Source: Guyparkeria halophila
Lineage (GTDB): Bacteria > Pseudomonadota > Gammaproteobacteria > Halothiobacillales > Halothiobacillaceae
DNA length: 64,000 nucleotides
Direction: 5' to 3'
NCBI RefSeq assembly: GCF_034479635.1
Contig: NZ_CP140153.1
Span: forward strand, 1,929,501 to 1,993,500
The notes under the pieces are model-generated. The model did not search any database. It was not told the origin of the DNA and worked only from the letters and a program-made list of their open reading frames with translations. Within the stretch, counting starts at the first letter, position 1. Each line of letters begins with the position of its first letter. Shown here one piece after another: positions 1 through 64,000 of this stretch. The translations under genes and the position numbers were made by a program.

Positions 1-2483
1 GCGGCCAGCTGGCTCTTTACGAAGGTCGAGATCAGCAGTCCCAGGGCCGTCGAGGCGAACACGTACAACAGCGCGGCCAGGCTCAGGGCAAGGAAGCTGC
101 CGGTGATCGGCACGCCGAAGACGATCACCGCCAGCGCCACCAGCAGCAGGTAGTTGCCCATCGCCAGCACCACGTAGGGCAACTGCTTGCCGAGCAGGAA
201 CTCCAGGCGCGTAACCGGGGTGACGTAGAAGTTCACGATCGACCCCAGCTCTTTCTCGCGCACCACCGACAAGGCGCTCAGGATGGCGGGGATCAGCATC
301 AGCAGCAGCGGGATCATCGCCGGCACCATCGCCGGCAGGCTTTTGACGTCCGGGTTGTAGCGAAAGCGCGGCTCGATCGAGGCCGGACCCACCAGGGCGG
401 CCTCGCCCACCGCCTCGCGCGCCCGCCTAGCCAACCAGTGCTGGTGCATGCCCTGGGCGTAGCCGACCAGGGTCTCGGCGCGGGTGGGCATCGCGCCATC
501 GACCCAGGCGCCCACCTCGACCGGCGACCCCCGCGCCAGGTCGCGGGCAAAGCCGGGCGGGATCTCGATCACCAACCCCAATTCGCCCGAGCGCATGCGG
601 CGATCGAGCTCCGCGTAATCGCTGACCGGGGCGTGCTCGATGAAATACCGCGAGCCCGACAGGCCGGCGACGTAGTCGCGGCTGACCGTGGTGTTGTCGC
701 GATCGAGCACCGCGAAGGTCAGGTCGTCGACGTCCATGTTCATGCCATAGCCGAGCACCAGCATCAGCAGCACCGTGCCCAGCGCGGCGAGCGTCAGGCG
801 GATCGGGTCGCGCGTGAGCTCGCGCCCTTCGCGGTGCGCGTAGGCGGCCAGCCGCCGCGGGCTGAACGCGCGGCGGGCGGTTGCCGTCCGCCCCGCGCCG
901 GTGTCGACCGTGCCACCGCCCGACCGGGGCGCAGCAGCCGGATCGCGCTCGGCGGCCGCCTCGAGGTAGTCAATGAACGCCTCCTCGAGATCCGCCGCGC
1001 CACAGGAGGCGACCACCTCCTCGGGCGTCCCGGTGACCAGCATCCGCCCGGCATGCATCAGTGAGAGCCGGTCGCAGCGCTCGGCCTCGTTCATGAAGTG
1101 CGTCGAGATGAAGATGGTCACCTGTTCCTCGCGCGCCAGCTCGATCAGGATGCGCCAGAAGGCATCGCGGGCGATCGGGTCGACGCCGGAGGTGGGCTCG
1201 TCGAGGATCAGGATCTCCGGCTCGTGCACCAGGGCCACGGCCAGCGACAGGCGCTGGCGCTCCCCCAGCGGCAACTCGCCGGGCAGCGCGTCCATCGCGC
1301 GGTCGAGACCGAAGCGGCTTGCCACGGCCGCCACCCGCTCGTCGACTGCCGCGCGCGGCAGGCCGAACAGCCGGGCATGCAGCTCGAGGTTCTGCCGGAC
1401 GCTCAGCTCGCCGTAGAGCGAGAACCCCTGGGTCATGTAGCCAACCCGGTGGCGGGTGGCCAGGTCGTGCGGGTCGAACCGGTGACCGAGCAGGCGGGCC
1501 TCGCCGTCGCTGGCCGGCAGCAGGCCGGTCAGCATCTTCATGGTGGTGGTCTTGCCGCAGCCGTTCGAGCCGACGAAGCCGAAGATCTCGCCGCGGGGGA
1601 TGGAAAAGCTGACGTCCTCGACCGCGGTGAAGTGACCGAATCGCTTGGTCAGCCCCTGCGCCTCGATCGCGACCGGGGCGGTTTCGCGGTCCGGGTGCGC
1701 CGAGTGATCGACCGGACGGTGCTCGTGGCGCTCGGCGGCCGGCAGCAGCGAGATGAAGGCCGACTCGAGCGTCTCTTGGCCCGTGCGCTCGAGCAGTGCC
1801 GCCGGCGTGCCGGTCGCCAGCAACCGCCCGGCGTTCATGGCCACCAGGCAATCGAAGCGCTCGGCCTCTTCGATGTAGGCGGTAGCGACCAGTACGCTCA
1901 TGCCCTCGTGCTCGGCACGGATGCGCTCGATCAGGCGCCAGAACTGGCGGCGCGAGAGCGGGTCGACCCCGGTGGTGGGCTCGTCGAGGATCAGCAGATC
2001 GGGGGAATGGATCAGGGCACAACACAGCCCGAGCTTCTGCTTCATGCCCCCGGAGAGCTTGCCCACCGGCCGATCGGCGAACGGGGCCAGGCCGGTCGCC
2101 TCCAGCAGCTCGCCGATACGCCGACGGCGCTCGGCCGGGGCATGCCCGAACAGGCCACCGAAGAAATCGACGTTCTCGAACACCGACAGGGTCGGGTAGA
2201 GATTGCGACCCAGGCCCTGCGGCATGTAGGCGATGCGCGGGCTGACCCGGCCACGAAAACGCCCCCGGCCGATATCGCCACCGAGCACCTCGATCGAGCC
2301 GGACTGGATCATTCGGGCGCCGGCCACCAGCGCAAGCAGGCTGGACTTGCCCACCCCGTCCGGGCCGATCAGCCCGACCATCTGACCGGCAGGGATATCG
2401 AGGTCGATCCCGTCGAGCGCCACCGTCTCGCCGTAGCGCAACCCGACCCCGCGCAAACGGGCGACCGGTGCGGGGCTTACCAT
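1..2483 (-). CDS. rbbA: RbbA-type double ABC ATPase/permease fusion, 3' end outside window
   Basis: An open frame of 827 codons with no stop inside the window. It joins two ABC ATPase domains to an ABC-2 permease. Domain 1 has Walker A GPDGVGKS (about residues 40-47), signature LSGG (143-146) and LLILDEP. Domain 2 has GSNGCGKT (305-312), a weak signature (PLGERQ) and [12 protein letters not shown]. The permease starts near residue 550 with a first membrane helix and a large extracytoplasmic loop. This order and size match RbbA (about 910 residues), described in E. coli as a ribosome-associated ATPase and usually encoded between an HlyD-family gene (yhiI) and yhhJ. The ATG shares one base with the upstream stop codon (TGATG), so the two genes are translationally coupled. 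A yhhJ-like permease gene would be expected left of the window. Confidence 0.88.
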
Positions 2484-3559
2484 CAGTCGGGGACCCGTAC
2501 CGCCAGATGCTCGGGCCAGGGCTGCTCGTTGTCATAGCGCACCCACGCCACGCCCGGCAGGCCGGTCTTGACCTGCACGATGTAGCGCTCGAGCAGGTCG
2601 ACCGGCAGGCGGGCGCGCACGCGGAACATCAGCTTCTGGCGTTCCTCGCGGGTCTCGACCGTCTTGGGGGTGAACTGCGCCACGTCGCTGATGAACGAGA
2701 TGCGCGCGGGAATGACGTATTGCGGCGCGGCGTCGATCACCAGCCTTGCCTCGGCACCGATGGCGATTCGTCCGACCACATCGGTAGGCAGGAAGAAGGT
2801 CATGAAGACGTCCTTGAGATCGATCATGTTCAACACCCGCCCGCCAGCGCCGACGACCTCGCCCGGCTGGGCGACCAGGTACTGGATGCGCCCGTCGCGC
2901 GGGGCGTACAGGGTGCTGTCGGCGATATCGGCCTCGATGCGCTCGATGGTCGCCCGGGCGGCTGCGACGGCCTCCTCGGTGCCGACCACCTGCGCCCGGG
3001 CGGTGGCGATCGCCGCCTCGGCCGCGGCAATCTGAGCGCGCGCCGCGCTGACCGCGGCGGCCGCCCCCTTCACTCGCGCCTCGTCGTTGTCCACCTCCTG
3101 CCGGGAAACCGACCCGCTAATCACCAGCCGCGAGGTGCGCGACAGACGCTTCTCGGCGATGTCGAGCTCGGCCTGGCGCTGGGCCAGCAGTGATTCGGCG
3201 GCCGCCTTTTCCGCCTCGCGCTGGGCAACCTGGCTGCGGGCCGTCACCACGTCGCTGCTCGCCTGGCGCAGCCGCGCCTCGGCCTGATGGAGCTCGGCCT
3301 CCAGCGTGCGAGTATCCATGCGGGCCACCGGCTGACCGGTAGTAACGAACTCGCCCTCATCGACCAGGATCGATTCCACCCGGCCAGGGACCTTGGCCGC
3401 GATGTCGATTTCCACCGCCTCGATTCGCCCGTTGCCACTTGCCAGCCCGGGATACTCGTCCACCACGGTCAACTGCTGCCAGGCCCACCAGCCAAGGAAG
3501 GCCGCCACCAGGGAAACGGCGATTAGTCGGATCAACCAGCGGCGACGAATCGGTGACAT
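2483..3559 (-). CDS. HlyD/YhiI-family membrane fusion (periplasmic adaptor) protein
   Basis: 358 residues. An N-terminal membrane anchor (about residues 8-28) is followed by a lipoyl-like half ([18 protein letters not shown]), a long Ala/Glu/Gln-rich alpha-helical hairpin of roughly residues 80-220, and a second lipoyl/beta-barrel part containing [12 protein letters not shown]. This is the standard adaptor layout that links an inner-membrane ABC exporter to an outer-membrane channel. It is the first visible gene of the operon and overlaps the RbbA gene by one base. Context matches YhiI-RbbA-YhhJ. The exported substrate cannot be read from sequence. Confidence 0.9.
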
Positions 3560-3824
3560 GCAACAGGCTCCTTGCCCTGAGGCGATTCAAGCAGTTCCTT
3601 CACGCACGGGGGATGTCGGGAAGCCCCCGCCTAACCGAGCCGGTTTCCGTTGATGTCCTGGCCCACCTGCCCCTTCCTCGACGTGGCTTACACGTCACGG
3701 CAACGCATGCCGGGAGACACCACTGCGCTAAGCGATAGTCGCACGTTTTCCAACCGGCGGGCACTACGATCCGAACACGAATGACCGGGATGGAAACGGC
3801 GTGGCCCCTTTCCGCAAAGGCAGC
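3560..3824. other. Intergenic region with a short palindrome
   Basis: No convincing gene. It holds the leader of the HlyD-type gene (minus strand). A 6-bp inverted repeat, GACGTG (3680-3685) and CACGTC (3691-3696), spaced by five bases, could be an operator for the exporter operon. No regulator gene lies beside it, so this is a weak call. Confidence 0.3.
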
Positions 3825-3850
3825 AAAAAACGCCCCGGAAGAGGGGCGTT
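3825..3850 (-). terminator. Intrinsic terminator of the GlcG-like gene
   Basis: An 8-bp perfect stem (AACGCCCC at 3829-3836 pairing with GGGGCGTT at 3843-3850) with a 6-base loop. On the minus strand it is followed by a run of T (3825-3830). It lies 67 bases past the stop of the minus-strand gene at 3917. Confidence 0.85.
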
Positions 3851-3916
3851 ATCGCTCTCGAGTCACGCCACCGCGGTGAGATGACGGGGCCGGCGCATCA
3901 TGACGATTGGCCGATC

Positions 3917-4417
3917 TCAGAGCAGATCGTCCTGGATTGCCTCGATACCGGCCGCGGCGCACTCGTCATCGACGCTGCCGCTCGGCGAGCCGGACACCCC
4001 GATCCCGCCGACGATACGCCCCTCGGAGGTAATCTGCTTACCACCGCCGAGAATCGTCACGCCAGCGAGGTGCTGAATGCCGTAGCTCTCACCGCCGGGC
4101 TTGCTGGCTCCGTGCAGATCGATGGTGTCGGTGCGGAAGCTCACCGCCGTCCAGGCCTTGCTCTCAGCCGATTCCACCGAGTGCGGCCCGGCATACCGAT
4201 CGCGCTTGAGCGCCTGAGGCGTGCCGTCGGGCCCCACGACCACGGCCGTGACCTGGTGGTTCTTGTCACGACAGGCCTCCACGGCCGCTGCAACGGCCTT
4301 GACGGCCACCTCGGGAACCACGGAAGGCGTGTCGAACGTGCCCTCGGCGGCGTGCAGTGGCGTGGCGGTGATGATCAGTGCCGTGCCGGCGAAAACCGTA
4401 TTGCGTACCTTGCTCAT
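3917..4417 (-). CDS. Periplasmic GlcG/HbpS-family protein
   Basis: 166 residues with a typical signal peptide (cleavage near AHA/AE, about residue 24), so exported. The mature part carries the GlcG/HbpS (DUF336) fold hallmarks: KAVAAAVEAC near the start, VVVGPDGTPQAL, SVESAESKAWTAVSF and GGIGVSG near the end. Family members bind haem or small ligands, and some act as sensors next to glycolate or haem genes, but no such partner is adjacent here. It is monocistronic with its own promoter and terminator. The exact ligand is unknown. Confidence 0.85.
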   Translation of the reverse strand: MSKVRNTVFAGTALIITATPLHAAEGTFDTPSVVPEVAVKAVAAAVEACRDKNHQVTAVVVGPDGTPQALKRDRYAGPHSVESAESKAWTAVSFRTDTIDLHGASKPGGESYGIQHLAGVTILGGGKQITSEGRIVGGIGVSGSPSGSVDDECAAAGIEAIQDDLL

Positions 4418-4449
4418 CTCGGGACTCCTTTATGTGGGCATACCCAATA

Positions 4450-4477
4450 TCTATAGCCGGGGTTATCGAGATTGCAA
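4450..4477 (-). promoter_or_regulatory. Probable sigma-70 promoter of the GlcG-like gene
   Basis: On the minus strand TTGCAA (4472-4477) and TATAGA (4450-4455) are spaced 16 bp. They lie a short leader upstream of an AGGAG ribosome site and the ATG at 4417. The call rests on motif match only. Confidence 0.4.
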
Positions 4478-4680
4478 GCCGGCAAGGTCGCTATAAATCA
4501 ACACCTTAACCACCGATGATTGATTAATGACGCGATTGGCAATCCCGCGCATGGCTGCCGATCCCAGTCCTTTCCCCACACCAATCCTTTTATACCAGTA
4601 CCGCACTGGGTTAAATTGACTGTCCAGCTTGTTAGTCGAGCTATCGATGAACCGCAGGCGCGGTTTTCCGGGGACATGAC

Positions 4681-6067
4681 ATGGCGGAGTCGAGCGACTT
4701 CTATCGCAAGAGCTACGAGCGCATGCTCCGGGAATTCACCCGCCTGGAGGACCACGACCTACGGCTGGTCAAGCTGTTCAAGCTGACCGTCAGCCGCACC
4801 CTGATCGCAGTGGAAAAGGCCTACCCGAGCCTTGTGCCGCTGTGCAACCGCATCCGCAGCCACGCCAGCCGCCAGGCCGACGCCGACTTCCCGCTCGACC
4901 GACTGCAGGTCGACATCGAGCAGCTCTCGCAACGCCTGCGCGAACTGGAAAGCGGCCGCGACAATGCCGCCCCCGCCGACGAGAAACCCGACAATTCGCG
5001 CGCCGAGTACCAGCGCAAGCTGTTCGTGCGCGAGTTCATCCCGCAGATGCTCGAGGGCATCGCCTTCATTGCCCCGCTGGAAAGCCACCGCAAGCAGCTG
5101 CTCGAGTCAATCGGCGCCCACCAGTTCGATGCCCACCCGAGCCTCCTGATCGACCGCACCGTGGCGCTGATCAACGAAATGCGCCAGATGATCGAGCAGG
5201 AAAAGACCGAGCTCACGCTGTTTCTCGACGAGATCAAATCCTCGGTGCAGAAGATCGAGGAGGACGCGTTCAACCAGGGCAAGCAAGCCGAGGAGCGTCG
5301 CGGCAAGCTCCGGCGTTTCGACAACATGCTCGGGCGCACCGTCGGCAAGCTGAAAAAGGAGATCGAGCAGGCCGAGGACATCGACACCATCAAGCAAACG
5401 ATGCGCGACCAGATCGAGCAACTGCACGACAAGGTGCGCGAGTTCCACGAGACCGAGGGCCGGCGACTGGCCGAGTTCGAGAGCCAGAACCTGCGCCTGC
5501 GTGGCTATCTCACCACGGTGATCAAGCGCGCGCAGCTACACGAGAACAAGCTCAAGGAGAAAGGCGCCGACCGCAATCGCTGCATGCTCACCGCCCTGCC
5601 CAACGCCTTTTGCCTTCGAGCGGCAGCTGCGTATGGAACTGGCGCGGTTGCGCCCTGGCCGGCCGCCGATCTCGATGCTGTTTGTCGACATCGATCGCCT
5701 CAAACAGATCGTCAAGAGCGACGGCCAACAGACCGCCGACAAGATCCTGATCGTGCTGGTGCAGACGATCTCCCGGATGATCCATTACAGCGACTTCTTC
5801 GCCCGCATCGGTGCGGACCAGTTCGCCATCCTGTTGAAGGAACAGGACGGTTACACGGCCATGGAACTGGCCGAGGCCATCCGGGCGCGCGTGATGCGCA
5901 CGCGGTTGCGCCATGCCAACAAAAGCCTCTCGTTGACCCTGTCCTGCGGCTTGACCGAGCTGGAGGTCGGCCAGACCTCCGAGGAGGCCTATCGCCACGC
6001 CCTCGAGGCCCTCCAACACGCCAAGGCTCAAGGCGGCAACCGCTGCCAGCGGGTCGGTCCGCGATAG
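4681..6067 (+). pseudogene. Coiled-coil GGDEF-like protein, frameshifted and with degenerate active site
   Basis: The first ~310 codons encode a helical region, much of it charged coiled coil (about residues 75-100 and 170-290). The GGDEF domain begins at LTALPNAF. The frame is then lost at a TTTT run (5608-5611). Reading one T fewer restores an ordinary GGDEF domain (FERQLRMELARL, then LFVDIDRLKQIV) that ends at 6067. The signature GGDEF reads GADQF, so cyclase activity is unlikely even if the frame is intact. The metal-binding Asp in FVDID is kept. The reading frame that continues without the shift, to 6108, encodes Arg/Asp-rich low-complexity sequence and is not real. A homopolymer indel may be a sequencing error or a true mutation. 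Confidence 0.78.
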
Positions 6068-6104
6068 CAAAGATCTGCACTAATCCGATACCGCTCTGCG
6101 TGCC
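6068..6104 (+). repeat. Dispersed repeat related to the 60.8-kb element end (copy C)
   Basis: Begins at the base after the TAG stop of the GGDEF-like gene. It shares CTGCAC, ATCCGATACC and CTCTGCGTGCC with the copy at 27387 and, more loosely, with the inverted ends of the element at 60756-61025. There is no coding capacity. Confidence 0.55.
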
Positions 6105-6139
6105 TTGAGCCGGGCAGAGTGTCCCTGAACTCCCCGGCC

Positions 6140-7015
6140 TCAGTCCCAGCCCTTGCGGATTGCTACCTCGGGGTTGAGCAGACAGATCTGCTGGATCAAC
6201 GGGTCGGGGTGTTCGCGCTCAGGCTCAATCTGCATCAGGCGCAGCAGGTAGGGCAGCAGTGCTCGGCGCACGGTCACACGGCGCTCGCCGTCGACCATGC
6301 CGTAATCCGCGGCAGTCACCCCCTGCTGGGCCGCCGGCAGCTCCGGGTGCACCCCGACCCGCAGTGTCACCTCCTCGAACCAGTCGGCATCGGCCTCGCG
6401 CGGTGCGCCCGGTCGATTCGGCAGCGGCTCGGCGTTCGCCATGCGGGCGAGCACGAAGTCGCGGTATTCCTCGTGCTCGTGGCTGTACGCCCGCAGGTGC
6501 CAGCGAAAGCCGCTGAACACCAAGGTGTGCGGGGAGAGCTCGATCACGCGCGGTTCGGGACGGCGCATGGACTGGTATTCCACCCGCAACCGATGCCCGT
6601 TGCTGGCCGCGGCCGACACCGCCCGCAGGATATCGAGATCCAGTTCGCGCTCGAGCGGGCGCAGCAGTTCCACGTTCGGCCCGGCGGCCGCCAGCGCGAC
6701 CACCGGCCGGTCCGCCCCCGGCAAGGCGCCCAACACGTCCAGCAGCTCCGAGGTCCGCCCGGACAACAGCCGCGCGGCAAAACACTCGCCCGGTTCGTAG
6801 TACTTCTGCGACCGGTTGTAGGTGAGATTTTCCGGGGCCAGTGCCTGGTAGACGGCAAAGTCCTTGGAGGCCTGCGCCCGGCTGATGCCGAAGGTCTCGG
6901 TCAGGGCCTGGGTGCGTACCCAGCCGTTGAGCAGCAGGGTGCACTCGAGCAGCTTGAGACGCTGGCGCAGGTCCCACTTGAGGTCGTCGAGGTCGGTGGT
7001 CGTCGCGGTAGTCAT
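6140..7015 (-). CDS. WYL-domain transcriptional regulator, BrxR/CapW-like
   Basis: 291 residues from the ATG at 7015, which has GGAGA just upstream. A GTG 24 bases earlier is possible but would sit against the operator. The N-terminal winged helix has the BrxR/CapW pattern: GISRAQASKDFAVYQ, then ENLTYNRSQKYYEPG. The middle holds a WYL domain with the core FRWHLRAYSHE and the ligand-pocket arginines of the following strand, and a WCX-like C-terminal domain follows. Relatives repress CBASS, BREX and other anti-phage operons or respond to DNA damage. Here it is divergent from a 101-codon gene, and palindromes cover both start regions, which suggests autoregulation and control of that neighbour. 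No known defence genes adjoin it. Confidence 0.88.
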   Translation of the reverse strand: MTTATTTDLDDLKWDLRQRLKLLECTLLLNGWVRTQALTETFGISRAQASKDFAVYQALAPENLTYNRSQKYYEPGECFAARLLSGRTSELLDVLGALPGADRPVVALAAAGPNVELLRPLERELDLDILRAVSAAASNGHRLRVEYQSMRRPEPRVIELSPHTLVFSGFRWHLRAYSHEHEEYRDFVLARMANAEPLPNRPGAPREADADWFEEVTLRVGVHPELPAAQQGVTAADYGMVDGERRVTVRRALLPYLLRLMQIEPEREHPDPLIQQICLLNPEVAIRKGWD

Positions 7016-7042
7016 GGGGCCATTCTCCGCCCTCGCCACGGT

Positions 7043-7103
7043 GTGTCAATAAAAATGACGCGAGTTTGTTGACACGTCCAGATTGTGCGCATACTATCTG
7101 GAC
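7043..7103. promoter_or_regulatory. Nested palindromic operators between the WYL regulator and the 101-residue gene
   Basis: Two inverted repeats are seen directly. GTGTCAA (7043-7049) pairs with TTGACAC (7069-7075). GTCCAGAT (7076-7083) pairs with ATCTGGAC (7096-7103), a perfect 8-bp dyad with a 12-bp spacer. The second overlaps the -10 element of the rightward promoter and the first overlaps its -35, as expected for repressor sites. A further short hairpin, GCCTA (7106-7110) with TAGGC (7116-7120), lies in the leader. The assignment to the WYL protein is inferred from position. Confidence 0.65.
7069..7097 (+). promoter_or_regulatory. Strong sigma-70 promoter of the 101-residue gene
   Basis: A consensus -35 TTGACA (7069-7074), exactly 17 bp spacing, and -10 TACTAT (7092-7097). 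It is embedded in the palindromes described at 7043-7103. A short leader leads to AAAGGAG and the ATG at 7143. Confidence 0.7.
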
Positions 7104-7142
7104 ATGCCTAGTTTGTAGGCAGTCAACCAAAGGAGCACCGTC

Positions 7143-7448
7143 ATGCAGACCTACCACGACGACGTGATCGATTTCTGGGCCAATATCTTCCGCGCCTGCC
7201 GGCTGTCGACCACCGGGCTGGACCTCGAGACCTTCCTGGAGGCTCCCAGCCAGCACCTCGAGCGACTGGGCCTGTCGGATGCCGTCGAGATGCTCGCCGG
7301 CGGCCACCTGCCGCTGCTGCCCGAACAGGCGGCAGTGCGCCGGGAGATCAACGCCCGTTTTCCGCAACCAGCGGCACCGCAACCGTCGGTGGCACCGGCC
7401 GCGCGCGCGTTCCTGCCGCCCCCGGCCTTTCTTGCCACCGCGAGCTGA
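7143..7448 (+). CDS. Unknown 101-residue protein under the WYL-regulated promoter
   Basis: I do not recognise this family. The start is well supported: a consensus promoter, an AAAGGAG ribosome site eight bases before the ATG, and palindromic operator sequence. Residues 1-75 look helical and acidic (DDVIDFWANIF, LDLETFLEAPSQHLERLGL). The last 25 residues are Pro/Ala-rich (PQPAAPQPSVAPAA). There is no signal peptide, membrane helix or catalytic motif. It is transcribed away from the BrxR/CapW-like regulator, so it is a candidate regulated effector or accessory factor. The next gene (antiporter) is 109 bases away and may be separately expressed. Confidence 0.72.
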   Translation: MQTYHDDVIDFWANIFRACRLSTTGLDLETFLEAPSQHLERLGLSDAVEMLAGGHLPLLPEQAAVRREINARFPQPAAPQPSVAPAARAFLPPPAFLATAS

Positions 7449-7557
7449 ACCCCGCCCTCGCCTCGCCAGCGGGCCCGCTCTGTCACGGGAGGACGCCCGC
7501 TCGTCGACCCGCCTCGCGTATAGTTGAGGGTCGACCACCCACGCCGGATTCGAGGCC

Positions 7558-9279
7558 ATGGACGCGACCAACTCGTTTATCCTGCTCGGCGCCCTGCTGC
7601 TGTTCACCAGCATAATCGCCGGCATGGCCTCGTCGCGGTTCGGCTTCCCGCTGCTGCTGATCTTTCTCGGCGTGGGCATGCTCGCCGGCCAGGACGGCAT
7701 CGGCGGCGTGCAGTTCGACGACTTCCAGACCGCCTTTCTGATCGGCAACCTCGCGCTGGCGATCATCCTGCTCGACGGCGGGCTGCGCACCCACATCCGC
7801 ACCTTCCGCGTGGCCCTCAAACCGGCCCTGTCGCTGGCCACCATCGGCGTGATGATTACCGCCGGCGCCATGGGGGCGCTGGCCACCTGGCTGATGGGTT
7901 TCGACTGGTATTACGGGCTGCTGATGGGCGCGATCATCGGCTCGACCGATGCCGCGGCGGTGTTCTCGCTGTTGAAGGGCAGTGGCACCCGGCTGAACGA
8001 ACGGGTCGGCTCGACGCTCGAGATCGAGTCGGGCATCAACGACCCGATGGCGATCTTTCTCACCATCACCTTGCTCGAGGTCATCTCGGCCGGCCAGTCG
8101 CTGCTCGACCCGTGGATACTGGTGTTCCTGGTCCAGCAGTTCGGTATTGGCGCGGTACTGGGCGTGGCCTTCGGCTTTGTGCTGCGTGAGGTACTGCGAC
8201 GCATCGAGCTGGCCGAGGGTCTGTATGCGCTGTTGATCGCCTCGGGGGGCTTGCTGTCGTTCGCGCTGATCAACGAGCTGGGCGGCAGCGGCTTTCTGGG
8301 GGTCTACCTCACCGGCCTGGTGATCGGCACGGCGAGAAACCGCGGCACCTTCCACGTCCTGCGCATCATGGACGGGCTGGCCTGGCTGGCGCAGGCGGGC
8401 ATGTTCCTGATCCTGGGGCTGCTGGTCACCCCGACCGCCGTGCTCGACCAGATCGTGCCGGCGCTGATCCTGGCATTCGCCCTGCTGCTGGTCGCCCGGC
8501 CGATCGCCATCTGGATCGGCCTGTGGCCGTTTCACTTCAACTGGCGCGAGACCACCTTCATCGCCTGGGTGGGGTTGCGCGGCGCGGTGCCGATCGTGCT
8601 CGCCCTGTTCCCGATGATCTACGGCATTCCCGATGCCGAGCGCTTCTTCGAGATCGCCTACGTGGTGGTGATCACCTCGCTGTTGATCCAGGGCAGCACC
8701 GTGCCGCTGGCCGCGCGCCTGCTCAAGGTCGAGGTGCCACCGCTGCCCGAGCCGCGCCAGCGGGCGGACCTGAACCTGCCGATCGAGCCCCGGCTGGAGA
8801 TGGTGCAGTTCGTGGTGGGCGAGCATACCGATGCCGACGGGGCCGGGCCGGAGCGCATGCCCTTCGGCGAGTCGGTGACCATCGCGGGCGTGGTGCGCAA
8901 CCTGGCGCTACGCAAGGTGGAGTCGGGCTTTCGCTTTCAGTCGGGCGACATCGTGCTGACCATCATCCCCGAGGACATGATCAACGACCTCAACCGCTTC
9001 TTCACCGGCGAGCGCCGCAAGAAGGCCGATCTGGCCGAGCAGACCTTCTTCGGCGCCTTCTCGCTGCGCGGCGGTGCGCGCATCACCGACCTGGCCCAGG
9101 TCTACGGCATCAGCCCACCGGAGGAGCTGCGGGATGCCACCCTCGACGAGGCAATCAAGTCGCTGTTGCGCAACCCTCCGGTCGTGGGCGATTCGGTCGA
9201 TCTCGATCGCGTCAGTCTGACCGTGCGCGAGATGGACGGGGCGACGATCACCCAGGTGGGTCTGAAATTCCGCGACTGA
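7558..9279 (+). CDS. cvrA: CvrA/NhaP2-type K+(Na+)/H+ antiporter
   Basis: 573 residues, close to E. coli CvrA (578). About 12-13 membrane helices span residues 1-400, with the CPA1 signatures LAIILLDGGLRT, GAIIGSTDAAAVFSLL and LEIESGINDPMAIFL (ND pair of the ion site) and WVGLRGAVPIVLA. A cytoplasmic RCK_C/TrkA-C-like domain follows (about 410-490) with a further C-terminal part. The family exchanges K+ or Na+ for H+ at the inner membrane and protects against ion overload. The ATG at 7558 begins directly with the first membrane helix. Confidence 0.92.
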   Translation: MDATNSFILLGALLLFTSIIAGMASSRFGFPLLLIFLGVGMLAGQDGIGGVQFDDFQTAFLIGNLALAIILLDGGLRTHIRTFRVALKPALSLATIGVMITAGAMGALATWLMGFDWYYGLLMGAIIGSTDAAAVFSLLKGSGTRLNERVGSTLEIESGINDPMAIFLTITLLEVISAGQSLLDPWILVFLVQQFGIGAVLGVAFGFVLREVLRRIELAEGLYALLIASGGLLSFALINELGGSGFLGVYLTGLVIGTARNRGTFHVLRIMDGLAWLAQAGMFLILGLLVTPTAVLDQIVPALILAFALLLVARPIAIWIGLWPFHFNWRETTFIAWVGLRGAVPIVLALFPMIYGIPDAERFFEIAYVVVITSLLIQGSTVPLAARLLKVEVPPLPEPRQRADLNLPIEPRLEMVQFVVGEHTDADGAGPERMPFGESVTIAGVVRNLALRKVESGFRFQSGDIVLTIIPEDMINDLNRFFTGERRKKADLAEQTFFGAFSLRGGARITDLAQVYGISPPEELRDATLDEAIKSLLRNPPVVGDSVDLDRVSLTVREMDGATITQVGLKFRD

Positions 9280-9286
9280 GTTCGGC

Positions 9287-9886
9287 TCAGTCCGCGTCGA
9301 GCAACTGCGCCACCCGGCCCCTCAAGGCGGGCACCACCTCCTCCTCGAACCAGGGGTTGTTTCGAAGCCAGCGGTTGTTGCGCGGACTGGGATGCGGCAG
9401 TGGGAAGTGGGTCGGGGCCAGACGCCGCCAGTCGGCGACCAGGTCGGTCAGGCGCTGGCCGCCCTTGAGTCCCAGGTGCCAGCCCAGCGCGTAACGGCCG
9501 ATGACCACCGTGGTCTCGACCTGCGGCATCGCCTCGAGCAACGGCCGACGCCACGTCGGGGCGCACTCGGGTCGCGGCGGCAGGTCCCCGCCCCGGCCCG
9601 TGCCGGGAAAGCAAAAGCCCATCGGCACGATGGCGATCGACGGGTGGTGATAGAAGGTCTCGCGGTCGATCCCCAGCCAGTCGCGCAAACGATCGCCGCT
9701 GGGATCGTTGAACGGCAGGCCGGTCTCGTGCACCCGCCGCCCCGGCGCCTGCGCAGCGATCAGCAGGCGGGCCTCGCGGCGGGCGATGAACACCGGTCGC
9801 GGCCCGAGCGGCAGCTCGGCCTCGCACAACCGGCAGGCGCGAATCTCGGCCTCGAGTTGCTCGAGTGCGATGGGCTCAGCCGGCAT
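9287..9886 (-). CDS. Uracil-DNA glycosylase family protein (COG1573 type)
   Basis: 199 residues from the ATG at 9886. An upstream extension in the same frame is Trp/Cys-rich nonsense inside the neighbouring gene. Family features: a CRLC pair near residues 12-15, AQAPGRRVHETGLPFNDPSG containing the GxAPG-type active-site loop, VVIGRYAL, and a C-terminal HPSPRNNRW motif that corresponds to the HPS/HPSPRN uracil-binding segment. Only the N-terminal Cys pair of the iron-sulfur ligands is clear. It overlaps the deacetylase gene by 11 bases, so it is probably co-translated with it. The likely role is removal of deaminated bases. Confidence 0.82.
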   Translation of the reverse strand: MPAEPIALEQLEAEIRACRLCEAELPLGPRPVFIARREARLLIAAQAPGRRVHETGLPFNDPSGDRLRDWLGIDRETFYHHPSIAIVPMGFCFPGTGRGGDLPPRPECAPTWRRPLLEAMPQVETTVVIGRYALGWHLGLKGGQRLTDLVADWRRLAPTHFPLPHPSPRNNRWLRNNPWFEEEVVPALRGRVAQLLDAD

Positions 9887-10817
9887 CCCCGTCCAGGGCC
9901 TTGAGGTGAGCGAGCACCGAACTCTCCAGTCCCTCCAGGTCGTAACCGCCCTCCAGCAAGGACACCACCGGCAGGTCGTCGCCACCCGCCGCGGCGATCA
10001 CCTCGCGAGTGATCCAGGCAAAGTCCTCATCCTCGAGAATCCAGCCGCCCAGCGGGTCGTTCTTGTGGGCGTCGAAACCGGCGGAGAACAGCAGCAGTTG
10101 CGGGCGGAAATCGCGCAGCGTCTCGAACCAGACCGAGTCGCGAACCCCTTTACGAAACGCCTTGCCATCGGTCATGTTGGGCAGGCCGATCGGGAAGCAG
10201 TTGTCGGCAATCGGCGGGATGCCCGAGTACGGGTAGTACGGGTGCTGGAAGACCGAGAAAAAACGCACCGCGTCGCTGTTGGCGACGATTTCCTCGGTGC
10301 CGTCGCCGTGATGGACGTCGAAATCGACGATCGCCACCCGCTTCAGCCCGTGATGCCGGATGGCGTAGTAGGCCGCGATCGAGACATTGTTGAACACGCA
10401 GAACCCGCGCGGCTGGCAGGGCCCGGCATGGTGGCCGGGCGGACGGGTGGCGAGAAAGGCACGGCGCTCGGGCCCCGGCAGCACGGCATCGATCGCCGCC
10501 TTGGCCGCCCCCACCACCCGGCGGCTGGCCTCGATGGTGTACTCGTTGAGCGAGGTATCGCCGTCGACCCGCAACGCCTGAAAATCGTTGGGCCCCGGTG
10601 CCTGGCTGAAAATCGCCTCGACATAACGCGGGTCATGGGCAAGCTCATAGTCGCTCTTGTCGCCCAGCGGCGCTTCGACCCGAGTATAGCGCTCGGCCGG
10701 GAAGCGCTCGATCGCCGCCATCACCGCGTCCAGGCGCTCGGGGCGCTCCGGGTGCGGCAGCATGACGTCGTTCTCGTTCTCGTGCTTCCAGCACACCGGA
10801 TGGCTGTAGATGAGCAT
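9876..10817 (-). CDS. Histone deacetylase-family (class II-like) amidohydrolase
   Basis: 313 residues. It shows the zinc deacetylase motifs in order: HPERPERL near residue 22, RPPGHHAG with tandem His129-His130, GFCVFNN, DFDVHHGDGT (Asp165, Asp167, His169-170), and a C-terminal EGGYDLEGL. Bacterial members include acetylpolyamine amidohydrolases and AcuC-like protein deacetylases, and sequence alone does not choose between them. GAGGAA precedes the ATG. It is first of a two-gene unit with the DNA glycosylase. Confidence 0.9.
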   Translation of the reverse strand: MLIYSHPVCWKHENENDVMLPHPERPERLDAVMAAIERFPAERYTRVEAPLGDKSDYELAHDPRYVEAIFSQAPGPNDFQALRVDGDTSLNEYTIEASRRVVGAAKAAIDAVLPGPERRAFLATRPPGHHAGPCQPRGFCVFNNVSIAAYYAIRHHGLKRVAIVDFDVHHGDGTEEIVANSDAVRFFSVFQHPYYPYSGIPPIADNCFPIGLPNMTDGKAFRKGVRDSVWFETLRDFRPQLLLFSAGFDAHKNDPLGGWILEDEDFAWITREVIAAAGGDDLPVVSLLEGGYDLEGLESSVLAHLKALDGDAG

Positions 10818-10873
10818 GGGGCAATTCCTCTTGGGCAGGTCGGCTAGCGTCGATCAAATCAAGCACCCGACCG

Positions 10874-10894
10874 GCCCTTTGTAAAGAAAAGGGC
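10874..10894 (-). terminator. Hairpin between the Usp and deacetylase genes, possible weak terminator
   Basis: A 7-bp stem, GCCCTTT (10874-10880) with AAAGGGC (10888-10894), and a 7-base loop. There is no T tract after it on the minus strand, so termination is uncertain. It could instead be a leader structure of the deacetylase transcript. Confidence 0.35.
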
Positions 10895-10934
10895 GACTGG
10901 ATCGAGTGCCCAACCTAGTAATGCGGCATGGTCG

Positions 10935-11828
10935 TCAGTCGCCGTGAGCACGCACCGTCAGCACGTCCCCCTTCGACTCGCGCAAGATGTGCTGGGCCAC
11001 GCTGCCGAGCAGCAGGTGGCGCAAGCCGGTCTCACCCTGGGTGCCGCAGACGGTCAGATCGGCATGGGCCCTGGTCGCGGCCTCGATCACGGCGGTGCCG
11101 GGGTGGCCGGCAATAATGCGGTAGTCGGGTTCGTGATCGCTGCGCACGCCCATTTCGTGGGCGAACTCGCGCAATCGATCGTAGAGCGCGTCTTCCTGTT
11201 CCTGGCGCAGACGCTCGTAGGTCCCGGCATCGATGTAACTCTCGAACCAGGTCTCGTAGGCATGTACCAGAGTGAACTGCGCCCGCGGCGCCCAGTCGAG
11301 TGCCGCCCGAAGTGCCGCCCGACTTGAGTCGGAGAAATCGACCGCCACGGTCACGTTGTGATAGCTGTGCGTCGGTTCCACCCGGGCGACCAGCACCGGT
11401 ACATTGCCGGCGCGGACCATCTTTTCGGCGGTCGTGCCGATGAACCAGTCACGCACCGCATGGCGCCCGTGAGCGCCCACCACGACCAGACGCGCGCCAA
11501 TGGCCGCGGCCAGCTCACTGACCACGGCCGCCGGCTTGCCCAACCGCGCCTGCACATCCGACTCGGGCGGCTCGATCGCCAGCCGCCCCGCCGCCTCGTG
11601 CAGTTGCGATTTCAGACCGGCAAGCGCCTCACGCAGCAGTTCAGCCCGCAGATCGTCCGGGTCAAGATCGCGGCTCTTGACCACCCACCACAACGGTTCT
11701 TCCTGGATGACGTGCAGTGCGGTCAAAGGGCAGGAACGACGCGCGGCCAACTGTGTCGCTCGGGTCACCGCGATCTCGCTGGCATCGGAGAGGTCACTGG
11801 CAATCAGGATCGGGCAGGTTTCAGCCAT
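10935..11828 (-). CDS. Tandem universal stress protein (UspE-like)
   Basis: 297 residues made of two Usp domains (about 1-148 and 155-297). Each starts with a beta-strand/Asp (ILIASDLSD, VTVAVDFSD) and ends with the ATP-loop pattern: VVGAHGRHAVRDWFIGTTAEKMVRAGNVPVLV in domain 1 and CGTQGETGLRHLLLGSVAQHILRESKGDVL in domain 2. Both loops keep G-2x-G-9x-G(S/T) character, so nucleotide binding is plausible. Such proteins help survival in stasis, oxidative or osmotic stress. It is transcribed away from the DUF1538 operon. Confidence 0.9.
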   Translation of the reverse strand: MAETCPILIASDLSDASEIAVTRATQLAARRSCPLTALHVIQEEPLWWVVKSRDLDPDDLRAELLREALAGLKSQLHEAAGRLAIEPPESDVQARLGKPAAVVSELAAAIGARLVVVGAHGRHAVRDWFIGTTAEKMVRAGNVPVLVARVEPTHSYHNVTVAVDFSDSSRAALRAALDWAPRAQFTLVHAYETWFESYIDAGTYERLRQEQEDALYDRLREFAHEMGVRSDHEPDYRIIAGHPGTAVIEAATRAHADLTVCGTQGETGLRHLLLGSVAQHILRESKGDVLTVRAHGD

Positions 11829-11956
11829 CGGTCGCTCCAGGTATCGGCGTCATCACTGATTAGAAGTTACCATCAGACGAAGAATCTTCACCAGCGTGGC
11901 GACAAGGCCCCGGTGCCCGCACCGTAGCGCTCGCCTTCGCCAGGAGTACGACGGGG

Positions 11957-13486
11957 TTGCGCGAGCTCAAGGCCTTCTGGAACACCCTGCTGCATGCCGG
12001 TCGCAACCTGCTGCCGATCGTGCTGGTGGTCGCCGCGTTCCAGCTGTTCATCCTGCAGTCGGTGCCCGAGGGGCTGGCCGGCATCCTGATCGGTCTGGGC
12101 ATCGTGGTCGTCGGCGTCGCCCTGTTCCTCCAGGGCCTGGAGATGGGGATCTTTCCGATCGGCAAGAGCCTGTCGAACGCCTTTGCCCGACGGGGATCGC
12201 TGCCACTGCTGCTGGCGTTCGGCTTTGCCTTCGGTTTTGCTGCGGTGATCGCCGAGCCGGCCTTGATCGCGGTCGCCGAACAGGCCCAGACCATCAGCCA
12301 GGGGCACATCGATGCGCTGACGTTGCGCCTGATCATCGCCACCTCCGTCGGGCTCGTGGTGGCCGTGGGTGTGCTGCGCACCCTGCTCGGCCTGCCGCTG
12401 CACTGGTTCATGATCGGCGGCTACATCGCCGTGGTCACCGTCACCTGGTTTGCACCGGCCGAGATCGTCGGCCTGGCCTACGATTCGGGCGGCGTGACCA
12501 CCAATATCGTCACCGTCCCGTTGATCGCTGCCCTGGGGATGGGCCTGGCCGCCTCGATCAGTGGCCGCAACGTGCTTTCCGACGGTTTCGGCCTGGTGGC
12601 ACTGGCCGTGATGGTGCCGATGATCACCGTGCAGGCCTACGGCATTTACGTGTTCGAGATCGTCGGTGTCGATCCCGGTAGCGACAGTCTCGATATCGCC
12701 GCGCCGGCAGGCGACCCGTCGGCCGACCTCGACCCCGCCGGGATCCTCACCGGCCTGCTGATCACGATTCGCGACGTGCTGCCGATCATCGCCGCCGTGC
12801 TGTTCTTCCAGCTGGTGATCCTGCGCCAGCGCATTCCGCATCTAAAGCGCGTGGTGATCGGCTTTCTGCTGGTGATCCTGGGACTGTACGCGTTCGTCGT
12901 CGGCCTCAAGCTGGGCCTGTTCCCGATCGGCGAGCGCATGGCGGACCAGCTGATCGCACGCGACAACGTCATCTTCCTGTATCTGTTCGCCTTCGCCATC
13001 GGGTTTGCCACCACCATGGCCGAACCGGCACTGATCGCCATCGGCGACCAGGCCGAGCACGCCGCCCAGGGCCAGATCCGCGCCAGCGTGATCCGGCTGC
13101 TGGTCGCCATGGGGGTGGCCATCGGCATCACGATCGGCGTGCACCGCATACTGGCCGGCGACTCGATCCACTATTACGTGATCGGCGGCTACGCGCTGGT
13201 GATCCTGCTGACGCTCCTGGCCCCGCGCTACATCATCGCCCTGGCCTATGATCTGGGCGGGGTGACCACCTCGGAGGTGACCGTGCCGCTGGTCACGGCA
13301 CTGGGCATTGGGCTGGCCACCCAGATCGAGGGGCGTGATGCGCTGATGGACGGCTTTGGCCTGATCGCCTTCGCCTCGATCTTCCCGATCGTGACCGTGC
13401 TCGGTTACGCCACGATCGCCGAATTGGCCAACCGCTGGCGGGCAAGCCGGCCCTCGCGCCGACCACCGAACGACACATCGACTTAA
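11957..13486 (+). CDS. Double DUF1538 integral membrane protein
   Basis: 509 residues with about 12-14 membrane helices in two homologous halves (about 10-240 and 265-490). Each half repeats GLxxGxFPIGxxM/L, AEPALIA and GYDxGGVTTxxVTVPL-type motifs. DUF1538 proteins are probable ion or small-solute transporters of unknown substrate. The start is TTG at 11957 with AGGAG ten bases upstream. No ATG fits better without losing the first helix. It is the first gene of an operon with a PII-like and a CBS protein (gap 15 bp), so the carrier is probably gated by nucleotides or metabolites through these partners. Confidence 0.88.
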   Translation: MRELKAFWNTLLHAGRNLLPIVLVVAAFQLFILQSVPEGLAGILIGLGIVVVGVALFLQGLEMGIFPIGKSLSNAFARRGSLPLLLAFGFAFGFAAVIAEPALIAVAEQAQTISQGHIDALTLRLIIATSVGLVVAVGVLRTLLGLPLHWFMIGGYIAVVTVTWFAPAEIVGLAYDSGGVTTNIVTVPLIAALGMGLAASISGRNVLSDGFGLVALAVMVPMITVQAYGIYVFEIVGVDPGSDSLDIAAPAGDPSADLDPAGILTGLLITIRDVLPIIAAVLFFQLVILRQRIPHLKRVVIGFLLVILGLYAFVVGLKLGLFPIGERMADQLIARDNVIFLYLFAFAIGFATTMAEPALIAIGDQAEHAAQGQIRASVIRLLVAMGVAIGITIGVHRILAGDSIHYYVIGGYALVILLTLLAPRYIIALAYDLGGVTTSEVTVPLVTALGIGLATQIEGRDALMDGFGLIAFASIFPIVTVLGYATIAELANRWRASRPSRRPPNDTST

Positions 13487-13501
13487 AGAGGACGTACCGC
13501 G

Positions 13502-13849
13502 ATGAGATTTTCCGTACTGGTCGCCATTCTCGCCGAGGACATGGAGGAGAAGGCCGTCGAGGTGGCCAAGGCCGCCGGCGCCGGCGGCGTCACCCTGCTC
13601 AATGGCCGCGGCATCGGTGCCGACGAGAAGAAGACCTTTTTCGGGCTGACCTACGAGGGCAGCCAGTCGGTGTTGCTGTTCGTGCTCGAACGATCCCTGT
13701 CACTCAAGGTGATGAAGGCGCTGACCCGGGAGCTCGAGTTGACCGAACACTCGCGCGGCGTGGTTTTCACCCTGCCGCTCGAGCATATCGCCGGCATCGA
13801 AAACCGCCAGGTAGAACGATTCCAGGAGAACGTGAAAGATGACCTCTGA
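13502..13849 (+). CDS. PII-like signalling protein associated with DUF1538
   Basis: 115 residues. A PII/GlnB ferredoxin-like fold is suggested by AILAEDMEEKAVEVAKAAGAGGVTLLNGRGIG at the start, a shortened T-loop region (ADEKKTFFGLTYEGS), LLFVLERSLSLKVMKAL, and the C-terminal GVVFTLPLEHIAGIE. It lacks the uridylylation Tyr context of GlnB/GlnK. PII-like proteins bind ATP, ADP or other nucleotides and control membrane transporters by direct contact. Here it probably controls the DUF1538 protein encoded just upstream. Its 3' end overlaps the CBS gene by 11 bases. Confidence 0.85.
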   Translation: MRFSVLVAILAEDMEEKAVEVAKAAGAGGVTLLNGRGIGADEKKTFFGLTYEGSQSVLLFVLERSLSLKVMKALTRELELTEHSRGVVFTLPLEHIAGIENRQVERFQENVKDDL

Positions 13850-14249
13850 AACCCGCCCCCGCCTGGTCGGCGACGCGATGGTCCGCGAAGTCGCCACCAT
13901 CTCCCCGATGGCCACCCTGCGTGGGGCCCTGCGCGAGATGCGCCAGAAGCGCGTGAAATCACTGGTGGTCGAGAAGGCCCACCCGCATGACGCCTACGGG
14001 ATACTGACCTACACGTCGATCCTGCGCACCATCGTCGCCGAGGAAGGCGACATCGATCTGGCCAACGTCTACGACGTGATGAGCAAGCCGGCGATCTCGG
14101 TGCCCGAAGGCATGGAGATCAAATACGCCGCCCGCCTGATGGTCTCCCAGTCGATTCGACGCGTGATCGTGCTCCGAAGCGACGAGCTGGTCGGCATCGT
14201 CACCATGAGCGACATCGTCGGATCGATTATGGAACTGGCCGAGCGCTGA
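13839..14249 (+). CDS. Two-CBS-domain protein
   Basis: 136 residues consisting almost wholly of a CBS pair (Bateman module). CBS1 covers about 10-65 (VREVATISPMATLRGALREM) and CBS2 about 75-132 (MSKPAISVPEGMEIKYAARLM, then VGIVTMSDIV). Such stand-alone modules bind adenine nucleotides or other ligands. The 11-base overlap with the PII-like gene shows translational coupling, and the three genes form one transcription unit ending at the terminator just downstream. Confidence 0.9.
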   Translation: MTSETRPRLVGDAMVREVATISPMATLRGALREMRQKRVKSLVVEKAHPHDAYGILTYTSILRTIVAEEGDIDLANVYDVMSKPAISVPEGMEIKYAARLMVSQSIRRVIVLRSDELVGIVTMSDIVGSIMELAER

Positions 14250-14267
14250 GGCACGGACAGGCGAACG

Positions 14268-14297
14268 AAAAAGGCGGACCCGCTCGGGCCCGCCTTT
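14268..14297. terminator. Bidirectional intrinsic terminator
   Basis: A GC-rich stem (AAGGCGG with CCGCCTT, extended by CCC/GGG after one mismatch) is flanked by an A run on the left and T run on the right. It can end both the DUF1538-PII-CBS operon (plus) and the hydrolase gene (minus). Confidence 0.85.
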
Positions 14298-14335
14298 CTG
14301 TCCCCCCGGCCGGATCAGGCCGGTGCAAACTCGGC

Positions 14336-15259
14336 TTACTGCCAACCGATGAACGCGGTAGCGGCATCGGCCGCGTCGTAGAGGAACAGGTCGCGGAACA
14401 TGTGGTCCGCGCCGGAGACGGTGGTCATCTCGACGTGATCGTCCTCGACCCGCTCGGCCATCTTCTCCTCGAGATCGGTGACCGTGTCATCGGCACCGGC
14501 GACCACGACCAGGGTCTCGATCGAGGTCTCACCCAGCACGGTGGGCGTGTCCATGCGCGGGTCCTCGCGGTAGTAGCTGACCACGCTCGAGGCGGCAGCA
14601 CGGGTATCCGGGCAGTAGATGAAGTCCATCTCCATCAGCGCGTCGCCCTTGCCCTCGGCGACCAGTGCCTCGGCCTTGTCCAGCAACGGGGCGAGCGCGG
14701 TGTCGTAGTTCGCCTGATAGTCCTTGGCCTCGTAGCCCTCGGACCAGGTCTGCGGCGCCAGCAGGACCGCCTTTTCGACCATCGGATCGGCCTGGTCGGC
14801 GAGATAACGGGCCACCTGGTTACCACCGCGCGAATGCCCCAGCACGGCGAGCCGCTCGGCCCCCTCGCCCTTGAGCCATTCGGCCCAGGCAGCGATCTCG
14901 TCGACCGCATCCTCGTGCTTGTGACGATGGGTGGAATCGCAGTCGTACATGCCTTCGCGGGCATCCTGGCCGAGACTCAGGTTGATGGCCAGCGAGTTGT
15001 AGCCGGCATCACGCAGCAGTTCCTGCATGCTGCTCATGATCTCCATCTGCCCGTGGGCGAGCGTGCCGTGGACCATCAGCACTACGCCGTCCTCGACCGA
15101 ACTACCGGGCGCCATCTCCATGTACCCGACCAGGGTCATGTCGTCGTGCTCCAGTTCGACCCGGTCGGCGGCCTGCGCAACCGACTGGACCAGGCCGATC
15201 CCACCGATCAGCGGCAGACAGAGGGCCGCCATGGCAAGTCGTTTCAACGTGTTTTTCAT
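14336..15259 (-). CDS. Exported alpha/beta hydrolase
   Basis: 307 residues with a signal peptide (cleavage after AQA, about residue 30). Alpha/beta hydrolase features are HGTLAHGQ (oxyanion region), the nucleophile elbow GHSRGG (Ser143), VVAGADDTV (acid) and SGADHMF (base His). Cysteines at YDCDST and IYCPDT could form a disulfide in the periplasm. The substrate is unknown. AAGGGGAG precedes the ATG. A strong hairpin-T-tract lies 180 bp upstream on the same strand, so the gene needs its own promoter or is controlled by read-through. Confidence 0.82.
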   Translation of the reverse strand: MKNTLKRLAMAALCLPLIGGIGLVQSVAQAADRVELEHDDMTLVGYMEMAPGSSVEDGVVLMVHGTLAHGQMEIMSSMQELLRDAGYNSLAINLSLGQDAREGMYDCDSTHRHKHEDAVDEIAAWAEWLKGEGAERLAVLGHSRGGNQVARYLADQADPMVEKAVLLAPQTWSEGYEAKDYQANYDTALAPLLDKAEALVAEGKGDALMEMDFIYCPDTRAAASSVVSYYREDPRMDTPTVLGETSIETLVVVAGADDTVTDLEEKMAERVEDDHVEMTTVSGADHMFRDLFLYDAADAATAFIGWQ

Positions 15260-15442
15260 TGTTATCTCCCCTTGGTGGACGAGTCATTAGACGTCGATGT
15301 GGGAGTGTAGCCCGCGCCGATCGGTCATGCCCATCCGTATATGCCGCCAAACGATTTTCTGGTCGCCAGCGCTTCCACTAACGCAAACCATCTCGGCAAA
15401 ACCGGCCGAGGGGACGGGACGGCCATGCCTCTTTCGGACAGG
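15260..15442. other. Leader/promoter region of the hydrolase gene
   Basis: No gene is supported here. A possible -10 (TACACT on the minus strand near 15305) lies close to the hydrolase ribosome site, without a clear -35. Confidence 0.4.
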
Positions 15443-15485
15443 CAAAAAAATGGGCAGGTCGCTCCCCGAGGGAACAGACCTGCCC
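15443..15485 (-). terminator. Strong intrinsic terminator
   Basis: A perfect 9-bp stem, GGGCAGGTC (15452-15460) with GACCTGCCC (15477-15485), followed on the minus strand by A and seven T. It is 279 bp past the end of dnaE2 and ahead of the hydrolase gene. Confidence 0.85.
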
Positions 15486-15653
15486 GCAAACTCACCGCAG
15501 GAGGAGTCGATGAAAACGAAGAGGCATCTCAACGCGACTCACCGGCTATGACCGGAACGAGATTCAGGAGTTCCCCGAACGGGTGAATCGCGCCAATGCG
15601 CCGAGTGGAGTGGGATCTGGCTGACTCGATTGCCCCTTCGCCTTCGATTGACG
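15443..15653 (-). ncRNA. Candidate ~210-nt small RNA with an anti-Shine-Dalgarno loop
   Basis: A minus-strand transcription unit is bounded by a promoter (-10 TATACT at 15660-15665) and a strong intrinsic terminator (15443-15485), with no credible open reading frame inside. Just before the terminator, UCAUCG (15508-15513) can pair with CGGUGA (15492-15497), which exposes the ten-base loop ACUCCUCCUG (15498-15507). This loop is complementary to Shine-Dalgarno sequences. The layout (C-rich anti-SD loop, then terminator with U run) is typical of trans-acting bacterial sRNAs. An alternative is a leader/attenuator for the downstream hydrolase gene. Confidence 0.45.
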
Positions 15654-15659
15654 CGGGCC

Positions 15660-15688
15660 AGTATAGCGGCCATTCATGCAAATGCAAA
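15660..15688 (-). promoter_or_regulatory. Minus-strand promoter of the small-RNA candidate
   Basis: TATACT (15660-15665) is spaced 17 bp from TTTGCA (15683-15688). The -10 matches five of six positions and the -35 is weak, suggesting need for or control by a protein bound at the overlapping dyad. Confidence 0.5.
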
Positions 15689-15710
15689 CCCTTCGCATTG
15701 CCGTTTGCAT
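15682..15710. promoter_or_regulatory. Inverted repeat, likely operator
   Basis: ATGCAAAC (15682-15689) and GTTTGCAT (15703-15710) form a perfect 8-bp dyad with a 13-bp spacer. An extra half copy, ATGCAA, is at 15676-15681. One arm contains the -35 of the minus-strand promoter. Confidence 0.5.
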
Positions 15711-15763
15711 GATGTGCCGGTGGCGGGCTAACTGCCCCGTCGTGGACGGCCCGCATCGGTATC

Positions 15764-18700
15764 TCAGTGGAAATCGCGCGAGCGCGTGGGCAACTCGCCC
15801 AACCAGTGGCTGTGATCGACCAGCATGCGCGCGACCAGGTGCGCGACGCCGTCACGGTGCTGCCACTGGCCGCGCACCTCCAGCAGACGCGCATTGACCA
15901 CCACCTGCCGATATTCGGCGACGCGATCCGGCCAGACGATCACGTTGACCGTGCCGACCTCGTCTTCGAGCGTCAGGAACACCGTGCCCTTGGCCGTGCC
16001 GGGGCGCTGGCGCATGGTCACCAGGCCGCAGTAGCGCGTGTGTGCGCCGTCGTGGCGGGTGGCCAGTTCGTCGCTGCGCCGCAGCCGCAATCGTCGTAAT
16101 CGGTCGCGCAGCAGGCCCAGCGGGTGGCCATTCAACGACAGCCCCAGCCGCTGGTAGTCGGCGACGATGGTCTCGGCCTGGTTCGGCACGGGCAGGTCGA
16201 CGGCCGGTTCGGCCACCTTTCGATCGGCCGGCAAGCCGGCCTCGAGTGCCATGTCCGCGGGGATACCGCTCGCCGACCAGTGCGCCGCGTAGCGATTGCC
16301 CTCCAGCGCGGCGAAGGCCCCGGCATGGGCCAGCGCGCGGCGGTCACGGGCATCCAGGCGGGCCCGGCGCACGCAATCGGCCACGTCGCGAAAGGCCATC
16401 TCGTCGCGGGCGCTCAGTAGCCGGTCGATCCCGGCCGCGGACAACCCGTGGATGCGCCCCAGCCCCAGGCGCAGGGCATGGGTCTGGATGGCATCTCCCC
16501 TCCCATTGAGCGACTCGAGCGTGCTCTCGCCGTCACTGGCCAGCACGCAGGGCGGGCGCACCACCACGCCGTGACGGCGGGCGTCCTGCACCAGTTGCGA
16601 CGGGCCGTAGAAACCCATGGGCTGGCTGTTGAGCAAGGCACAGTAGAAGGCGACCGGCTCGTGGCACTTGAGCCAGGCCGAGGCGTAGGCGATCACCGCG
16701 AAGCTGGCCGAGTGCGACTCGGGAAAACCGTACTCGCCGAAACCGAGGATCTGCCGGTAGACCCGGTCGGCGAATTCGGCGGCAAAGCCACGTGCGGTCA
16801 TGCCGTCGTAAAGTTTCTTGCGAAAGTCCTCGAGCGTGCCGCGCTTGCGCCAGGCGCCCAAGGCACGCCGGAGCTGGTCGGCCTCGCCGGCGGTAAAGCC
16901 GGCCGCCACCATCGCCAGCTCGATCACCTGTTCCTGGAAGATGGGCACGCCCAGGGTGCGGCCCAGCACCCGCCGGATCTCCTCGTTGGGGTACTCCTCG
17001 GGCTCGAGTCCCTGGCGGCGCTTGAGGTAGGGGTGGACCATCTCGCCCTGGATCGGACCGGGGCGGACGATGGCGATCTCGATCACGAGATCGTAGAAGC
17101 AGCGGGGCCGAAGACGCGGCAGCATGCTCATCTGCGCCCGCGACTCGATCTGGAACACGCCGACAGTGTCCGCCCGACTGATCATCTCGAAGGTGGCCGC
17201 ATCCTCGCGCGGGATCGACCACAGCGCCAGCTCGCGCTCACGCGGGCGGTGGTGATTGACCAGCTCGAAGGCGCGGCGCACCGCCGAGAGCATACCCAGG
17301 GCCAGCACGTCGATCTTCATCAAGCCCACGGCATCCAGATCGTCCTTGTCCCACTGGATGACCGTGCGGTCGGCCATCGAGGCATTCTCCACCGGCACCA
17401 GATCAGCCAGCTGGCCGCGCGCGATAACGAACCCGCCCACGTGCTGGGAGAGATGCCGCGGCATGCCGGTCAGTTGTCGGGCGATCGCCAGCCACCAGCG
17501 GATCTGGCGCAGGTTGCCGTCGATGCCGGCGGCCGCCAGCTTCTCCTCGCTGACCTCCTTGTCCCACCAGGCCAGTTGCTCGTTGACGCGCTCGGTCACG
17601 TCCTCGCCCACGCCCAGCGCCCGGGCGGCATCGCGCAGCGCGGACTTGCGCCGGTAGCGGATCACCGTCGCCGCCAACGCCGCCCGGTCGCGGCCGTAGC
17701 GGTGGTAAATGTACTGCATCACCTCCTCGCGGCGGTGATGCTCGAAATCGACGTCGATATCCGGCGGCTCGGCCCGTTCCTTGGAGATGAAGCGCTCGAA
17801 CAGCATCGAGGATTCCGCCGGATTGACCGCGGTGATCCCGAGCGCGAAGCACACCGCCGAGTTGGCCGCCGAACCGCGACCCTGGCAGAGGATCCCGCGC
17901 GAGCGGGCAAAGCGCACGATGTCGTGCACGGTGAGAAAGTACGGCTCGAAGGCCATCTCCTGGATGATGCCGAGCTCGCGATCGATCTGGGCGGCCACGC
18001 GGTCGGGAATGCCATCGGGCCAGCGTGTTGCCGCCCCCTCGAAGGTCAGGCGACGCAGCTGCTCGCCCCCGGTCACCCCCGGCGGGATATCGTCGAGCGG
18101 GTACTCGTAGGAGAGCTCGTCCAGGGAGAACCGACACTGGGCGGCCAGGGCCACGGCCTCGGCCCGCCACTCGGTCGGAAACCGCTCGGCGAGCACCTCG
18201 ATCGGGCGCAGGTGGCGCTCGGCATTGGACGGCAGGCGATCGGCCGCCTCCATCACGCTCATCCGATGTCGCAGGGCCGTGACCACGTCCAGTAGCGGCT
18301 TTTCTTGCCGATCGGCCATCAACGTGTCACCCAGGGCGGTAACAGGCAGACCATGGGCCGCCGCCAGCGCCCGGGCATGGGCCGCTCGGCGCCCGTCCAG
18401 CCCGTCGAGCCACGCCACCACGCCCAGCCAGGGGCGGATACCGCCGGCGAGCAGCCAGTCCGGCGAGGGCATGTCACGGGGCGGCACCTGCCAGATCACC
18501 CGCACCCCGGCATTCAGCCCAGCAAGCACGTCCGCCCGGCCAAGCCGGTACTCGCCCTTGACCGCCGCCCGACGCCCGCGGGTAACGAGCTGGCTGATCG
18601 CGGCATAACCGGCCCGGGTCGCCGCCAGCAACACCAGCTCGTCGCCCGCCTCGAGCACCAGCCGCGTACCGATGATCAGCTGCGGACGCCCGCCCTCCGG

Positions 18701-18874
18701 TAGCGCCCGCCAGCCTTGCTGGGCACGCACCACTCCGGCCAGCGAGCACTCGTCGCAGATGGCAATGGCGGCGTAACCGCGCGCAGCGGCCGTCTCCACC
18801 AATCGCTCCGGGCTGGGCGTGGCAGTCAGAAAGCTGAAATTGGAACGGGCGGACAGCTCGGCATGGGGGCTCAT
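15764..18874 (-). CDS. dnaE2: Error-prone DNA polymerase DnaE2 (ImuC)
   Basis: 1036 residues, normal for DnaE2. An N-terminal PHP domain (AELSARSNFSFL) is followed by the polymerase palm with PDIDVDF (Asp372, 374, 376) and FQGRGSAANS-type glycine-rich sequence, fingers with FPESHSASFA, helix-hairpin-helix, and a C-terminal OB fold (CGLVTMRQRPGTAKG). The extreme C-terminal clamp-binding tail of DnaE1 is absent, as expected. DnaE2 performs damage-induced translesion synthesis with ImuA/ImuB, which are not in this window. A LexA-type box lies eight bases before the ATG, so SOS control is likely. No Shine-Dalgarno is visible, so the message may be leaderless. Confidence 0.93.
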   Translation of the reverse strand: MSPHAELSARSNFSFLTATPSPERLVETAAARGYAAIAICDECSLAGVVRAQQGWRALPEGGRPQLIIGTRLVLEAGDELVLLAATRAGYAAISQLVTRGRRAAVKGEYRLGRADVLAGLNAGVRVIWQVPPRDMPSPDWLLAGGIRPWLGVVAWLDGLDGRRAAHARALAAAHGLPVTALGDTLMADRQEKPLLDVVTALRHRMSVMEAADRLPSNAERHLRPIEVLAERFPTEWRAEAVALAAQCRFSLDELSYEYPLDDIPPGVTGGEQLRRLTFEGAATRWPDGIPDRVAAQIDRELGIIQEMAFEPYFLTVHDIVRFARSRGILCQGRGSAANSAVCFALGITAVNPAESSMLFERFISKERAEPPDIDVDFEHHRREEVMQYIYHRYGRDRAALAATVIRYRRKSALRDAARALGVGEDVTERVNEQLAWWDKEVSEEKLAAAGIDGNLRQIRWWLAIARQLTGMPRHLSQHVGGFVIARGQLADLVPVENASMADRTVIQWDKDDLDAVGLMKIDVLALGMLSAVRRAFELVNHHRPRERELALWSIPREDAATFEMISRADTVGVFQIESRAQMSMLPRLRPRCFYDLVIEIAIVRPGPIQGEMVHPYLKRRQGLEPEEYPNEEIRRVLGRTLGVPIFQEQVIELAMVAAGFTAGEADQLRRALGAWRKRGTLEDFRKKLYDGMTARGFAAEFADRVYRQILGFGEYGFPESHSASFAVIAYASAWLKCHEPVAFYCALLNSQPMGFYGPSQLVQDARRHGVVVRPPCVLASDGESTLESLNGRGDAIQTHALRLGLGRIHGLSAAGIDRLLSARDEMAFRDVADCVRRARLDARDRRALAHAGAFAALEGNRYAAHWSASGIPADMALEAGLPADRKVAEPAVDLPVPNQAETIVADYQRLGLSLNGHPLGLLRDRLRRLRLRRSDELATRHDGAHTRYCGLVTMRQRPGTAKGTVFLTLEDEVGTVNVIVWPDRVAEYRQVVVNARLLEVRGQWQHRDGVAHLVARMLVDHSHWLGELPTRSRDFH

Positions 18875-18881
18875 GCCGATA

Positions 18882-18897
18882 CTGTATATTTATACAC
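18882..18897 (-). promoter_or_regulatory. LexA (SOS) box of dnaE2
   Basis: CTGTATATTTATACAC (written on the plus strand) matches the gammaproteobacterial consensus CTGT-N8-ACAG at seven of eight fixed positions, with the AT-rich centre preserved. It is immediately upstream of dnaE2, a classic SOS gene. Confidence 0.78.
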
Positions 18898-18953
18898 CTT
18901 TTTCGCAAGCCACCCCGTCTCGCTCACCCGGCCGGACTCACGCCGGCAGCGGG

Positions 18954-19703
18954 TCAGTCGTCGCGCTTCGACCAACCGAGCAAGGTGTCCTGAATGGCCT
19001 GCAGGGAGGTCGAGGCATCGCCCACCTCCTTGCAGGCCGGCTCGGGAACCGGTCGGGATGATCGGCGCCGGAGCGGCGGGTCGGCCTCGCTCAGGGCGTC
19101 GTCGATCGCCGCGATCAGCACCGAGCGGACCGACGATTGCAGTGCCTGAGCCTCATCGGCGCCGATCTCCGACAGACGCGCCTCCAGTGACTCGAAACGG
19201 GCCGCCAACTGACGCGTCGAGTCCCGTTCGCGCAGCAGCACCTGGCCGTGCAGATCGGCCGGCAGTCGGTCGATATCCGCGTGGGGGATGATGAGCGTAA
19301 TGATCTCGCCCGCCGAGGCCCGCAGGGTGAGCGCTTGGCGCACGTCGAGAATCAGGATGTCGCCGGGACGCAGGGAAACCGCCCGGCCGGCGCATTCGCC
19401 GTGCAACGCGCCCCGGCAATAGAGCTGGATGAAGTAGTAGTCGAGTCCGTCATCGGAACGTCGCGCCTGGCGGCGGGCATAGGAGTGCGGGTTGAAGCGA
19501 ATGCGACAGGTCGCCCAGTCACCCAGCAGATCGGCGCGGATCTCGCCGTCCATCGCCTTGTCCTCAAGCGGCACGACGTGATCGAAGAACGGGCCGGCAA
19601 TCGCATTCCAGGCGGCATTGCGCTCATCCGGCGGCAGATCGGCCGTACGGAACACCCCTCGTTGTGGAGGATTGACGGGCTTGGGCTGGTCTGCTGCGGA
19701 CAC
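18954..19703 (-). CDS. Stand-alone AraC-type sensor domain (AraC_binding_2), no HTH
   Basis: 249 residues. The region 15-190 resembles the N-terminal cupin-like regulatory domain of AraC-type activators (AraC_binding_2): WNAIAGPFFDH, RADLLGDWATCRIRF, DDGLDYYFIQLYCRGALHGECAGR, VSLRPGDILILDVRQAL. Normally two helix-turn-helix units (~100 residues) follow. Here the protein ends after a charged linker (PLRRRSSRPVPEP) and a short helix, and the next 55 bases encode no HTH remnant. It could be a decayed regulator or a sensor that works through a partner. It is upstream of and in line with dnaE2 but separated from it by 79 bp. Confidence 0.7.
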   Translation of the reverse strand: MSAADQPKPVNPPQRGVFRTADLPPDERNAAWNAIAGPFFDHVVPLEDKAMDGEIRADLLGDWATCRIRFNPHSYARRQARRSDDGLDYYFIQLYCRGALHGECAGRAVSLRPGDILILDVRQALTLRASAGEIITLIIPHADIDRLPADLHGQVLLRERDSTRQLAARFESLEARLSEIGADEAQALQSSVRSVLIAAIDDALSEADPPLRRRSSRPVPEPACKEVGDASTSLQAIQDTLLGWSKRDD

Positions 19704-19792
19704 GCACTTGCCCCCTGGTCACGGTTCAAGACAAGCCAGCGATCATCTCGGCAAATGCCGGCGAATTCAACCGGTTGCTTTAAAAGGGTCGC

Positions 19793-21598
<1,806 letters not shown>

Positions 21599-21751
21599 GG
21601 CGGGTATTGGGCCAGATTCGGCCTCGGAAGGGAACCGCGCCATCCCGGGTGACAGGCCCGCATGCCCGAGCACGGGGCTCGGGAAATGGACGAAGCCGCG
21701 TCGGTCCGCTAACGTGCCGTCTTTCGTGACATTGTGACAGGCATATTCGAT

Positions 21752-23329
21752 ATGGATCTCAACGAGATGGGCGCATTCGACAAGGTGGCTGAACCCGCCC
21801 GCCGGGAGCTGCTGCGTTTCGGCGTGGCATTGCTGTTCGTGATCGGGGTGGCACTGTTCACCTGGCTCACCCAGGGCCACGTCAGTCTCGTGATGGTCGT
21901 CGCCGCGGTGATCGGTGCCTACATGGCCATGAACATCGGGGCGAACGATGTCGCCAACAATGTCGGTCCGGCGGTCGGCTCGAAGGCCCTGACCCTGGGC
22001 GGGGCGATCGTGATTGCCGCCATCTTCGAGGCCGCCGGCGCGATCATCGCGGGCGGTGAGGTGGTCAGCACCATCAAGGGCGGCATCATCGACCCGGCGG
22101 CGATCGGCGACCCGATGACCTTCGTCTGGCTGATGATGGCCGCCCTGCTGGCCGCGGCGATCTGGCTCAACCTCGCCACCGCCTTCGGCGCGCCGGTCTC
22201 GACCACCCATTCGATCGTCGGCGGGGTCATGGGTGGCGGCATTGCCGCGGCCGGCTGGGGCATCGCCAACTGGGGCACGGTCGGCCAGATCGCGGCCAGC
22301 TGGGTAATCTCGCCGTTGCTGGGCGGCTTGCTCGCCGCCGGCTTGCTCTACCTGATCAAGCGCAGCATCACCTACCAGGGCGACCTGATCGCCGCGGCGA
22401 AAAAACGCGTCCCCTGGTTCCTCGCGCTAATGGCGTGGGCATTCGGCACCTATCTGGTGGTCAAGGGCCTGAAGAAGATCGTCGAGGTACCGTTTCTGGG
22501 GGCGGCACTGATCGGCGTGGTCATCGCCGCGATCGTGTTCTTCCTGGTCCGCCCGTTGGTGGCCCGCGCCGCCAACGGCATGAAGGAAAACAGCAAGGCA
22601 AGCGTCAACCGCCTGTTCACCCTGCCGCTGATTTTCGCCGCCGCCCTGCTGAGCTTCGCCCATGGCTCCAACGACGTGGCCAACGCCGTCGGGCCGCTCG
22701 CGGCCATCAACGATTCCCTCACCCAGGCGGGCACCGCGGCCAAGGCTGCCATTCCGCTGTGGGTCATGCTGATCGGCGCCCTGGGCCTGGCGGTGGGTCT
22801 GGCCCTTTACGGCCCGAAACTGATCCGCACCGTCGGTCACGAGATCACCGACATCGACCAGATGCGCGCCTACTGCATCGCCATGGCCGCCACGCTGACC
22901 GTCATCCTTGCCTCGCAGCTGGGCCTGCCGGTCTCGACCACCCATGTCACCATCGGCGCGGTATTCGGCGTGGGCTTTCTGCGCGAGTATCTCAAGTCCA
23001 ATTACGACCGCCTCGAGCAGCAGGTACGCGACCTGCATCCGGACAGTGACGACGACGAGGTAATGCAGGAATACCTCGAGCGTTTCCGCGCCGCCCCGCT
23101 CAAGGTCAAGGAGCAGATGCTTCAGGAACTCAAGGACAAGAACACGCGGCGCGAGGCCCACATCAGCAAGCGCCAGCGCAAGGGCCTGAAGAAGATCTAC
23201 AAGCGGGAACTGGTCAAGCGCTCGCTGGTACTCAAGGTCGTCGCTGCCTGGGTGATCACCGTACCGGCTGCCGCGCTGCTGGCCGCGATGTTCTTCTTTT
23301 TGATCCGCGGCATCTTCGCCGGCGGTTGA
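21752..23329 (+). CDS. PiT-family low-affinity inorganic phosphate transporter
   Basis: 525 residues from the ATG at 21752. A GTG 18 bases upstream is the alternative. Two inverted PiT repeats are present: GANDVANNVGPAVGSKALT near residue 65 and GSNDVANAVGPLAAI near residue 305, each with a PVSTTH motif (APVSTTHSIVGG; GLPVSTTHVTIG). A long charged cytoplasmic insertion (about 410-480, DLHPDSDDDEV through KKIYKRE) precedes the last helix. PiT carriers symport metal-phosphate with H+ or Na+. The divergent 153-bp region has no clear Pho box. Confidence 0.93.
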   Translation: MDLNEMGAFDKVAEPARRELLRFGVALLFVIGVALFTWLTQGHVSLVMVVAAVIGAYMAMNIGANDVANNVGPAVGSKALTLGGAIVIAAIFEAAGAIIAGGEVVSTIKGGIIDPAAIGDPMTFVWLMMAALLAAAIWLNLATAFGAPVSTTHSIVGGVMGGGIAAAGWGIANWGTVGQIAASWVISPLLGGLLAAGLLYLIKRSITYQGDLIAAAKKRVPWFLALMAWAFGTYLVVKGLKKIVEVPFLGAALIGVVIAAIVFFLVRPLVARAANGMKENSKASVNRLFTLPLIFAAALLSFAHGSNDVANAVGPLAAINDSLTQAGTAAKAAIPLWVMLIGALGLAVGLALYGPKLIRTVGHEITDIDQMRAYCIAMAATLTVILASQLGLPVSTTHVTIGAVFGVGFLREYLKSNYDRLEQQVRDLHPDSDDDEVMQEYLERFRAAPLKVKEQMLQELKDKNTRREAHISKRQRKGLKKIYKRELVKRSLVLKVVAAWVITVPAAALLAAMFFFLIRGIFAGG

Positions 23330-23356
23330 TCGCACTCGCTGGCTACAATATCCCCC

Positions 23357-25555
23357 ATGCCAGCGCGCCCGACCACCCCGACCCTCCGCGACACGCTCGA
23401 CGCGTCCCTGCCCGCCTGGCAACGGGCCGGGCACCGACTGGCCGTGCTCATCAGCGGCACGTCCGACTGGGTGATGACCCAAGCCCGATCGCTGGTCGAT
23501 GACGACAGCTTCTGGATCGGTCCGGATGCGCCCAGCGACACGAGATCGCTCGGGTTTCGCCGTGCGGGCGAGGCGCTGGGCGGCGAAAGCGCTCGGGTGT
23601 TCGTCAATGCCCTGACCGGCTTCGATCCCGATGCACTCGGCGCGGCGGCCGGACGGGTCCGCGGGGGCGGCTGCCTGGTGCTGTTGACCCCGCCGCTGGG
23701 GCGTTGGCCGTCGCAGACCGACGCCGACATGGCGCGACTGGTCCCGTACCCCTTCCAGGCAGGCGATGCCGGCCCGGCCTACCGCGAGCGACTGGTGCGT
23801 ATCCTCGGCACCGCCCCCCGCCTCTGGCACCTTGCCCAAGGCCAGCCGGTTGCCCCGCCGCCATCGCCCGAACCGGTTCAGACCCGGACCGCCGATGCCC
23901 CCCCATCTTTTCCCTCTCGCACGGTTGATCAGGCGCACGCCATCGCGGCCATCCTCGCCGTCGCCCGCGGCCGTCCGCGTCGCCCGCTGGTCCTGCGATC
24001 ACACCGTGGCCGCGGCAAGACCTCGGCACTGGGCCTGGCCGCCGCGCAGGTGCTGGAGCAAGGACTCGGCGATGTGCTGGTGACCGCCCCGCGACGCGAG
24101 GCGGTCGCGCCCCTGCTCGACCGCCTGCGTGAAAGGGCGGACGCGGCCGCGGACCACGACGGGGCGATCAGGCTGGGGAGCCAGCGACTGCGCTTCCTGC
24201 CGCCCGACGTGCTGATCGAACAACGCCCCGAGGCGCGATTGCTCCTGATCGACGAGGCCGCTGCCCTGCCGACCGCCGTGCTCGAGGCACTGTTCGACGC
24301 GTTCCCGCGCTGCGTGTTCGCCACGACCGAGCACGGTTACGAGGGCAGTGGTCGCGGTTTCACCCTGCGCTTTCTGCCCCGCCTCGAGGCCAGCGCCGTG
24401 TCCGTGCGCCATCACTGGCTGACCACGCCCATCCGATGGTCACCGGGCGACCCGCTCGAGCCATTGGTCGATCGACTGTTGCTGCTGGATGCCGACCCCG
24501 CCGAGACCCTGCCGATCGATGCACGCCAAACGACCTGTCCAGCGGCGCGCCTGGAGCCACGCGCACTCGCCGCCGACGAGCGCCGACTGGGCGAATGGTT
24601 CGGCCTGCTGGTGGCCGCGCATTACCGCACCACCCCGCGCGACCTGCGCCAGCTGCTCGACGGACCGGCCAGCCAGCTCTGGGCGATCGAAGCCGGCAAG
24701 GCCATCGACCAGGCGACCGATCGGGCGGTGATTGCCACCGCCGCCACCCAGGACGAGGGCGCCCTGCCGACCCAACTGGCCGAGGCCGTCTTCAACGGCG
24801 AGCGCCGCCTGCGTGGCCATCTGCTGCCCCAGACACTCGCCGCCCATGCGGGGATGCCCGACTGGCCACGGTTGCACGGGCGGCGCATCCAACGGATTGC
24901 CGTCCACCCGGCGGCCCGGCGGCAGGGCACGGGAGAACGCCTGGTACGCGCGATTGCCGCCACCGCCCGGCGCGAGGGCCAGGCATTCCTCGGCGTAAGC
25001 TTCGGCATGGAGGACGAACTGCTCGCCTTCTGGGCGGCCTGCGGCATGCAGGTATTGCACCTAGGGCAACACCGCGACCACGCCTCGGGCAGCGAGGCGG
25101 TGGTGATGGCGATGGGCCTGACGACGGCAGGCCGAGACGCGGTTGAACGCACCGCGAGGCGTTTCGTTCGCCAATTACCCACCCGCGCGGCCGGCCCGCT
25201 ACGGCATATCGAGCCCGACCGGATTGCCATCCTGCTGGCCGCCGCCGGTCAACAACCACTGCCGACCCTGGATACCGACGAGCGAGATCAACTGATCGCC
25301 TGTGCCCGGCACCGCCACCACCTCGATGCCGCACTCGACCCGATCCGTCGCTGGCTGCCCCCCGCCCTGACGCAACCCGCGGCCATCGACGCCGTGTCGC
25401 TCGATCGCCGCGCACTGCTGATTGGTCGTATGCTGCAATTGCAGGACGAGACTCGGCTCGCCAAACGCTTTGGTCTCGATGGCCGGCGCGCGGTCGAGAA
25501 CGCCTGTCGACAGGCACTCGCCGAGTTGCTCGACGCCCTTGGTGACGGTCACTGA
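23357..25555 (+). CDS. tmcA: tRNA(Met) cytidine acetyltransferase TmcA
   Basis: 732 residues. It contains the RNA-helicase-like half with Walker A SHRGRGKTSALG (about residue 215) and Walker B LLIDEAAALP, GYEGSGRGF, and then the GNAT acetyltransferase half with IQRIAVHPAARRQGTGERL (acetyl-CoA loop) and SFGMEDELLAFW. The C-terminal tRNA-binding part follows. TmcA makes N4-acetylcytidine at the wobble position of elongator tRNA(Met), using ATP and acetyl-CoA. It starts 27 bp after the phosphate transporter gene on the same strand. Confidence 0.94.
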   Translation: MPARPTTPTLRDTLDASLPAWQRAGHRLAVLISGTSDWVMTQARSLVDDDSFWIGPDAPSDTRSLGFRRAGEALGGESARVFVNALTGFDPDALGAAAGRVRGGGCLVLLTPPLGRWPSQTDADMARLVPYPFQAGDAGPAYRERLVRILGTAPRLWHLAQGQPVAPPPSPEPVQTRTADAPPSFPSRTVDQAHAIAAILAVARGRPRRPLVLRSHRGRGKTSALGLAAAQVLEQGLGDVLVTAPRREAVAPLLDRLRERADAAADHDGAIRLGSQRLRFLPPDVLIEQRPEARLLLIDEAAALPTAVLEALFDAFPRCVFATTEHGYEGSGRGFTLRFLPRLEASAVSVRHHWLTTPIRWSPGDPLEPLVDRLLLLDADPAETLPIDARQTTCPAARLEPRALAADERRLGEWFGLLVAAHYRTTPRDLRQLLDGPASQLWAIEAGKAIDQATDRAVIATAATQDEGALPTQLAEAVFNGERRLRGHLLPQTLAAHAGMPDWPRLHGRRIQRIAVHPAARRQGTGERLVRAIAATARREGQAFLGVSFGMEDELLAFWAACGMQVLHLGQHRDHASGSEAVVMAMGLTTAGRDAVERTARRFVRQLPTRAAGPLRHIEPDRIAILLAAAGQQPLPTLDTDERDQLIACARHRHHLDAALDPIRRWLPPALTQPAAIDAVSLDRRALLIGRMLQLQDETRLAKRFGLDGRRAVENACRQALAELLDALGDGH

Positions 25556-25610
25556 GGGCGACGGTTGACGTCAACCCGCATTTCACCCACTGCCGACGAG
25601 GATCAGGGAA

Positions 25611-26618
25611 ATGAAAGTCGCGCTGTTTTCCACCAAGCCCTACGACCGCGAGTCCTTCGAGGCGATCGATCACAGCCATGAAATCGATTTCTTTCCCCGA
25701 CGGCTGACCGAGGACAGCGTCCACCTCGCCCGTGGCTACCCGGCAGTGTGCGCGTTCGCCAATGACGTCCTCGACGCCCCGGTGATCCATGCACTCCGCG
25801 AGGGCGGCACCGAGGTGCTCGCCCTGCGTTGTGCCGGCTGCAACCATGTCGACTTCGATGCGGTCGCCGAGACCGGCCTGCGCGTGGTCCACGTGCCGGC
25901 CTACTCGCCCAACGCGGTCGCCGAGCACGCCGTGGCCCTGATGATGGCCGTCAATCGACAGATCCCGCGGGCAACCGCCAGGGTGCGGATGGGCAACTAC
26001 TCGTTGCATGGCCTCGCCGGCTTCGACGTGGTCGGCAAGACGGTGGGCGTGATCGGCACCGGCAAGATCGGCGCGGTGTTCGCCCGGATTCTGAAACAGG
26101 GCTTCGGCGCGCACGTGATCGCCCACGACCCCTTCCCCAATCCGAGCTGCAAGGCGATGGGCGTGGAATACGTCTCACGCGACACCCTGTTCGAGCAGGC
26201 GGACGTGATCAGCCTGCATTGCCCGCTGACCGAGGAAAGCCATCACCTGGTCGATTCGGGCGCGATCGGCCGGATGAAGCCGGGCGTGGTGATCGTCAAC
26301 ACCTCCCGCGGTGCGGTGATCGATACCGCCGCGGTGATCGACGGACTCAAGTCGGGCCGGATTGGCGGGCTGGGGATCGACGTCTACGAGCACGAAGGCC
26401 CGCTGTACTTCGAGGATCGCAGCGACGAGATCCTCACCGACGACCTGTTCGCCCGCCTGCTGGGCTTTCACAACGTGGTGATCACCGGCCACCAGGCCTT
26501 CCTCACCCACGAGGCGCTCGAGCAGATCGCGAGCCAGACCCTGCAGAACCTCACCTGCATCGAGACCGGCACTGCCTGCGAGCGCGAGATCATCCCGACC
26601 GACGAACAGGCCGACTGA
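25611..26618 (+). CDS. ldhA: D-lactate dehydrogenase (D-2-hydroxyacid dehydrogenase family)
   Basis: 335 residues, the size of LdhA. N-terminal MKVALFSTKPYDRESFE and RCAGCNHVDFDA are LdhA-like. The NAD-binding loop is GTGKIG. The catalytic Arg (NTSRGAVI), Glu (DVYEHEGPLYFED) and His (TGHQAFLTHEAL) are present. It reduces pyruvate to D-lactate with NADH in the cytoplasm. GGATCAGGGA precedes the ATG. It follows tmcA by 55 bp with no visible terminator. Confidence 0.93.
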   Translation: MKVALFSTKPYDRESFEAIDHSHEIDFFPRRLTEDSVHLARGYPAVCAFANDVLDAPVIHALREGGTEVLALRCAGCNHVDFDAVAETGLRVVHVPAYSPNAVAEHAVALMMAVNRQIPRATARVRMGNYSLHGLAGFDVVGKTVGVIGTGKIGAVFARILKQGFGAHVIAHDPFPNPSCKAMGVEYVSRDTLFEQADVISLHCPLTEESHHLVDSGAIGRMKPGVVIVNTSRGAVIDTAAVIDGLKSGRIGGLGIDVYEHEGPLYFEDRSDEILTDDLFARLLGFHNVVITGHQAFLTHEALEQIASQTLQNLTCIETGTACEREIIPTDEQAD

Positions 26619-26666
26619 CCCCTCCAGGTCGTCGCGGTACAATCCCCGGCTTTGCCCCGAGCGCCC

Positions 26667-27386
26667 ATGGACCTGATCACGCCACTGCAACTCTCTTCCC
26701 TCGAGCCGGTCGGCCAGGGGGCCCAGAAGCTGGTCTTCCGCCATCCGGACGACCCGCGCGTGCTGGTCAAGGTGGTCAACCCGCGCTTTATCGAACGACG
26801 GGACCGGAAGGATCGCTTCTACCAGAAGCGCCGCCGTATCGGTCATCACCGCGCGTTTGCCCGCGAGATGATCGAGCACCTCGCCTCGCGGGCGCTCACA
26901 CCCGGACGACTGGCCCCCTGCCCGCACATTCAGAACATCCTGGGTGTGGTCGACACCGATCTGGGGGCGGCCCTGCTGGTCGAGGCGGTGCTCGACGAGG
27001 ACGGCAATCTCGCACCGACGCTGCGCGACCTGGTGGAATCCGGGCGCCACGGCCATCGCTCTCGACAGGCCCTCGAGACCTTTCTCGACTGGGCGCTGAC
27101 CTCCAACGTGCTGATCAACGACTTGTCGGCGGACAACCTTGCCTGGCACCCGGACGGGCATTTCGTGATGATCGACGGGCTGGGCGACCGGGCCGGCATA
27201 CCGATCCGGGCGGTCAGTCCCTGGCTCAACCGACTCTACAAGCGCAAGAAGATCCGCCAGCTGCGCGAGGAGATCGGCATGGAGAAGGGACCGGGGCGCT
27301 CGCGAAAGGCCGTCGCGGTCGCCATCGCGATCATCCTGGCGTTGCTCGGCCTGATTGCCACCCAGTTGGAACTGCTGCTCGAGTAG
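26667..27386 (+). CDS. YrbL-like kinase-fold protein with C-terminal membrane helix
   Basis: 239 residues from the ATG at 26667. Features of the YrbL/PhoP-regulated kinase-like family are the VGQGAQKLVFRHPDDPRVLVKVV nucleotide-loop/lysine region, a helical lobe, LINDLSADNLAWH (catalytic-loop equivalent), and FVMIDGLGDR (DFG equivalent replaced by IDG). A strongly hydrophobic segment at about 214-236 forms a single C-terminal membrane anchor, which E. coli YrbL lacks. The substrate is unknown. Confidence 0.8.
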   Translation: MDLITPLQLSSLEPVGQGAQKLVFRHPDDPRVLVKVVNPRFIERRDRKDRFYQKRRRIGHHRAFAREMIEHLASRALTPGRLAPCPHIQNILGVVDTDLGAALLVEAVLDEDGNLAPTLRDLVESGRHGHRSRQALETFLDWALTSNVLINDLSADNLAWHPDGHFVMIDGLGDRAGIPIRAVSPWLNRLYKRKKIRQLREEIGMEKGPGRSRKAVAVAIAIILALLGLIATQLELLLE

Positions 27387-27428
27387 AGGGAAGCCCTGTA
27401 CGGATCCGATACCCCCCCCCTGCGTGCC
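27387..27428 (+). repeat. Dispersed repeat related to the 60.8-kb element end (copy B)
   Basis: Starts at the base after the TAG stop of the YrbL-like gene. It shares GGAAG, CTGTACG, ATCCGATACC and CTGCGTGCC with the copies at 6068 and 60756. It contains a run of nine C (27412-27420). Confidence 0.55.
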
Positions 27429-27551
27429 AGAATCACGGACGACCAAGTCCGAGTGTCTCCGGATTTGTACCGAGATGCCCCTGCCTCTCCCACCGGAACA
27501 GACATCGAGCACGTTTGGGGCTACGCTTTCCGAAAAACCAAGGAGGAAGGC
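27429..27551 (+). other. metY leader
   Basis: A short hairpin (CGGAC with GTCCG near 27437-27452) and an AGGAGGAAGG ribosome site are seen. No match to SAM or SAH riboswitch cores was recognised. Confidence 0.4.
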
Positions 27552-28823
27552 ATGCGCCCAGAGACCATCGCCCTGCACACCGGCTACGAGCCGGACGACC
27601 AGCACGCCGTCGCCGTGCCGATCCACCAGACCACGTCGTACAGCTTCGACAGTGCCCAGCACGCCGCCGACCTGTTCGACCTCAAGGTCCAGGGGAATAT
27701 CTATTCGCGGATCATGAATCCCACCTGCGGGGTGCTCGAGGCGCGCCTGGCCGCCCTTGACGGCGGGGTGGGCGCGCTGGCCACCGCCACCGGCATGGCC
27801 GCGATCACCTACGCCATCCAGACCATCGCCCAGGCCGGCGACAACATCATCTCGATCAGCGAGCTCTACGGCGGCACCTATAACCTGTTCGCCCACACCC
27901 TGCCGCGCCAGGACATCGAGGTGCGCATGCAGGACAAGGACGACTTCGCCGGCATCGAGGCCTCGATCGACGCGCGCACCCGGGCGATCTACTGCGAGTC
28001 GATCGGCAACCCGTCTGGTAGCATCGCCGACATCGAACGCCTGGCCGACATCGCGCACCGCCACGGCCTGCCGCTGATGGTCGACAACACCGTCGGCACG
28101 CCCTTTCTCCTCAAGCCGATCGACTACGGCGCCGACATCGTCATCCACTCGGCGACCAAGTACATCGGCGGCCATGGCACCACGCTCGGCGGCGTGATCG
28201 TCGATTCGGGCAACTTCGACTGGGCCGCCCACCCGGAGCGCTTCTCGCTGCTGATCGACCCGGACCCGTCCTACCACGGCGTGAGCTACACCAACGACGT
28301 CGGCGAGGCGGCCTTCATCACCCGCGCCCGCGTGGTGCCGCTGCGCAACACCGGCGCGGCCCTGTCGGCCCAATCGGCCTGGAACCTGCTGCAGGGACTG
28401 GAAACCCTCTCGCTGCGCATCGACCGCATCTGCGAGAACACCCAGGAAGTGGCCGAGTTCCTCGAAGGCCATCCGCAGGTAAGTTGGGTCCAGTACGCGG
28501 GCCTACCCGAACACAAGGACCATCGTCTGGCGCAGAAGTACATGGACGGCCGCGCCTCGGGCATCCTCAGCTTCGGCCTCAAGGGCGGCCGCGAGGCGGG
28601 CGTGAAATTCTACGACGCGCTCAACCTGATCCTGCGCCTGGTCAATATCGGCGATGCCAAGAGTTGCGCCGCGATCCCCGCCTCGACCACCCACCGTCAG
28701 CTCAACGACGAGGAACTGCGCGCCGCGGGGGTGCCGCCGGACATGGTGCGCCTGTCGATCGGTATCGAGCACGTGGAGGATCTGATCGAGGATCTCGACC
28801 AGGCGCTAAAGGCGGCACGCTGA
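27552..28823 (+). CDS. metY: O-acetylhomoserine sulfhydrylase (MetY-type)
   Basis: 423 residues from the ATG at 27552, which has AGGAGG upstream. An in-frame extension to 27453 lacks family similarity. It is a Cys/Met-metabolism PLP enzyme: YSRIMNPTCGVLEARLAALDGG, ELYGGTYNLF, the aspartate in VDNTVGTPFLL, and PLP-lysine Lys203 in HSATKYIGGHGT. Long insertions (HPERFSLLIDPDPSYHGVSY) are typical of MetY rather than MetB. It forms homocysteine from O-acetylhomoserine and sulfide. Homoserine dehydrogenase, which supplies the pathway, is at 53.2 kb. Confidence 0.92.
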   Translation: MRPETIALHTGYEPDDQHAVAVPIHQTTSYSFDSAQHAADLFDLKVQGNIYSRIMNPTCGVLEARLAALDGGVGALATATGMAAITYAIQTIAQAGDNIISISELYGGTYNLFAHTLPRQDIEVRMQDKDDFAGIEASIDARTRAIYCESIGNPSGSIADIERLADIAHRHGLPLMVDNTVGTPFLLKPIDYGADIVIHSATKYIGGHGTTLGGVIVDSGNFDWAAHPERFSLLIDPDPSYHGVSYTNDVGEAAFITRARVVPLRNTGAALSAQSAWNLLQGLETLSLRIDRICENTQEVAEFLEGHPQVSWVQYAGLPEHKDHRLAQKYMDGRASGILSFGLKGGREAGVKFYDALNLILRLVNIGDAKSCAAIPASTTHRQLNDEELRAAGVPPDMVRLSIGIEHVEDLIEDLDQALKAAR

Positions 28824-28879
28824 CGTAATCGAGGACGGACGCGAACACTCGCGCTGCCCAGCGAACGAGCGAAACCACT

Positions 28880-28980
28880 GTAGGTCGGGCTTCAGCCCGA
28901 CAGCCGCCCAAGACGCCCCTCCCTGCTGAAACCGCATCACCTGTCATCCGGGTGGAATGTCGGGCTGAAGCCCGACCTAC
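28880..28980. repeat. REP doublet (BIME-like), GTAGGTCGGGCTTCAGCCC type
   Basis: Two inverted copies of a 23-bp palindromic unit: 28880-28902 and, reversed, 28958-28980, 55 bp apart. Each unit is itself a hairpin (TCGGGCTTCAGCCCGA). Units of this type are widespread intergenic REPs mobilised by RAYT transposases. No RAYT gene is in the window. Confidence 0.88.
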
Positions 28981-29017
28981 GGATGACGGTGATCATCTGG
29001 TAAGGGGCTTGGCCGCC

Positions 29018-29677
29018 TCAGGCCAACAGCACCGCGATGATGCCGGTGATGAAGATGCCGTCGAAGGTGCCCGCCCCGCCGATGGAGGCCACCGGCGAGC
29101 CCATCTTGCGGATGTCCTTCAGACGCAGCAGATCGGCCCCGATCAGTACGCCGAGCGTGCCGCCCACGTAGGCCAGGGCGGGACTGTGTGCCGGGTCGAT
29201 CAGGATCCCGGCCATGGCGGCCGCCAGCGGCGCGATGATGATCGGCATGCCGATCCCGATCCCCGGCACGGGACGGCTGGCGTAGTACGACACCGCGGAG
29301 ACCGTGATCACGGCCAGCAGGTAGTCGAACACGGCCGCCCCGGCATGAAGCATCAAGTAGGCGGAGAATGTCAGCGGCAGCAGGCAGCCACCCAGATTAA
29401 CGGCCACCGTCGTGACGCCCTCGAAGGGGACCTGCCTGTGCTTGAGCAGGCTGCGAAACGGTTCGGGGGGCGGTTCGTCGGGCGCCTGGGCCTGCATGCG
29501 AAACAACGGCACATTGACGAGGCTGCCCATTAACGAAACGAACAGGAGCGTCATGCCCGCCTCCGGATCGAGCCCCAGCTTGTCGAAGGCGAGCTGCAAC
29601 GCCCCGACCTGAACCAGGACGAAGAGCAGGAAGAGCCCGAACAGGGCGAACAGGAACGGACCGCCCGGCATCGGCAT
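29018..29677 (-). CDS. DUF1614 membrane protein
   Basis: 219 residues from the ATG at 29677, which shares one base with the stop of the methyltransferase gene (TGATG). It has six or so membrane helices with family motifs FVSLMGSLVNVPLF, VNLGGCLLPL, YYASRPVPGIGIGMP, GGTLGVLIGADLL and a conserved C-terminal SIGGAGTFDGIF. DUF1614 proteins have no proven function. The coupling to a methyltransferase is the only context clue. Confidence 0.85.
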   Translation of the reverse strand: MPMPGGPFLFALFGLFLLFVLVQVGALQLAFDKLGLDPEAGMTLLFVSLMGSLVNVPLFRMQAQAPDEPPPEPFRSLLKHRQVPFEGVTTVAVNLGGCLLPLTFSAYLMLHAGAAVFDYLLAVITVSAVSYYASRPVPGIGIGMPIIIAPLAAAMAGILIDPAHSPALAYVGGTLGVLIGADLLRLKDIRKMGSPVASIGGAGTFDGIFITGIIAVLLA

Positions 29678-30324
29678 CACCCCTCGTTGATGGCCGAGAC
29701 GACCACGAAGGCACATTGGCCGCACCCGGACCGCAGGGGCTCGATTTCCCGCATTCGCTCGGGTGAGTGGGACAGGGTCTGGCCCCAGGCATCCACGCGA
29801 AAGCCGCCGTCATCGAGCATCGCCGCCACCTCCTCGGCCGAGTGGAAGCTCGCCTCAAGGTAGAACACACTCTCGTGGCGGTGTGTGGCGTAGACCTGGC
29901 CAAGCGGGCTGTCGCGGTCGATGAAGCCGATTACCAGCCGCCCACCCGGCCTGAGCACGCGGCGGGCCTCGGCGACCATCGTCGCGGGCGAATCCAGGAA
30001 GCAGATCGTGGTGACCAGCAAGACGTGATCGAAACGGTCGGCCGCAAACGGGAGTGCCTCGCCAACGCCTTCGACCACCTCGATACCGCGCTTGGCCGCG
30101 TAGTGCAGCATGGCCGGTGACGGGTCGACGCCCACCTGCACGCCCAACGGCCCGGCAAAACGACCGCTGCCCACCCCGATCTCCAATCCGTCGCCCTCCC
30201 GGGGCACGAACGCCCGCAGGGCGAGCAGTTCGGAGACGTAGGCGGCCTCATGGCGCTCGAACCAGTCTTCATAGCGCCGATGATGGGCCTCGAAGGCGGC
30301 GTCTCTAGCCATGCCGATGGCCAT
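29677..30324 (-). CDS. Class I SAM-dependent methyltransferase
   Basis: 215 residues. It has a Rossmann methyltransferase fold with motif I LEIGVGSGRFAGPLG, the acidic end of strand 2 (VGVDPSPAML), motif IV FDHVLLVTTICFL, and motif V VLRPGGRLVIGFID. It resembles UbiE/Bioc-like small-molecule methyltransferases, but the acceptor is unknown. AGGAGG lies upstream of the ATG at slightly long spacing. It is co-translated with the DUF1614 gene. Confidence 0.85.
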   Translation of the reverse strand: MAIGMARDAAFEAHHRRYEDWFERHEAAYVSELLALRAFVPREGDGLEIGVGSGRFAGPLGVQVGVDPSPAMLHYAAKRGIEVVEGVGEALPFAADRFDHVLLVTTICFLDSPATMVAEARRVLRPGGRLVIGFIDRDSPLGQVYATHRHESVFYLEASFHSAEEVAAMLDDGGFRVDAWGQTLSHSPERMREIEPLRSGCGQCAFVVVSAINEG

Positions 30325-30370
30325 GCAGTTGGGCCCCCCTCCTGCGGTGACAAATGCGTTTGCGAGCCAT

Positions 30371-30982
30371 TCACCGCGCCCCGGCGACGACCGACGGCGT
30401 CCATTCTCGCTCCGCGAGGGTCCGCCCCAGGGTCACCAGTCGATCGACCGGCACGTAAGCGCGACCGGCGGCGCGTGGCAGACTGTCATCCCCGGGCGTC
30501 ATCGCGACATGGCCCAGCGCACGCCAGACCAGTTCGGAGCAATACATGGCCGGATGCTGGTCGAGACGAAACCGGGTATCGAAGGCGGTCTCTCGCCTCA
30601 GGTGATCGACAAGCCAGTCGCCGACCCGCGTCCGCTGCCGGGAATCGAATGCGGGTCGCACCACCTGCACGTACCGAGCCTCCGCGGTGAACGCGGCGAC
30701 CGACTCGCGTCGGATCTGCCCGCCCATCGGCGAGCCATCCATGTGGACCACGCTGGCATCCTCCCCGGCACGGATCACCATGCCGACATGGCTCCAGCGG
30801 CTGTCGGCATCGGCAAACCGGCGGGCGACAAAGCCCCAGGCACTGTCATTGCCCAACAGCACGATGTCGCCCGTCTGCAGCGGCAGCCGTGGGGATTGCG
30901 TGGGCGACTGGGCCTGGCCAAGCGGTGCCACCAGGAGGGCCATGAGCGCCGCCAGGCGGATGATCAGGGGCGCGTCTCGCAC
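30371..30982 (-). CDS. Exported YiiX/YebB-like permuted NlpC/P60 hydrolase
   Basis: 203 residues with a signal peptide (cleavage about residue 24, GQA). The permuted papain fold is indicated by LQTGDIVLL, the catalytic His in WSHVGMVI (His65) and the catalytic Cys in MYCSELVWRA (Cys148). Such enzymes cleave amide or acyl bonds in cell-wall peptides or lipids. The gene overlaps the preceding lipoprotein gene by 19 bases, suggesting co-translation. Confidence 0.82.
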   Translation of the reverse strand: MRDAPLIIRLAALMALLVAPLGQAQSPTQSPRLPLQTGDIVLLGNDSAWGFVARRFADADSRWSHVGMVIRAGEDASVVHMDGSPMGGQIRRESVAAFTAEARYVQVVRPAFDSRQRTRVGDWLVDHLRRETAFDTRFRLDQHPAMYCSELVWRALGHVAMTPGDDSLPRAAGRAYVPVDRLVTLGRTLAEREWTPSVVAGAR

Positions 30983-31275
30983 TGCTTCGCGGCGATCATC
31001 AGTTCCTGGAAGGTATTCTCATCGAGACGCGCCCCAACCTCCTCGAGCGGAGCGTCCTCGGCCAGCATCAGCTCGACCAGCTCACCGAACTGCTCCTCGC
31101 TCAGGTTCTTGTCCAGCCGCTCACTCATGCAGGCGCAGCCTTCGGCATCGCCGGAATTCTTCTCGCAAGCCGCCTCGAAATCGGCCTTGGGACTCGAACA
31201 CCCTGCCAGCACCAAGGTCAAAGCCCCGGCCAATGCGGTCAGGCCAACGACCTTCCCTGTCTTCGATTGCTTCAT
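30964..31275 (-). CDS. Small lipoprotein of unknown function with Cys-rich core
   Basis: 103 residues. A lipoprotein signal with lipobox LVLAGCSS (Cys26) is followed by an acidic helical domain with C-x(7)-C-x-C spacing (EACEKNSGDAEGCACMSERL) and a late Cys (KQCETRP). The four mature cysteines may form disulfides. I recognise no named family. It lies between the di-haem protein gene and the YiiX-like gene on the same strand. Confidence 0.75.
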   Translation of the reverse strand: MKQSKTGKVVGLTALAGALTLVLAGCSSPKADFEAACEKNSGDAEGCACMSERLDKNLSEEQFGELVELMLAEDAPLEEVGARLDENTFQELMIAAKQCETRP

Positions 31276-31368
31276 ATTCAGCTTTCCTTGGATCGATACG
31301 CTTTCTGCTGCCAGCCCCTGAACGGGACTGCGCCCAGTTTACCGTCGCAACCAGTCCGAAACGAGTCG

Positions 31369-32838
31369 TTAAAGACTGTGCAGGAAAGTCAGCATGGCAT
31401 CGCGCTCAGCATCACTCATCCGGCGGAAGGCCTCGCGAGCGAGCCTGGCTTCCCCGCCGTGCCAAAGAATGGCCTCGGCCAGCCCGCGTGCGCGGCCGTC
31501 ATGCAGGTAGAAGCGATGCCCGGTGACCAACTCGTTCAGGCCGATGCCCCACAGCGGCGGGGTGCGCCACTCGCGCCCGGTCGCCTCGAAGTCGCCGCGA
31601 CCATCGGCCAGCCCTTCGCCCATGTCATGCAGCAGGAAGTCCGAGTACGGCGCGATCTCGCGGTTCGACAGCAACTCGATGCCGTCCGGGTGTTCGCCGG
31701 TGGTCAGCTTCGGCAGATGACAGGCGGCGCAGCCCGCCTGCTCAAAGAGCCCCTCGCCGCGTCGAACCTCGGGGTTGTCGACGAAGCGGCGCGAGGGGAC
31801 GGCCAAGGTCTGGGTGTAAAAGACAACGTCACCCAGGATGCGTTCGCCCGCCTCGGGATCGGGTCGACCCGTTTCGCTGTTCCAGCCCAGTTCGGTGTCA
31901 TCCCTGGCGTCATCCCGGTTGACGGCTGCGCCGGGGGCTTCCTCCGGAAACACGACGTTGGTCACGCCCATGTCCTGGTGATAGGCGCCCGCGTTCTGCT
32001 GGCGCAGCGAGGGGTTGTTGGCCTTCAGGCCGATCCGGCCGATGACCCGCTCGCCGGTCTGTGCGTCGAGCACCCGGTTGACCCGCCCGCTGATGCCGTC
32101 ACCGTCGGCATCGTCCGGATCGGCCAAACCGCGCAGGGTCTCCGCTTCGATCGCCTCGATGTAGCCACGTCCGTGGATAGGTGGCGCGACCCGCGGCGAG
32201 GTCTGGATGTCCTCGACCGTGTAGCCGGCCTCGGCCAGCGCCTCGGGATCGGCCAGCCCGGTCAGTTCGAATACGGGCCAGCGCAGCTGGTAGGGGGTGC
32301 CGTCGGCGTACTCGTCCGTCCTCGTGCGCCAGCGCACGGTGACATTCGCCTCGGGTACGGCCCCGGCCACCGCCTGCTGCTGGAGCTGCGTACCCATGCC
32401 GGGCACCGGGATCGGCCCGATCTCGGGGTCGTTGCCGAGGCTCACGCGCAGGAACATCGACTCGGCATCCGCGAGATTGCTGCGACCGTCCGCCGGATGG
32501 GGTGGCGGCTCGCCCCGCGAGTCGCGCGGGTGACAGGCCTCGCAGCTCGAGGCGTTGAATACCGGCCCCAGACCGGGACGAATGGCGTTGCCGCTGGAGA
32601 CGAACGGCGTCTCGAAGTCGGCATCGCCGCGGGTAAACCGGGCCACGTCTTCGTCGGAGAGGCCCGGCAGCGGATGCGAGAAGGCGTTGCTGGTGGCCGA
32701 ATCGACTGTCACGGGCGGCCGTTCGTCAGCCAGGCACGGCAACGCGAACACCAGCAAGGATGGCAGCAACACCGAGCACAGGCCCGGGCGAACCGGGCCA
32801 ACGCTCGAAATGCGCCCTGCTCCAATCAAACGGCTCAT
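31369..32838 (-). CDS. Periplasmic di-haem oxidoreductase (thiol oxidoreductase/DUF1111 family)
   Basis: 489 residues from the ATG at 32838, preceded by AGGAAGG. A GTG 15 bases earlier would overlap the imelysin stop. It has a signal peptide and two c-type haem sites: CEACH at 99-103 and CAACH at 370-374. An acidic PDDADGDGISGRVN segment (about 241-254) resembles a calcium loop. The family is often encoded next to imelysin proteins and is proposed to handle electron transfer for metal uptake. Third gene of the iron operon. Confidence 0.88.
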   Translation of the reverse strand: MSRLIGAGRISSVGPVRPGLCSVLLPSLLVFALPCLADERPPVTVDSATSNAFSHPLPGLSDEDVARFTRGDADFETPFVSSGNAIRPGLGPVFNASSCEACHPRDSRGEPPPHPADGRSNLADAESMFLRVSLGNDPEIGPIPVPGMGTQLQQQAVAGAVPEANVTVRWRTRTDEYADGTPYQLRWPVFELTGLADPEALAEAGYTVEDIQTSPRVAPPIHGRGYIEAIEAETLRGLADPDDADGDGISGRVNRVLDAQTGERVIGRIGLKANNPSLRQQNAGAYHQDMGVTNVVFPEEAPGAAVNRDDARDDTELGWNSETGRPDPEAGERILGDVVFYTQTLAVPSRRFVDNPEVRRGEGLFEQAGCAACHLPKLTTGEHPDGIELLSNREIAPYSDFLLHDMGEGLADGRGDFEATGREWRTPPLWGIGLNELVTGHRFYLHDGRARGLAEAILWHGGEARLAREAFRRMSDAERDAMLTFLHSL

Positions 32839-32849
32839 GTCGACCTTCC

Positions 32850-33995
32850 TCACTCAAGCGCACCCGCCAGGCGCGCCTGCAACTGGCGCACCGCGTCGAC
32901 CGCCGCCCGGATCTGCGCCTTGTGACCCAGCTCGCCGTCGGCGACCACCTCGGCGAAGGCGAATCGTCCACTGGCGTCCGCGGTCTCGCCGATCGCGTCG
33001 ATCCGCCCCAGAGCGAGGAGGAAGGCCCGATCGACCGCCTCGACATCCGCATCATTCGTCGCGACAAGCGCCCGCAGTCCGAGACCGGACTCGATGCCGT
33101 CAAGCGAGCCGAGCCAGAGGTTGCGGATGCCCACGACGTTGTGACGCATGTCGGCGCGAGTATTGCGCGCGTAGGGCGACTCGACTCCATACGGGTGGCC
33201 CGATTCGAGTGGCTCGCCCAGCTTGGCGGCCGCCAACTCGTCGGCGATGGCATCCATGCCCTCGGCGAGTTCCTGCAACGCCCCCCGTACCGCCGGGTAC
33301 AACCGTGAGTCCGGCGTGCCCGCCGCGGCGAGCTGACGGGCATGGCCGTCATCACCCTGCCAGGCGTCGGCCATGGCGGTGGCGTGGTCGTCCAGATCTG
33401 CGCCCAGCGAGGCCAGCAAGGCCCGCTGACGCGGGGCGGCGCCCAGCCGTGCCGCGGCCGTCTCGGCGGATTCGCGACCCTCGGCGACCGGCTGCTGCCA
33501 GAGCAGGTATTCGATCGCGTGAAAACCCTTGACGTCACCGTCGAGCCCACCGACCGCCGCGGCGTCCAGCGGGGCGTCGCCGTCGATCAGCCCGGCGAGC
33601 TCGCGCAGGTCGATCGGCCAGGAATCCATGGCCGGGTCGTGACCATCGGTGTCCACCGGGCCGAATAGGTGCGCCTCGCCGGTCTCCCAGTCGGCGCGCG
33701 CTGCCCGCCAAGCGGCCCGGGCGGCGATCACGTTCTCGGCCCCGGGCCGCTCCTCGAGTGCGGCCAGCTGCACCGCGAGCCGCTCGGTGGCATCGGCCAG
33801 GCGGATATAGTTGCGGGCGATTACGTGCGTGGCGGTGTGTTCCAGCACGGTCTCGGCACCCAGGTTGCCCCAATCACCCGAATCGCCCCGATCACCCGGC
33901 GCGGCCTGCAGGCCCGGTGCGGCCAGCGCCAGCCCGCAGGCGAGTGTCAGGGTGGTGAGGCGGAGGGTCTTCGTATTGTGGATAAGAATGCTCAT
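32850..33995 (-). CDS. Imelysin-family periplasmic protein (IrpA-like)
   Basis: 381 residues with a signal peptide (cleavage near AA at residue 32). It has the imelysin motif GxHxxE as GFHAIE (157-162) and the second conserved region ARNTRADMRHNVVGIRNLWLG. Both alpha-helical halves are present. Imelysins are iron-regulated and thought to bind metal in the periplasm or at the outer membrane, and proteolytic activity is not general. It lies between an LbtU-like porin and a di-haem protein, a cluster expected of iron acquisition. Confidence 0.9.
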   Translation of the reverse strand: MSILIHNTKTLRLTTLTLACGLALAAPGLQAAPGDRGDSGDWGNLGAETVLEHTATHVIARNYIRLADATERLAVQLAALEERPGAENVIAARAAWRAARADWETGEAHLFGPVDTDGHDPAMDSWPIDLRELAGLIDGDAPLDAAAVGGLDGDVKGFHAIEYLLWQQPVAEGRESAETAAARLGAAPRQRALLASLGADLDDHATAMADAWQGDDGHARQLAAAGTPDSRLYPAVRGALQELAEGMDAIADELAAAKLGEPLESGHPYGVESPYARNTRADMRHNVVGIRNLWLGSLDGIESGLGLRALVATNDADVEAVDRAFLLALGRIDAIGETADASGRFAFAEVVADGELGHKAQIRAAVDAVRQLQARLAGALE

Positions 33996-34037
33996 GGCTT
34001 GATCCTCGCAATGCGTTAGTGCCAGTCACGGAGACGC

Positions 34038-35093
34038 TCAGAAGGCGACTGCGAGCTGTGTGGTGAAGGTGTCGGCCGACTCGCCCGTGCCGCCGTCGGC
34101 CACGGAATAGTCCTCATCAAGGGCGTATTCGAAGGAAAGGGCTGTGTGGGGGAATATCTCGACTGAGAGCGCGGCGATCACGCGGCTCTCCGGCAGTTCG
34201 AGGGCCAGGGCTTCGTCGGTACCCTGGTAGCCGATGCCGGCGCGGGCAGGCCGGCCCATCAGGTCGAAGCCGTAGCTCGCTTCGACGTTCCAGGCAATCG
34301 GCTGGGCACCACCGCCGTCGAAGGCCAGTTCGGAGGCATGGAAGGAATCGCTGGCCGTCAGATACTCGCCCACCAGCAGCATCTCGTCGATACCAAGCGT
34401 GGCGCTGGCGGTCCAGGCACCGATCTCGTCGGTGTCCGCCCCGCCCGTATTTGCCTTGACGGCTTCCTCGAACCCATCGGATTCGCCCAGACTGTTCATG
34501 TAGCCGGCGGAAAGTGCCAAGTCGGCGGCAGCGATGCTCCCGATCAAGCCGGCGGTCGCGCCGAAGCCGTTGACCTGGTTCTCGTCCTCAAGATCCCCGT
34601 TGAAGGCATAGACCTCGGCGGAAAAGCCGCGCAGGCCGATACCTGCCGAGATCGCTGTCTCACGTGTTTCACCCAGCTCCAGGGTGAGCGGGTCGGAGAC
34701 CATGGCGGTCTCGTACACGCCGAACGGTACGTAGAACTGACCGGCGCGCAGCGACCAGAGACTGTCCTCGGCACCGAGCATCACGCTGGCGGTGTCGATC
34801 TCTAGCGGGGTGTCGTTCTCCTCGTAGAGCGTCGATATCTCGGCGCTGAGCCAGTCGTTGATCGCCGCCTCGAGACCCAACGTCCCGATGGCCAGGACGA
34901 TGTCGCTCTTGTCGCCGGCGGTGTAGGGGCTGGCGTGATAGGCCTCCACCTCGACGGCGCCACTGACGGTCATCTGCGGGTAGCGCTCGGGCTCTTGGTC
35001 CTTGTTGTCGGCCTCCCGGGCCATGGCTGCCTGCGAGGTCAGCGCAAAAAATACGGCGGCCGCCAGCCGGCTTTGATGGATGATTCGGCTCAT
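34038..35093 (-). CDS. LbtU-like outer-membrane siderophore porin
   Basis: 351 residues from the ATG at 35093, which follows AGGAA. The frame upstream lacks a signal. It has a signal peptide (cleavage about AMA/RE). The rest alternates beta strands, acidic turns and aromatic girdles and ends in Phe (QLAVAF), as in 16-strand porins. The opening MTVSGAVEVEAYHASPY and RAGQFYVPFGVYETAMVSDPLTLELGETRETA match the LbtU (legiobactin uptake) porin family. It is first in the Fur-box operon. The substrate may be a siderophore, but this is inferred from family. Confidence 0.8.
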   Translation of the reverse strand: MSRIIHQSRLAAAVFFALTSQAAMAREADNKDQEPERYPQMTVSGAVEVEAYHASPYTAGDKSDIVLAIGTLGLEAAINDWLSAEISTLYEENDTPLEIDTASVMLGAEDSLWSLRAGQFYVPFGVYETAMVSDPLTLELGETRETAISAGIGLRGFSAEVYAFNGDLEDENQVNGFGATAGLIGSIAAADLALSAGYMNSLGESDGFEEAVKANTGGADTDEIGAWTASATLGIDEMLLVGEYLTASDSFHASELAFDGGGAQPIAWNVEASYGFDLMGRPARAGIGYQGTDEALALELPESRVIAALSVEIFPHTALSFEYALDEDYSVADGGTGESADTFTTQLAVAF

Positions 35094-35218
35094 GCCCATT
35101 CCTCGATGTATCGGGATCCTGGAAGGACCCGTTGTTTTCGAGGGCTGGCTGGCGGCGGCTGGCTTGCCCGTGATCTCGATCACCGGCACAGGCGGCGAAT
35201 CGAAGGACGATTAAACTA

Positions 35219-35241
35219 AATGCGAATCATTACGAGGTCAA
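35219..35241 (-). promoter_or_regulatory. Fur box and promoter of the LbtU-imelysin operon
   Basis: AATGCGAATCATT (35219-35231) matches 11 of 13 positions of the Fur core AATGATAATCATT. On the minus strand a -35 TTGACC (35236-35241) lies beside it, so the Fur site sits in the promoter spacer. Confidence 0.65.
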
Positions 35242-35377
35242 GTCCTTTTTGCATTCATGAGGAGAGGGATCAAGACAGGCGGAGAATCGACGGAGGGGTT
35301 GCGCCTGCCCCGGGAAGGAAGCTGAAGAAGCACGTGAGCACGGAAAGGATGTTGCCCGGAACTCGTAATCGGGGGTT

Positions 35378-36304
35378 TCAGGTGGCCCTCGAAGCACCGC
35401 TGGACTGGCGATGCGGGGCATAGAAGGCGGCCAGGGCCAACACCAGGCCGGCGACCGTGGCGATCATGCCGGCCGCGCTGACGGCGTCGTCGGCACCCAG
35501 CCACAACGGGCCGTAACCGGCCAGCACGTAGCCCATCACCGCCGAGAAGACGGCAAAGGCCACCGACCAGAGTACCTGGGCCTCGAGTCGGTTGGTCATC
35601 AGGCGGGCGGCGGCCGGCGGACAGATGAACATGGCGATCACGATGATCGAACCCACGGCATCGAAGGCGGCCACGGCCGCGATTGCCGCCATGATCACGA
35701 GACCGAGGCCGATCAGGTTAGTGCGCATGCCCAGCACCCGGGCAAAGCCCTCGTCGAAGGTGGCAATTTTCAGCGGCCGCCAGAACACCACGGTGAAGAC
35801 CAGCATCAACAACGCCACGATCGCGATGCGTGTCAGCTCGGGAGGCAACCCCGCCAGCGCGACCGGGTCGAACAGCGACTCCCAGCCGCGGGCCTCCACC
35901 CAGATCAGGCTTTCGAGATTGCCGTACAGCGCGTGTTGCACGTCGAGGTGCACCGAGGAGGTGTCCGACTGCTCGAGCAGCAGTACACCGAAGGCGAACA
36001 TGGCCGTGAAGGCGACCCCCATGGCCGCGCCCGGCTCGATCCGCCCCAGGCGACGGATCAACTCGATCAGCAGCACGGCCACCACCGCCGCGCCAGCCGC
36101 CCCGGCCATCATCGCCCAGGAATTGACCGTGCCGCTCAGCAGAAACCCGACCACGATCCCCGGCAGCACCACGTGACTGATGGCATCGCCGATCAGGGCC
36201 TGCCGGCGCAGCACCAGGAAGTTGCCCGGCAGGGCGCAGGCGATCGCGGCGAGCACGCCGATCAGGATCGGCACCAGAGAGAGCATCACGAATTCGGCAC
36301 CCAT
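35378..36304 (-). CDS. Metal ABC transporter permease (MntD/TroD/ZnuB family)
   Basis: 308 residues, about nine helices. ABC-3 family motifs: LPGNFLVLRRQALIGDAISHVVLPGI, AAMGVAFTAMFAFGVL, and GMRTNLIGLGLVIMAAIAAVAAFDAVGSIIVIAMFICPPAAARL. The start ATG shares a base with the stop of the first permease. The two permeases probably form a heterodimer. Last gene of the metal transporter operon. Confidence 0.92.
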   Translation of the reverse strand: MGAEFVMLSLVPILIGVLAAIACALPGNFLVLRRQALIGDAISHVVLPGIVVGFLLSGTVNSWAMMAGAAGAAVVAVLLIELIRRLGRIEPGAAMGVAFTAMFAFGVLLLEQSDTSSVHLDVQHALYGNLESLIWVEARGWESLFDPVALAGLPPELTRIAIVALLMLVFTVVFWRPLKIATFDEGFARVLGMRTNLIGLGLVIMAAIAAVAAFDAVGSIIVIAMFICPPAAARLMTNRLEAQVLWSVAFAVFSAVMGYVLAGYGPLWLGADDAVSAAGMIATVAGLVLALAAFYAPHRQSSGASRAT

Positions 36305-37512
36305 CACGTGCAACCCTCCCCGACTTCGGCAAGCTGCCGGTCGATCTCGCGAATCTCGTCCTCGGTCAGCACCACCTCGATCGGGCGCAGGCCGTCGTAG
36401 CGCGACACGATCGCCTCGTGGGAATGCATCCGCCGGGCCACTGCCCAGCGTGACTCGTCGCGACAGGCCCTGGCCGCCCGCCAGCGACCCAGCTCGGTGG
36501 GCACCCCGTCGGGGCGAGCCAGCCCGGCCCTGACCAGCAGATTGAGCGTATAGCGCTCGTAGATGGGCAGATCCTGGGCGATCGCGAGCAGCCCCTGGCG
36601 CAGGTGGATGCGCCGCTGCTGGCGGCGGTGGCGCAGCCAGCCGACCAGCAGGCCGCGTCCCGGCGCGAACAGCATCGACAGGGCAAACAACGTGAATGCG
36701 GTCAAAACGATGATCGGCCCGGTGGGCAGCGCCGGTGCCGTGGCCGAGATGGCCGCACCGATAAAGCCCGACAGGCCGCCGAACACACCGGCGATGCCGA
36801 GCACCCGGTCGCTGCGGTCGCTCCAGAAGCGGGCGGCCACCGGCGGGATGATCAGCAACGCGACGATCAGCACCAGTCCGACCACCTTGAGCCCGATAAT
36901 GGTCACCGCCATCACCAGCCCCATCATGGCGAGATCCACCCGGCGCACGTCGATGCCGGTCGCTGCAGCGAAACCGGCATCGAAGGCCACCAGGGTCATC
37001 GGTCGACGCATTGCCCATACCGCGAGCACCGCCAGAGCCCCGGCGACCGCGATCAACACGGCGTCACCGAAGAGCATCCCGGCGGTCGCGCCGAGGAGGA
37101 AGTCTGTCAACCCGGCCGGACGGCCGATCGAGACCGTCTGGATCACGGTCAGCAAGACCACGCCGAAACCGAAGAACACCGACAGCACCGCGCCGATGGC
37201 GGCATCCTCGGCCAGGCGCGTGCGCCGGGTGAGCCAGTGCATGCACAGCAACCCCGCCCCAGCGGTGAGCGCCGCGCCGAGCATCAGCCCGGCCAGGTGG
37301 CGGCCATCGCCCCCCAGGGAGGCCATGACCAGAAAGGCCAGCCCCACGCCGGGCAGGGTCGAGTGGCTGATGGCATCGGAGACCAGGGCGCGCTTGCGCA
37401 GGAACAGGAAGGTGCCGGCCGCCCCGGCGGCGATGCCGAGCAGGGCCGCGCCGATGGCCACCAGCGTGGCGTTATAGCCCAGCTGCAGGGTCAGTGCCTC
37501 AAGCAGCATCAA
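36304..37512 (-). CDS. Metal ABC transporter permease with C-terminal winged-helix-like extension (MntC/TroC type)
   Basis: 402 residues. The first ~290 form an ABC-3 permease (FLFLRKRALVSDAISHSTLPGVGLAF, GIDVRRVDLAMMGLVMAVTIIGLKVVGLVLIVALLIIPPVAARF). The last ~110 form a cytoplasmic tail with HTH-like helices (QDLPIYERYTLNLLVRAGLARPDGVPTELGRW, then VVLTEDEIREIDRQLAEV). Similar tails are known in MntC/TroC-like permeases and resemble the wing part of DtxR regulators. Function of the tail is unproven. Adjacent genes overlap by one base downstream and four upstream. Confidence 0.9.
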   Translation of the reverse strand: MMLLEALTLQLGYNATLVAIGAALLGIAAGAAGTFLFLRKRALVSDAISHSTLPGVGLAFLVMASLGGDGRHLAGLMLGAALTAGAGLLCMHWLTRRTRLAEDAAIGAVLSVFFGFGVVLLTVIQTVSIGRPAGLTDFLLGATAGMLFGDAVLIAVAGALAVLAVWAMRRPMTLVAFDAGFAAATGIDVRRVDLAMMGLVMAVTIIGLKVVGLVLIVALLIIPPVAARFWSDRSDRVLGIAGVFGGLSGFIGAAISATAPALPTGPIIVLTAFTLFALSMLFAPGRGLLVGWLRHRRQQRRIHLRQGLLAIAQDLPIYERYTLNLLVRAGLARPDGVPTELGRWRAARACRDESRWAVARRMHSHEAIVSRYDGLRPIEVVLTEDEIREIDRQLAEVGEGCT

Positions 37513-38321
37513 TGACCACCGAGCTGCAGTTGATCCATCAGGTTGGCCGCCAGGCGCCCGCCGTAGGCCTGCTGCAGGTGATCCTCCGTGAAGGCCTCGG
37601 CCACGGGCCCCTCGGCGACCTTGTGGACGTTGATCATCATGACGTGATCGAAATAGTCACGCACCGTAGACAGATCGTGGTGGACCGCGACGACGGTGCG
37701 GCCCTCGGCCTTGAGCGTCTTGAGCACGTCGATAATGGCCCGCTCGGTGGCGGCGTCCACGCCGGCGAACGGCTCGTCGAGCAGGTACAAGTCGGCGCCC
37801 TGCGCCAGCGCCCGGGCAAGGAACACCCGCTGCTGCTGACCACCGGAGAGCTGGCCGATCTGCCGGTCGGCGAAGTCGCGCATGCCGACCCGGTCGAGAC
37901 AGTCGAACGCGCGCTGGCGGTGACTGGCGTTCACCCGGCGCAACAGGCCGAGTTCGCGCGCCAGTCCCATCAGCACCACGTCGATCACCCGGGTGGGAAA
38001 GTCCCAATCGACCGACGCGCGTTGCGGTACGTAGGCGATCCGCCGGCGGCTCTTCGTCAGCGGCCGGCCGTAGACGGTCACCACGCCCGACAGGCGCGGC
38101 ACGATGCCCAGCACGGCCTTGAGCGTGGTCGACTTGCCCGCGCCATTGGGACCGATGATCGCGGTCATCGAGCCATCCTCGATGGTCATGTCGAGCGAAA
38201 ACACCGCCGGCTTCTGCCCGTAGGCCACCGTCAGGCCGCGCACGGCAAGCGGCTTGTCCGACAGCTCGGCAAGCGGGGCGGCAGCCTCGTCGCCCTGGCC
38301 GAACGGCATGCGCAGACTCAT
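37509..38321 (-). CDS. Metal ABC transporter ATP-binding protein (MntB/TroB/ZnuC family)
   Basis: 270 residues. Walker A GPNGAGKST (57-65), Q-loop YVPQRASVDWDFP, signature LSGGQQQR, Walker B LYLLDEPFAGVD, switch VHHD. The DWDFP sequence after the Q-loop is common in Mn/Fe importers. Overlaps of four bases at both ends show a tightly coupled operon. Confidence 0.94.
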   Translation of the reverse strand: MSLRMPFGQGDEAAAPLAELSDKPLAVRGLTVAYGQKPAVFSLDMTIEDGSMTAIIGPNGAGKSTTLKAVLGIVPRLSGVVTVYGRPLTKSRRRIAYVPQRASVDWDFPTRVIDVVLMGLARELGLLRRVNASHRQRAFDCLDRVGMRDFADRQIGQLSGGQQQRVFLARALAQGADLYLLDEPFAGVDAATERAIIDVLKTLKAEGRTVVAVHHDLSTVRDYFDHVMMINVHKVAEGPVAEAFTEDHLQQAYGGRLAANLMDQLQLGGH

Positions 38322-39349
38322 CGAGCCCCCTCGCCCAGTCGGCCCTGCATGCCGCCCGTCGGCGCCTCGCCGCCGAGGGCACGCACGATGGTGGTGACGT
38401 TGTGATCGATCATGCCGAGATAGGTACCCTCGTAGCTGCCCACCGTTCCCATGGCATCCGAGTACAGCGTGCCGGCGACGCGTACCTGGTGGCCACGGGC
38501 GCCAGCCCCCTCGACCAGCGCCCGCACGTTGCGCTCAGGCACCGAGCTCTCGACGAACACCGCGCCGATGTCGCGCTCGACCAGCAGGTCGACCAGGTCA
38601 CGGATGCGGCGCAGGCCGGCCTCGGACTCGGTGGAGATGCCCTGGATGCCGATCACCTCGAAGTCGAAGGCACGACCGAAATAGGCGAAGGCGTCGTGGG
38701 CGGTCAAGAGTACGCGGCTGTCGGCGGGCACGCTGGCGGTCGTCTGCTCGGCATAGGCGGACAGTTGCTCGATCTCGGCCAGATAGGCCTCGGTGCGCTT
38801 GGCGAAATAGGCTTCCTGCGCGGGGCGGGCCTCGGCCATGGCATCCCGAATGGCGACCACCACATCGGCCCACAGGGTCGGGGCCATCCAGACGTGCGGA
38901 TCGAACTTGTTCTCGTAGTCGGTGTGGCCGAGCAGACGATCCCGCGGCAGCACTTCGGCCACCGCAACCACCGTCTGACGACGCGAGAGGCGATGCAGGA
39001 ACTCCTCCATCTGCGCCTCGAGGTACAGCCCGTGCGAGAGCACCAGATCGGCCTGCGCCAGCGCGACGATGTCGCTGCGGGTCTGACGATAGCTGTGCGG
39101 GTCGACGCCCGGGCCCATCAATCCCTTGACACGGACCGCCTCGCCGCCGATCTCGCGGGCCGCATCGGCGATCATGCCGGTGGTCGCAACGATCGACAGG
39201 CGCCCGTCCGCGTGGCCGGCAAGCGGCGCGGCCAACAGGACGAGCAGGGTCGAGAACACCAGCGCGCCTCGCCGTAAGTATCGCGTCACGGCGCTCGGGT
39301 GGATTGCTTGCCACAGCCCTGTCCATCCTGCCCTGTCATCTGCCTGCAT
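38318..39349 (-). CDS. Periplasmic metal-binding protein (MntA/TroA family)
   Basis: 343 residues from the ATG at 39349, after GAGGAGGGGG. A TTG start 27 bases upstream would fall in the operator. A long N-region leads to a signal helix (VFSTLLVLLAAPLAGHA). Metal ligands expected of cluster A-I proteins: His in DPHSYRQ, His in FDPHVWMAP, Glu/His region LTAHDAFAYFGRAF, and Asp near MIDHN. The FDPHVWM form and the neighbouring operator favour Mn2+ or Fe2+ over Zn2+, but this is inference. First gene of the four-gene importer operon. Confidence 0.9.
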   Translation of the reverse strand: MQADDRAGWTGLWQAIHPSAVTRYLRRGALVFSTLLVLLAAPLAGHADGRLSIVATTGMIADAAREIGGEAVRVKGLMGPGVDPHSYRQTRSDIVALAQADLVLSHGLYLEAQMEEFLHRLSRRQTVVAVAEVLPRDRLLGHTDYENKFDPHVWMAPTLWADVVVAIRDAMAEARPAQEAYFAKRTEAYLAEIEQLSAYAEQTTASVPADSRVLLTAHDAFAYFGRAFDFEVIGIQGISTESEAGLRRIRDLVDLLVERDIGAVFVESSVPERNVRALVEGAGARGHQVRVAGTLYSDAMGTVGSYEGTYLGMIDHNVTTIVRALGGEAPTGGMQGRLGEGAR

Positions 39350-39364
39350 CGCCCCCTCCTCACA

Positions 39365-39386
39365 AAAGTTAGTCAAGACTAACTTT
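39365..39386 (-). promoter_or_regulatory. DtxR/MntR-like operator of the metal importer
   Basis: A perfect 10-bp dyad: AAAGTTAGTC (39365-39374) and GACTAACTTT (39377-39386) separated by AA. The GTTAG/CTAAC arms resemble DtxR/MntR-family sites. It covers the predicted transcription start and ends 15 bases before the ATG, ideal for repression. Confidence 0.72.
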
Positions 39387-39390
39387 CAAC

Positions 39391-39418
39391 TTTATCCGCT
39401 CGGCCCGCACCCCGTCAA
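39391..39418 (-). promoter_or_regulatory. Promoter of the metal importer operon
   Basis: On the minus strand TTGACG (39413-39418) and GATAAA (39391-39396) with 16-bp spacing, directly upstream of the palindromic operator. Confidence 0.55.
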
Positions 39419-39491
39419 TCTGGCCGATTGCACCATCACGGGGCAAGGGCGGTAGAATCCGCGCCCACCATTCGTTGCAGGTACCACCCGC

Positions 39492-40391
39492 ATGACACAA
39501 GAGTCCCGGGTCAGGTGCGCCCTGACGCTTATCCAGAACTTCATCGGCCCCGGCACAACACGGATCGGTTGGCGCGAAGTGGTCATTGCCGGCATCGCCG
39601 CGCTGATCGGGATCTGGGCGGTCTACACCCTGACCAGCTGGGTCGCCGGCCCGTGGGTCGCCGTCCTGATGGTCGGCTCGATGGGGGCGGCGGCCGTGCT
39701 GCTGTTCGCCGTGCCGCACGGGGCCCTGTCCCAGCCGTGGCCGGTGTTCGGTGGCCAGATCGTCTCCGCGGTGGTCGGCGTGAGCGCGGCGATGTGGATT
39801 CCCGACCCGGCACTGGCCGCGGGTGTCGCCGTCGGCGGCGCGATTGCGGCCATGCAGCTGCTGCGTTGCGTCCATCCGCCGGGAGGGGCGACCGCCCTGA
39901 TTGCCGTGATCGGCGGCGCGCCGGTGCATGAGCTGGGGTATCTCTATCTGGCCGCACCGGTGCTGGCGAACACCGCGATTCTTTTCCTGGTGGCGGTGAT
40001 CGCGAACTACCCGTTCCCATGGCGACGCTATCCGATCGGTCTTGCCCGCTGGGACGAGCCGCCGGCTCCACCATTGACGTCCAAACACCTGCAGGCCGCG
40101 GTGCGTGATCTCAATGTGGTGGTCGACATCACGCCAGCCGAGCTGGACGCCATCGCCCGTAGCGCCATTGCGCACGCCACGCAGGACACCTCGCCGTTGC
40201 AGGTACCGATCGGCGAGCGCTATGTGCATGCCGAGGCGAGCGAATCGGCCGGGGAATCGGCCGGGGAATCGGTAACCATCCACAAACGTTTCGAAGGTGA
40301 GGAGGACAGCCATGGCCGCGGCCGGATCACGCTCAACGTGGTCCCGCGATCGCAGGCAGACTCCGCAGAGGAGACCGGGCGTCCTACTTGA
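39492..40391 (+). CDS. HPP-family membrane protein
   Basis: 299 residues. Four to five membrane helices span about 25-175 with the family motif CVHPPGGATALIAVIGG and the Gly-rich helix PWVAVLMVGSMGAAAVLLFA. The soluble C-terminal ~110 residues are not a clear CBS pair. They include a short tandem repeat ESAGESAGES. Some HPP proteins transport nitrite, but most are uncharacterised. The 3' end overlaps the convergent RNase T gene by 8 bp. Confidence 0.85.
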   Translation: MTQESRVRCALTLIQNFIGPGTTRIGWREVVIAGIAALIGIWAVYTLTSWVAGPWVAVLMVGSMGAAAVLLFAVPHGALSQPWPVFGGQIVSAVVGVSAAMWIPDPALAAGVAVGGAIAAMQLLRCVHPPGGATALIAVIGGAPVHELGYLYLAAPVLANTAILFLVAVIANYPFPWRRYPIGLARWDEPPAPPLTSKHLQAAVRDLNVVVDITPAELDAIARSAIAHATQDTSPLQVPIGERYVHAEASESAGESAGESVTIHKRFEGEEDSHGRGRITLNVVPRSQADSAEETGRPT

Positions 40392-41043
40392 GCGGTTCGC
40401 GTACGCGCAGGGCCGCCCGGCCGTTCTCGGTGGAGAGCCGGTTGGTGATGTGGCAGAACAGCTCGGCGGTCTTCTGCGCGTCGTAGAGCGCGCCGTGGGC
40501 CCGACTGTTGTCCCACTCGAAGCCGGCGGCCGTGCAGGCCTTGGCCAGCACCGTCTCACCGACGGCCACGGCGGCGGCCGTCACCGTGTCGAGCGTGGAG
40601 AACGGATGGAAGGGGTTGCGCTTGTAGCCGGTGCGCTCACAGGCGGCCTTGACCACGGACAGGTCGAACGGCGCGTTGTGACCCACCAGGATGGCACGAC
40701 GGGCGTTGAGTGCTTTTACCTGGCGACGGATCGGGCGGAAGAAGGCATCCAGGGCGGCACGCTCTTCCACCGCCTCGCGTTCGGGATCCGACGGATCGAT
40801 ACCGTGGATCTTGATCGAGACCGGGTCGACCACCGTCAAGGCGCTGGGATGCACCGAGACGGCAATCTCCTCGGTGGGATAGAGCCGTCCGTGCTCGTCG
40901 ACGTCCAGTAGCACGGCGGCCAGCTCCAGCAGGGCGTGTCCCTGCGGGTCCAGCCCCCCGGTCTCGACATCGACGACCACCGGCACGAAGCCACGAAAGC
41001 GGCGCGCGATGGTCCAGTCGGGCTGTTCGGCGGCCTCACTCAT
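40384..41043 (-). CDS. rnt: Ribonuclease T
   Basis: 219 residues, DEDDh exonuclease. Exo I VVVDVETGG (Asp/Glu), Exo II ILVGHNAPFDLSVV, Exo III with HGALYDAQKTAELF (His and Asp). FRGFVPVVVDVETGGLDP and the RNA-binding basic patch YKRNPFHPFSTLDT are specific to RNase T. It trims 3' ends of tRNA and other stable RNAs as a homodimer. Seven bases downstream of folD on the same strand. Confidence 0.93.
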   Translation of the reverse strand: MSEAAEQPDWTIARRFRGFVPVVVDVETGGLDPQGHALLELAAVLLDVDEHGRLYPTEEIAVSVHPSALTVVDPVSIKIHGIDPSDPEREAVEERAALDAFFRPIRRQVKALNARRAILVGHNAPFDLSVVKAACERTGYKRNPFHPFSTLDTVTAAAVAVGETVLAKACTAAGFEWDNSRAHGALYDAQKTAELFCHITNRLSTENGRAALRVREPLK

Positions 41044-41050
41044 CGGGCAC

Positions 41051-41911
41051 TCAATCCAGGCCCAGCCGACGCCGCCAGGAGGTGACGGTGTTGTGCATCA
41101 GCATGGCGATGGTCATCGGCCCCACCCCGCCGGGCACCGGGGTGATAAACCCGGCGTGTTCGGCCGCGGCGTCGAAATCGACGTCACCATGCAGCGTGCC
41201 GTCCTCGCGACGATGGATGCCGACGTCGATCACGATCGCCCCATCCTTGATCCACTCGCCCTTGACCAGTCCCGGCTTGCCGGCGGCAACGACCACCAGG
41301 TCGGCTCGCTCGACGTGGGCGGCCAGATCCTGCGTGAAACGATGGCAGACGGTGACGGTCGCGCCGCCCAGCAGCAATTCCAGCGCCATCGGCCGACCGA
41401 CGATGTTCGAGGCGCCGACGACGACCGCCTCGAGTCCGTGCAGGTCGCGGCCGGTCTCCTCGAGCAGCCGCATCACCCCGTAAGGCGTGCAGGGACGCAG
41501 GCCGGGCTGGCGGATGGCGAGCCGACCGATGTTGGTGGGATGGAAGCCGTCGACGTCCTTGTCCGGGTCGATGCGCTCGATGATCGAATCGGCGCTCAGG
41601 TGCTCCGGCAGCGGCAGCTGCACCAGGATGCCGTCGATACGCGGATCGGCATTGAGCTCGTCCACCAGCGCATCGAGTTCGCCCTGGCTGATCGTCTCGT
41701 CCAGATCGTGCGAAAACGATTCGATACCGAGCTTGTCGCAGGCCTTGCGCTTGTTGGCGACGTAGACCGAGGAGGCCGGATCGCCGCCCACCTGCACCAC
41801 CGCCAGACCGGGCGGGCGGTGACCGTTCTCGGTGAAGGCGGCGATCGTCTCGGCAAGCCCGGCGCGCACGGTGGCGCCGACGGCTCGCCCGTCGAGGATT
41901 CTTGCAGTCAT
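41051..41911 (-). CDS. folD: Bifunctional methylenetetrahydrofolate dehydrogenase/cyclohydrolase FolD
   Basis: 286 residues from the ATG at 41911. Motifs: [16 protein letters not shown] with the catalytic Lys, [12 protein letters not shown], the NADP loop [12 protein letters not shown], and [14 protein letters not shown]. It interconverts 5,10-methylene-, methenyl- and 10-formyl-tetrahydrofolate in the cytoplasm. Upstream in-frame codons to 41950 lack similarity to FolD. Confidence 0.95.
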
Positions 41912-42025
41912 GGGGCGTGTCACGTGCGGGGAAAGGCGCGATTGTCGCATGCGCCCCCAAGCGACTCAACGACCCGACTCAACGGCCCGACTCACCACGA
42001 CAGGCGCGAGACGGCATGCACCGGG

Positions 42026-44587
42026 CTACTCGGCCGCTGCCGGCAGGTAACGCATCGGCGACGGAGCCGGTCGGCCGATCAAAAAGCCCTGCGCGTAGTC
42101 GATGCCGAGTGCGCGCACCTGCTCGAGCACCTCCTCGCTTTCGACGAACTCGGCGACCGTATGGATCTTGAGCTCGCGCGAGAGCTCGGCGATCAGGCGC
42201 ACGAAAGCGCGGTCGCGCGAGTCCTCCAGCAGATTAAGGATGAAGTCGCCCTCGATCTTGAGGAAATCGATCGGGAAGTGCTTGAGGTAGTGGAACGAGG
42301 AGAAGCCCGAACCGAAATCGTCGATCGCGAACTTGAAGCCCTCCAGCCGCAGTTCCTGGACGAACTTCTCCAGCAACTGGATGTTCTTGACCGTGTCGCG
42401 CTCGGTCAGCTCGAAGACGATGCGCGGCTTTTCCACCCCGGCCTCTTCCACGATCCGCCGCACCGTCGGGATGAACTCGGAGAGCACCAGGGCCCGCGGC
42501 GAGAGGTTGATGAACACCATGCCGTCAAAGCCGCTGGCGCTCACCTCGGCCAGTGCCTTTTCGATCATGATGTAGTCGATGCGGTCGATCACGCCCATCT
42601 TCTCGGCGATCTCGATGAACTCCGAGGCGCCCATGATGGTGTCGCCCAGGTCGATGCGCGAGAGCACCTCGACCGCCTCGATGCGATCGGTCCCGGTGGC
42701 AAGGATCGGCTGGAAGTACGGAACGATCCGTTTTTCCTCGACCGCCCGCAGGATCGTCAGCCCCTTCTCGCTGATCGAGCGGAACACGTCCATGACGTCT
42801 TCCTCGCTCGGTACCGCGACGCGCGCCTTACCCTCGGCCTTGGCCTTGTACATCATGTTGTCGGCGAACAGGAACAGGTCCTTGGGCTCCTGGGCGTGGT
42901 CCGGGTAGACCGCGATGCCGATGGACACCGAGGCCGACACCGGGTCGCCATCCGGGGCGGTCAGCACGATGCCGTCGGTCTCGGCGAGCACGCGGTTGGC
43001 GGTCACGCAGGCCTTCTCGAGATCGGTCTCCGGCAGCACCACCACGAACTCGTCGCCGCCGTAGCGGGCGAAGATGTCGCCGCGCTTGAGCCCCTTGCCG
43101 ATGGCATCGGCGAACGCCTTGAGGAAGGAATCGCCGAACGCGTGGCCGTAGCTGTCGTTGACCAGCTTGAAGTTGTCGAGATCGATCAACAGCAGCGCGA
43201 ATCGCTGGTCGTGGCGCTGGGCGCGATCGATCTCGTAGCCGATCAGCTCCCAGAACACCCGCTGGTTGTAGAGGTTGGTTAGCGGGTCGCGGGTGGCGTA
43301 ATACTCGAGGTCGCGGGTGTACTTGAAGATCGCCTTGACCGAACCGACCACGTTCAACAGCGTCGAGAGCACGCTCTCGATCACCAGCAGCCGGGTCTCG
43401 TCGTTGACCGTCTCCGCCTGCACGCCGATACCGACGATGCCGCCGATCTTGGGGGCATCGACCAGCAATGATTTCACCTGCACCCGCACGTCCGATTCGT
43501 CGAGCTCGATCGGTGGGCCGTCGTGATCGGCGACATGGTGATTGATGTGAACCAGGGCCGCATCGCTGAGACTGGGGTGACTGTCCATGTGCTCGCGCAC
43601 CGCCCGCTCGAGCAACTCCCGGCTATCCACCGACGGTGGCGAGCGCCAGAACACGTCCAGGTCGAACAGCTCGTCGTCGACCTTGAAGATCGAGAACAGT
43701 GTGTAGGTCTCGATCACCTCGTTGATGTCGGTCATCAGCCGGCAGATGTAGTCGTGCCAGTCGCGGACGACCTCCGAGGTGATGATGAACTTCTCCAGCA
43801 GCTTGATCTCGAACTCGAGCAGGTCGCGATCGACCGCCACCGTCCGGAACTTGTCGACCAGTTCCTCGAAGCTCCTGAACACCCGGTTGAGTTCGTCGAA
43901 ACCCAGATCGGTATCGCCCAGCGAGAGATTGCGCAGGTCGGCGACGCGGTTGACCTTGGCCGCGTTCTCCTCAAGCAACTCGACCGAACGGGTGATGCGT
44001 CGATTGACGAAGAAGGTGATCAACCCGGCCCCGATGACCGGCAGCGGTGCCAGCAGGATCAGCCAGAAGAAGAAGTTATCGCGCGCCTCGGCGATTGCCG
44101 CGGAGAAGTCCTGCTCGACATCGATCACGCCCAGCACGTCGCCCACCTCGGCGCTGGCGTGACAGGACAGGCACTTGGCCTCGGCCTTGAGCGGGAAGGT
44201 GTAGCGCACCGCGTGCTCCTCGACGTGTTCGAGGGTCTGTCTGGAATCGAACACCGCCGCGACCGATTCGTCGATGGGGGCCTGGTCGATCTGACCGTAC
44301 TGCTCGGCGACGACCGGCCCGCGGAAGATCTGCAGATCGTAGCCACTGCCGGCGAGCGCCTGGCGGTTGGCCTCGACGAACCCCTCGAGCTGCTCGCGCG
44401 TCCAGCCGGAACTCATCAGCTGGTACATCGAGGCGAAGGTCGAGCGCGCCAGCAGGTCCGAGTCCTTGAGCGCACTCTGCTGCACGGACTGGTTGAAGAT
44501 GCCGGAAACGATCAGGTAGGCCCCGCCGAAGAACAGCAACGAGACGAGCAGGGACATCGCGAGGATGAAGGACTTGATGGTGTGCAT
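42026..44587 (-). CDS. Membrane GGDEF-EAL protein with periplasmic CxxCH haem motif
   Basis: 853 residues from the ATG at 44587. TM1 about 7-29, a periplasmic sensor with CLSCH (Cys139, Cys142, His143), TM2 about 172-194, a HAMP-like segment, and a long helical linker. Then comes an intact GGDEF site (RYGGDEFVVVLPETD) with VNDSYGHAFGD, and an EAL domain reading EVLSRI at the signature and retaining ELTERD, IDDFGSGFS and the late Glu. The periplasmic domain fits the haem-binding DUF3365-type sensors. It is likely to control c-di-GMP in response to redox or gas. Both cyclase and phosphodiesterase activity remain possible. Confidence 0.88.
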   Translation of the reverse strand: MHTIKSFILAMSLLVSLLFFGGAYLIVSGIFNQSVQQSALKDSDLLARSTFASMYQLMSSGWTREQLEGFVEANRQALAGSGYDLQIFRGPVVAEQYGQIDQAPIDESVAAVFDSRQTLEHVEEHAVRYTFPLKAEAKCLSCHASAEVGDVLGVIDVEQDFSAAIAEARDNFFFWLILLAPLPVIGAGLITFFVNRRITRSVELLEENAAKVNRVADLRNLSLGDTDLGFDELNRVFRSFEELVDKFRTVAVDRDLLEFEIKLLEKFIITSEVVRDWHDYICRLMTDINEVIETYTLFSIFKVDDELFDLDVFWRSPPSVDSRELLERAVREHMDSHPSLSDAALVHINHHVADHDGPPIELDESDVRVQVKSLLVDAPKIGGIVGIGVQAETVNDETRLLVIESVLSTLLNVVGSVKAIFKYTRDLEYYATRDPLTNLYNQRVFWELIGYEIDRAQRHDQRFALLLIDLDNFKLVNDSYGHAFGDSFLKAFADAIGKGLKRGDIFARYGGDEFVVVLPETDLEKACVTANRVLAETDGIVLTAPDGDPVSASVSIGIAVYPDHAQEPKDLFLFADNMMYKAKAEGKARVAVPSEEDVMDVFRSISEKGLTILRAVEEKRIVPYFQPILATGTDRIEAVEVLSRIDLGDTIMGASEFIEIAEKMGVIDRIDYIMIEKALAEVSASGFDGMVFINLSPRALVLSEFIPTVRRIVEEAGVEKPRIVFELTERDTVKNIQLLEKFVQELRLEGFKFAIDDFGSGFSSFHYLKHFPIDFLKIEGDFILNLLEDSRDRAFVRLIAELSRELKIHTVAEFVESEEVLEQVRALGIDYAQGFLIGRPAPSPMRYLPAAAE

Positions 44588-44775
44588 GCAGACGACATTG
44601 CAATGGCCGTGAACCAATCCGTTGAGGAACGGCCGCAGCGGGTTCCTCAAGCCTCCCTGGCTCGGACGAATGGCCTGATGGTATGAATACGGCACAAGTC
44701 GCGCAACGCAGCGGCACACTCAGTTAATGAAACACTGATGCACTCGTCACGCCGAGATGACGGCATCGAGGGGCG

Positions 44776-46797
44776 TCAAATCGTGTTTTTGCTGCTCTCG
44801 ACCAGGGAGTCAGCCGGCGATTGCTTCGGGGGTTCGACCGGCCGACGCAACATGTCGCGCGCCACGCGACCGTCACGGGTGCGCCGCATCGGCGGCAGCG
44901 CATCGAGGATGGTGCGGCCGTAACCCTTGGACTGCAGGCGGGGATCGCAGAGCACCATCACGCCGGTATCGGCCGTGTCGCGGATCAGTCGGCCGACCCC
45001 CTGCTTGAGAGTGATGATCGCCTCGGGCAGTGCCATGTGCACGAACGGCACCAGCCCCTTGTCCTTGAGGCGCTGCTCGCGCGCCGCCCGCACCGGGTCA
45101 CCGGGTGCGGCAAACGGGATGCGGTCGATCATCACCAGCGAGAGCGCCTCGCCACGCACGTCCACGCCCTCCCAGAAGCTCTGCGTACCCAGCAGGACGC
45201 CATTGCCCGCCTCGCGGAACGACTCCAGCAACGCGGACTTGGCCTGGGTGCCCTGTACGAACAGCGGCAGTTCGGTGAGGTGCTCGCCGAGCGTCTCGGC
45301 AGCGAGTTTCAACGCCCGGTGGGAGGTGAACAGCAGGAAGGCCCGACCACCGCTGGCCTTGAGCAACGGGTAGACCGCGCGCAGTGAGGCCAGCGTGTGC
45401 TCGCGCGCCCCACCCGGGCCGCTCGGCTCGGGCAGATTGGGCGGCAGGTAGAGCACGGCCTGCTCGGGGAAGTCGAAGGGCGACTCGACCTGCTCGCAAC
45501 GGGCGTCATCGAGGTTCATGCGCCGAGTGAAGTGACTGAAGTCCTTGCCGGCGGCGAGCGTCGCCGAGGTCATGATCCAGGCGCGCGGCGCCGACTCGAC
45601 ATGCGACTTCAATTGCCCGGCCGCGTTGACCGGCGTGGTGTGCAGGGTGAACGAGCGAGTGCGGCGCTCGACCCAACGCACCGCGTGGCCCTGCGCCTCC
45701 GTCTTGCCTTCGCGAAAGGCGGTGAGCTCGTCGCGCAGGCCCTGCGCCCGACCCAGCAAGGCCTGCAGGCCCTTGCCTCGCGGGGCGGCGATCTCCAGTT
45801 CCTGCACCAGGCCGTCGAGGGCTTCGCCCAGGCGACCGAGCGACTCGGTGACGCTGGCCTCGTCGGCCAGATCGGCCCAGGGCACCCGTTCGTTCTCGAT
45901 CCGTGTCAGCGCCTCGAGCACCGGATCGGTCGCCCCCTTGAGGGTGTCGGCTGCCTCGGCCAGGCCCGGCTGGTCGCGCGCCTCGTGCTTCTGTTCGGCG
46001 CGCGTATCGGCGGCGAGATCGCGCAGCTGGCGCGAACCGATCGCCTCGCCGAAGAACATCGAGGCGATCTCCGGCACCTGGTGGGCCTCGTCGAGCACCA
46101 CCACGTCGGTCTCGGGCAACAGTTCGGCAAACCCGGTCTGGCGCAGGGCGAGATCGGCGCAGAACAGGTGATGGTTGATCACCACGATATCCGCCTTCTG
46201 TGCCCGCTCGCGCGCCTTGACCACAAAGCACTCGTCATAGAGCGGGCAGTCGCGACCCAGGCAGTTGTCGTTGGTCGAGGTCACCAGCGGCCAGATCTCG
46301 TGATCGTCGCCGACGCCGCTGCAGTCGGCGCGGTCGCCATCGATGGTGCGAGTCGCCCAATCCCGGATGCGGGCCAGTGCCCGGGCATCCTCGCGCCGCG
46401 GCAGGCGCGCCTGCTCGTCGGCCAGCTCGAGGCGATACTTGCACAGGTAGTTCGCCCGCCCCTTGAGCAGCGCCACCTTGGCCGTGACGCTCAGCAGGTC
46501 GCGCAGACGCGGCAGGTCGCGATCGAACAATTGATCCTGAAGATGCTTGGTGCCGGTGGAGATCAGGGCGCGCTTGCCCGACAGCAGCACCGGCGCGAGG
46601 TAACCGAAGGTCTTGCCCACGCCGGTACCCGCCTCGAGCACCAGCGTGTGCTGGTCATTGATCGAATCGCGGATCAGCTCGGCCATGCGCCGCTGGCCCG
46701 CGCGGGGTTGATAGCCCTCGAAGGCCCCGGCCAATCGCCCGTCGGGGCCGAAGACGTCCTCGAGCCCCAGCTGATTGTGGCGGCCCGCCTCGGTCAT
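44776..46797 (-). CDS. yoaA: YoaA/DinG-family ATP-dependent DNA helicase
   Basis: 673 residues. XPD-like superfamily 2 helicase: Walker A GTGVGKT (57-63), iron-sulfur ligands in YLCKYRL, ADCSG, NNCLGRDCPLYDEC region, DEAH (VVLDEAHQVPE), then C-terminal motifs LLFTSHRAL, GTQSFWEGVDV and QGVGRLIRD. It lacks the DinG N-terminal extension and fits YoaA, which acts with HolC in repair of replication gaps. Its start overlaps the TPR lipoprotein stop by four bases. No LexA box was seen at the operon start. Confidence 0.9.
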   Translation of the reverse strand: MTEAGRHNQLGLEDVFGPDGRLAGAFEGYQPRAGQRRMAELIRDSINDQHTLVLEAGTGVGKTFGYLAPVLLSGKRALISTGTKHLQDQLFDRDLPRLRDLLSVTAKVALLKGRANYLCKYRLELADEQARLPRREDARALARIRDWATRTIDGDRADCSGVGDDHEIWPLVTSTNDNCLGRDCPLYDECFVVKARERAQKADIVVINHHLFCADLALRQTGFAELLPETDVVVLDEAHQVPEIASMFFGEAIGSRQLRDLAADTRAEQKHEARDQPGLAEAADTLKGATDPVLEALTRIENERVPWADLADEASVTESLGRLGEALDGLVQELEIAAPRGKGLQALLGRAQGLRDELTAFREGKTEAQGHAVRWVERRTRSFTLHTTPVNAAGQLKSHVESAPRAWIMTSATLAAGKDFSHFTRRMNLDDARCEQVESPFDFPEQAVLYLPPNLPEPSGPGGAREHTLASLRAVYPLLKASGGRAFLLFTSHRALKLAAETLGEHLTELPLFVQGTQAKSALLESFREAGNGVLLGTQSFWEGVDVRGEALSLVMIDRIPFAAPGDPVRAAREQRLKDKGLVPFVHMALPEAIITLKQGVGRLIRDTADTGVMVLCDPRLQSKGYGRTILDALPPMRRTRDGRVARDMLRRPVEPPKQSPADSLVESSKNTI

Positions 46798-47396
46798 GCC
46801 GCGCGGGCACCCTCGGCGCGGCCGGCCGACTCGCTACCCGCGCGTTCCTCGGCCTCGCGCGCGCCGGCCTCGTCGCCCTGAGCACGGCGGGCCTTGGCGA
46901 CCAGCTGCCAGGCGGCCGACAAGGTGCGGTTGTCCCGGGCGTGCTCGACCGCCCGCAGGGCCAGCTGCTCGGCCTGTTCGGGCTGATTCTGCGCCAGGCG
47001 CAATTGGGCAAGGTCCAACCACAAGCGAGCGTTGCCCGGTTCGATCTGCACCGCGCGCTCCAGCGTCGATTGCGCGCCGGCCAAGTCCCCCGATGCACGC
47101 CGCTGGTCGGCCTGGCGCACCAGGGCGAGCACGGCCGGCGAGGTGGCCGGCTCGCTCGATTGCTCCTGGCGATCCATCGGCAAGGCCTCTTCCTGAATAT
47201 CCGGGGTGGACAGGGGGGTCGAGCGCACCGCGGGCTGCGGCTGGGGCGCCGGTTCGCTGCGCGGCTCGGAAGAGCCCGGCGGCGGGGTCATCGGGGCACA
47301 GGCAGCCAACAACAGGCCGGCGCAGCCTGCCACCAGGCCGCGAGCAGCGGACAGGGCCGGCAGGCGAGATGGTTCGGTCACGGGGCTGCTTTGCAT
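46794..47396 (-). CDS. TPR-containing lipoprotein
   Basis: 200 residues. Lipobox LLLAACAP (Cys33), then a Pro/Ser/Glu-rich linker (about 37-85) and two to three tetratricopeptide repeats (about 88-185: ADQRRASGDLAGAQSTLERAVQIEPGN and LAQLRLAQNQPEQAEQLALRAVE). The tail is Ala/Glu-rich. It is probably outer- or inner-membrane anchored with a scaffold role. It lies between mrcB and yoaA, an arrangement that hints at a link to cell-wall synthesis but does not prove it. Confidence 0.82.
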   Translation of the reverse strand: MQSSPVTEPSRLPALSAARGLVAGCAGLLLAACAPMTPPPGSSEPRSEPAPQPQPAVRSTPLSTPDIQEEALPMDRQEQSSEPATSPAVLALVRQADQRRASGDLAGAQSTLERAVQIEPGNARLWLDLAQLRLAQNQPEQAEQLALRAVEHARDNRTLSAAWQLVAKARRAQGDEAGAREAEERAGSESAGRAEGARAA

Positions 47397-47494
47397 GGGT
47401 CGCTACCTGATTAAGTCCGTAAAGGTTGGGTCATCGTAACCCGGCAAGGCCGGGCGCGGGGAGCCGCCCACTCACCCGACCCGGGGTGTGCCGC

Positions 47495-49963
47495 TCAGCG
47501 AAACCAGTCCCAGATCGTGCCGGCGCCCTCGCCGTCTTGACGCCCGCCATCGCAATCGGCGGCCGGTTCGGGCCGATGCGCGGCGATGAACGGCAGCGCT
47601 TCGCCCGGGCAACGGTCCGGCACCACGAATTGCCGCTCGGGGTCGACCCGGGCGAAACGCACCCCACGCGGCGGGGTCATGTCGCGTGGCTGGTTGTCGA
47701 GCCCGGCAAAGGTCGCCCCCCATAGCGGCAGGGCCGCGGTCGAGCCGGTCAGGTTGGCCGGCCGGTCGTCGTCCCGCCCGACCCAGATCACGCCGACCCG
47801 ATTGCCGGTAAAGCCGGCGAACCAGGCGTCGCGACCATCGTTCGTGGTACCGGTCTTGCCGGCGACGCCCACCGACGGCGGGATCATCTGGTTCAACCGC
47901 GTCGAGGTCCCTTCCGCCACCACCGTCTGCAGGCCGTACTGCAGCAGGTAGAGCGGCTCACGGTCGGCGGCACGCCGCACGTCGAGGGAGTAGCGTGACA
48001 AGGGCTGCCCGTCGCGATCGACCACGCTGCGGATGGCGCGCAGCGGCGTCATGAAGCCGTCGGCCGAAAGCGTCTGGTACATCTGCGCGACCTCGAAGGG
48101 CGTCATGCCCATCGAGCCGAGCAGCATCGAGGGGTAGAACGGCGACGGCCGCGGCCCGCCAAGGCGCTCGATCGTCTCGGCGACCGACTCGAGCCCCACC
48201 GCCATCCCCAGGCGCACACTGGGCACGTTGCGCGAATGCGCCAGCGCCTCGATCAGCGGGGTGGGCCCGTGGAATTCGTTGCTGTAGTTGTTCGGCTGCC
48301 AGTCCTCCGAGCCCCGTTGCTCGACCGTGATGGGTTCGTCGGCCAACGGGGTGATCAGGTTGTAGTCGGCCGGCCGCGACAACGCGGTCAGGTAGATCGC
48401 CGGCTTGATCAACGAGCCGATCTGGCGGCGGGCGTCCAGGGCGCGATCGTAGCCCTCGTAATGGGTGTCACGCCCACCGATCATCGCCTCGATCTCGCCG
48501 GTGCTGACCGAGGCGATCACCCCGGCGGTCTCCAGCGTCCCGGCCTCGAGCCCTCGACTGGCCTCGACCTCGTCGAGACGGGCCGTGCTCTGCTCGAGCG
48601 CCTCCTGCACGCGTGGCCTCAGCGTGGTGAAGATGTTGAGCCCGCGCGTCTTCAGGTCGTCGGGGTCGTATTGCTCGGTCAGCTGACGGCGGACCAGGTC
48701 GACGAACGCCGGATGGCGCGCCCGCGAACCGGCCGTCTCGAGCACGCCCAGGGGCCGGCTCTGCCATTCGCCCCCCGTCGTTTGATCGACCAGCCCCAAC
48801 TCGATCATCACGTCGATGACCACATTGCGCCGGGCGAGCGCCCGCTCGGGATTGCGGCGCGGGTTGTAGTAGTTGGCCCCCTTGACCATGCCCACCAGCA
48901 AGGCGACCTGCTCGGGCCGGAGTTCGTTGATCGGCCGGCCGAAGTAGAAGCTCGCCGCGAGACCGAAGCCGTGGATCGCCCGCCCGCCGTCCTGGCCGAG
49001 GTAGACCTCGTTGAGGTAGGCCTCGAGGATCTTCTCCTTGGGGTAGTGCCACTCCATCTCCAGCGCCATGATCATCTCGGCAAACTTGCGCCGGTAGGTG
49101 CGCTCGTGGGTGAGAAAGAGGTTCTTGGCCAGCTGCTGGGTGATGGTGCTGCCGCCCTGCACCCGCTCGCCCGAGACCAGGTTGGTCAGGAACGCGCGCA
49201 GGATGGCGGTGGGCACCACGCCATAGTGGTCATGGAAGGCACGATCCTCGACGGCCAGCAGGGTATCGAGCAGCAGGGGCGCCTCTTCCTGCACCTCCTC
49301 GATCGCCAGCAGCACCCGGTCCTCGGCGCGATTGGGATAGAGCGTACCGATCGAGCGCGGCTCGAGGCGGACGATGCCGAGCGATTCGCCGCCCGGCCCG
49401 TCAAGCTCGGTCACCTGCCCGCCGACCACGCGCACGTCGACACGACGGGACGGCTGCTCACCATCCGGGAAGGCAAACGAACGACGGTGAAACGAGACCT
49501 GGTTGCCGCGGCGGCGGAATGTGCCCGTCTCCTCGAGCGAATCGGCCGCCACGTAGTTGAGACGCTCCAGCGCCGCGGTCAGGCTGTCGATGTCCGTCGA
49601 CTGGCCGACGTAGATCTCGTCCGGCGCGGCATAGACGGTCGCCGGCATGGTGAACAGCGCCCCTTCGAAGCGCTCGGTCACCCGCTCGTTGAGATACCAC
49701 GCCCAGGCGCCCAGCAGGGGCAGGCCAATGGCAACCGCGATCAGCAGACCGCGCATGCCCCAGCCGAACAGTCGCGCGCGCCAGCCGCGACGAGACGCCC
49801 CGCTACCGCGTGAGGCACCCCGCCTCGTTCCCTGTCTTGCTCCTTGGCGTCGGGTCGGGCTGGACTTGCCGCTCGCCGTCCGGCGACTGCGTCCTCCCTT
49901 GGCGCCCCGCGCCGTCCCCTTGGTCTTCGTGTTGCCGCTGCCCTTGCTGGATGCCACGTTCAA
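47495..49963 (-). CDS. mrcB: Penicillin-binding protein 1B (bifunctional glycosyltransferase/transpeptidase)
   Basis: 822 residues. A basic cytoplasmic tail rich in Arg/Gly/Ser (1-65), one TM (about 68-90), the UB2H-like regulator domain, then glycosyltransferase motifs VEDRAFHDHYGV (catalytic Glu) and QGGSTITQQLAKN. The transpeptidase has SxxK as GSLIKP, SxN as SRN and KTG as GKTGTT. UB2H presence and size fit PBP1B. It polymerises and crosslinks peptidoglycan in the periplasm. Confidence 0.95.
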   Translation of the reverse strand: MNVASSKGSGNTKTKGTARGAKGGRSRRTASGKSSPTRRQGARQGTRRGASRGSGASRRGWRARLFGWGMRGLLIAVAIGLPLLGAWAWYLNERVTERFEGALFTMPATVYAAPDEIYVGQSTDIDSLTAALERLNYVAADSLEETGTFRRRGNQVSFHRRSFAFPDGEQPSRRVDVRVVGGQVTELDGPGGESLGIVRLEPRSIGTLYPNRAEDRVLLAIEEVQEEAPLLLDTLLAVEDRAFHDHYGVVPTAILRAFLTNLVSGERVQGGSTITQQLAKNLFLTHERTYRRKFAEMIMALEMEWHYPKEKILEAYLNEVYLGQDGGRAIHGFGLAASFYFGRPINELRPEQVALLVGMVKGANYYNPRRNPERALARRNVVIDVMIELGLVDQTTGGEWQSRPLGVLETAGSRARHPAFVDLVRRQLTEQYDPDDLKTRGLNIFTTLRPRVQEALEQSTARLDEVEASRGLEAGTLETAGVIASVSTGEIEAMIGGRDTHYEGYDRALDARRQIGSLIKPAIYLTALSRPADYNLITPLADEPITVEQRGSEDWQPNNYSNEFHGPTPLIEALAHSRNVPSVRLGMAVGLESVAETIERLGGPRPSPFYPSMLLGSMGMTPFEVAQMYQTLSADGFMTPLRAIRSVVDRDGQPLSRYSLDVRRAADREPLYLLQYGLQTVVAEGTSTRLNQMIPPSVGVAGKTGTTNDGRDAWFAGFTGNRVGVIWVGRDDDRPANLTGSTAALPLWGATFAGLDNQPRDMTPPRGVRFARVDPERQFVVPDRCPGEALPFIAAHRPEPAADCDGGRQDGEGAGTIWDWFR

Positions 49964-50125
49964 CCCACGCTGTTACACTTTTGAAAATGAATCCGACCGC
50001 AACATGGCGCGGTCGGGCCGCCAGTCTATCAGGCCCCGAGTGCGGGCGAGCGGCCGCCAACCGGCGTATCGCCACTCGTCCACCCGCTGGGCCGCATGCC
50101 CGATTCGACCTACCAAGGAGCGCCC

Positions 50126-51640
50126 ATGGCCGAGCACCCGCAAGAGCGACTGATCGAACGGTTCAAGGAGAACCTCGCCGAGAGCGATTCCTCCCTCGAG
50201 CACCTGCAGACCCATATCTCGCACGTGTTCCTGACCGGCCCCTGGGCCTACAAGGTCAAGAAGCCGATGAACTTCGGCTTCCTGGATTTCTCCAGCCTCG
50301 ACCGCCGTCGTCACTTCTGCGAGGAGGAGCTGCGCCTCAACGCCCGCCTGGCCCCCGAGCTCTACGACAAGGTGCTGGGCCTGGATGCCGATGGCAAGCT
50401 GATCGAGGCGGACGACGGTGCCGAGGAATTCGTCATCCGCATGCGCCGGTTCGACCAGGCGGATCGACTCGACCACGTCGCCCGTCGCATCGGACTCGAC
50501 GAGGCCCTGGTCGAACAAATCGCCGACCAGATCGCTGCCTTCCACGCCAAGGCCGAGGTCGCCGCCGCCGAAACGCACTTTGGCGAGCCCGACACCGTCT
50601 GGGCCCCCATGCAGCAGAACCTCGAGCAGATCGCCCCGCTACTGGAGACCGATGCCGATCGCGATCGGCTCGCCGAGATGGAGCGCCTGTCGCGCGCGGC
50701 CTTCGAGTCCATCCGGCCGACCCTGCAGCAGCGCAAGCGCGAGGGACATATCCGCGAATGCCACGGCGACATGCACCTGGCCAACATGGCCCTGCAGGAC
50801 GGGGCTGTGACCATCTTCGACGGCATCGAGTTCAATGACGATTTCCGCTGGACCGACACGGCCAACGATCTGGCCTTTGCGCTAATGGATCTGCACAAGC
50901 GCAAGCTGATCGGCCCGGCCCGCCAGCTGCTCAACCGGTATCTGGAGATCAGCGGGGACTACGAGGCCCTGCCGACCCTGCGCTTCTACCAGGGTTACCG
51001 CGCCGCGGTGCGCGCCAAGATCGCCCTGCTCGGGCTGCGCGACGGCATGCCCGATGAGGAACGCGAGGCGGCCTGGGCCGATTTCCGCGACTACACCGAT
51101 CTCGCCAACGCCTTCTTCACCCCGGCCCAGGGGGAGTTGTTCATCACCATGGGCGTGAGCGGCAGCGGCAAGTCGCTGGCCAGCCGCGAGCTGGTGCTCG
51201 CCCGTGGCGCGATCCGGGTGCGCTCGGATGCCGAGCGCCAACGGATGTTCACCGATCCGGCCGAGCGCTACACCCAGATGGCGAGCGACAGTACCTACAA
51301 TCGTCTGGCGGAGATTGCCCGGCTGGGGGCGCAGAGCGGTTGGCCGATGGCCATCGACGCGACCTTCCTCGAGCGCGTCCGTCGTCAGCAGTTCGAGACG
51401 CTCGCCGACGAGATCGGCGTGCCCTACACGATCCTGTTCATCGAGTGCGACAACGAGCAATTGCTCGAGTACCTGCGCGAGCGCCAGGCCCACGGCGGCG
51501 ACATCTCGGAGGCCGACGAGCAGGTCCTGCAGCAGCAGCTGCAGAAGCTCGAATCCCTCGGCCCCGACGAGGCGCGCCACTGCGTGCGCCTGAAATGCGA
51601 TACGCCCTTCGGGCCGCAGATCGCCGAGCGGCTGGGGTGA
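50126..51640 (+). CDS. APH-like/P-loop kinase fusion protein
   Basis: 504 residues from the ATG at 50126 (AAGGAG seven bases upstream). The N-half is an aminoglycoside-phosphotransferase-like fold: AYKVKKPMNFGFLDFS, catalytic loop ECHGDMHLANM, metal site VTIFDGIEFND. The C-half is a zeta-toxin/gluconokinase-like P-loop kinase: Walker A GVSGSGKS, AIRVRSDAERQR, DATFLERVRR. Such two-kinase proteins are common but uncharacterised. The two domains may phosphorylate a small molecule in two ways. Divergent from mrcB. Confidence 0.87.
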   Translation: MAEHPQERLIERFKENLAESDSSLEHLQTHISHVFLTGPWAYKVKKPMNFGFLDFSSLDRRRHFCEEELRLNARLAPELYDKVLGLDADGKLIEADDGAEEFVIRMRRFDQADRLDHVARRIGLDEALVEQIADQIAAFHAKAEVAAAETHFGEPDTVWAPMQQNLEQIAPLLETDADRDRLAEMERLSRAAFESIRPTLQQRKREGHIRECHGDMHLANMALQDGAVTIFDGIEFNDDFRWTDTANDLAFALMDLHKRKLIGPARQLLNRYLEISGDYEALPTLRFYQGYRAAVRAKIALLGLRDGMPDEEREAAWADFRDYTDLANAFFTPAQGELFITMGVSGSGKSLASRELVLARGAIRVRSDAERQRMFTDPAERYTQMASDSTYNRLAEIARLGAQSGWPMAIDATFLERVRRQQFETLADEIGVPYTILFIECDNEQLLEYLRERQAHGGDISEADEQVLQQQLQKLESLGPDEARHCVRLKCDTPFGPQIAERLG

Positions 51641-51703
51641 TTGGCGGTAGGGCCTGCCACCCGCCGGCAAGCATCACGTGAGATTGGGGCGCCTGCAGAG
51701 GTT

Positions 51704-51764
51704 TCGCGGCTAAAACCGCTCCTACGGTTTCCCGTAAACTCGCGTAGGAGCGGCTTTAGCCGCC
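51704..51764. repeat. REP doublet, GTAGGAGCGGCTTTAGCCGC type
   Basis: Two facing copies: 51704-51725 (TCGCGGCTAAAACCGCTCC read forward) and 51744-51763 (GTAGGAGCGGCTTTAGCCGC), 18 bp apart, able to form one long hairpin. It is a known type of intergenic REP in Pseudomonas-like genomes and lies between converging genes. Confidence 0.85.
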
Positions 51765-51806
51765 AATCGGGTCGGCTGGCACGTCGACCGCCACGATTCG
51801 CCCGCC

Positions 51807-53243
51807 CTACTCGACCGGCTCGACCACCGCCCCGCCGCGGATGGCATCCACCGCCAGGCGATACATGTCGATGTCGAGCGGGTGCTCGTCGCCATCGGCC
51901 AGCAACTCGGCCATTTCCGCCTCGGTGCGGGCCGTGCCGAGATAGCGCCAGTGGCGGAAGAGGTGGCGCTCTTCGCGCTCGTCGCGCGTCTCACGGATCG
52001 CCATCGCGCCGGCATAGGGCCAGGCCTCGAAGGCCAGCGGTCCGAGGGCCTGCTTCAAGCGCAGCCGGTGCGCGATCTCGGTCTCGCGCCCGGCGCACAG
52101 GCCGGCGCACTGCCCGATCTGGTAGGCAAAGCAGGCGCGCCCCGCCCTGTTCTCCAGCCCGAGAAACTGCGGGCACAGCCGGTATTCCTTGGCCAGCTCG
52201 CCCAGGCGTTCGCGTGCCTTCATCCGCGAGCGGAACACCCCGTGCACCCGCCCCAGGTCGGCGGGATCCAGCTCGTCGACCTGCACCAATCGCGGCGGCT
52301 CGCCGGACTCGTCGTCCCAGTACCAGGCCAACAGGCCACGGCGCGCGCGCAAGCGGCGGTTGAAGATCGGCTGCTCGCGCTTGATCAACCGGGCCTCGGT
52401 GAGCAGCGCCCCGATTTCCCCGGCCGTCTCGATCCAGTCGATCTCGTGCGTCTGCTGCGCCATGCGCATCTCGCGGTCGTTGCGATGATCGTCGGCGAAA
52501 TGCGAGCGCACCCGCGCGCGCAGGTTGACGCTCTTGCCCACGTACAGCAATGCCCCCTCCTCACCGAAGAAACGGTAGACGCCCGGCACGGCGGGCACGG
52601 CATCGAGGCGCAACGGGTCGAGATTGGGTGGCGTGCTGGCACGGCGGATCTGGCGCCCGAGTGCCTCCAGCACCACCTCGACACCGTCACGCTCGACAAA
52701 GCGCGCCAGCAAAGCCGGCAGGGCCTGGCAATCGCCCATCGCCCGGTGACGATCGCCCACGGGCAGTGCGTGGCGGCTAATCAGGGAATCGAGGTTGTGG
52801 CGCCGCTCGCCGCGGTCGAGCAATCGCGACAGCTTGACCGTGCAGAGCTCGCGCAGCGCAACCACCTGTCCGGCGGCGCGAAAGGCATTGCGCAAAAAGC
52901 CGGCATCGAAGCGGGCGTTGTGGGCGACCAGCAGGCGACCGTCGAGCATCGAGCGCAGCTCGTCGGCCAGACGGGCGAATACCGGCGCCCCGGTCACCAT
53001 GTCATCGCTGATGCCGGTCAGGCGGGTGATGGTCGGTGGAATCGGCACACCGGGATCGACCAGGCACTGGAACGGCTCGCCCACCACCCCGCCATCGACG
53101 GGGATGACGGCGATCTCGGTGATTCGGTCGCGCGTGGGGCGCGTACCGGTGGTTTCCAGATCGACGAAGGCCAGACGGTCAAAAGGCGCTGGCAACGATG
53201 CCAGCGCCTCCATGCGCATGCCGGGTTGGGGGAAGTCAGTCAA
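51807..53243 (-). CDS. DnaQ-like 3'-5' exonuclease fused to GIY-YIG (Cho/UvrC-like) endonuclease
   Basis: 478 residues. Exonuclease domain 20-195 (FVDLETTGTRP Exo I, VAHNARFDAGFL Exo II, HRAMGDCQALPALL Exo III). GIY-YIG domain about 215-300 (GVYRFFGEEGALLYVGKSVNLRARVRSHF, EARLIKREQPIFNRR). The C-terminal region has Cys-rich RLCPQFLGLENRAGRACFAYQIGQCAGLCAG, as in Cho. It is likely a DNA repair nuclease that nicks and resects. The four-base overlap with the homoserine dehydrogenase gene indicates co-translation, though no functional link is obvious. Confidence 0.9.
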   Translation of the reverse strand: MTDFPQPGMRMEALASLPAPFDRLAFVDLETTGTRPTRDRITEIAVIPVDGGVVGEPFQCLVDPGVPIPPTITRLTGISDDMVTGAPVFARLADELRSMLDGRLLVAHNARFDAGFLRNAFRAAGQVVALRELCTVKLSRLLDRGERRHNLDSLISRHALPVGDRHRAMGDCQALPALLARFVERDGVEVVLEALGRQIRRASTPPNLDPLRLDAVPAVPGVYRFFGEEGALLYVGKSVNLRARVRSHFADDHRNDREMRMAQQTHEIDWIETAGEIGALLTEARLIKREQPIFNRRLRARRGLLAWYWDDESGEPPRLVQVDELDPADLGRVHGVFRSRMKARERLGELAKEYRLCPQFLGLENRAGRACFAYQIGQCAGLCAGRETEIAHRLRLKQALGPLAFEAWPYAGAMAIRETRDEREERHLFRHWRYLGTARTEAEMAELLADGDEHPLDIDMYRLAVDAIRGGAVVEPVE

Positions 53244-54586
53244 CCGTCGAGCGACTCCACCCGCATGCGGACCACCGGGGCTCGAACCGTGTCGAGCGCC
53301 TCGATCTCGACCAGCGCATCGTCCATGTCCTTCTCGCGCACCTGGTGGGTGAGCATCACGATGGGGAGCGTGCGCTCGTCCTCGGTCATCTCCTTCTGCA
53401 TCATCGCCTCGATGGAGATCTCGTGGTCGGCAAGGATCTGGGCGATGCGCGCCAGCACGCCGCGCTTGTCCTCGACGGCAAAGCGCAGGTAGTAGGCCGT
53501 GGCGATCGACGCCATCGGCACCACTGGCATGTCGCTGATCTGATCCGGCACCACGGCCAGATGCGGCACGCGGTGGGTCGGATCGGCGGTGAGCGTACGC
53601 ACCACGTCGACCAGATCGGCGACCACCGCCGAGGCGGTGGGCTCGGCGCCGGCACCGGCGCCGTAGTACATGGTCGGGCCGACCGAATCGCCCCAGACCA
53701 GAATCGCGTTCTTCACGCCGTCGACGTTCGCCAGCAGCCGACTCTCGGGGATCAGGGTCGGATGCACGCGCAGCTCAACGCCGTCGTCGCGCTGGCGCGC
53801 GATCCCCAAGTGCTTGACCTGGTAGCCGAACTCGCCGGCGTAACGCACGTCATCGGTCTCGATGCCGCTAATGCCTTCCGTGTAGACCTCGTCGAACTTC
53901 AGCGGCATGCCGAACGCGATCGCCGCGAGGATGGTCAGCTTGTGCGCCGCGTCGATCCCCTCGACGTCGAAGGTGGGATCGGCCTCGGCGTAACCCAGGT
54001 ATTGGGCCTCGGCGAGCACCTCGGCGAAGGCACGGCCCTCGTCGCGCATGGCGGTGAGGATATAGTTGCCGGTGCCGTTGATAATGCCCGCCAGCCATTC
54101 GATCCGGTTGCCCGCCAGCCCCTCGCGGATCGCCTTGATGATCGGTATGCCGCCGGCCACGGCCGCCTCGAAGGCGACCATGGTGTGATGCCGCTGGGCC
54201 AGCTCGAACAGCTCCATGCCCTCGTGGGCGACCAGGGCCTTGTTGGCGGTGACCACCGGCTTGCCCAGCTCGAGCGCGCGGCGCATCAGGTCGCCGGCCG
54301 GCTGCATGCCGCCGATCAGCTCGACCACCACGTCGACCTCGGGGTTCTCGACCACCTCCATCGGGTTGGTGGTCAGCAGGATGCCGTCCAGCGGGCAGAT
54401 ACGCGGCGCGTCGAGGTTGCGCGCCGAGGCGTGCACCACCTCGATGCGACGCCCGGCGCGGCGGGCGATCTCCTCGGCATTGCGGGCCAGGACATTGACC
54501 ACGCCCCCACCGACGGTACCCAAACCCAGCAGGCCAACACGGACCGGCGGCAATTGTTCGTATTGATTCATCTGCATTTGGCTCAT
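53240..54586 (-). CDS. hom: Homoserine dehydrogenase
   Basis: 448 residues, monofunctional type. NAD(P) loop [10 protein letters not shown], the catalytic region [42 protein letters not shown], and [11 protein letters not shown]-type sequence ([16 protein letters not shown]). A C-terminal ACT domain ([30 protein letters not shown]) is for threonine feedback. It reduces aspartate semialdehyde to homoserine for Thr and Met. The gene lies between alaC (4-bp overlap) and the nuclease gene. Confidence 0.96.
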
Positions 54587-55791
54587 TGTCCTCCCTCCGA
54601 CGGCACGGGCACTCCGTGGGCACGGAACATCGCCTTGATGCCACGGATCGCCTGCCGGGTGCGGTGTTCGTTCTCGATCAGGGAGAAACGCACGTGATCA
54701 TCGCCGTAGTCGCCAAAGCCGATGCCCGGCGACACGGCCACCTTGGCTTCGGCGAGCAGCAACTTGGTGAATTCCAGCGAGCCCATGTGGGCAAAGGCCT
54801 CGGGGATCTTGGCCCAGACGAACATGGTCGCCTTGGGCGGTTCGACCGGCCAGCCGGCCGCGTTCAACCCCTCGCAGAGCACGTCGCGGCGACGCCGGTA
54901 CATGTCGCAAATCTCGTCCACGCAGGTCTGATCGCCCTCGAGCGCAAGGATCGAGGCCACCTGGATAGGCGTGAAGGTGCCGTAATCGAAGTACGACTTG
55001 ATCCGCGCCAACGCGTTGACCAACGTCGGGTTGCCCACCATGAAGCCCACGCGCCAACCCGGCATGTTGTAGCTCTTCGACAGCGTGAAGAACTCGACCG
55101 CCACGTCTTTGGCGCCCGGCACCTGCATGATCGACGGCGCCTTGTAGCCATCGAAGACGATGTCGGCGTAGGCGAGGTCATGCACCACCCAGATGCCCGC
55201 CTCGCGGCAGATCTCGACCACCTTCTCGAAGAACTCCAGGTCCACGCACTGCGTGGTCGGGTTGGCCGGGAAGTTGAGGATCAGCATCTTGGGCTTGGGC
55301 CAGGTCTCCTTGATCGCCCGGGTGAGCTCCTCGAAGAAATCCACCTCCGGCGTCAGGCGCACGTGGCGAATGTCGGCATCCGCGATCACCGAGCCGTAGG
55401 GGTGGATCGGGTAGGCCGGGTTGGGCACCAGCACGGTGTCGCCCGCCGACATGGTCGCCATCGCCAGGTGGCCGAGGCCCTCCTTGGAACCGATGGTGAC
55501 GATCGCCTCGGACTCGGGGTCGATCTCCACCTCGTAGCGGTTCTTGTACCAGTTGGCGATCGCCCGACGCAGCCGCGGGATCCCCTTGGACTGCGAGTAG
55601 CGATGCGTGTCGCCGCGACGGGTGGCCTCGACCATCTTCTCGACGATATGCGGCGGTGTGGGCTGGTCGGGATTGCCCATGCCGAAATCGACGATGTCCT
55701 CGCCGGCGGCACGCGCCTTCGCCTTGAGCTCACCAATGATATTGAAGACGTAGGGCGGCAGTCGCTTGATGCGGGCGAAATGTTCGTTCAC
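54583..55791 (-). CDS. alaC: Alanine transaminase AlaC-type aminotransferase
   Basis: 402 residues, counted from the GTG at 55791 because family members begin a few residues before F[12 protein letters not shown]. A TTG at 55824 is the other in-frame choice. Class I/II PLP aminotransferase: [48 protein letters not shown] and PLP-lysine in [15 protein letters not shown]. It makes alanine from pyruvate and glutamate. First of an operon alaC-hom-nuclease. Confidence 0.9.
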
Positions 55792-56168
55792 TTGGATTCT
55801 GATGCGTCTTGGAAAGGTGGACAAAACGACGCCGATTCGGCGGAAGGGCCGGGCGCAGGCAAAGGGTACAAACAGTAAGGAGCGGGGCCCATCCTGTCAA
55901 TCCGCGTGCCCCTAGACACCGCCTCTTCCAGGGCCGAATCGGGCCGGGTGAGCGCGCCCTCCTCCGCCGGAGCATCAATCGAACACTGGAAGCAAAAAAT
56001 TAGCTTATTGGCAGATAACGACAGGCTGAACTAAGTTGGCCGACGTCGATAAAAACCACACAAAACCAAGGGGTTTGGTCGGGTTTAGCGCGACGCCACG
56101 AGACACGATCCGCGGGTTCGTGGCCGTTCGCCCCCGGCCGATCCCTTTCCAGGGAGGAGCGCAACACC
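55792..56168. other. Divergent intergenic region between alaC and the chemoreceptor gene
   Basis: Holds an AT-rich stretch around 55990-56030, unlike the surrounding GC-rich DNA. GCAGATAA (56011-56018) differs in one position from the sigma-28 -10 consensus GCCGATAA, but the upstream -35 is poor. GGGAGG lies ahead of the chemoreceptor ATG. No gene or terminator found. Confidence 0.4.
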
Positions 56169-58127
56169 ATGAAGGTCAATCTTCCGGTCACGCAGAAGGA
56201 CGTCGACTACCCCGCGGACATGCAACTGATCTCGACCACGGACCTCAAGGGGCAGATCACCTACGTCAACCAGGACTTCATCAAGGTCAGCGGCTTCGCT
56301 TGGGACGAACTCATCGGCCGCCCGCACAACCTGATCCGCCACCCGGACATGCCGCCGGCGGCGTTCAAGGACCTCTGGCAGACCATCAAGGCCGGTCGCG
56401 TCTGGCACCAACTGGTCAAGAACCGCTGCAAGAACGGTGATCATTACTGGGTCGATGCCTATGTCACGCCGGTCTACGCCGGCGACGAGATCGTCGGCTA
56501 CCAGTCGATTCGCACCAAGCCCAGCAAGGAGTCGATCGCCAAGGCCGAGAGCCTGTATCGATGGATGAACGAGAAGAAGGTCGAGAAGTTGCCAGCGAAA
56601 AGGCGACTCGCCGACCTGAGCCTGCTCCACGCCACCCTCGTCATGCTCGGCCTGCTGGGACTGGTCCAGCTCAACGAGCTGCTGGCCCCAGAGTGGATGC
56701 CCCCGTCGCTGGCCGCCATCCTTCCGGCAATCGAGCTACTGCTCACCGTTGGCCTGGGCCTGATGCTCTGGCGCGGCGTATTCCGACCGCTCGAACAGAC
56801 GAGCCACATCCTGCGACGCATCGCCGGCGGCAAGCTCCGCCAACCGATCCAAGTCAGTGGCGAGAACGAGATCGGCCAGATCAACCAGTCGGCCAAGCTG
56901 TTGCAGGCCCGCCTGAGCACGGTGTTCGGCCAGTTCACCGAATCGGCGTTGTCGCTGACCGCCTCGGCCGACCAACTTTCGTCCACCGGCGCCGAGACCT
57001 CGCGTCGCATGGATCAGCAGACCCGCGAGGTCGAGCAGGTCGCCACCGCCATGAACGAGATGGCCCAGACGGTCGAAGAGGTCGCCCACAGTGCCGCGCG
57101 CACCGCCGAGACCGTCGACCGGGCGGATCGCGAGGCGCACGGTGGCAAGGAGCAGGTGCGGCGCACCCACGCGGCCGTCGGCGAGCTGGCCGGCCAGTTC
57201 GAGCAGACGGCCGGATCGATCGAATCCCTGCGGGCCCATGGCGACCGGATCGACAGCATCATCCAGGTGATCGGCGGCATTGCCGATCAGACCAACCTGC
57301 TCGCCCTCAATGCGGCCATCGAGGCCGCGCGGGCCGGGGAGCACGGTCGGGGCTTCGCGGTGGTCGCCGAAGAGGTCCGCTCGCTTGCCAGCAAGACGCA
57401 GGACTCGGCCGGCGAGATCCGCGAGATGATCGAGAGCCTGCGCCACGGCATTCAATCCGCGGTGGAGAGCGTCGAACAGGGACGCGGCCGCATGGATGAC
57501 GTCGAACAGCAGGCGGACGCCACCGACCGCGCGCTCGACTCGATCACCGAGGCGGTCGACGAGATCAGCCAGATGAGCACCCAGATTGCCACCGCCACGG
57601 AGGAACAGAGCGCGGTGGCCGAGGAGATGAGCCGAAACATCACCTCGATCTCCGGCGAGACCGAGGAGACCACCGAGAACAGCCGCGACGTCGCCGAGGC
57701 TGGCCAGGCGCTTTCGACCATGGCCGCCGAGCTGCAGGCCCTGCTCGCCCAGTTCAACACCGACGCCAGCGCCAGCTTCGACTTCGCCTCGGCGCGCGCG
57801 GCGCACCTGGCGTGGAAGACCCGCCTGCGCGCGTATCTCGCCGGCGACCACGACGCCCTGGACGCCGACAACATCGCCTCCGACCACGATTGCCAGCTGG
57901 GGCGCTGGTACTTCGGGCAGGGTAAACGCAAGTACGATCAGCTGCCTGCCATGGCCGCGATCGAGGAGCCGCACCGCCAGCTACACCAGAAGGTCAAGCA
58001 GATCATCGACCTGCACCGAGACGGCGACCGGCAGCAGGCCGAGCGGGAACTACCGACGGTCGACGGGCTCTCCGATCGGATCGTCTCCCTGCTCGACGAG
58101 GTCGAGCGCGAAACGCAGGCGGCCTAG
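56169..58127 (+). CDS. Aer-like PAS methyl-accepting chemotaxis protein with C-terminal CZB domain
   Basis: 652 residues. N-terminal cytoplasmic PAS (about 15-120; [25 protein letters not shown]-type Aer motif), two membrane segments (about 151-200) with a very short periplasmic turn, HAMP (about 203-255), signalling hairpin with the conserved tip [21 protein letters not shown]-like sequence at 371-391, and a C-terminal CZB zinc domain (His546, Cys575, His602, His606). Layout suggests sensing of cell redox or energy (PAS, perhaps FAD) plus zinc or hypochlorous acid via CZB. No other chemotaxis gene is in the window. Confidence 0.9.
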
Positions 58128-58253
58128 GCCCGGCGGCGACGCATCCACGCCCACGCATGCTAAGGTCGCGGGGATTTCCGCATAGTTGATCTGAATTCAC
58201 CCGGTCACGGACGACCCGCCCCACGGGGAGTCCGTCGCCACGAGGGACTTCCC

Positions 58254-59831
58254 ATGAGCCAGACCTCGCCTTCCCGCCCCAACAACGAGACGACCACCGA
58301 GACCGGCCTGGCCCGTTTTGGTGATCCGCTGGTCCTGATCCTGACCATCGGCTTCGTGATCGCCTTCATCGGCCTGTCGCTTTGGGACATGGACCGCGTG
58401 GCCGACGGGATCGGTGCCGGCTTTGCCTGGACCGCCCGCGTGCTGGGCTCCTACTTCCAGGTCTTCCTGCTGCTGACCTTCTTTATCGGCATCGGGGTCG
58501 CGCTCTCGCCGGCCGGCCGGGCGACGGTGGGTGACCTGGAACGCCCCGAGATGAGCACGTTCAAGTGGCTCTCGATCATCATGTGCACCCTGCTCGCCGG
58601 GGGCGGGGTGTTCTTCGCCGCGGGCGAGCCGGTTTACCACTTCCTGGTCACCCCGCCGGCCTTCGACACCGAGGCCGGCACGGCCGAGGCGGTCGCCGGC
58701 GCGCTGGCCCAATCGTTCATGCACTGGGGCTTTCTCGCCTGGGCGGTGCTGGGGTCGCTGACCGCCGTGGTGCTCGCCTACGCGCACTACATCAAGGGCC
58801 AGCCGCTGCGTCCGCGCACCCTGCTCTATCCGGTGTTCGGCGAGCGCATCATGCGCGGCTGGTTCGGCGGCGTGGTCGATGCGTTCTGCGTGATCGCGGT
58901 GGTCGCCGGCACGGTCGGGCCAATCGGCTTTCTCGCCACCCAGCTCTCGTTCGGCCTGTCCGAGCTATTTGGCCTGCCGGCGACCTTCGCCACCCAGCTG
59001 GGCATCCTCGCCTTTCTGGGCCTGATCTACATCACCTCGGCGGTCACCGGCGTGCATCGCGGCATCCAGTGGCTCAGCCGCTTCAACGTGCTGCTGGCAA
59101 TCGCGATCGGCGCGGTGATCTTCGTCTTCGGCCCGACCCTGTTCCTGTTCAATGCCTACGTGCAGGGCATGGGCACCTACATCTCCTCGTTCTTCACCAT
59201 GGCCACCATGACCGCCGAAACCGCTCCGGGCTGGTGGATGCAATGGTGGACGGTATTCTTCTTCGCCTGGTTCATCGGCTACGCGCCGCTGATGGCGGTG
59301 TTCGTCGCGCGCATTTCCCGCGGGCGTACCATTCGCCAGATGATCCTCGCCGTCGCCGTGATGGCACCCATCGCCACCACCATCTGGTTCACGCTGCTGG
59401 GCGGGTCGGGCATCTACTACCAGCTCAACGAGGTCTTCGACCTGGCCGAACCGCTGAACAACTTCCAGTTCGACGTGGCGACCCTCACCGTTGCCCAGGC
59501 CCTGCCGGGCGGCACCTGGATGGCCGCGGCGATCATGCTGCTCACGCTGATCTTCGTCGCCACCACCGGCGATTCGATGAGCTACTCCATCGCGATGGTC
59601 GGCTCGGGCCACGACGCGCCGCACCCGCTGATCCGCGCCTTCTGGGGCGGCGTGATGGCCATCATGGCCGCCATGCTGCTGTACATGGGCTCGGGGCAGA
59701 TCAGCGTCCTGCAGCAGTTCATCGTCATCACCGCCATCCCGGTGTCGCTGATCCTGCTGCCCTCGCTGTGGACCGGGCCGAAGACGGCCTACGCCATGGC
59801 CCGCGCGCAGGGACTGCTGGCCAAGGACTGA
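58254..59831 (+). CDS. BCCT-family osmolyte transporter
   Basis: 525 residues, twelve predicted helices. BCCT features: GVFFAAGEPVYHFL, QSFMHWGFLAWAV, the aromatic box around WWMQWWTVFFFAWFIGYAPL, and ARISRGRTIRQ. Carriers of this family import betaine, choline, carnitine or related compounds with Na+ or H+. The usual WxWWISWxPFVG consensus is altered (FAWFIGYAPL), so the substrate may differ from betaine. Starts 126 bp after the chemoreceptor gene. Confidence 0.9.
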   Translation: MSQTSPSRPNNETTTETGLARFGDPLVLILTIGFVIAFIGLSLWDMDRVADGIGAGFAWTARVLGSYFQVFLLLTFFIGIGVALSPAGRATVGDLERPEMSTFKWLSIIMCTLLAGGGVFFAAGEPVYHFLVTPPAFDTEAGTAEAVAGALAQSFMHWGFLAWAVLGSLTAVVLAYAHYIKGQPLRPRTLLYPVFGERIMRGWFGGVVDAFCVIAVVAGTVGPIGFLATQLSFGLSELFGLPATFATQLGILAFLGLIYITSAVTGVHRGIQWLSRFNVLLAIAIGAVIFVFGPTLFLFNAYVQGMGTYISSFFTMATMTAETAPGWWMQWWTVFFFAWFIGYAPLMAVFVARISRGRTIRQMILAVAVMAPIATTIWFTLLGGSGIYYQLNEVFDLAEPLNNFQFDVATLTVAQALPGGTWMAAAIMLLTLIFVATTGDSMSYSIAMVGSGHDAPHPLIRAFWGGVMAIMAAMLLYMGSGQISVLQQFIVITAIPVSLILLPSLWTGPKTAYAMARAQGLLAKD

Positions 59832-59895
59832 CGGTCGGCGGCATCGGCAAACGCTGCCTATACTTCCCACGGTTTCACCGTAAAGGAGCAGGACC

Positions 59896-60690
59896 ATGCA
59901 CAGTCAGCCACGCGCCCCAATCCCCCTGACCACCACGCTTCTCGCCGCGGCGCTCGCCTGGCACGCCCCGGCGGGTGCCATGGAGATGGACGGCAACTGG
60001 GAGCCGGATGGCGAGGACGTCGGCTACCAGGTCGACGGGGAAGCCTTTACCGGCTACCTCAGCCCCGCCGAGGGCAAGTCCCGCGGTACGGTGCTGATCG
60101 TCCACGACTGGGACGGCATCGATGACTACGAGCGCAAGCGCGCCGACATGGTGGCCGAAATGGGGTATGACGCCTTCGCCGTGGATCTCTACGGCAAGGG
60201 CAACCGCCCGCAGGAAACCGGTGCCAAGAAGGCGGAGACCGAGCGCCTCTACCAGGATCGCGAGCGCATGCAGACGCTCACCCGCGCCGGCCTCCAGTTC
60301 GCGCGCGACCAGGGCGTGGCCGAGAAGACCGTCGTCATGGGTTACTGCTTCGGCGGCGCGGTGGTGCTGGAGGCGGCTCGCAACGGGCTGGTCGATCAAG
60401 CCGCAGGCTACGCCACCTTCCACGGCGGCCTGGGCACGCCGGAAGGCCAGGGCTGGTCCGATCCCGGCGCCCCCATCCTGATCGCCCACGGCGGGGCCGA
60501 CTCGATGATCTCGATGAACGACGTCGCCACGCTGTCAGGCGAACTCGAGGACGCCGGCGCGACCTACACCATCGAGGTCTACTCGGGCGCCCCGCATGCC
60601 TTCACGGTATTCGGCACCGACCGCTACCAGGCGCGCGCCGACGAGCAATCCTGGGCGGCCTTTACCGGGTTGCTCGACGAGGTCTTCTGA
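59896..60690 (+). CDS. Exported dienelactone hydrolase-family protein
   Basis: 264 residues. A signal peptide (cleavage near AGA/ME, residue 28) is followed by a DLH fold: VLIVHDWDGIDDYERKRA, YDAFAVDLYGKG, nucleophile MGYCFGG (Cys151), acid in GGADSMI, base in YSGAPHAFT. Export is common among DLH-like proteins of unknown substrate. AAAGGAGCAGG precedes the ATG. Terminated by the hairpin 23 bp after the stop. Confidence 0.88.
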   Translation: MHSQPRAPIPLTTTLLAAALAWHAPAGAMEMDGNWEPDGEDVGYQVDGEAFTGYLSPAEGKSRGTVLIVHDWDGIDDYERKRADMVAEMGYDAFAVDLYGKGNRPQETGAKKAETERLYQDRERMQTLTRAGLQFARDQGVAEKTVVMGYCFGGAVVLEAARNGLVDQAAGYATFHGGLGTPEGQGWSDPGAPILIAHGGADSMISMNDVATLSGELEDAGATYTIEVYSGAPHAFTVFGTDRYQARADEQSWAAFTGLLDEVF

Positions 60691-60712
60691 AGCCAGCCGG
60701 ACGCTCAACGAG

Positions 60713-60741
60713 AAAGGCCCGACCTGATGTCGGGCCTTTTC
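60713..60741 (+). terminator. Intrinsic terminator of the dienelactone hydrolase gene
   Basis: 11-bp stem AAAGGCCCGAC (60713-60723) with GTCGGGCCTTT (60729-60739), five-base loop, followed by T-rich sequence. Confidence 0.9.
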
Positions 60742-60755
60742 TGTATCCGGTCTCG

Positions 60756-61025
60756 CAAGGAAGGTCTGTACGATTCGATAGTGCCTCTGCGGGACCGCCA
60801 AGGGCCCAGTTGCAAGGCGCAGTCCGCCGTGAATGGCGGGGTCCTTCACAAGGAGTGCAACGCCGAAAACGGGTCCTTGGCGGCTCGCCCGAAGGGGCTG
60901 GCGGGTTTGCCCGCACTCGGCGTTGCCGCCCCTCGCCGGGCAATGAGCCCGCCTTCGGCACGCCGCCTTGATTGCGAACAAACCCGCCAGCCAGAGGCGC
61001 CATCGAATCGTACAGACCTTCCTTG
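60756..61025. mobile_element. MITE-like element, 270 bp with 34-bp terminal inverted repeats
   Basis: Left end 60756-60789 and right end 60992-61025 are inverted copies differing at two of 34 positions (both begin CAAGGAAGGTCTGTACGATT when read inward). The interior is GC-rich and can fold further but has no transposase-like reading frame. No clear target duplication: left flank TCTCG, right flank TCAGG. The right end touches the stop codon of the minus-strand gene at 61026. Fragments similar to the ends are at 6068 and 27387. Confidence 0.65.
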
Positions 61026-61268
61026 TCAGGTCTGCTGCCACCACGCGGTGCGCGACTTGAGCTTCTGGATGTGGTGGCGCACCGCCCGGGAGGCGGCCGT
61101 CTCGATTACCGCCTCGCGCTGGCGCCTCGGCACCCCCTGGGCGTGCCCCCAAACCTCCATCTGCGCGGCCAGGGCCGATTTCAACGGCTCGATCTCGACC
61201 CGGTTCTCCTCGAGCCAGTCGAGGGCGAACTTGATGGCATCACTGGTCAGTATCTCGCGGTTGGTCAT
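61026..61268 (-). CDS. Small unknown protein (80 residues)
   Basis: 80 residues from the ATG at 61268. A TTG 12 bases upstream is possible. Sequence is mostly helical: TSDAIKFALDWLEENRVEIEPLKSALAAQMEVWG, then a basic C-terminal part (VPRRQREAVIETAASRAVRHHIQKLKSR). No family recognised. It could bind nucleic acid by its charged tail, but this is a guess. There is no obvious ribosome site, and the stop codon abuts the repeat element. Confidence 0.55.
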   Translation of the reverse strand: MTNREILTSDAIKFALDWLEENRVEIEPLKSALAAQMEVWGHAQGVPRRQREAVIETAASRAVRHHIQKLKSRTAWWQQT

Positions 61269-61477
61269 GGGGCAGGGCAATCCGTCTGGTCGGGTGAATC
61301 AATCGATCCTTCGGGGTCGTTGGCGATCCCGGCCGAAAAACGGATCGCATCCTACCGAATTCATCGGTCGGACACACCCGTTCGGCCAGCGTTCCCCGGC
61401 GTTACGTGCCGGCAACCCGACTAGACTCATCGGGTAAGCCGCCACCCCACTCGGCCACGGAGTAAGATCGCTCAGCC
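61269..61477. other. Intergenic region before the secreted dikinase gene
   Basis: No gene seen. A short hairpin (CCGGCG with CGCCGG-like pairing near 61396-61410) is present. No clear promoter or ribosome site was identified. Confidence 0.35.
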
Positions 61478-64000
61478 ATGTTCGGCCTGACCACTCACCT
61501 GCCCCGCCACGCGATCCCCTCGCGAGTCACCGCGCTGATCGGCGTGGCACTCCTGCTGCTCGGCCTGACGATAACGGGCAAACCGGCCATGGCCGATGAC
61601 GCCTCATCGCCCAGCACCGAGCAGATGCGCGAATGGATCGAGGCGATGAAGGCCGCCCCGCGCGGGCCATTCGAGCGGATTCGCTGGTTCTGCGAGGACG
61701 GCACCGTCCTGCCACCGAAACCGTATGCCTGTGGCGATCACGGTGGCGGCATCCAGCACGGCGAGTGGAGCGAGCGCACCCAGGCCATCCGCGCCCAGGG
61801 CTATCCGCTGGCCACCCTGCTCGCGGAACTCGAACCCGACGACTATCTCGGACCCAATGGGCAACATCAGGCACTGCGCCTGATCCTGATCGAACGCTTC
61901 CTGATCCGGGCCGATGACGGCTGGGTCTTTCGCCGTGCCCGCTATTACCGTGGGGCGATCCAGATCGAGGACGAGGAGCGCCAGGCCCGCGCCCTGCTGC
62001 TCGGCCTGGCCGGTGATCCGTGGTGGCACGACCCGGATCGCTTCCTGCTGCTGCGCGAGACGACCCGCCTGCTGCCGGTCGATGGCGACCACCCGGCGGC
62101 CAGCCAGGCGCGGGATCTCGCCATCGAGATCGCCGAGGCCGCCCCGGACTTTCAGGACCTGCGCATCAAGCTGCACGGCATGCCGGATGCCGGTGACATC
62201 CAGCGGGTAACCGAGTACGCCCGAGGGAACGACGACCCGGCCCTGGACGTGCCCCTGCAGACGCTTGGCCGGGCACTCGAGGCCCTTTACGCACCCCAGG
62301 CCGCCGTGGACCGCCTGAGAGCGCTGGGCGGGCGCAGCGCCGATGGCGATCTGCGTCGCTCTCTGCTCGAGGCAGCCGACCGCCTCGAGCGAAGCCGGAC
62401 ACTCACCCATCGGCTGACCACGACCGGGCAGCTCGCACACCAAGTCCGCCAGCGCATCGAGGCGCCCACGACCTCGCCGGAACAAAGGCTACGCCTGCTG
62501 CAGGCCAGCCTGGCGCTGGAGCAGGAGGCCTTTGCGGTTGCCAGCCACCTGTTCGAACGCAACCAGACCGATCCGGCCACCCGCCGCGACCAGTTGACCT
62601 GGTTGCGTGCCCTGGGCGAGAGCCTGTACGGCACCGGCCTGTTGTCCGCCCGGCAATGGCAACACCTCTCGGCGAGCATCGACGGTCTCCTCGACGCGCC
62701 GTCCGTACCGGCGTCTCGCTTTGCCACCGAACTGGCCTACCTGGCGCGCACCGCCGGCTGGGCGCAGCGAGCGCTCGGGTTTCATTTCGATCTCGCCATC
62801 GACCGCTGGGCGGATCTCACCCCGGAGGTCGGGCACTTCATCCCCGACCGACTGCGCGACAGTCCGTTGCTGTTCTTCAGCCGCCTGCTCGACTGCCTGC
62901 GCGATGAGGCCGGGCAACTGACGGATACGCGCCACCGCCTGTTCGGCGAGCCCCTCGCGACCGGGCTTCGACCACTCAACCCCGGCCTGAGCCGTGGGGT
63001 GCTGCGCCCGGTACCGGCCGACGGGGAGCGCTTCGATCCCGAGGGCATCTACCTGCTGCCCGAGACCACCGCCTCGTTACCGCCGATGGCCGGCATCCTG
63101 ACTCGCGGGGCGGGCAACTCGCTCTCGCACGTCCAACTGCTGGCCCGCAACCTGGGCATTCCCAACGTGGTGGTCGACGAGGCGCTGCTCACTCGCATCG
63201 GAACGCATCTCGGCGAGCGGGTCGTGCTGGCAGTGAGCCCGGGCGGGCGCGTTCAGCTGGCCGCCGACGGCCCGGAGTGGCAGGGGCTTCTCGACCGGCG
63301 GCAGGGCGAGCGGGAGCCACGGATCGAGGTGAACTGGGACAAGCTCGACCTGGAAAACACCGCGCTGCGCTCGCTCCACGGCTTGCGTGCCGACGATGCG
63401 GGTCGCCAGGTCGGGCCCAAGGCGGCCAACCTGGGTGAGCTCGCCCGTCACTACCCCGAACAGGTGAGTGCGGGGCTGGCGATTCCATTCGGCGTCTTCC
63501 GTGAACTGATCGACCAACCAATCCGCCCCGGCGGGCCGACGGCCTTCGAGTGGCTCGAACAGGAATACGAACGCCTGGGTCGCATCGAGGACAGCGAAAC
63601 CCGCGACCAGGCCACTGCCGAGATGTTGACTCGGATGCGGCAATGGATCGCAACGGTCGACTTGCCCACCGGTTTTCGCGAGCGGTTGCGCGCCCGTCTG
63701 GTCGAGACCTTCGGTTCGGCCGACACCGCCGGGGTGTTCGTGCGCAGCGACACCAATGTCGAGGACCTGCCGGGATTCACCGGTGCCGGGCTCAATCGCA
63801 CGGTCGCCAACGTGGTCGGCTTCGAGGCCATCATCGATGCCATGCGCGAGGTGTGGGCCTCGCCGTTCACCGAGCGCGCTTATGCCTGGCGCCAGGCACG
63901 CATGGATGCCCCGGCACACGTGTACCCGGCGGTCTTACTGCAGGCGACGGTGCCGGTGGACAAGTCGGGGGTGCTGGTCACCGCCGATCTGGATACCGGC
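61478..64000 (+). CDS. Exported PEP-utilizer/ATP-grasp dikinase-like protein, 3' end outside window
   Basis: 841 codons with no stop. N-terminal signal peptide (hydrophobic core LIGVALLLLGLTITG, cleavage near AMA/DD). A helical region of ~480 residues has no recognised domain. Then a phosphohistidine swivel domain with NSLSHVQLLARN (His551), and from about residue 640 a PPDK/PpsA-type ATP-binding domain (VGPKAANLGELA, SDTNVEDLPGFTGAGL). In PEP synthase and PPDK the ATP domain comes first. The order here, swivel then ATP-grasp, is that of glucan/water dikinases. Export is odd for an ATP user. Confidence 0.8.
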   Translation, partial: MFGLTTHLPRHAIPSRVTALIGVALLLLGLTITGKPAMADDASSPSTEQMREWIEAMKAAPRGPFERIRWFCEDGTVLPPKPYACGDHGGGIQHGEWSERTQAIRAQGYPLATLLAELEPDDYLGPNGQHQALRLILIERFLIRADDGWVFRRARYYRGAIQIEDEERQARALLLGLAGDPWWHDPDRFLLLRETTRLLPVDGDHPAASQARDLAIEIAEAAPDFQDLRIKLHGMPDAGDIQRVTEYARGNDDPALDVPLQTLGRALEALYAPQAAVDRLRALGGRSADGDLRRSLLEAADRLERSRTLTHRLTTTGQLAHQVRQRIEAPTTSPEQRLRLLQASLALEQEAFAVASHLFERNQTDPATRRDQLTWLRALGESLYGTGLLSARQWQHLSASIDGLLDAPSVPASRFATELAYLARTAGWAQRALGFHFDLAIDRWADLTPEVGHFIPDRLRDSPLLFFSRLLDCLRDEAGQLTDTRHRLFGEPLATGLRPLNPGLSRGVLRPVPADGERFDPEGIYLLPETTASLPPMAGILTRGAGNSLSHVQLLARNLGIPNVVVDEALLTRIGTHLGERVVLAVSPGGRVQLAADGPEWQGLLDRRQGEREPRIEVNWDKLDLENTALRSLHGLRADDAGRQVGPKAANLGELARHYPEQVSAGLAIPFGVFRELIDQPIRPGGPTAFEWLEQEYERLGRIEDSETRDQATAEMLTRMRQWIATVDLPTGFRERLRARLVETFGSADTAGVFVRSDTNVEDLPGFTGAGLNRTVANVVGFEAIIDAMREVWASPFTERAYAWRQARMDAPAHVYPAVLLQATVPVDKSGVLVTADLDTG

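Follow-up and report, generated by a model that had tools for sequence, protein, structure and literature searches.

A Predicted Fur-Controlled Small RNA with an Anti-Shine-Dalgarno Segment in the Genus Guyparkeria

Introduction

Control of small RNAs by Fur has been described in several unrelated bacteria. In Neisseria, the Fur-controlled RNA NrrF is described as repressing sdhCDAB and petABC (PMC5586341). Fur boxes seem to overlap the promoter of HrrF of the Pasteurellaceae (PMC4144887). IsrR of Staphylococcus and FsrA of Bacillus are presented as Fur-repressed RNAs with C-rich regions; FsrA is said there to bind Shine-Dalgarno (SD) sequences through a C-rich motif and to work with FbpABC, while IsrR is given three C-rich regions, single-stranded C-rich sequence, conservation through one genus and no chaperone dependency shared with RyhB or PrrF (PMC9410917). 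Other iron-responsive RNAs have different arrangements. BrrF of Burkholderia is reported as a low-iron RNA unlike the known Fur-controlled ones and present in related genera; it has no Fur box directly upstream and is considered probably coexpressed with hemP (PMC7377471). RusT of Caulobacter is induced by iron starvation and depends on Hfq, and no Fur site was recognised in its promoter (PMC11005374). Judging from HrrF and BrrF, iron-related small RNAs that are unrelated to one another and restricted to one lineage are not unusual (PMC4144887, PMC7377471).

We analysed a stretch of 64,000 nucleotides of the Guyparkeria halophila genome (referred to as the window, with position 1 as its first letter), in which an intergenic region appears to encode an RNA of this kind. 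Our best reading, to which we give a probability of roughly 0.72 on sequence evidence, is that the region is a free-standing unit for a Fur-repressed, trans-acting small RNA of iron starvation that silences mRNAs. Within this reading, Fur control is very probable from the sequence and action in trans is probable, while silencing of mRNAs in the service of iron sparing is slightly favoured by analogy. The RNA resembles NrrF in its predicted Fur control, with petA as the best a priori candidate target in Guyparkeria, but differs in lacking an Rfam match even at E values up to 10 and in that the start of sdhC is not a predicted target. A similar difference separates it from RyhB of the enterobacteria, PrrF of Pseudomonas and HrrF: it has no Rfam match, and the classical target, sodB, is not predicted. 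It is also longer, at ~210 nt, than the active form of HrrF (~97 nt). The C-rich contact of IsrR and FsrA resembles that of the Guyparkeria RNA, although both belong to Gram-positive bacteria and the sequences were compared through Rfam only. Unlike in BrrF, the predicted Fur box of the Guyparkeria RNA sits in its promoter, and the same feature distinguishes it from RusT, which it otherwise resembles as a candidate RNA of iron starvation. By analogy, the RNA appears to do the job that RyhB does in Escherichia coli without kinship to RyhB, and its working mode may be that described for RyhB, PrrF, NrrF and HrrF.

Results and Discussion

Promoter, terminator and neighbouring genes

The gap between the flanking genes (15260-15763 of the window) is 504 bp long and is without an ORF of note, as a sequence-only reading of the window had stated. 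Upstream lies a gene of the DNA polymerase III alpha family, which we read as dnaE2 (15764-18874), and downstream an alpha/beta-hydrolase gene (14336-15259), probably for an exported product and outside the RNA; both are on the minus strand. The earlier reading had proposed an orphan minus-strand transcription unit in this gap. The absence of an ORF agrees with the term, but the gene that follows downstream has the same orientation. The minus-strand promoter that it proposed was recovered by a promoter scan, with a -35 hexamer TTTGCA (15683-15688) and a -10 hexamer TATACT (15660-15665) separated by 17 bp. This sigma-70-like combination is the sole promoter-like match in 1.6 kb (1 match versus 0.4 ± 0.6 expected). 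The -35 hexamer is TTTGCA in nine of ten genomes and TTTGTA in one, and the -10 hexamer is TATACT in eight and TATAAT in two. The strong terminator with seven T that had been claimed is also present on the minus strand as a hairpin (15452-15485), found by folding and in the 10-genome consensus, and a run of T (15444-15450) that would give the RNA a U7 tail and is invariant in all ten genomes. The 13 consensus pairs of this hairpin are 98.5% paired across the ten genomes; a simple terminator scan missed it (0 found versus 0.9 ± 1.0 expected). From the spacing of the promoter and an invariant CGUCA we place the start of the predicted RNA such that it extends over ~210 nt of the minus strand (15444-15653). 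In one genome (G009, L007), the 3' arm of the terminator has undergone a 14-bp tandem duplication, with two copies of GGAGCGACCTGCCC ahead of the T run, whose seven T are retained.

The order dnaE2, RNA and hydrolase gene is kept in all nine genomes in which both flanks are visible; the contig of the tenth ends after the RNA. In each of these nine, the hydrolase gene is the next gene on the same strand, beginning 112 to 225 nt after the T run. Attenuated leaders have this succession of promoter, structured RNA, terminator and gene, and the RNA could hence be a Fur-controlled 5' leader of the hydrolase gene with a premature terminator, akin to an attenuator or riboswitch. A short pairing of the seed with the 5' arm of the terminator (CCUGC with GCAGG), as read from the sequence, would be possible. 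This is the serious rival to a free-standing RNA, yet we consider it unlikely because the hydrolase gene has a conserved -10-like box of its own, G[G/A]CTA[C/G/A]ACT, located 39 to 51 nt before the ATG in 9/9 genomes (TACACT at 15304-15309 on the minus strand of the window) and accompanied in six of the nine by a -35-like TGGGCA or TAGGCA. With its own terminator and U7 tail and a separate -10 for the next gene, the RNA looks complete in itself. From the T run to the hydrolase gene, conservation of the spacer is poor apart from the part close to the gene. Inspection of the predicted folds by eye showed no prominent strong antiterminator, and neither the window nor the unit has an Rfam match.

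A predicted Fur box in the promoter

The promoter of the free-standing RNA is overlapped by a dyad, ATGCAAA...TTTGCAT, within 15676-15710. The earlier reading had noticed this dyad as an operator and left it unidentified; on sequence grounds it is almost certainly a Fur box, which suggests a function for the RNA. It contains the 19-bp palindrome AATGCAAACCCTTCGCATT (15681-15699), which appears to resemble the textbook Fur box. In all ten genomes the palindrome overlaps the -35 hexamer and is situated 15 bp from the -10 hexamer. Around it, an extended array of half-sites resembling TGCRAA/TTYGCA (15676-15710, minus strand) is conserved in the ten oriented promoter sequences.

The neighbours of other copies of the palindrome provide the basis on which we infer that Fur binds it. 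A search of the G. halophila genome for AATGCRAANNNTTYGCATT with up to two mismatches found three places, compared with none for a reversed-pattern control: at the RNA gene, before fhuF (the siderophore-iron reductase FhuF; TIGR03951, 109.5 bits against a cut-off of 63.85) and before exbB/exbD adjoining tonB. Across 11 genomes of the genus there were 29 sites, compared with two for the reversed control. Ten belong to this RNA, six to exbB (five confirmed by Pfam and one by its start sequence), three to fhuF (all by Pfam), three to an LbtU-type siderophore porin (one each by an NCBIfam score of 282.9 bits, a weak Porin_O_P match and its start sequence) and five to a periplasmic cupredoxin (one by Pfam and the rest by start sequence, the frame at L248 shifting after the first codons); the two elsewhere are one at an HDOD gene and one, not assigned to a gene, in the poor genome G004. 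Thus, 17 of the 19 sites other than those of the RNA lie before a gene for ExbB, FhuF, a siderophore porin or a cupredoxin, and by this sequence-based measure the genus-wide sites are a predicted iron-uptake regulon. One protein encoded in the G. halophila genome is clearly a Fur (175.9 bits, cut-off 146), and a relative of it is Zur-like (149.7 bits, cut-off 167).

The porin sites (L239, L241 and L245 in G006, G005 and G010, respectively) are Fur-box-like palindromes about 18 to 20 kb from the RNA gene, and the matching porin place in G. halophila holds none of its three sites with up to two mismatches. At the cupredoxin gene start (L240, L243, L244, L246 and L248, five genomes), the palindrome has the form AATGCGAAC[C/T]GTTCTCGTT on either strand, and this gene is likely, from the sequence of its site, to be another Fur target.

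RNA structure and the anti-Shine-Dalgarno segment

The predicted fold of the RNA is stabler than those of all 200 dinucleotide shuffles, both for 211 nt (z, -3.71) and for the 3' 121 nt (z, -4.15). A consensus fold of the ten sequences keeps 96.2% of pair cells, compared with 94.4 ± 0.4% in shuffled controls and at most 54.1% when partners are slid. The covariation score is 0.187 versus 0.153 ± 0.008 for shuffles, none of which (0/500) reaches it. Two-sided changes affect 4 of 47 pairs (7 cells), a number of pairs reached by 52 of 500 shuffles, and are located in a long-range stem (P1), its neighbouring helix and the terminator. In the consensus fold, P1 joins the 5' end of the RNA (5' arm, 15637-15652, minus strand) to UCUUCGUUUUCAUCGAC (3' arm, 15506-15522, minus strand), and 12 or all 13 of its pairs are kept in each of the ten genomes. 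The 3' arm is more conserved than the 5' arm (89.3% versus 76.8%), as though the former also served another purpose.

Between P1 and the terminator lies an anti-SD segment, ACUCCUCCUGCGGUGAG (15491-15507, minus strand), for which 14 of the 16 alignment columns 180 to 195 are invariant; identity is 96.4% in the seed segment versus 48.9% in the middle of the RNA. Its near-invariant CUCCUCCUG is predicted by folding to be largely single-stranded: the mean unpaired probability is 0.42 to 0.79 among the ten genomes, whereas that of the RNA as a whole is 0.32 to 0.40. The adjoining GGUGAG of the segment is less free (unpaired probability of 0.01 in G000 and G003 and up to 0.61 in G005). Two further blocks on the minus strand stand out: GGGGAACUCCUGAAU (15562-15576), which carries a second CUCCU element and has 96.0% pairwise identity with 12 of 15 columns invariant, and the fairly conserved GAGUCAGCCA (15618-15627).

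The sequence-only reading had proposed a trans-acting small RNA in which a hairpin (15492-15513) exposes CUCCUCC beside the terminator. The conserved, structured minus-strand RNA is supported, as is a near-invariant anti-SD segment in this position, but the role given to the hairpin is not, and the segment would be presented mainly by P1. Six pairs of the hairpin are possible in nine of ten sequences; the changes in it are one-sided only and it is broken in G010. Local folds of the hairpin (-2.2 to -5.8 kcal/mol) and isolated P1 duplexes (-13.6 to -20.5 kcal/mol) are not strictly comparable, and the hairpin is not the local optimum in G006 or G010. It is predicted to be a weak alternative over which the competing long-range stem wins. 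The terminator stem (15452-15485), for which, as for the hairpin, a covariance check had been suggested, does contain some two-sided changes, though these are few overall.

The main alternative raised earlier was that the plus strand encodes a 13-codon leader peptide after AGGAGGAG, with the minus-strand features as its shadow. In five of the ten genomes, AGGAGGAGTCGATG is indeed accompanied by MKTK[R/K]H[L/R]N[A/V]T[H/R]xL, but the frame has 14, 25 and >35 codons in G005, G009 and G008, respectively, and in G006 and G010 its start codon is missing. The sole promoter-like site in the region points away from the plus strand and the T run is on the minus strand only; hence, we regard this explanation as extremely unlikely. 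Equally little credence is due to a dual-function RNA that encodes on the minus strand a small protein, MPLRFHRLLLR, from an ATG before the 3' arm of P1: this 11-codon ORF is open in five of the ten genomes (G000, G001, G007, G002 and G003), but it stops after six codons in G008 and G009, is replaced by another, 7-codon frame in G010 and has no ATG in G005 and G006.

Distribution of the RNA

A DNA search of 57 genomes, including that of G. halophila, found the unit in ten, all of the genus Guyparkeria. A covariance model built from the ten RNA sequences detected it in 10 of 11 Guyparkeria genomes, the exception being G004, which is 64% complete. In 16 other genomes of the order, no match rose above noise, the two weak ones (E values of 0.16 and 0.5) being in genomes of the family. 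Among 369 genomes of the class there were seven matches at an E value of ≤0.01, of which three were in the genus and four were weak (E values of 1.5e-4 to 0.0066); inspected by eye, the weak matches outside the genus looked like chance resemblances to a tRNA, a terminator and coding sequence. Extra matches in the G. halophila genome had E values of 0.017 and 0.019, plus one on the opposite strand over the terminator.

Searches of Rfam found no match at the gathering score in the whole window and none up to an E value of 10 for the 271-bp unit; RyhB, PrrF, NrrF and others are presumably among the families in the copy used. A literature search found no paper joining Guyparkeria with "small RNA"; among the matches listed for Halothiobacillus, sRNA and Fur box, none contained Halothiobacillus, and none of the other listed titles was on this genus. 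Because there is no Rfam match and nothing on the genus in these searches, we call the Guyparkeria RNA itself new, while its kind, a Fur-repressed iron small RNA, is already known.

Proposed mechanism and candidate targets

We propose that, when iron is present, iron-loaded Fur would sit on the palindrome at 15681-15699 and block the -35 hexamer. When iron is absent, the ~210-nt RNA would be transcribed toward lower coordinates and end at its own terminator. The long-range stem would enclose most of the RNA and leave CUCCUCCUG largely single-stranded just ahead of the terminator, where the U7 tail would suit Hfq. An Hfq is encoded in the same genome (101 bits, cut-off 27), and its gene and the invariant U7 (10/10) are the features of an Hfq-dependent small RNA visible in the sequence. 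CUCCUCCUG, perhaps together with the second CUCCU element and the GAGUCAGCCA block, would then pair with the SD and start regions of mRNAs and block their translation. The mRNAs silenced would most plausibly be those for iron-rich proteins, an expectation that comes from analogy with known Fur-controlled small RNAs. Guyparkeria are chemolithotrophic sulfur oxidisers and rely on cytochromes and Fe-S proteins for their energy metabolism. If the proposal is correct, such a genus would possess an iron-sparing RNA, which would represent another independent origin of a Fur-controlled iron small RNA and would carry a C-rich anti-SD segment of the IsrR/FsrA type, but in a Gram-negative bacterium with Hfq. 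The locus would also be a compact system in which to study how unrelated small RNAs are repeatedly gained by Fur regulons.

Predictions of targets did not single out iron proteins. The start regions of two classical targets, sodB (present in 7 of the 11 genomes and examined in the 6 also having the RNA) and sdhC (found in 5 of 11), were not predicted targets, lying together at percentiles 43 to 99 of background with a stacking table entered by hand, which also served for the petA scoring. When 370 ORF starts in 464 kb were scanned for pairing energy, those with iron motifs paired no better than the rest (8 of 370; P = 0.66); the ORF caller was crude, and some "genes" are probably shadow frames. 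The 12-nt complement of the seed, CGCAGGAGGAGT, occurs with at most one mismatch at 14 places in the G. halophila genome including the RNA gene (12 for the reversed control), and none of the other 13 is a convincing translation start. The shorter pattern AGGAGGAG-N3-9-ATG occurs at 11 places in this genome and at none in the control; the list includes fhuF, a cytochrome b and a dihaem cytochrome c (the latter two named by reading) and the plus strand of the RNA gene itself. In G001, G003, G006 and G010 the pattern occurs at 38 places, and for 30 of these the loci were read. NIF3-like, UspA-like, chemoreceptor and Met-rich proteins are common to the two lists. Iron enzymes do not recur among the 30, although a hemerythrin-like protein (G001) and a haem-A-synthase-like protein (G010), both named by reading, occur once each.

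These results bear on how the RNA would act. Since the predictions for iron-motif ORFs, sodB/sdhC and petA do not show specific mRNA targets, and CUCCUCCU resembles the anti-SD of 16S rRNA, one has to consider a Fur-controlled RNA whose target is a protein or the ribosome and which does not work by pairing with specific mRNAs. This is quite unlikely, given that a near-invariant, largely single-stranded segment, a U7 tail and an hfq gene fit ordinary base-pairing small RNAs. A global brake, in which CUCCUCCU mimics the 16S anti-SD and lowers initiation on many mRNAs with strong SD sequences under low iron, is very unlikely.

For a base-pairing RNA, petA, which encodes the Rieske subunit of cytochrome bc1 (Pfam UCR_Fe-S_N), is a suggestive lead only. 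Its start region matches the GAGUCAGCCA block over 10 bp and, in addition, has CAGGAGU opposite ACUCCUG. When accessibility is included, petA ranks among the 370 starts at 1.4% in G000, 8.1% in G001, 9.2% in G006 and 32.7% in G010, where the site is another one. A two-site score, devised after the match had been seen, places it at 0.27 to 0.54% in three genomes and at 13.5% in the fourth. The bare helix energy, without accessibility, is equalled by 48 of the 370 starts and reached by 14 of 500 shuffled RNAs, and petA was one of seven genes tried (sodB, sdhC, petA, petB, nif3, fhuF and dihaem cytochrome c).

A search of the window for complements of the seed with up to two mismatches gave three matches, compared with 1.25 expected. 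One is the ribosome-binding site (30338-30351, minus strand) of a methyltransferase gene (29677-30324, minus strand), where GTCACCGCAGGAGG complements the seed region of the RNA at 13 of 14 bases. This is the longest SD match, but it is not kept in G001, G002 and G008 (the orthologue was found in three of eight stretches), and we consider it probably due to chance or specific to the strain.

Two other SD sequences are complementary to the RNA. The FhuF-like gene (L012:1600-2394; 1070500-1071294 of the G. halophila genome) has an SD at AGGAGGAGCTGATG that is fully complementary to CUCCUCCU of the RNA, and the gene probably starts there, 26 codons downstream of the start of the longest ORF. A NIF3-like gene lies just upstream of petA and petB (L251, L252, L253 and L205), and its SD, ACAGGAGGAGC, is kept in G000, G001, G006 and G010; it contains a 9-nt complement to CUCCUCCUG and ranks at 2.7 to 7.3% of background.
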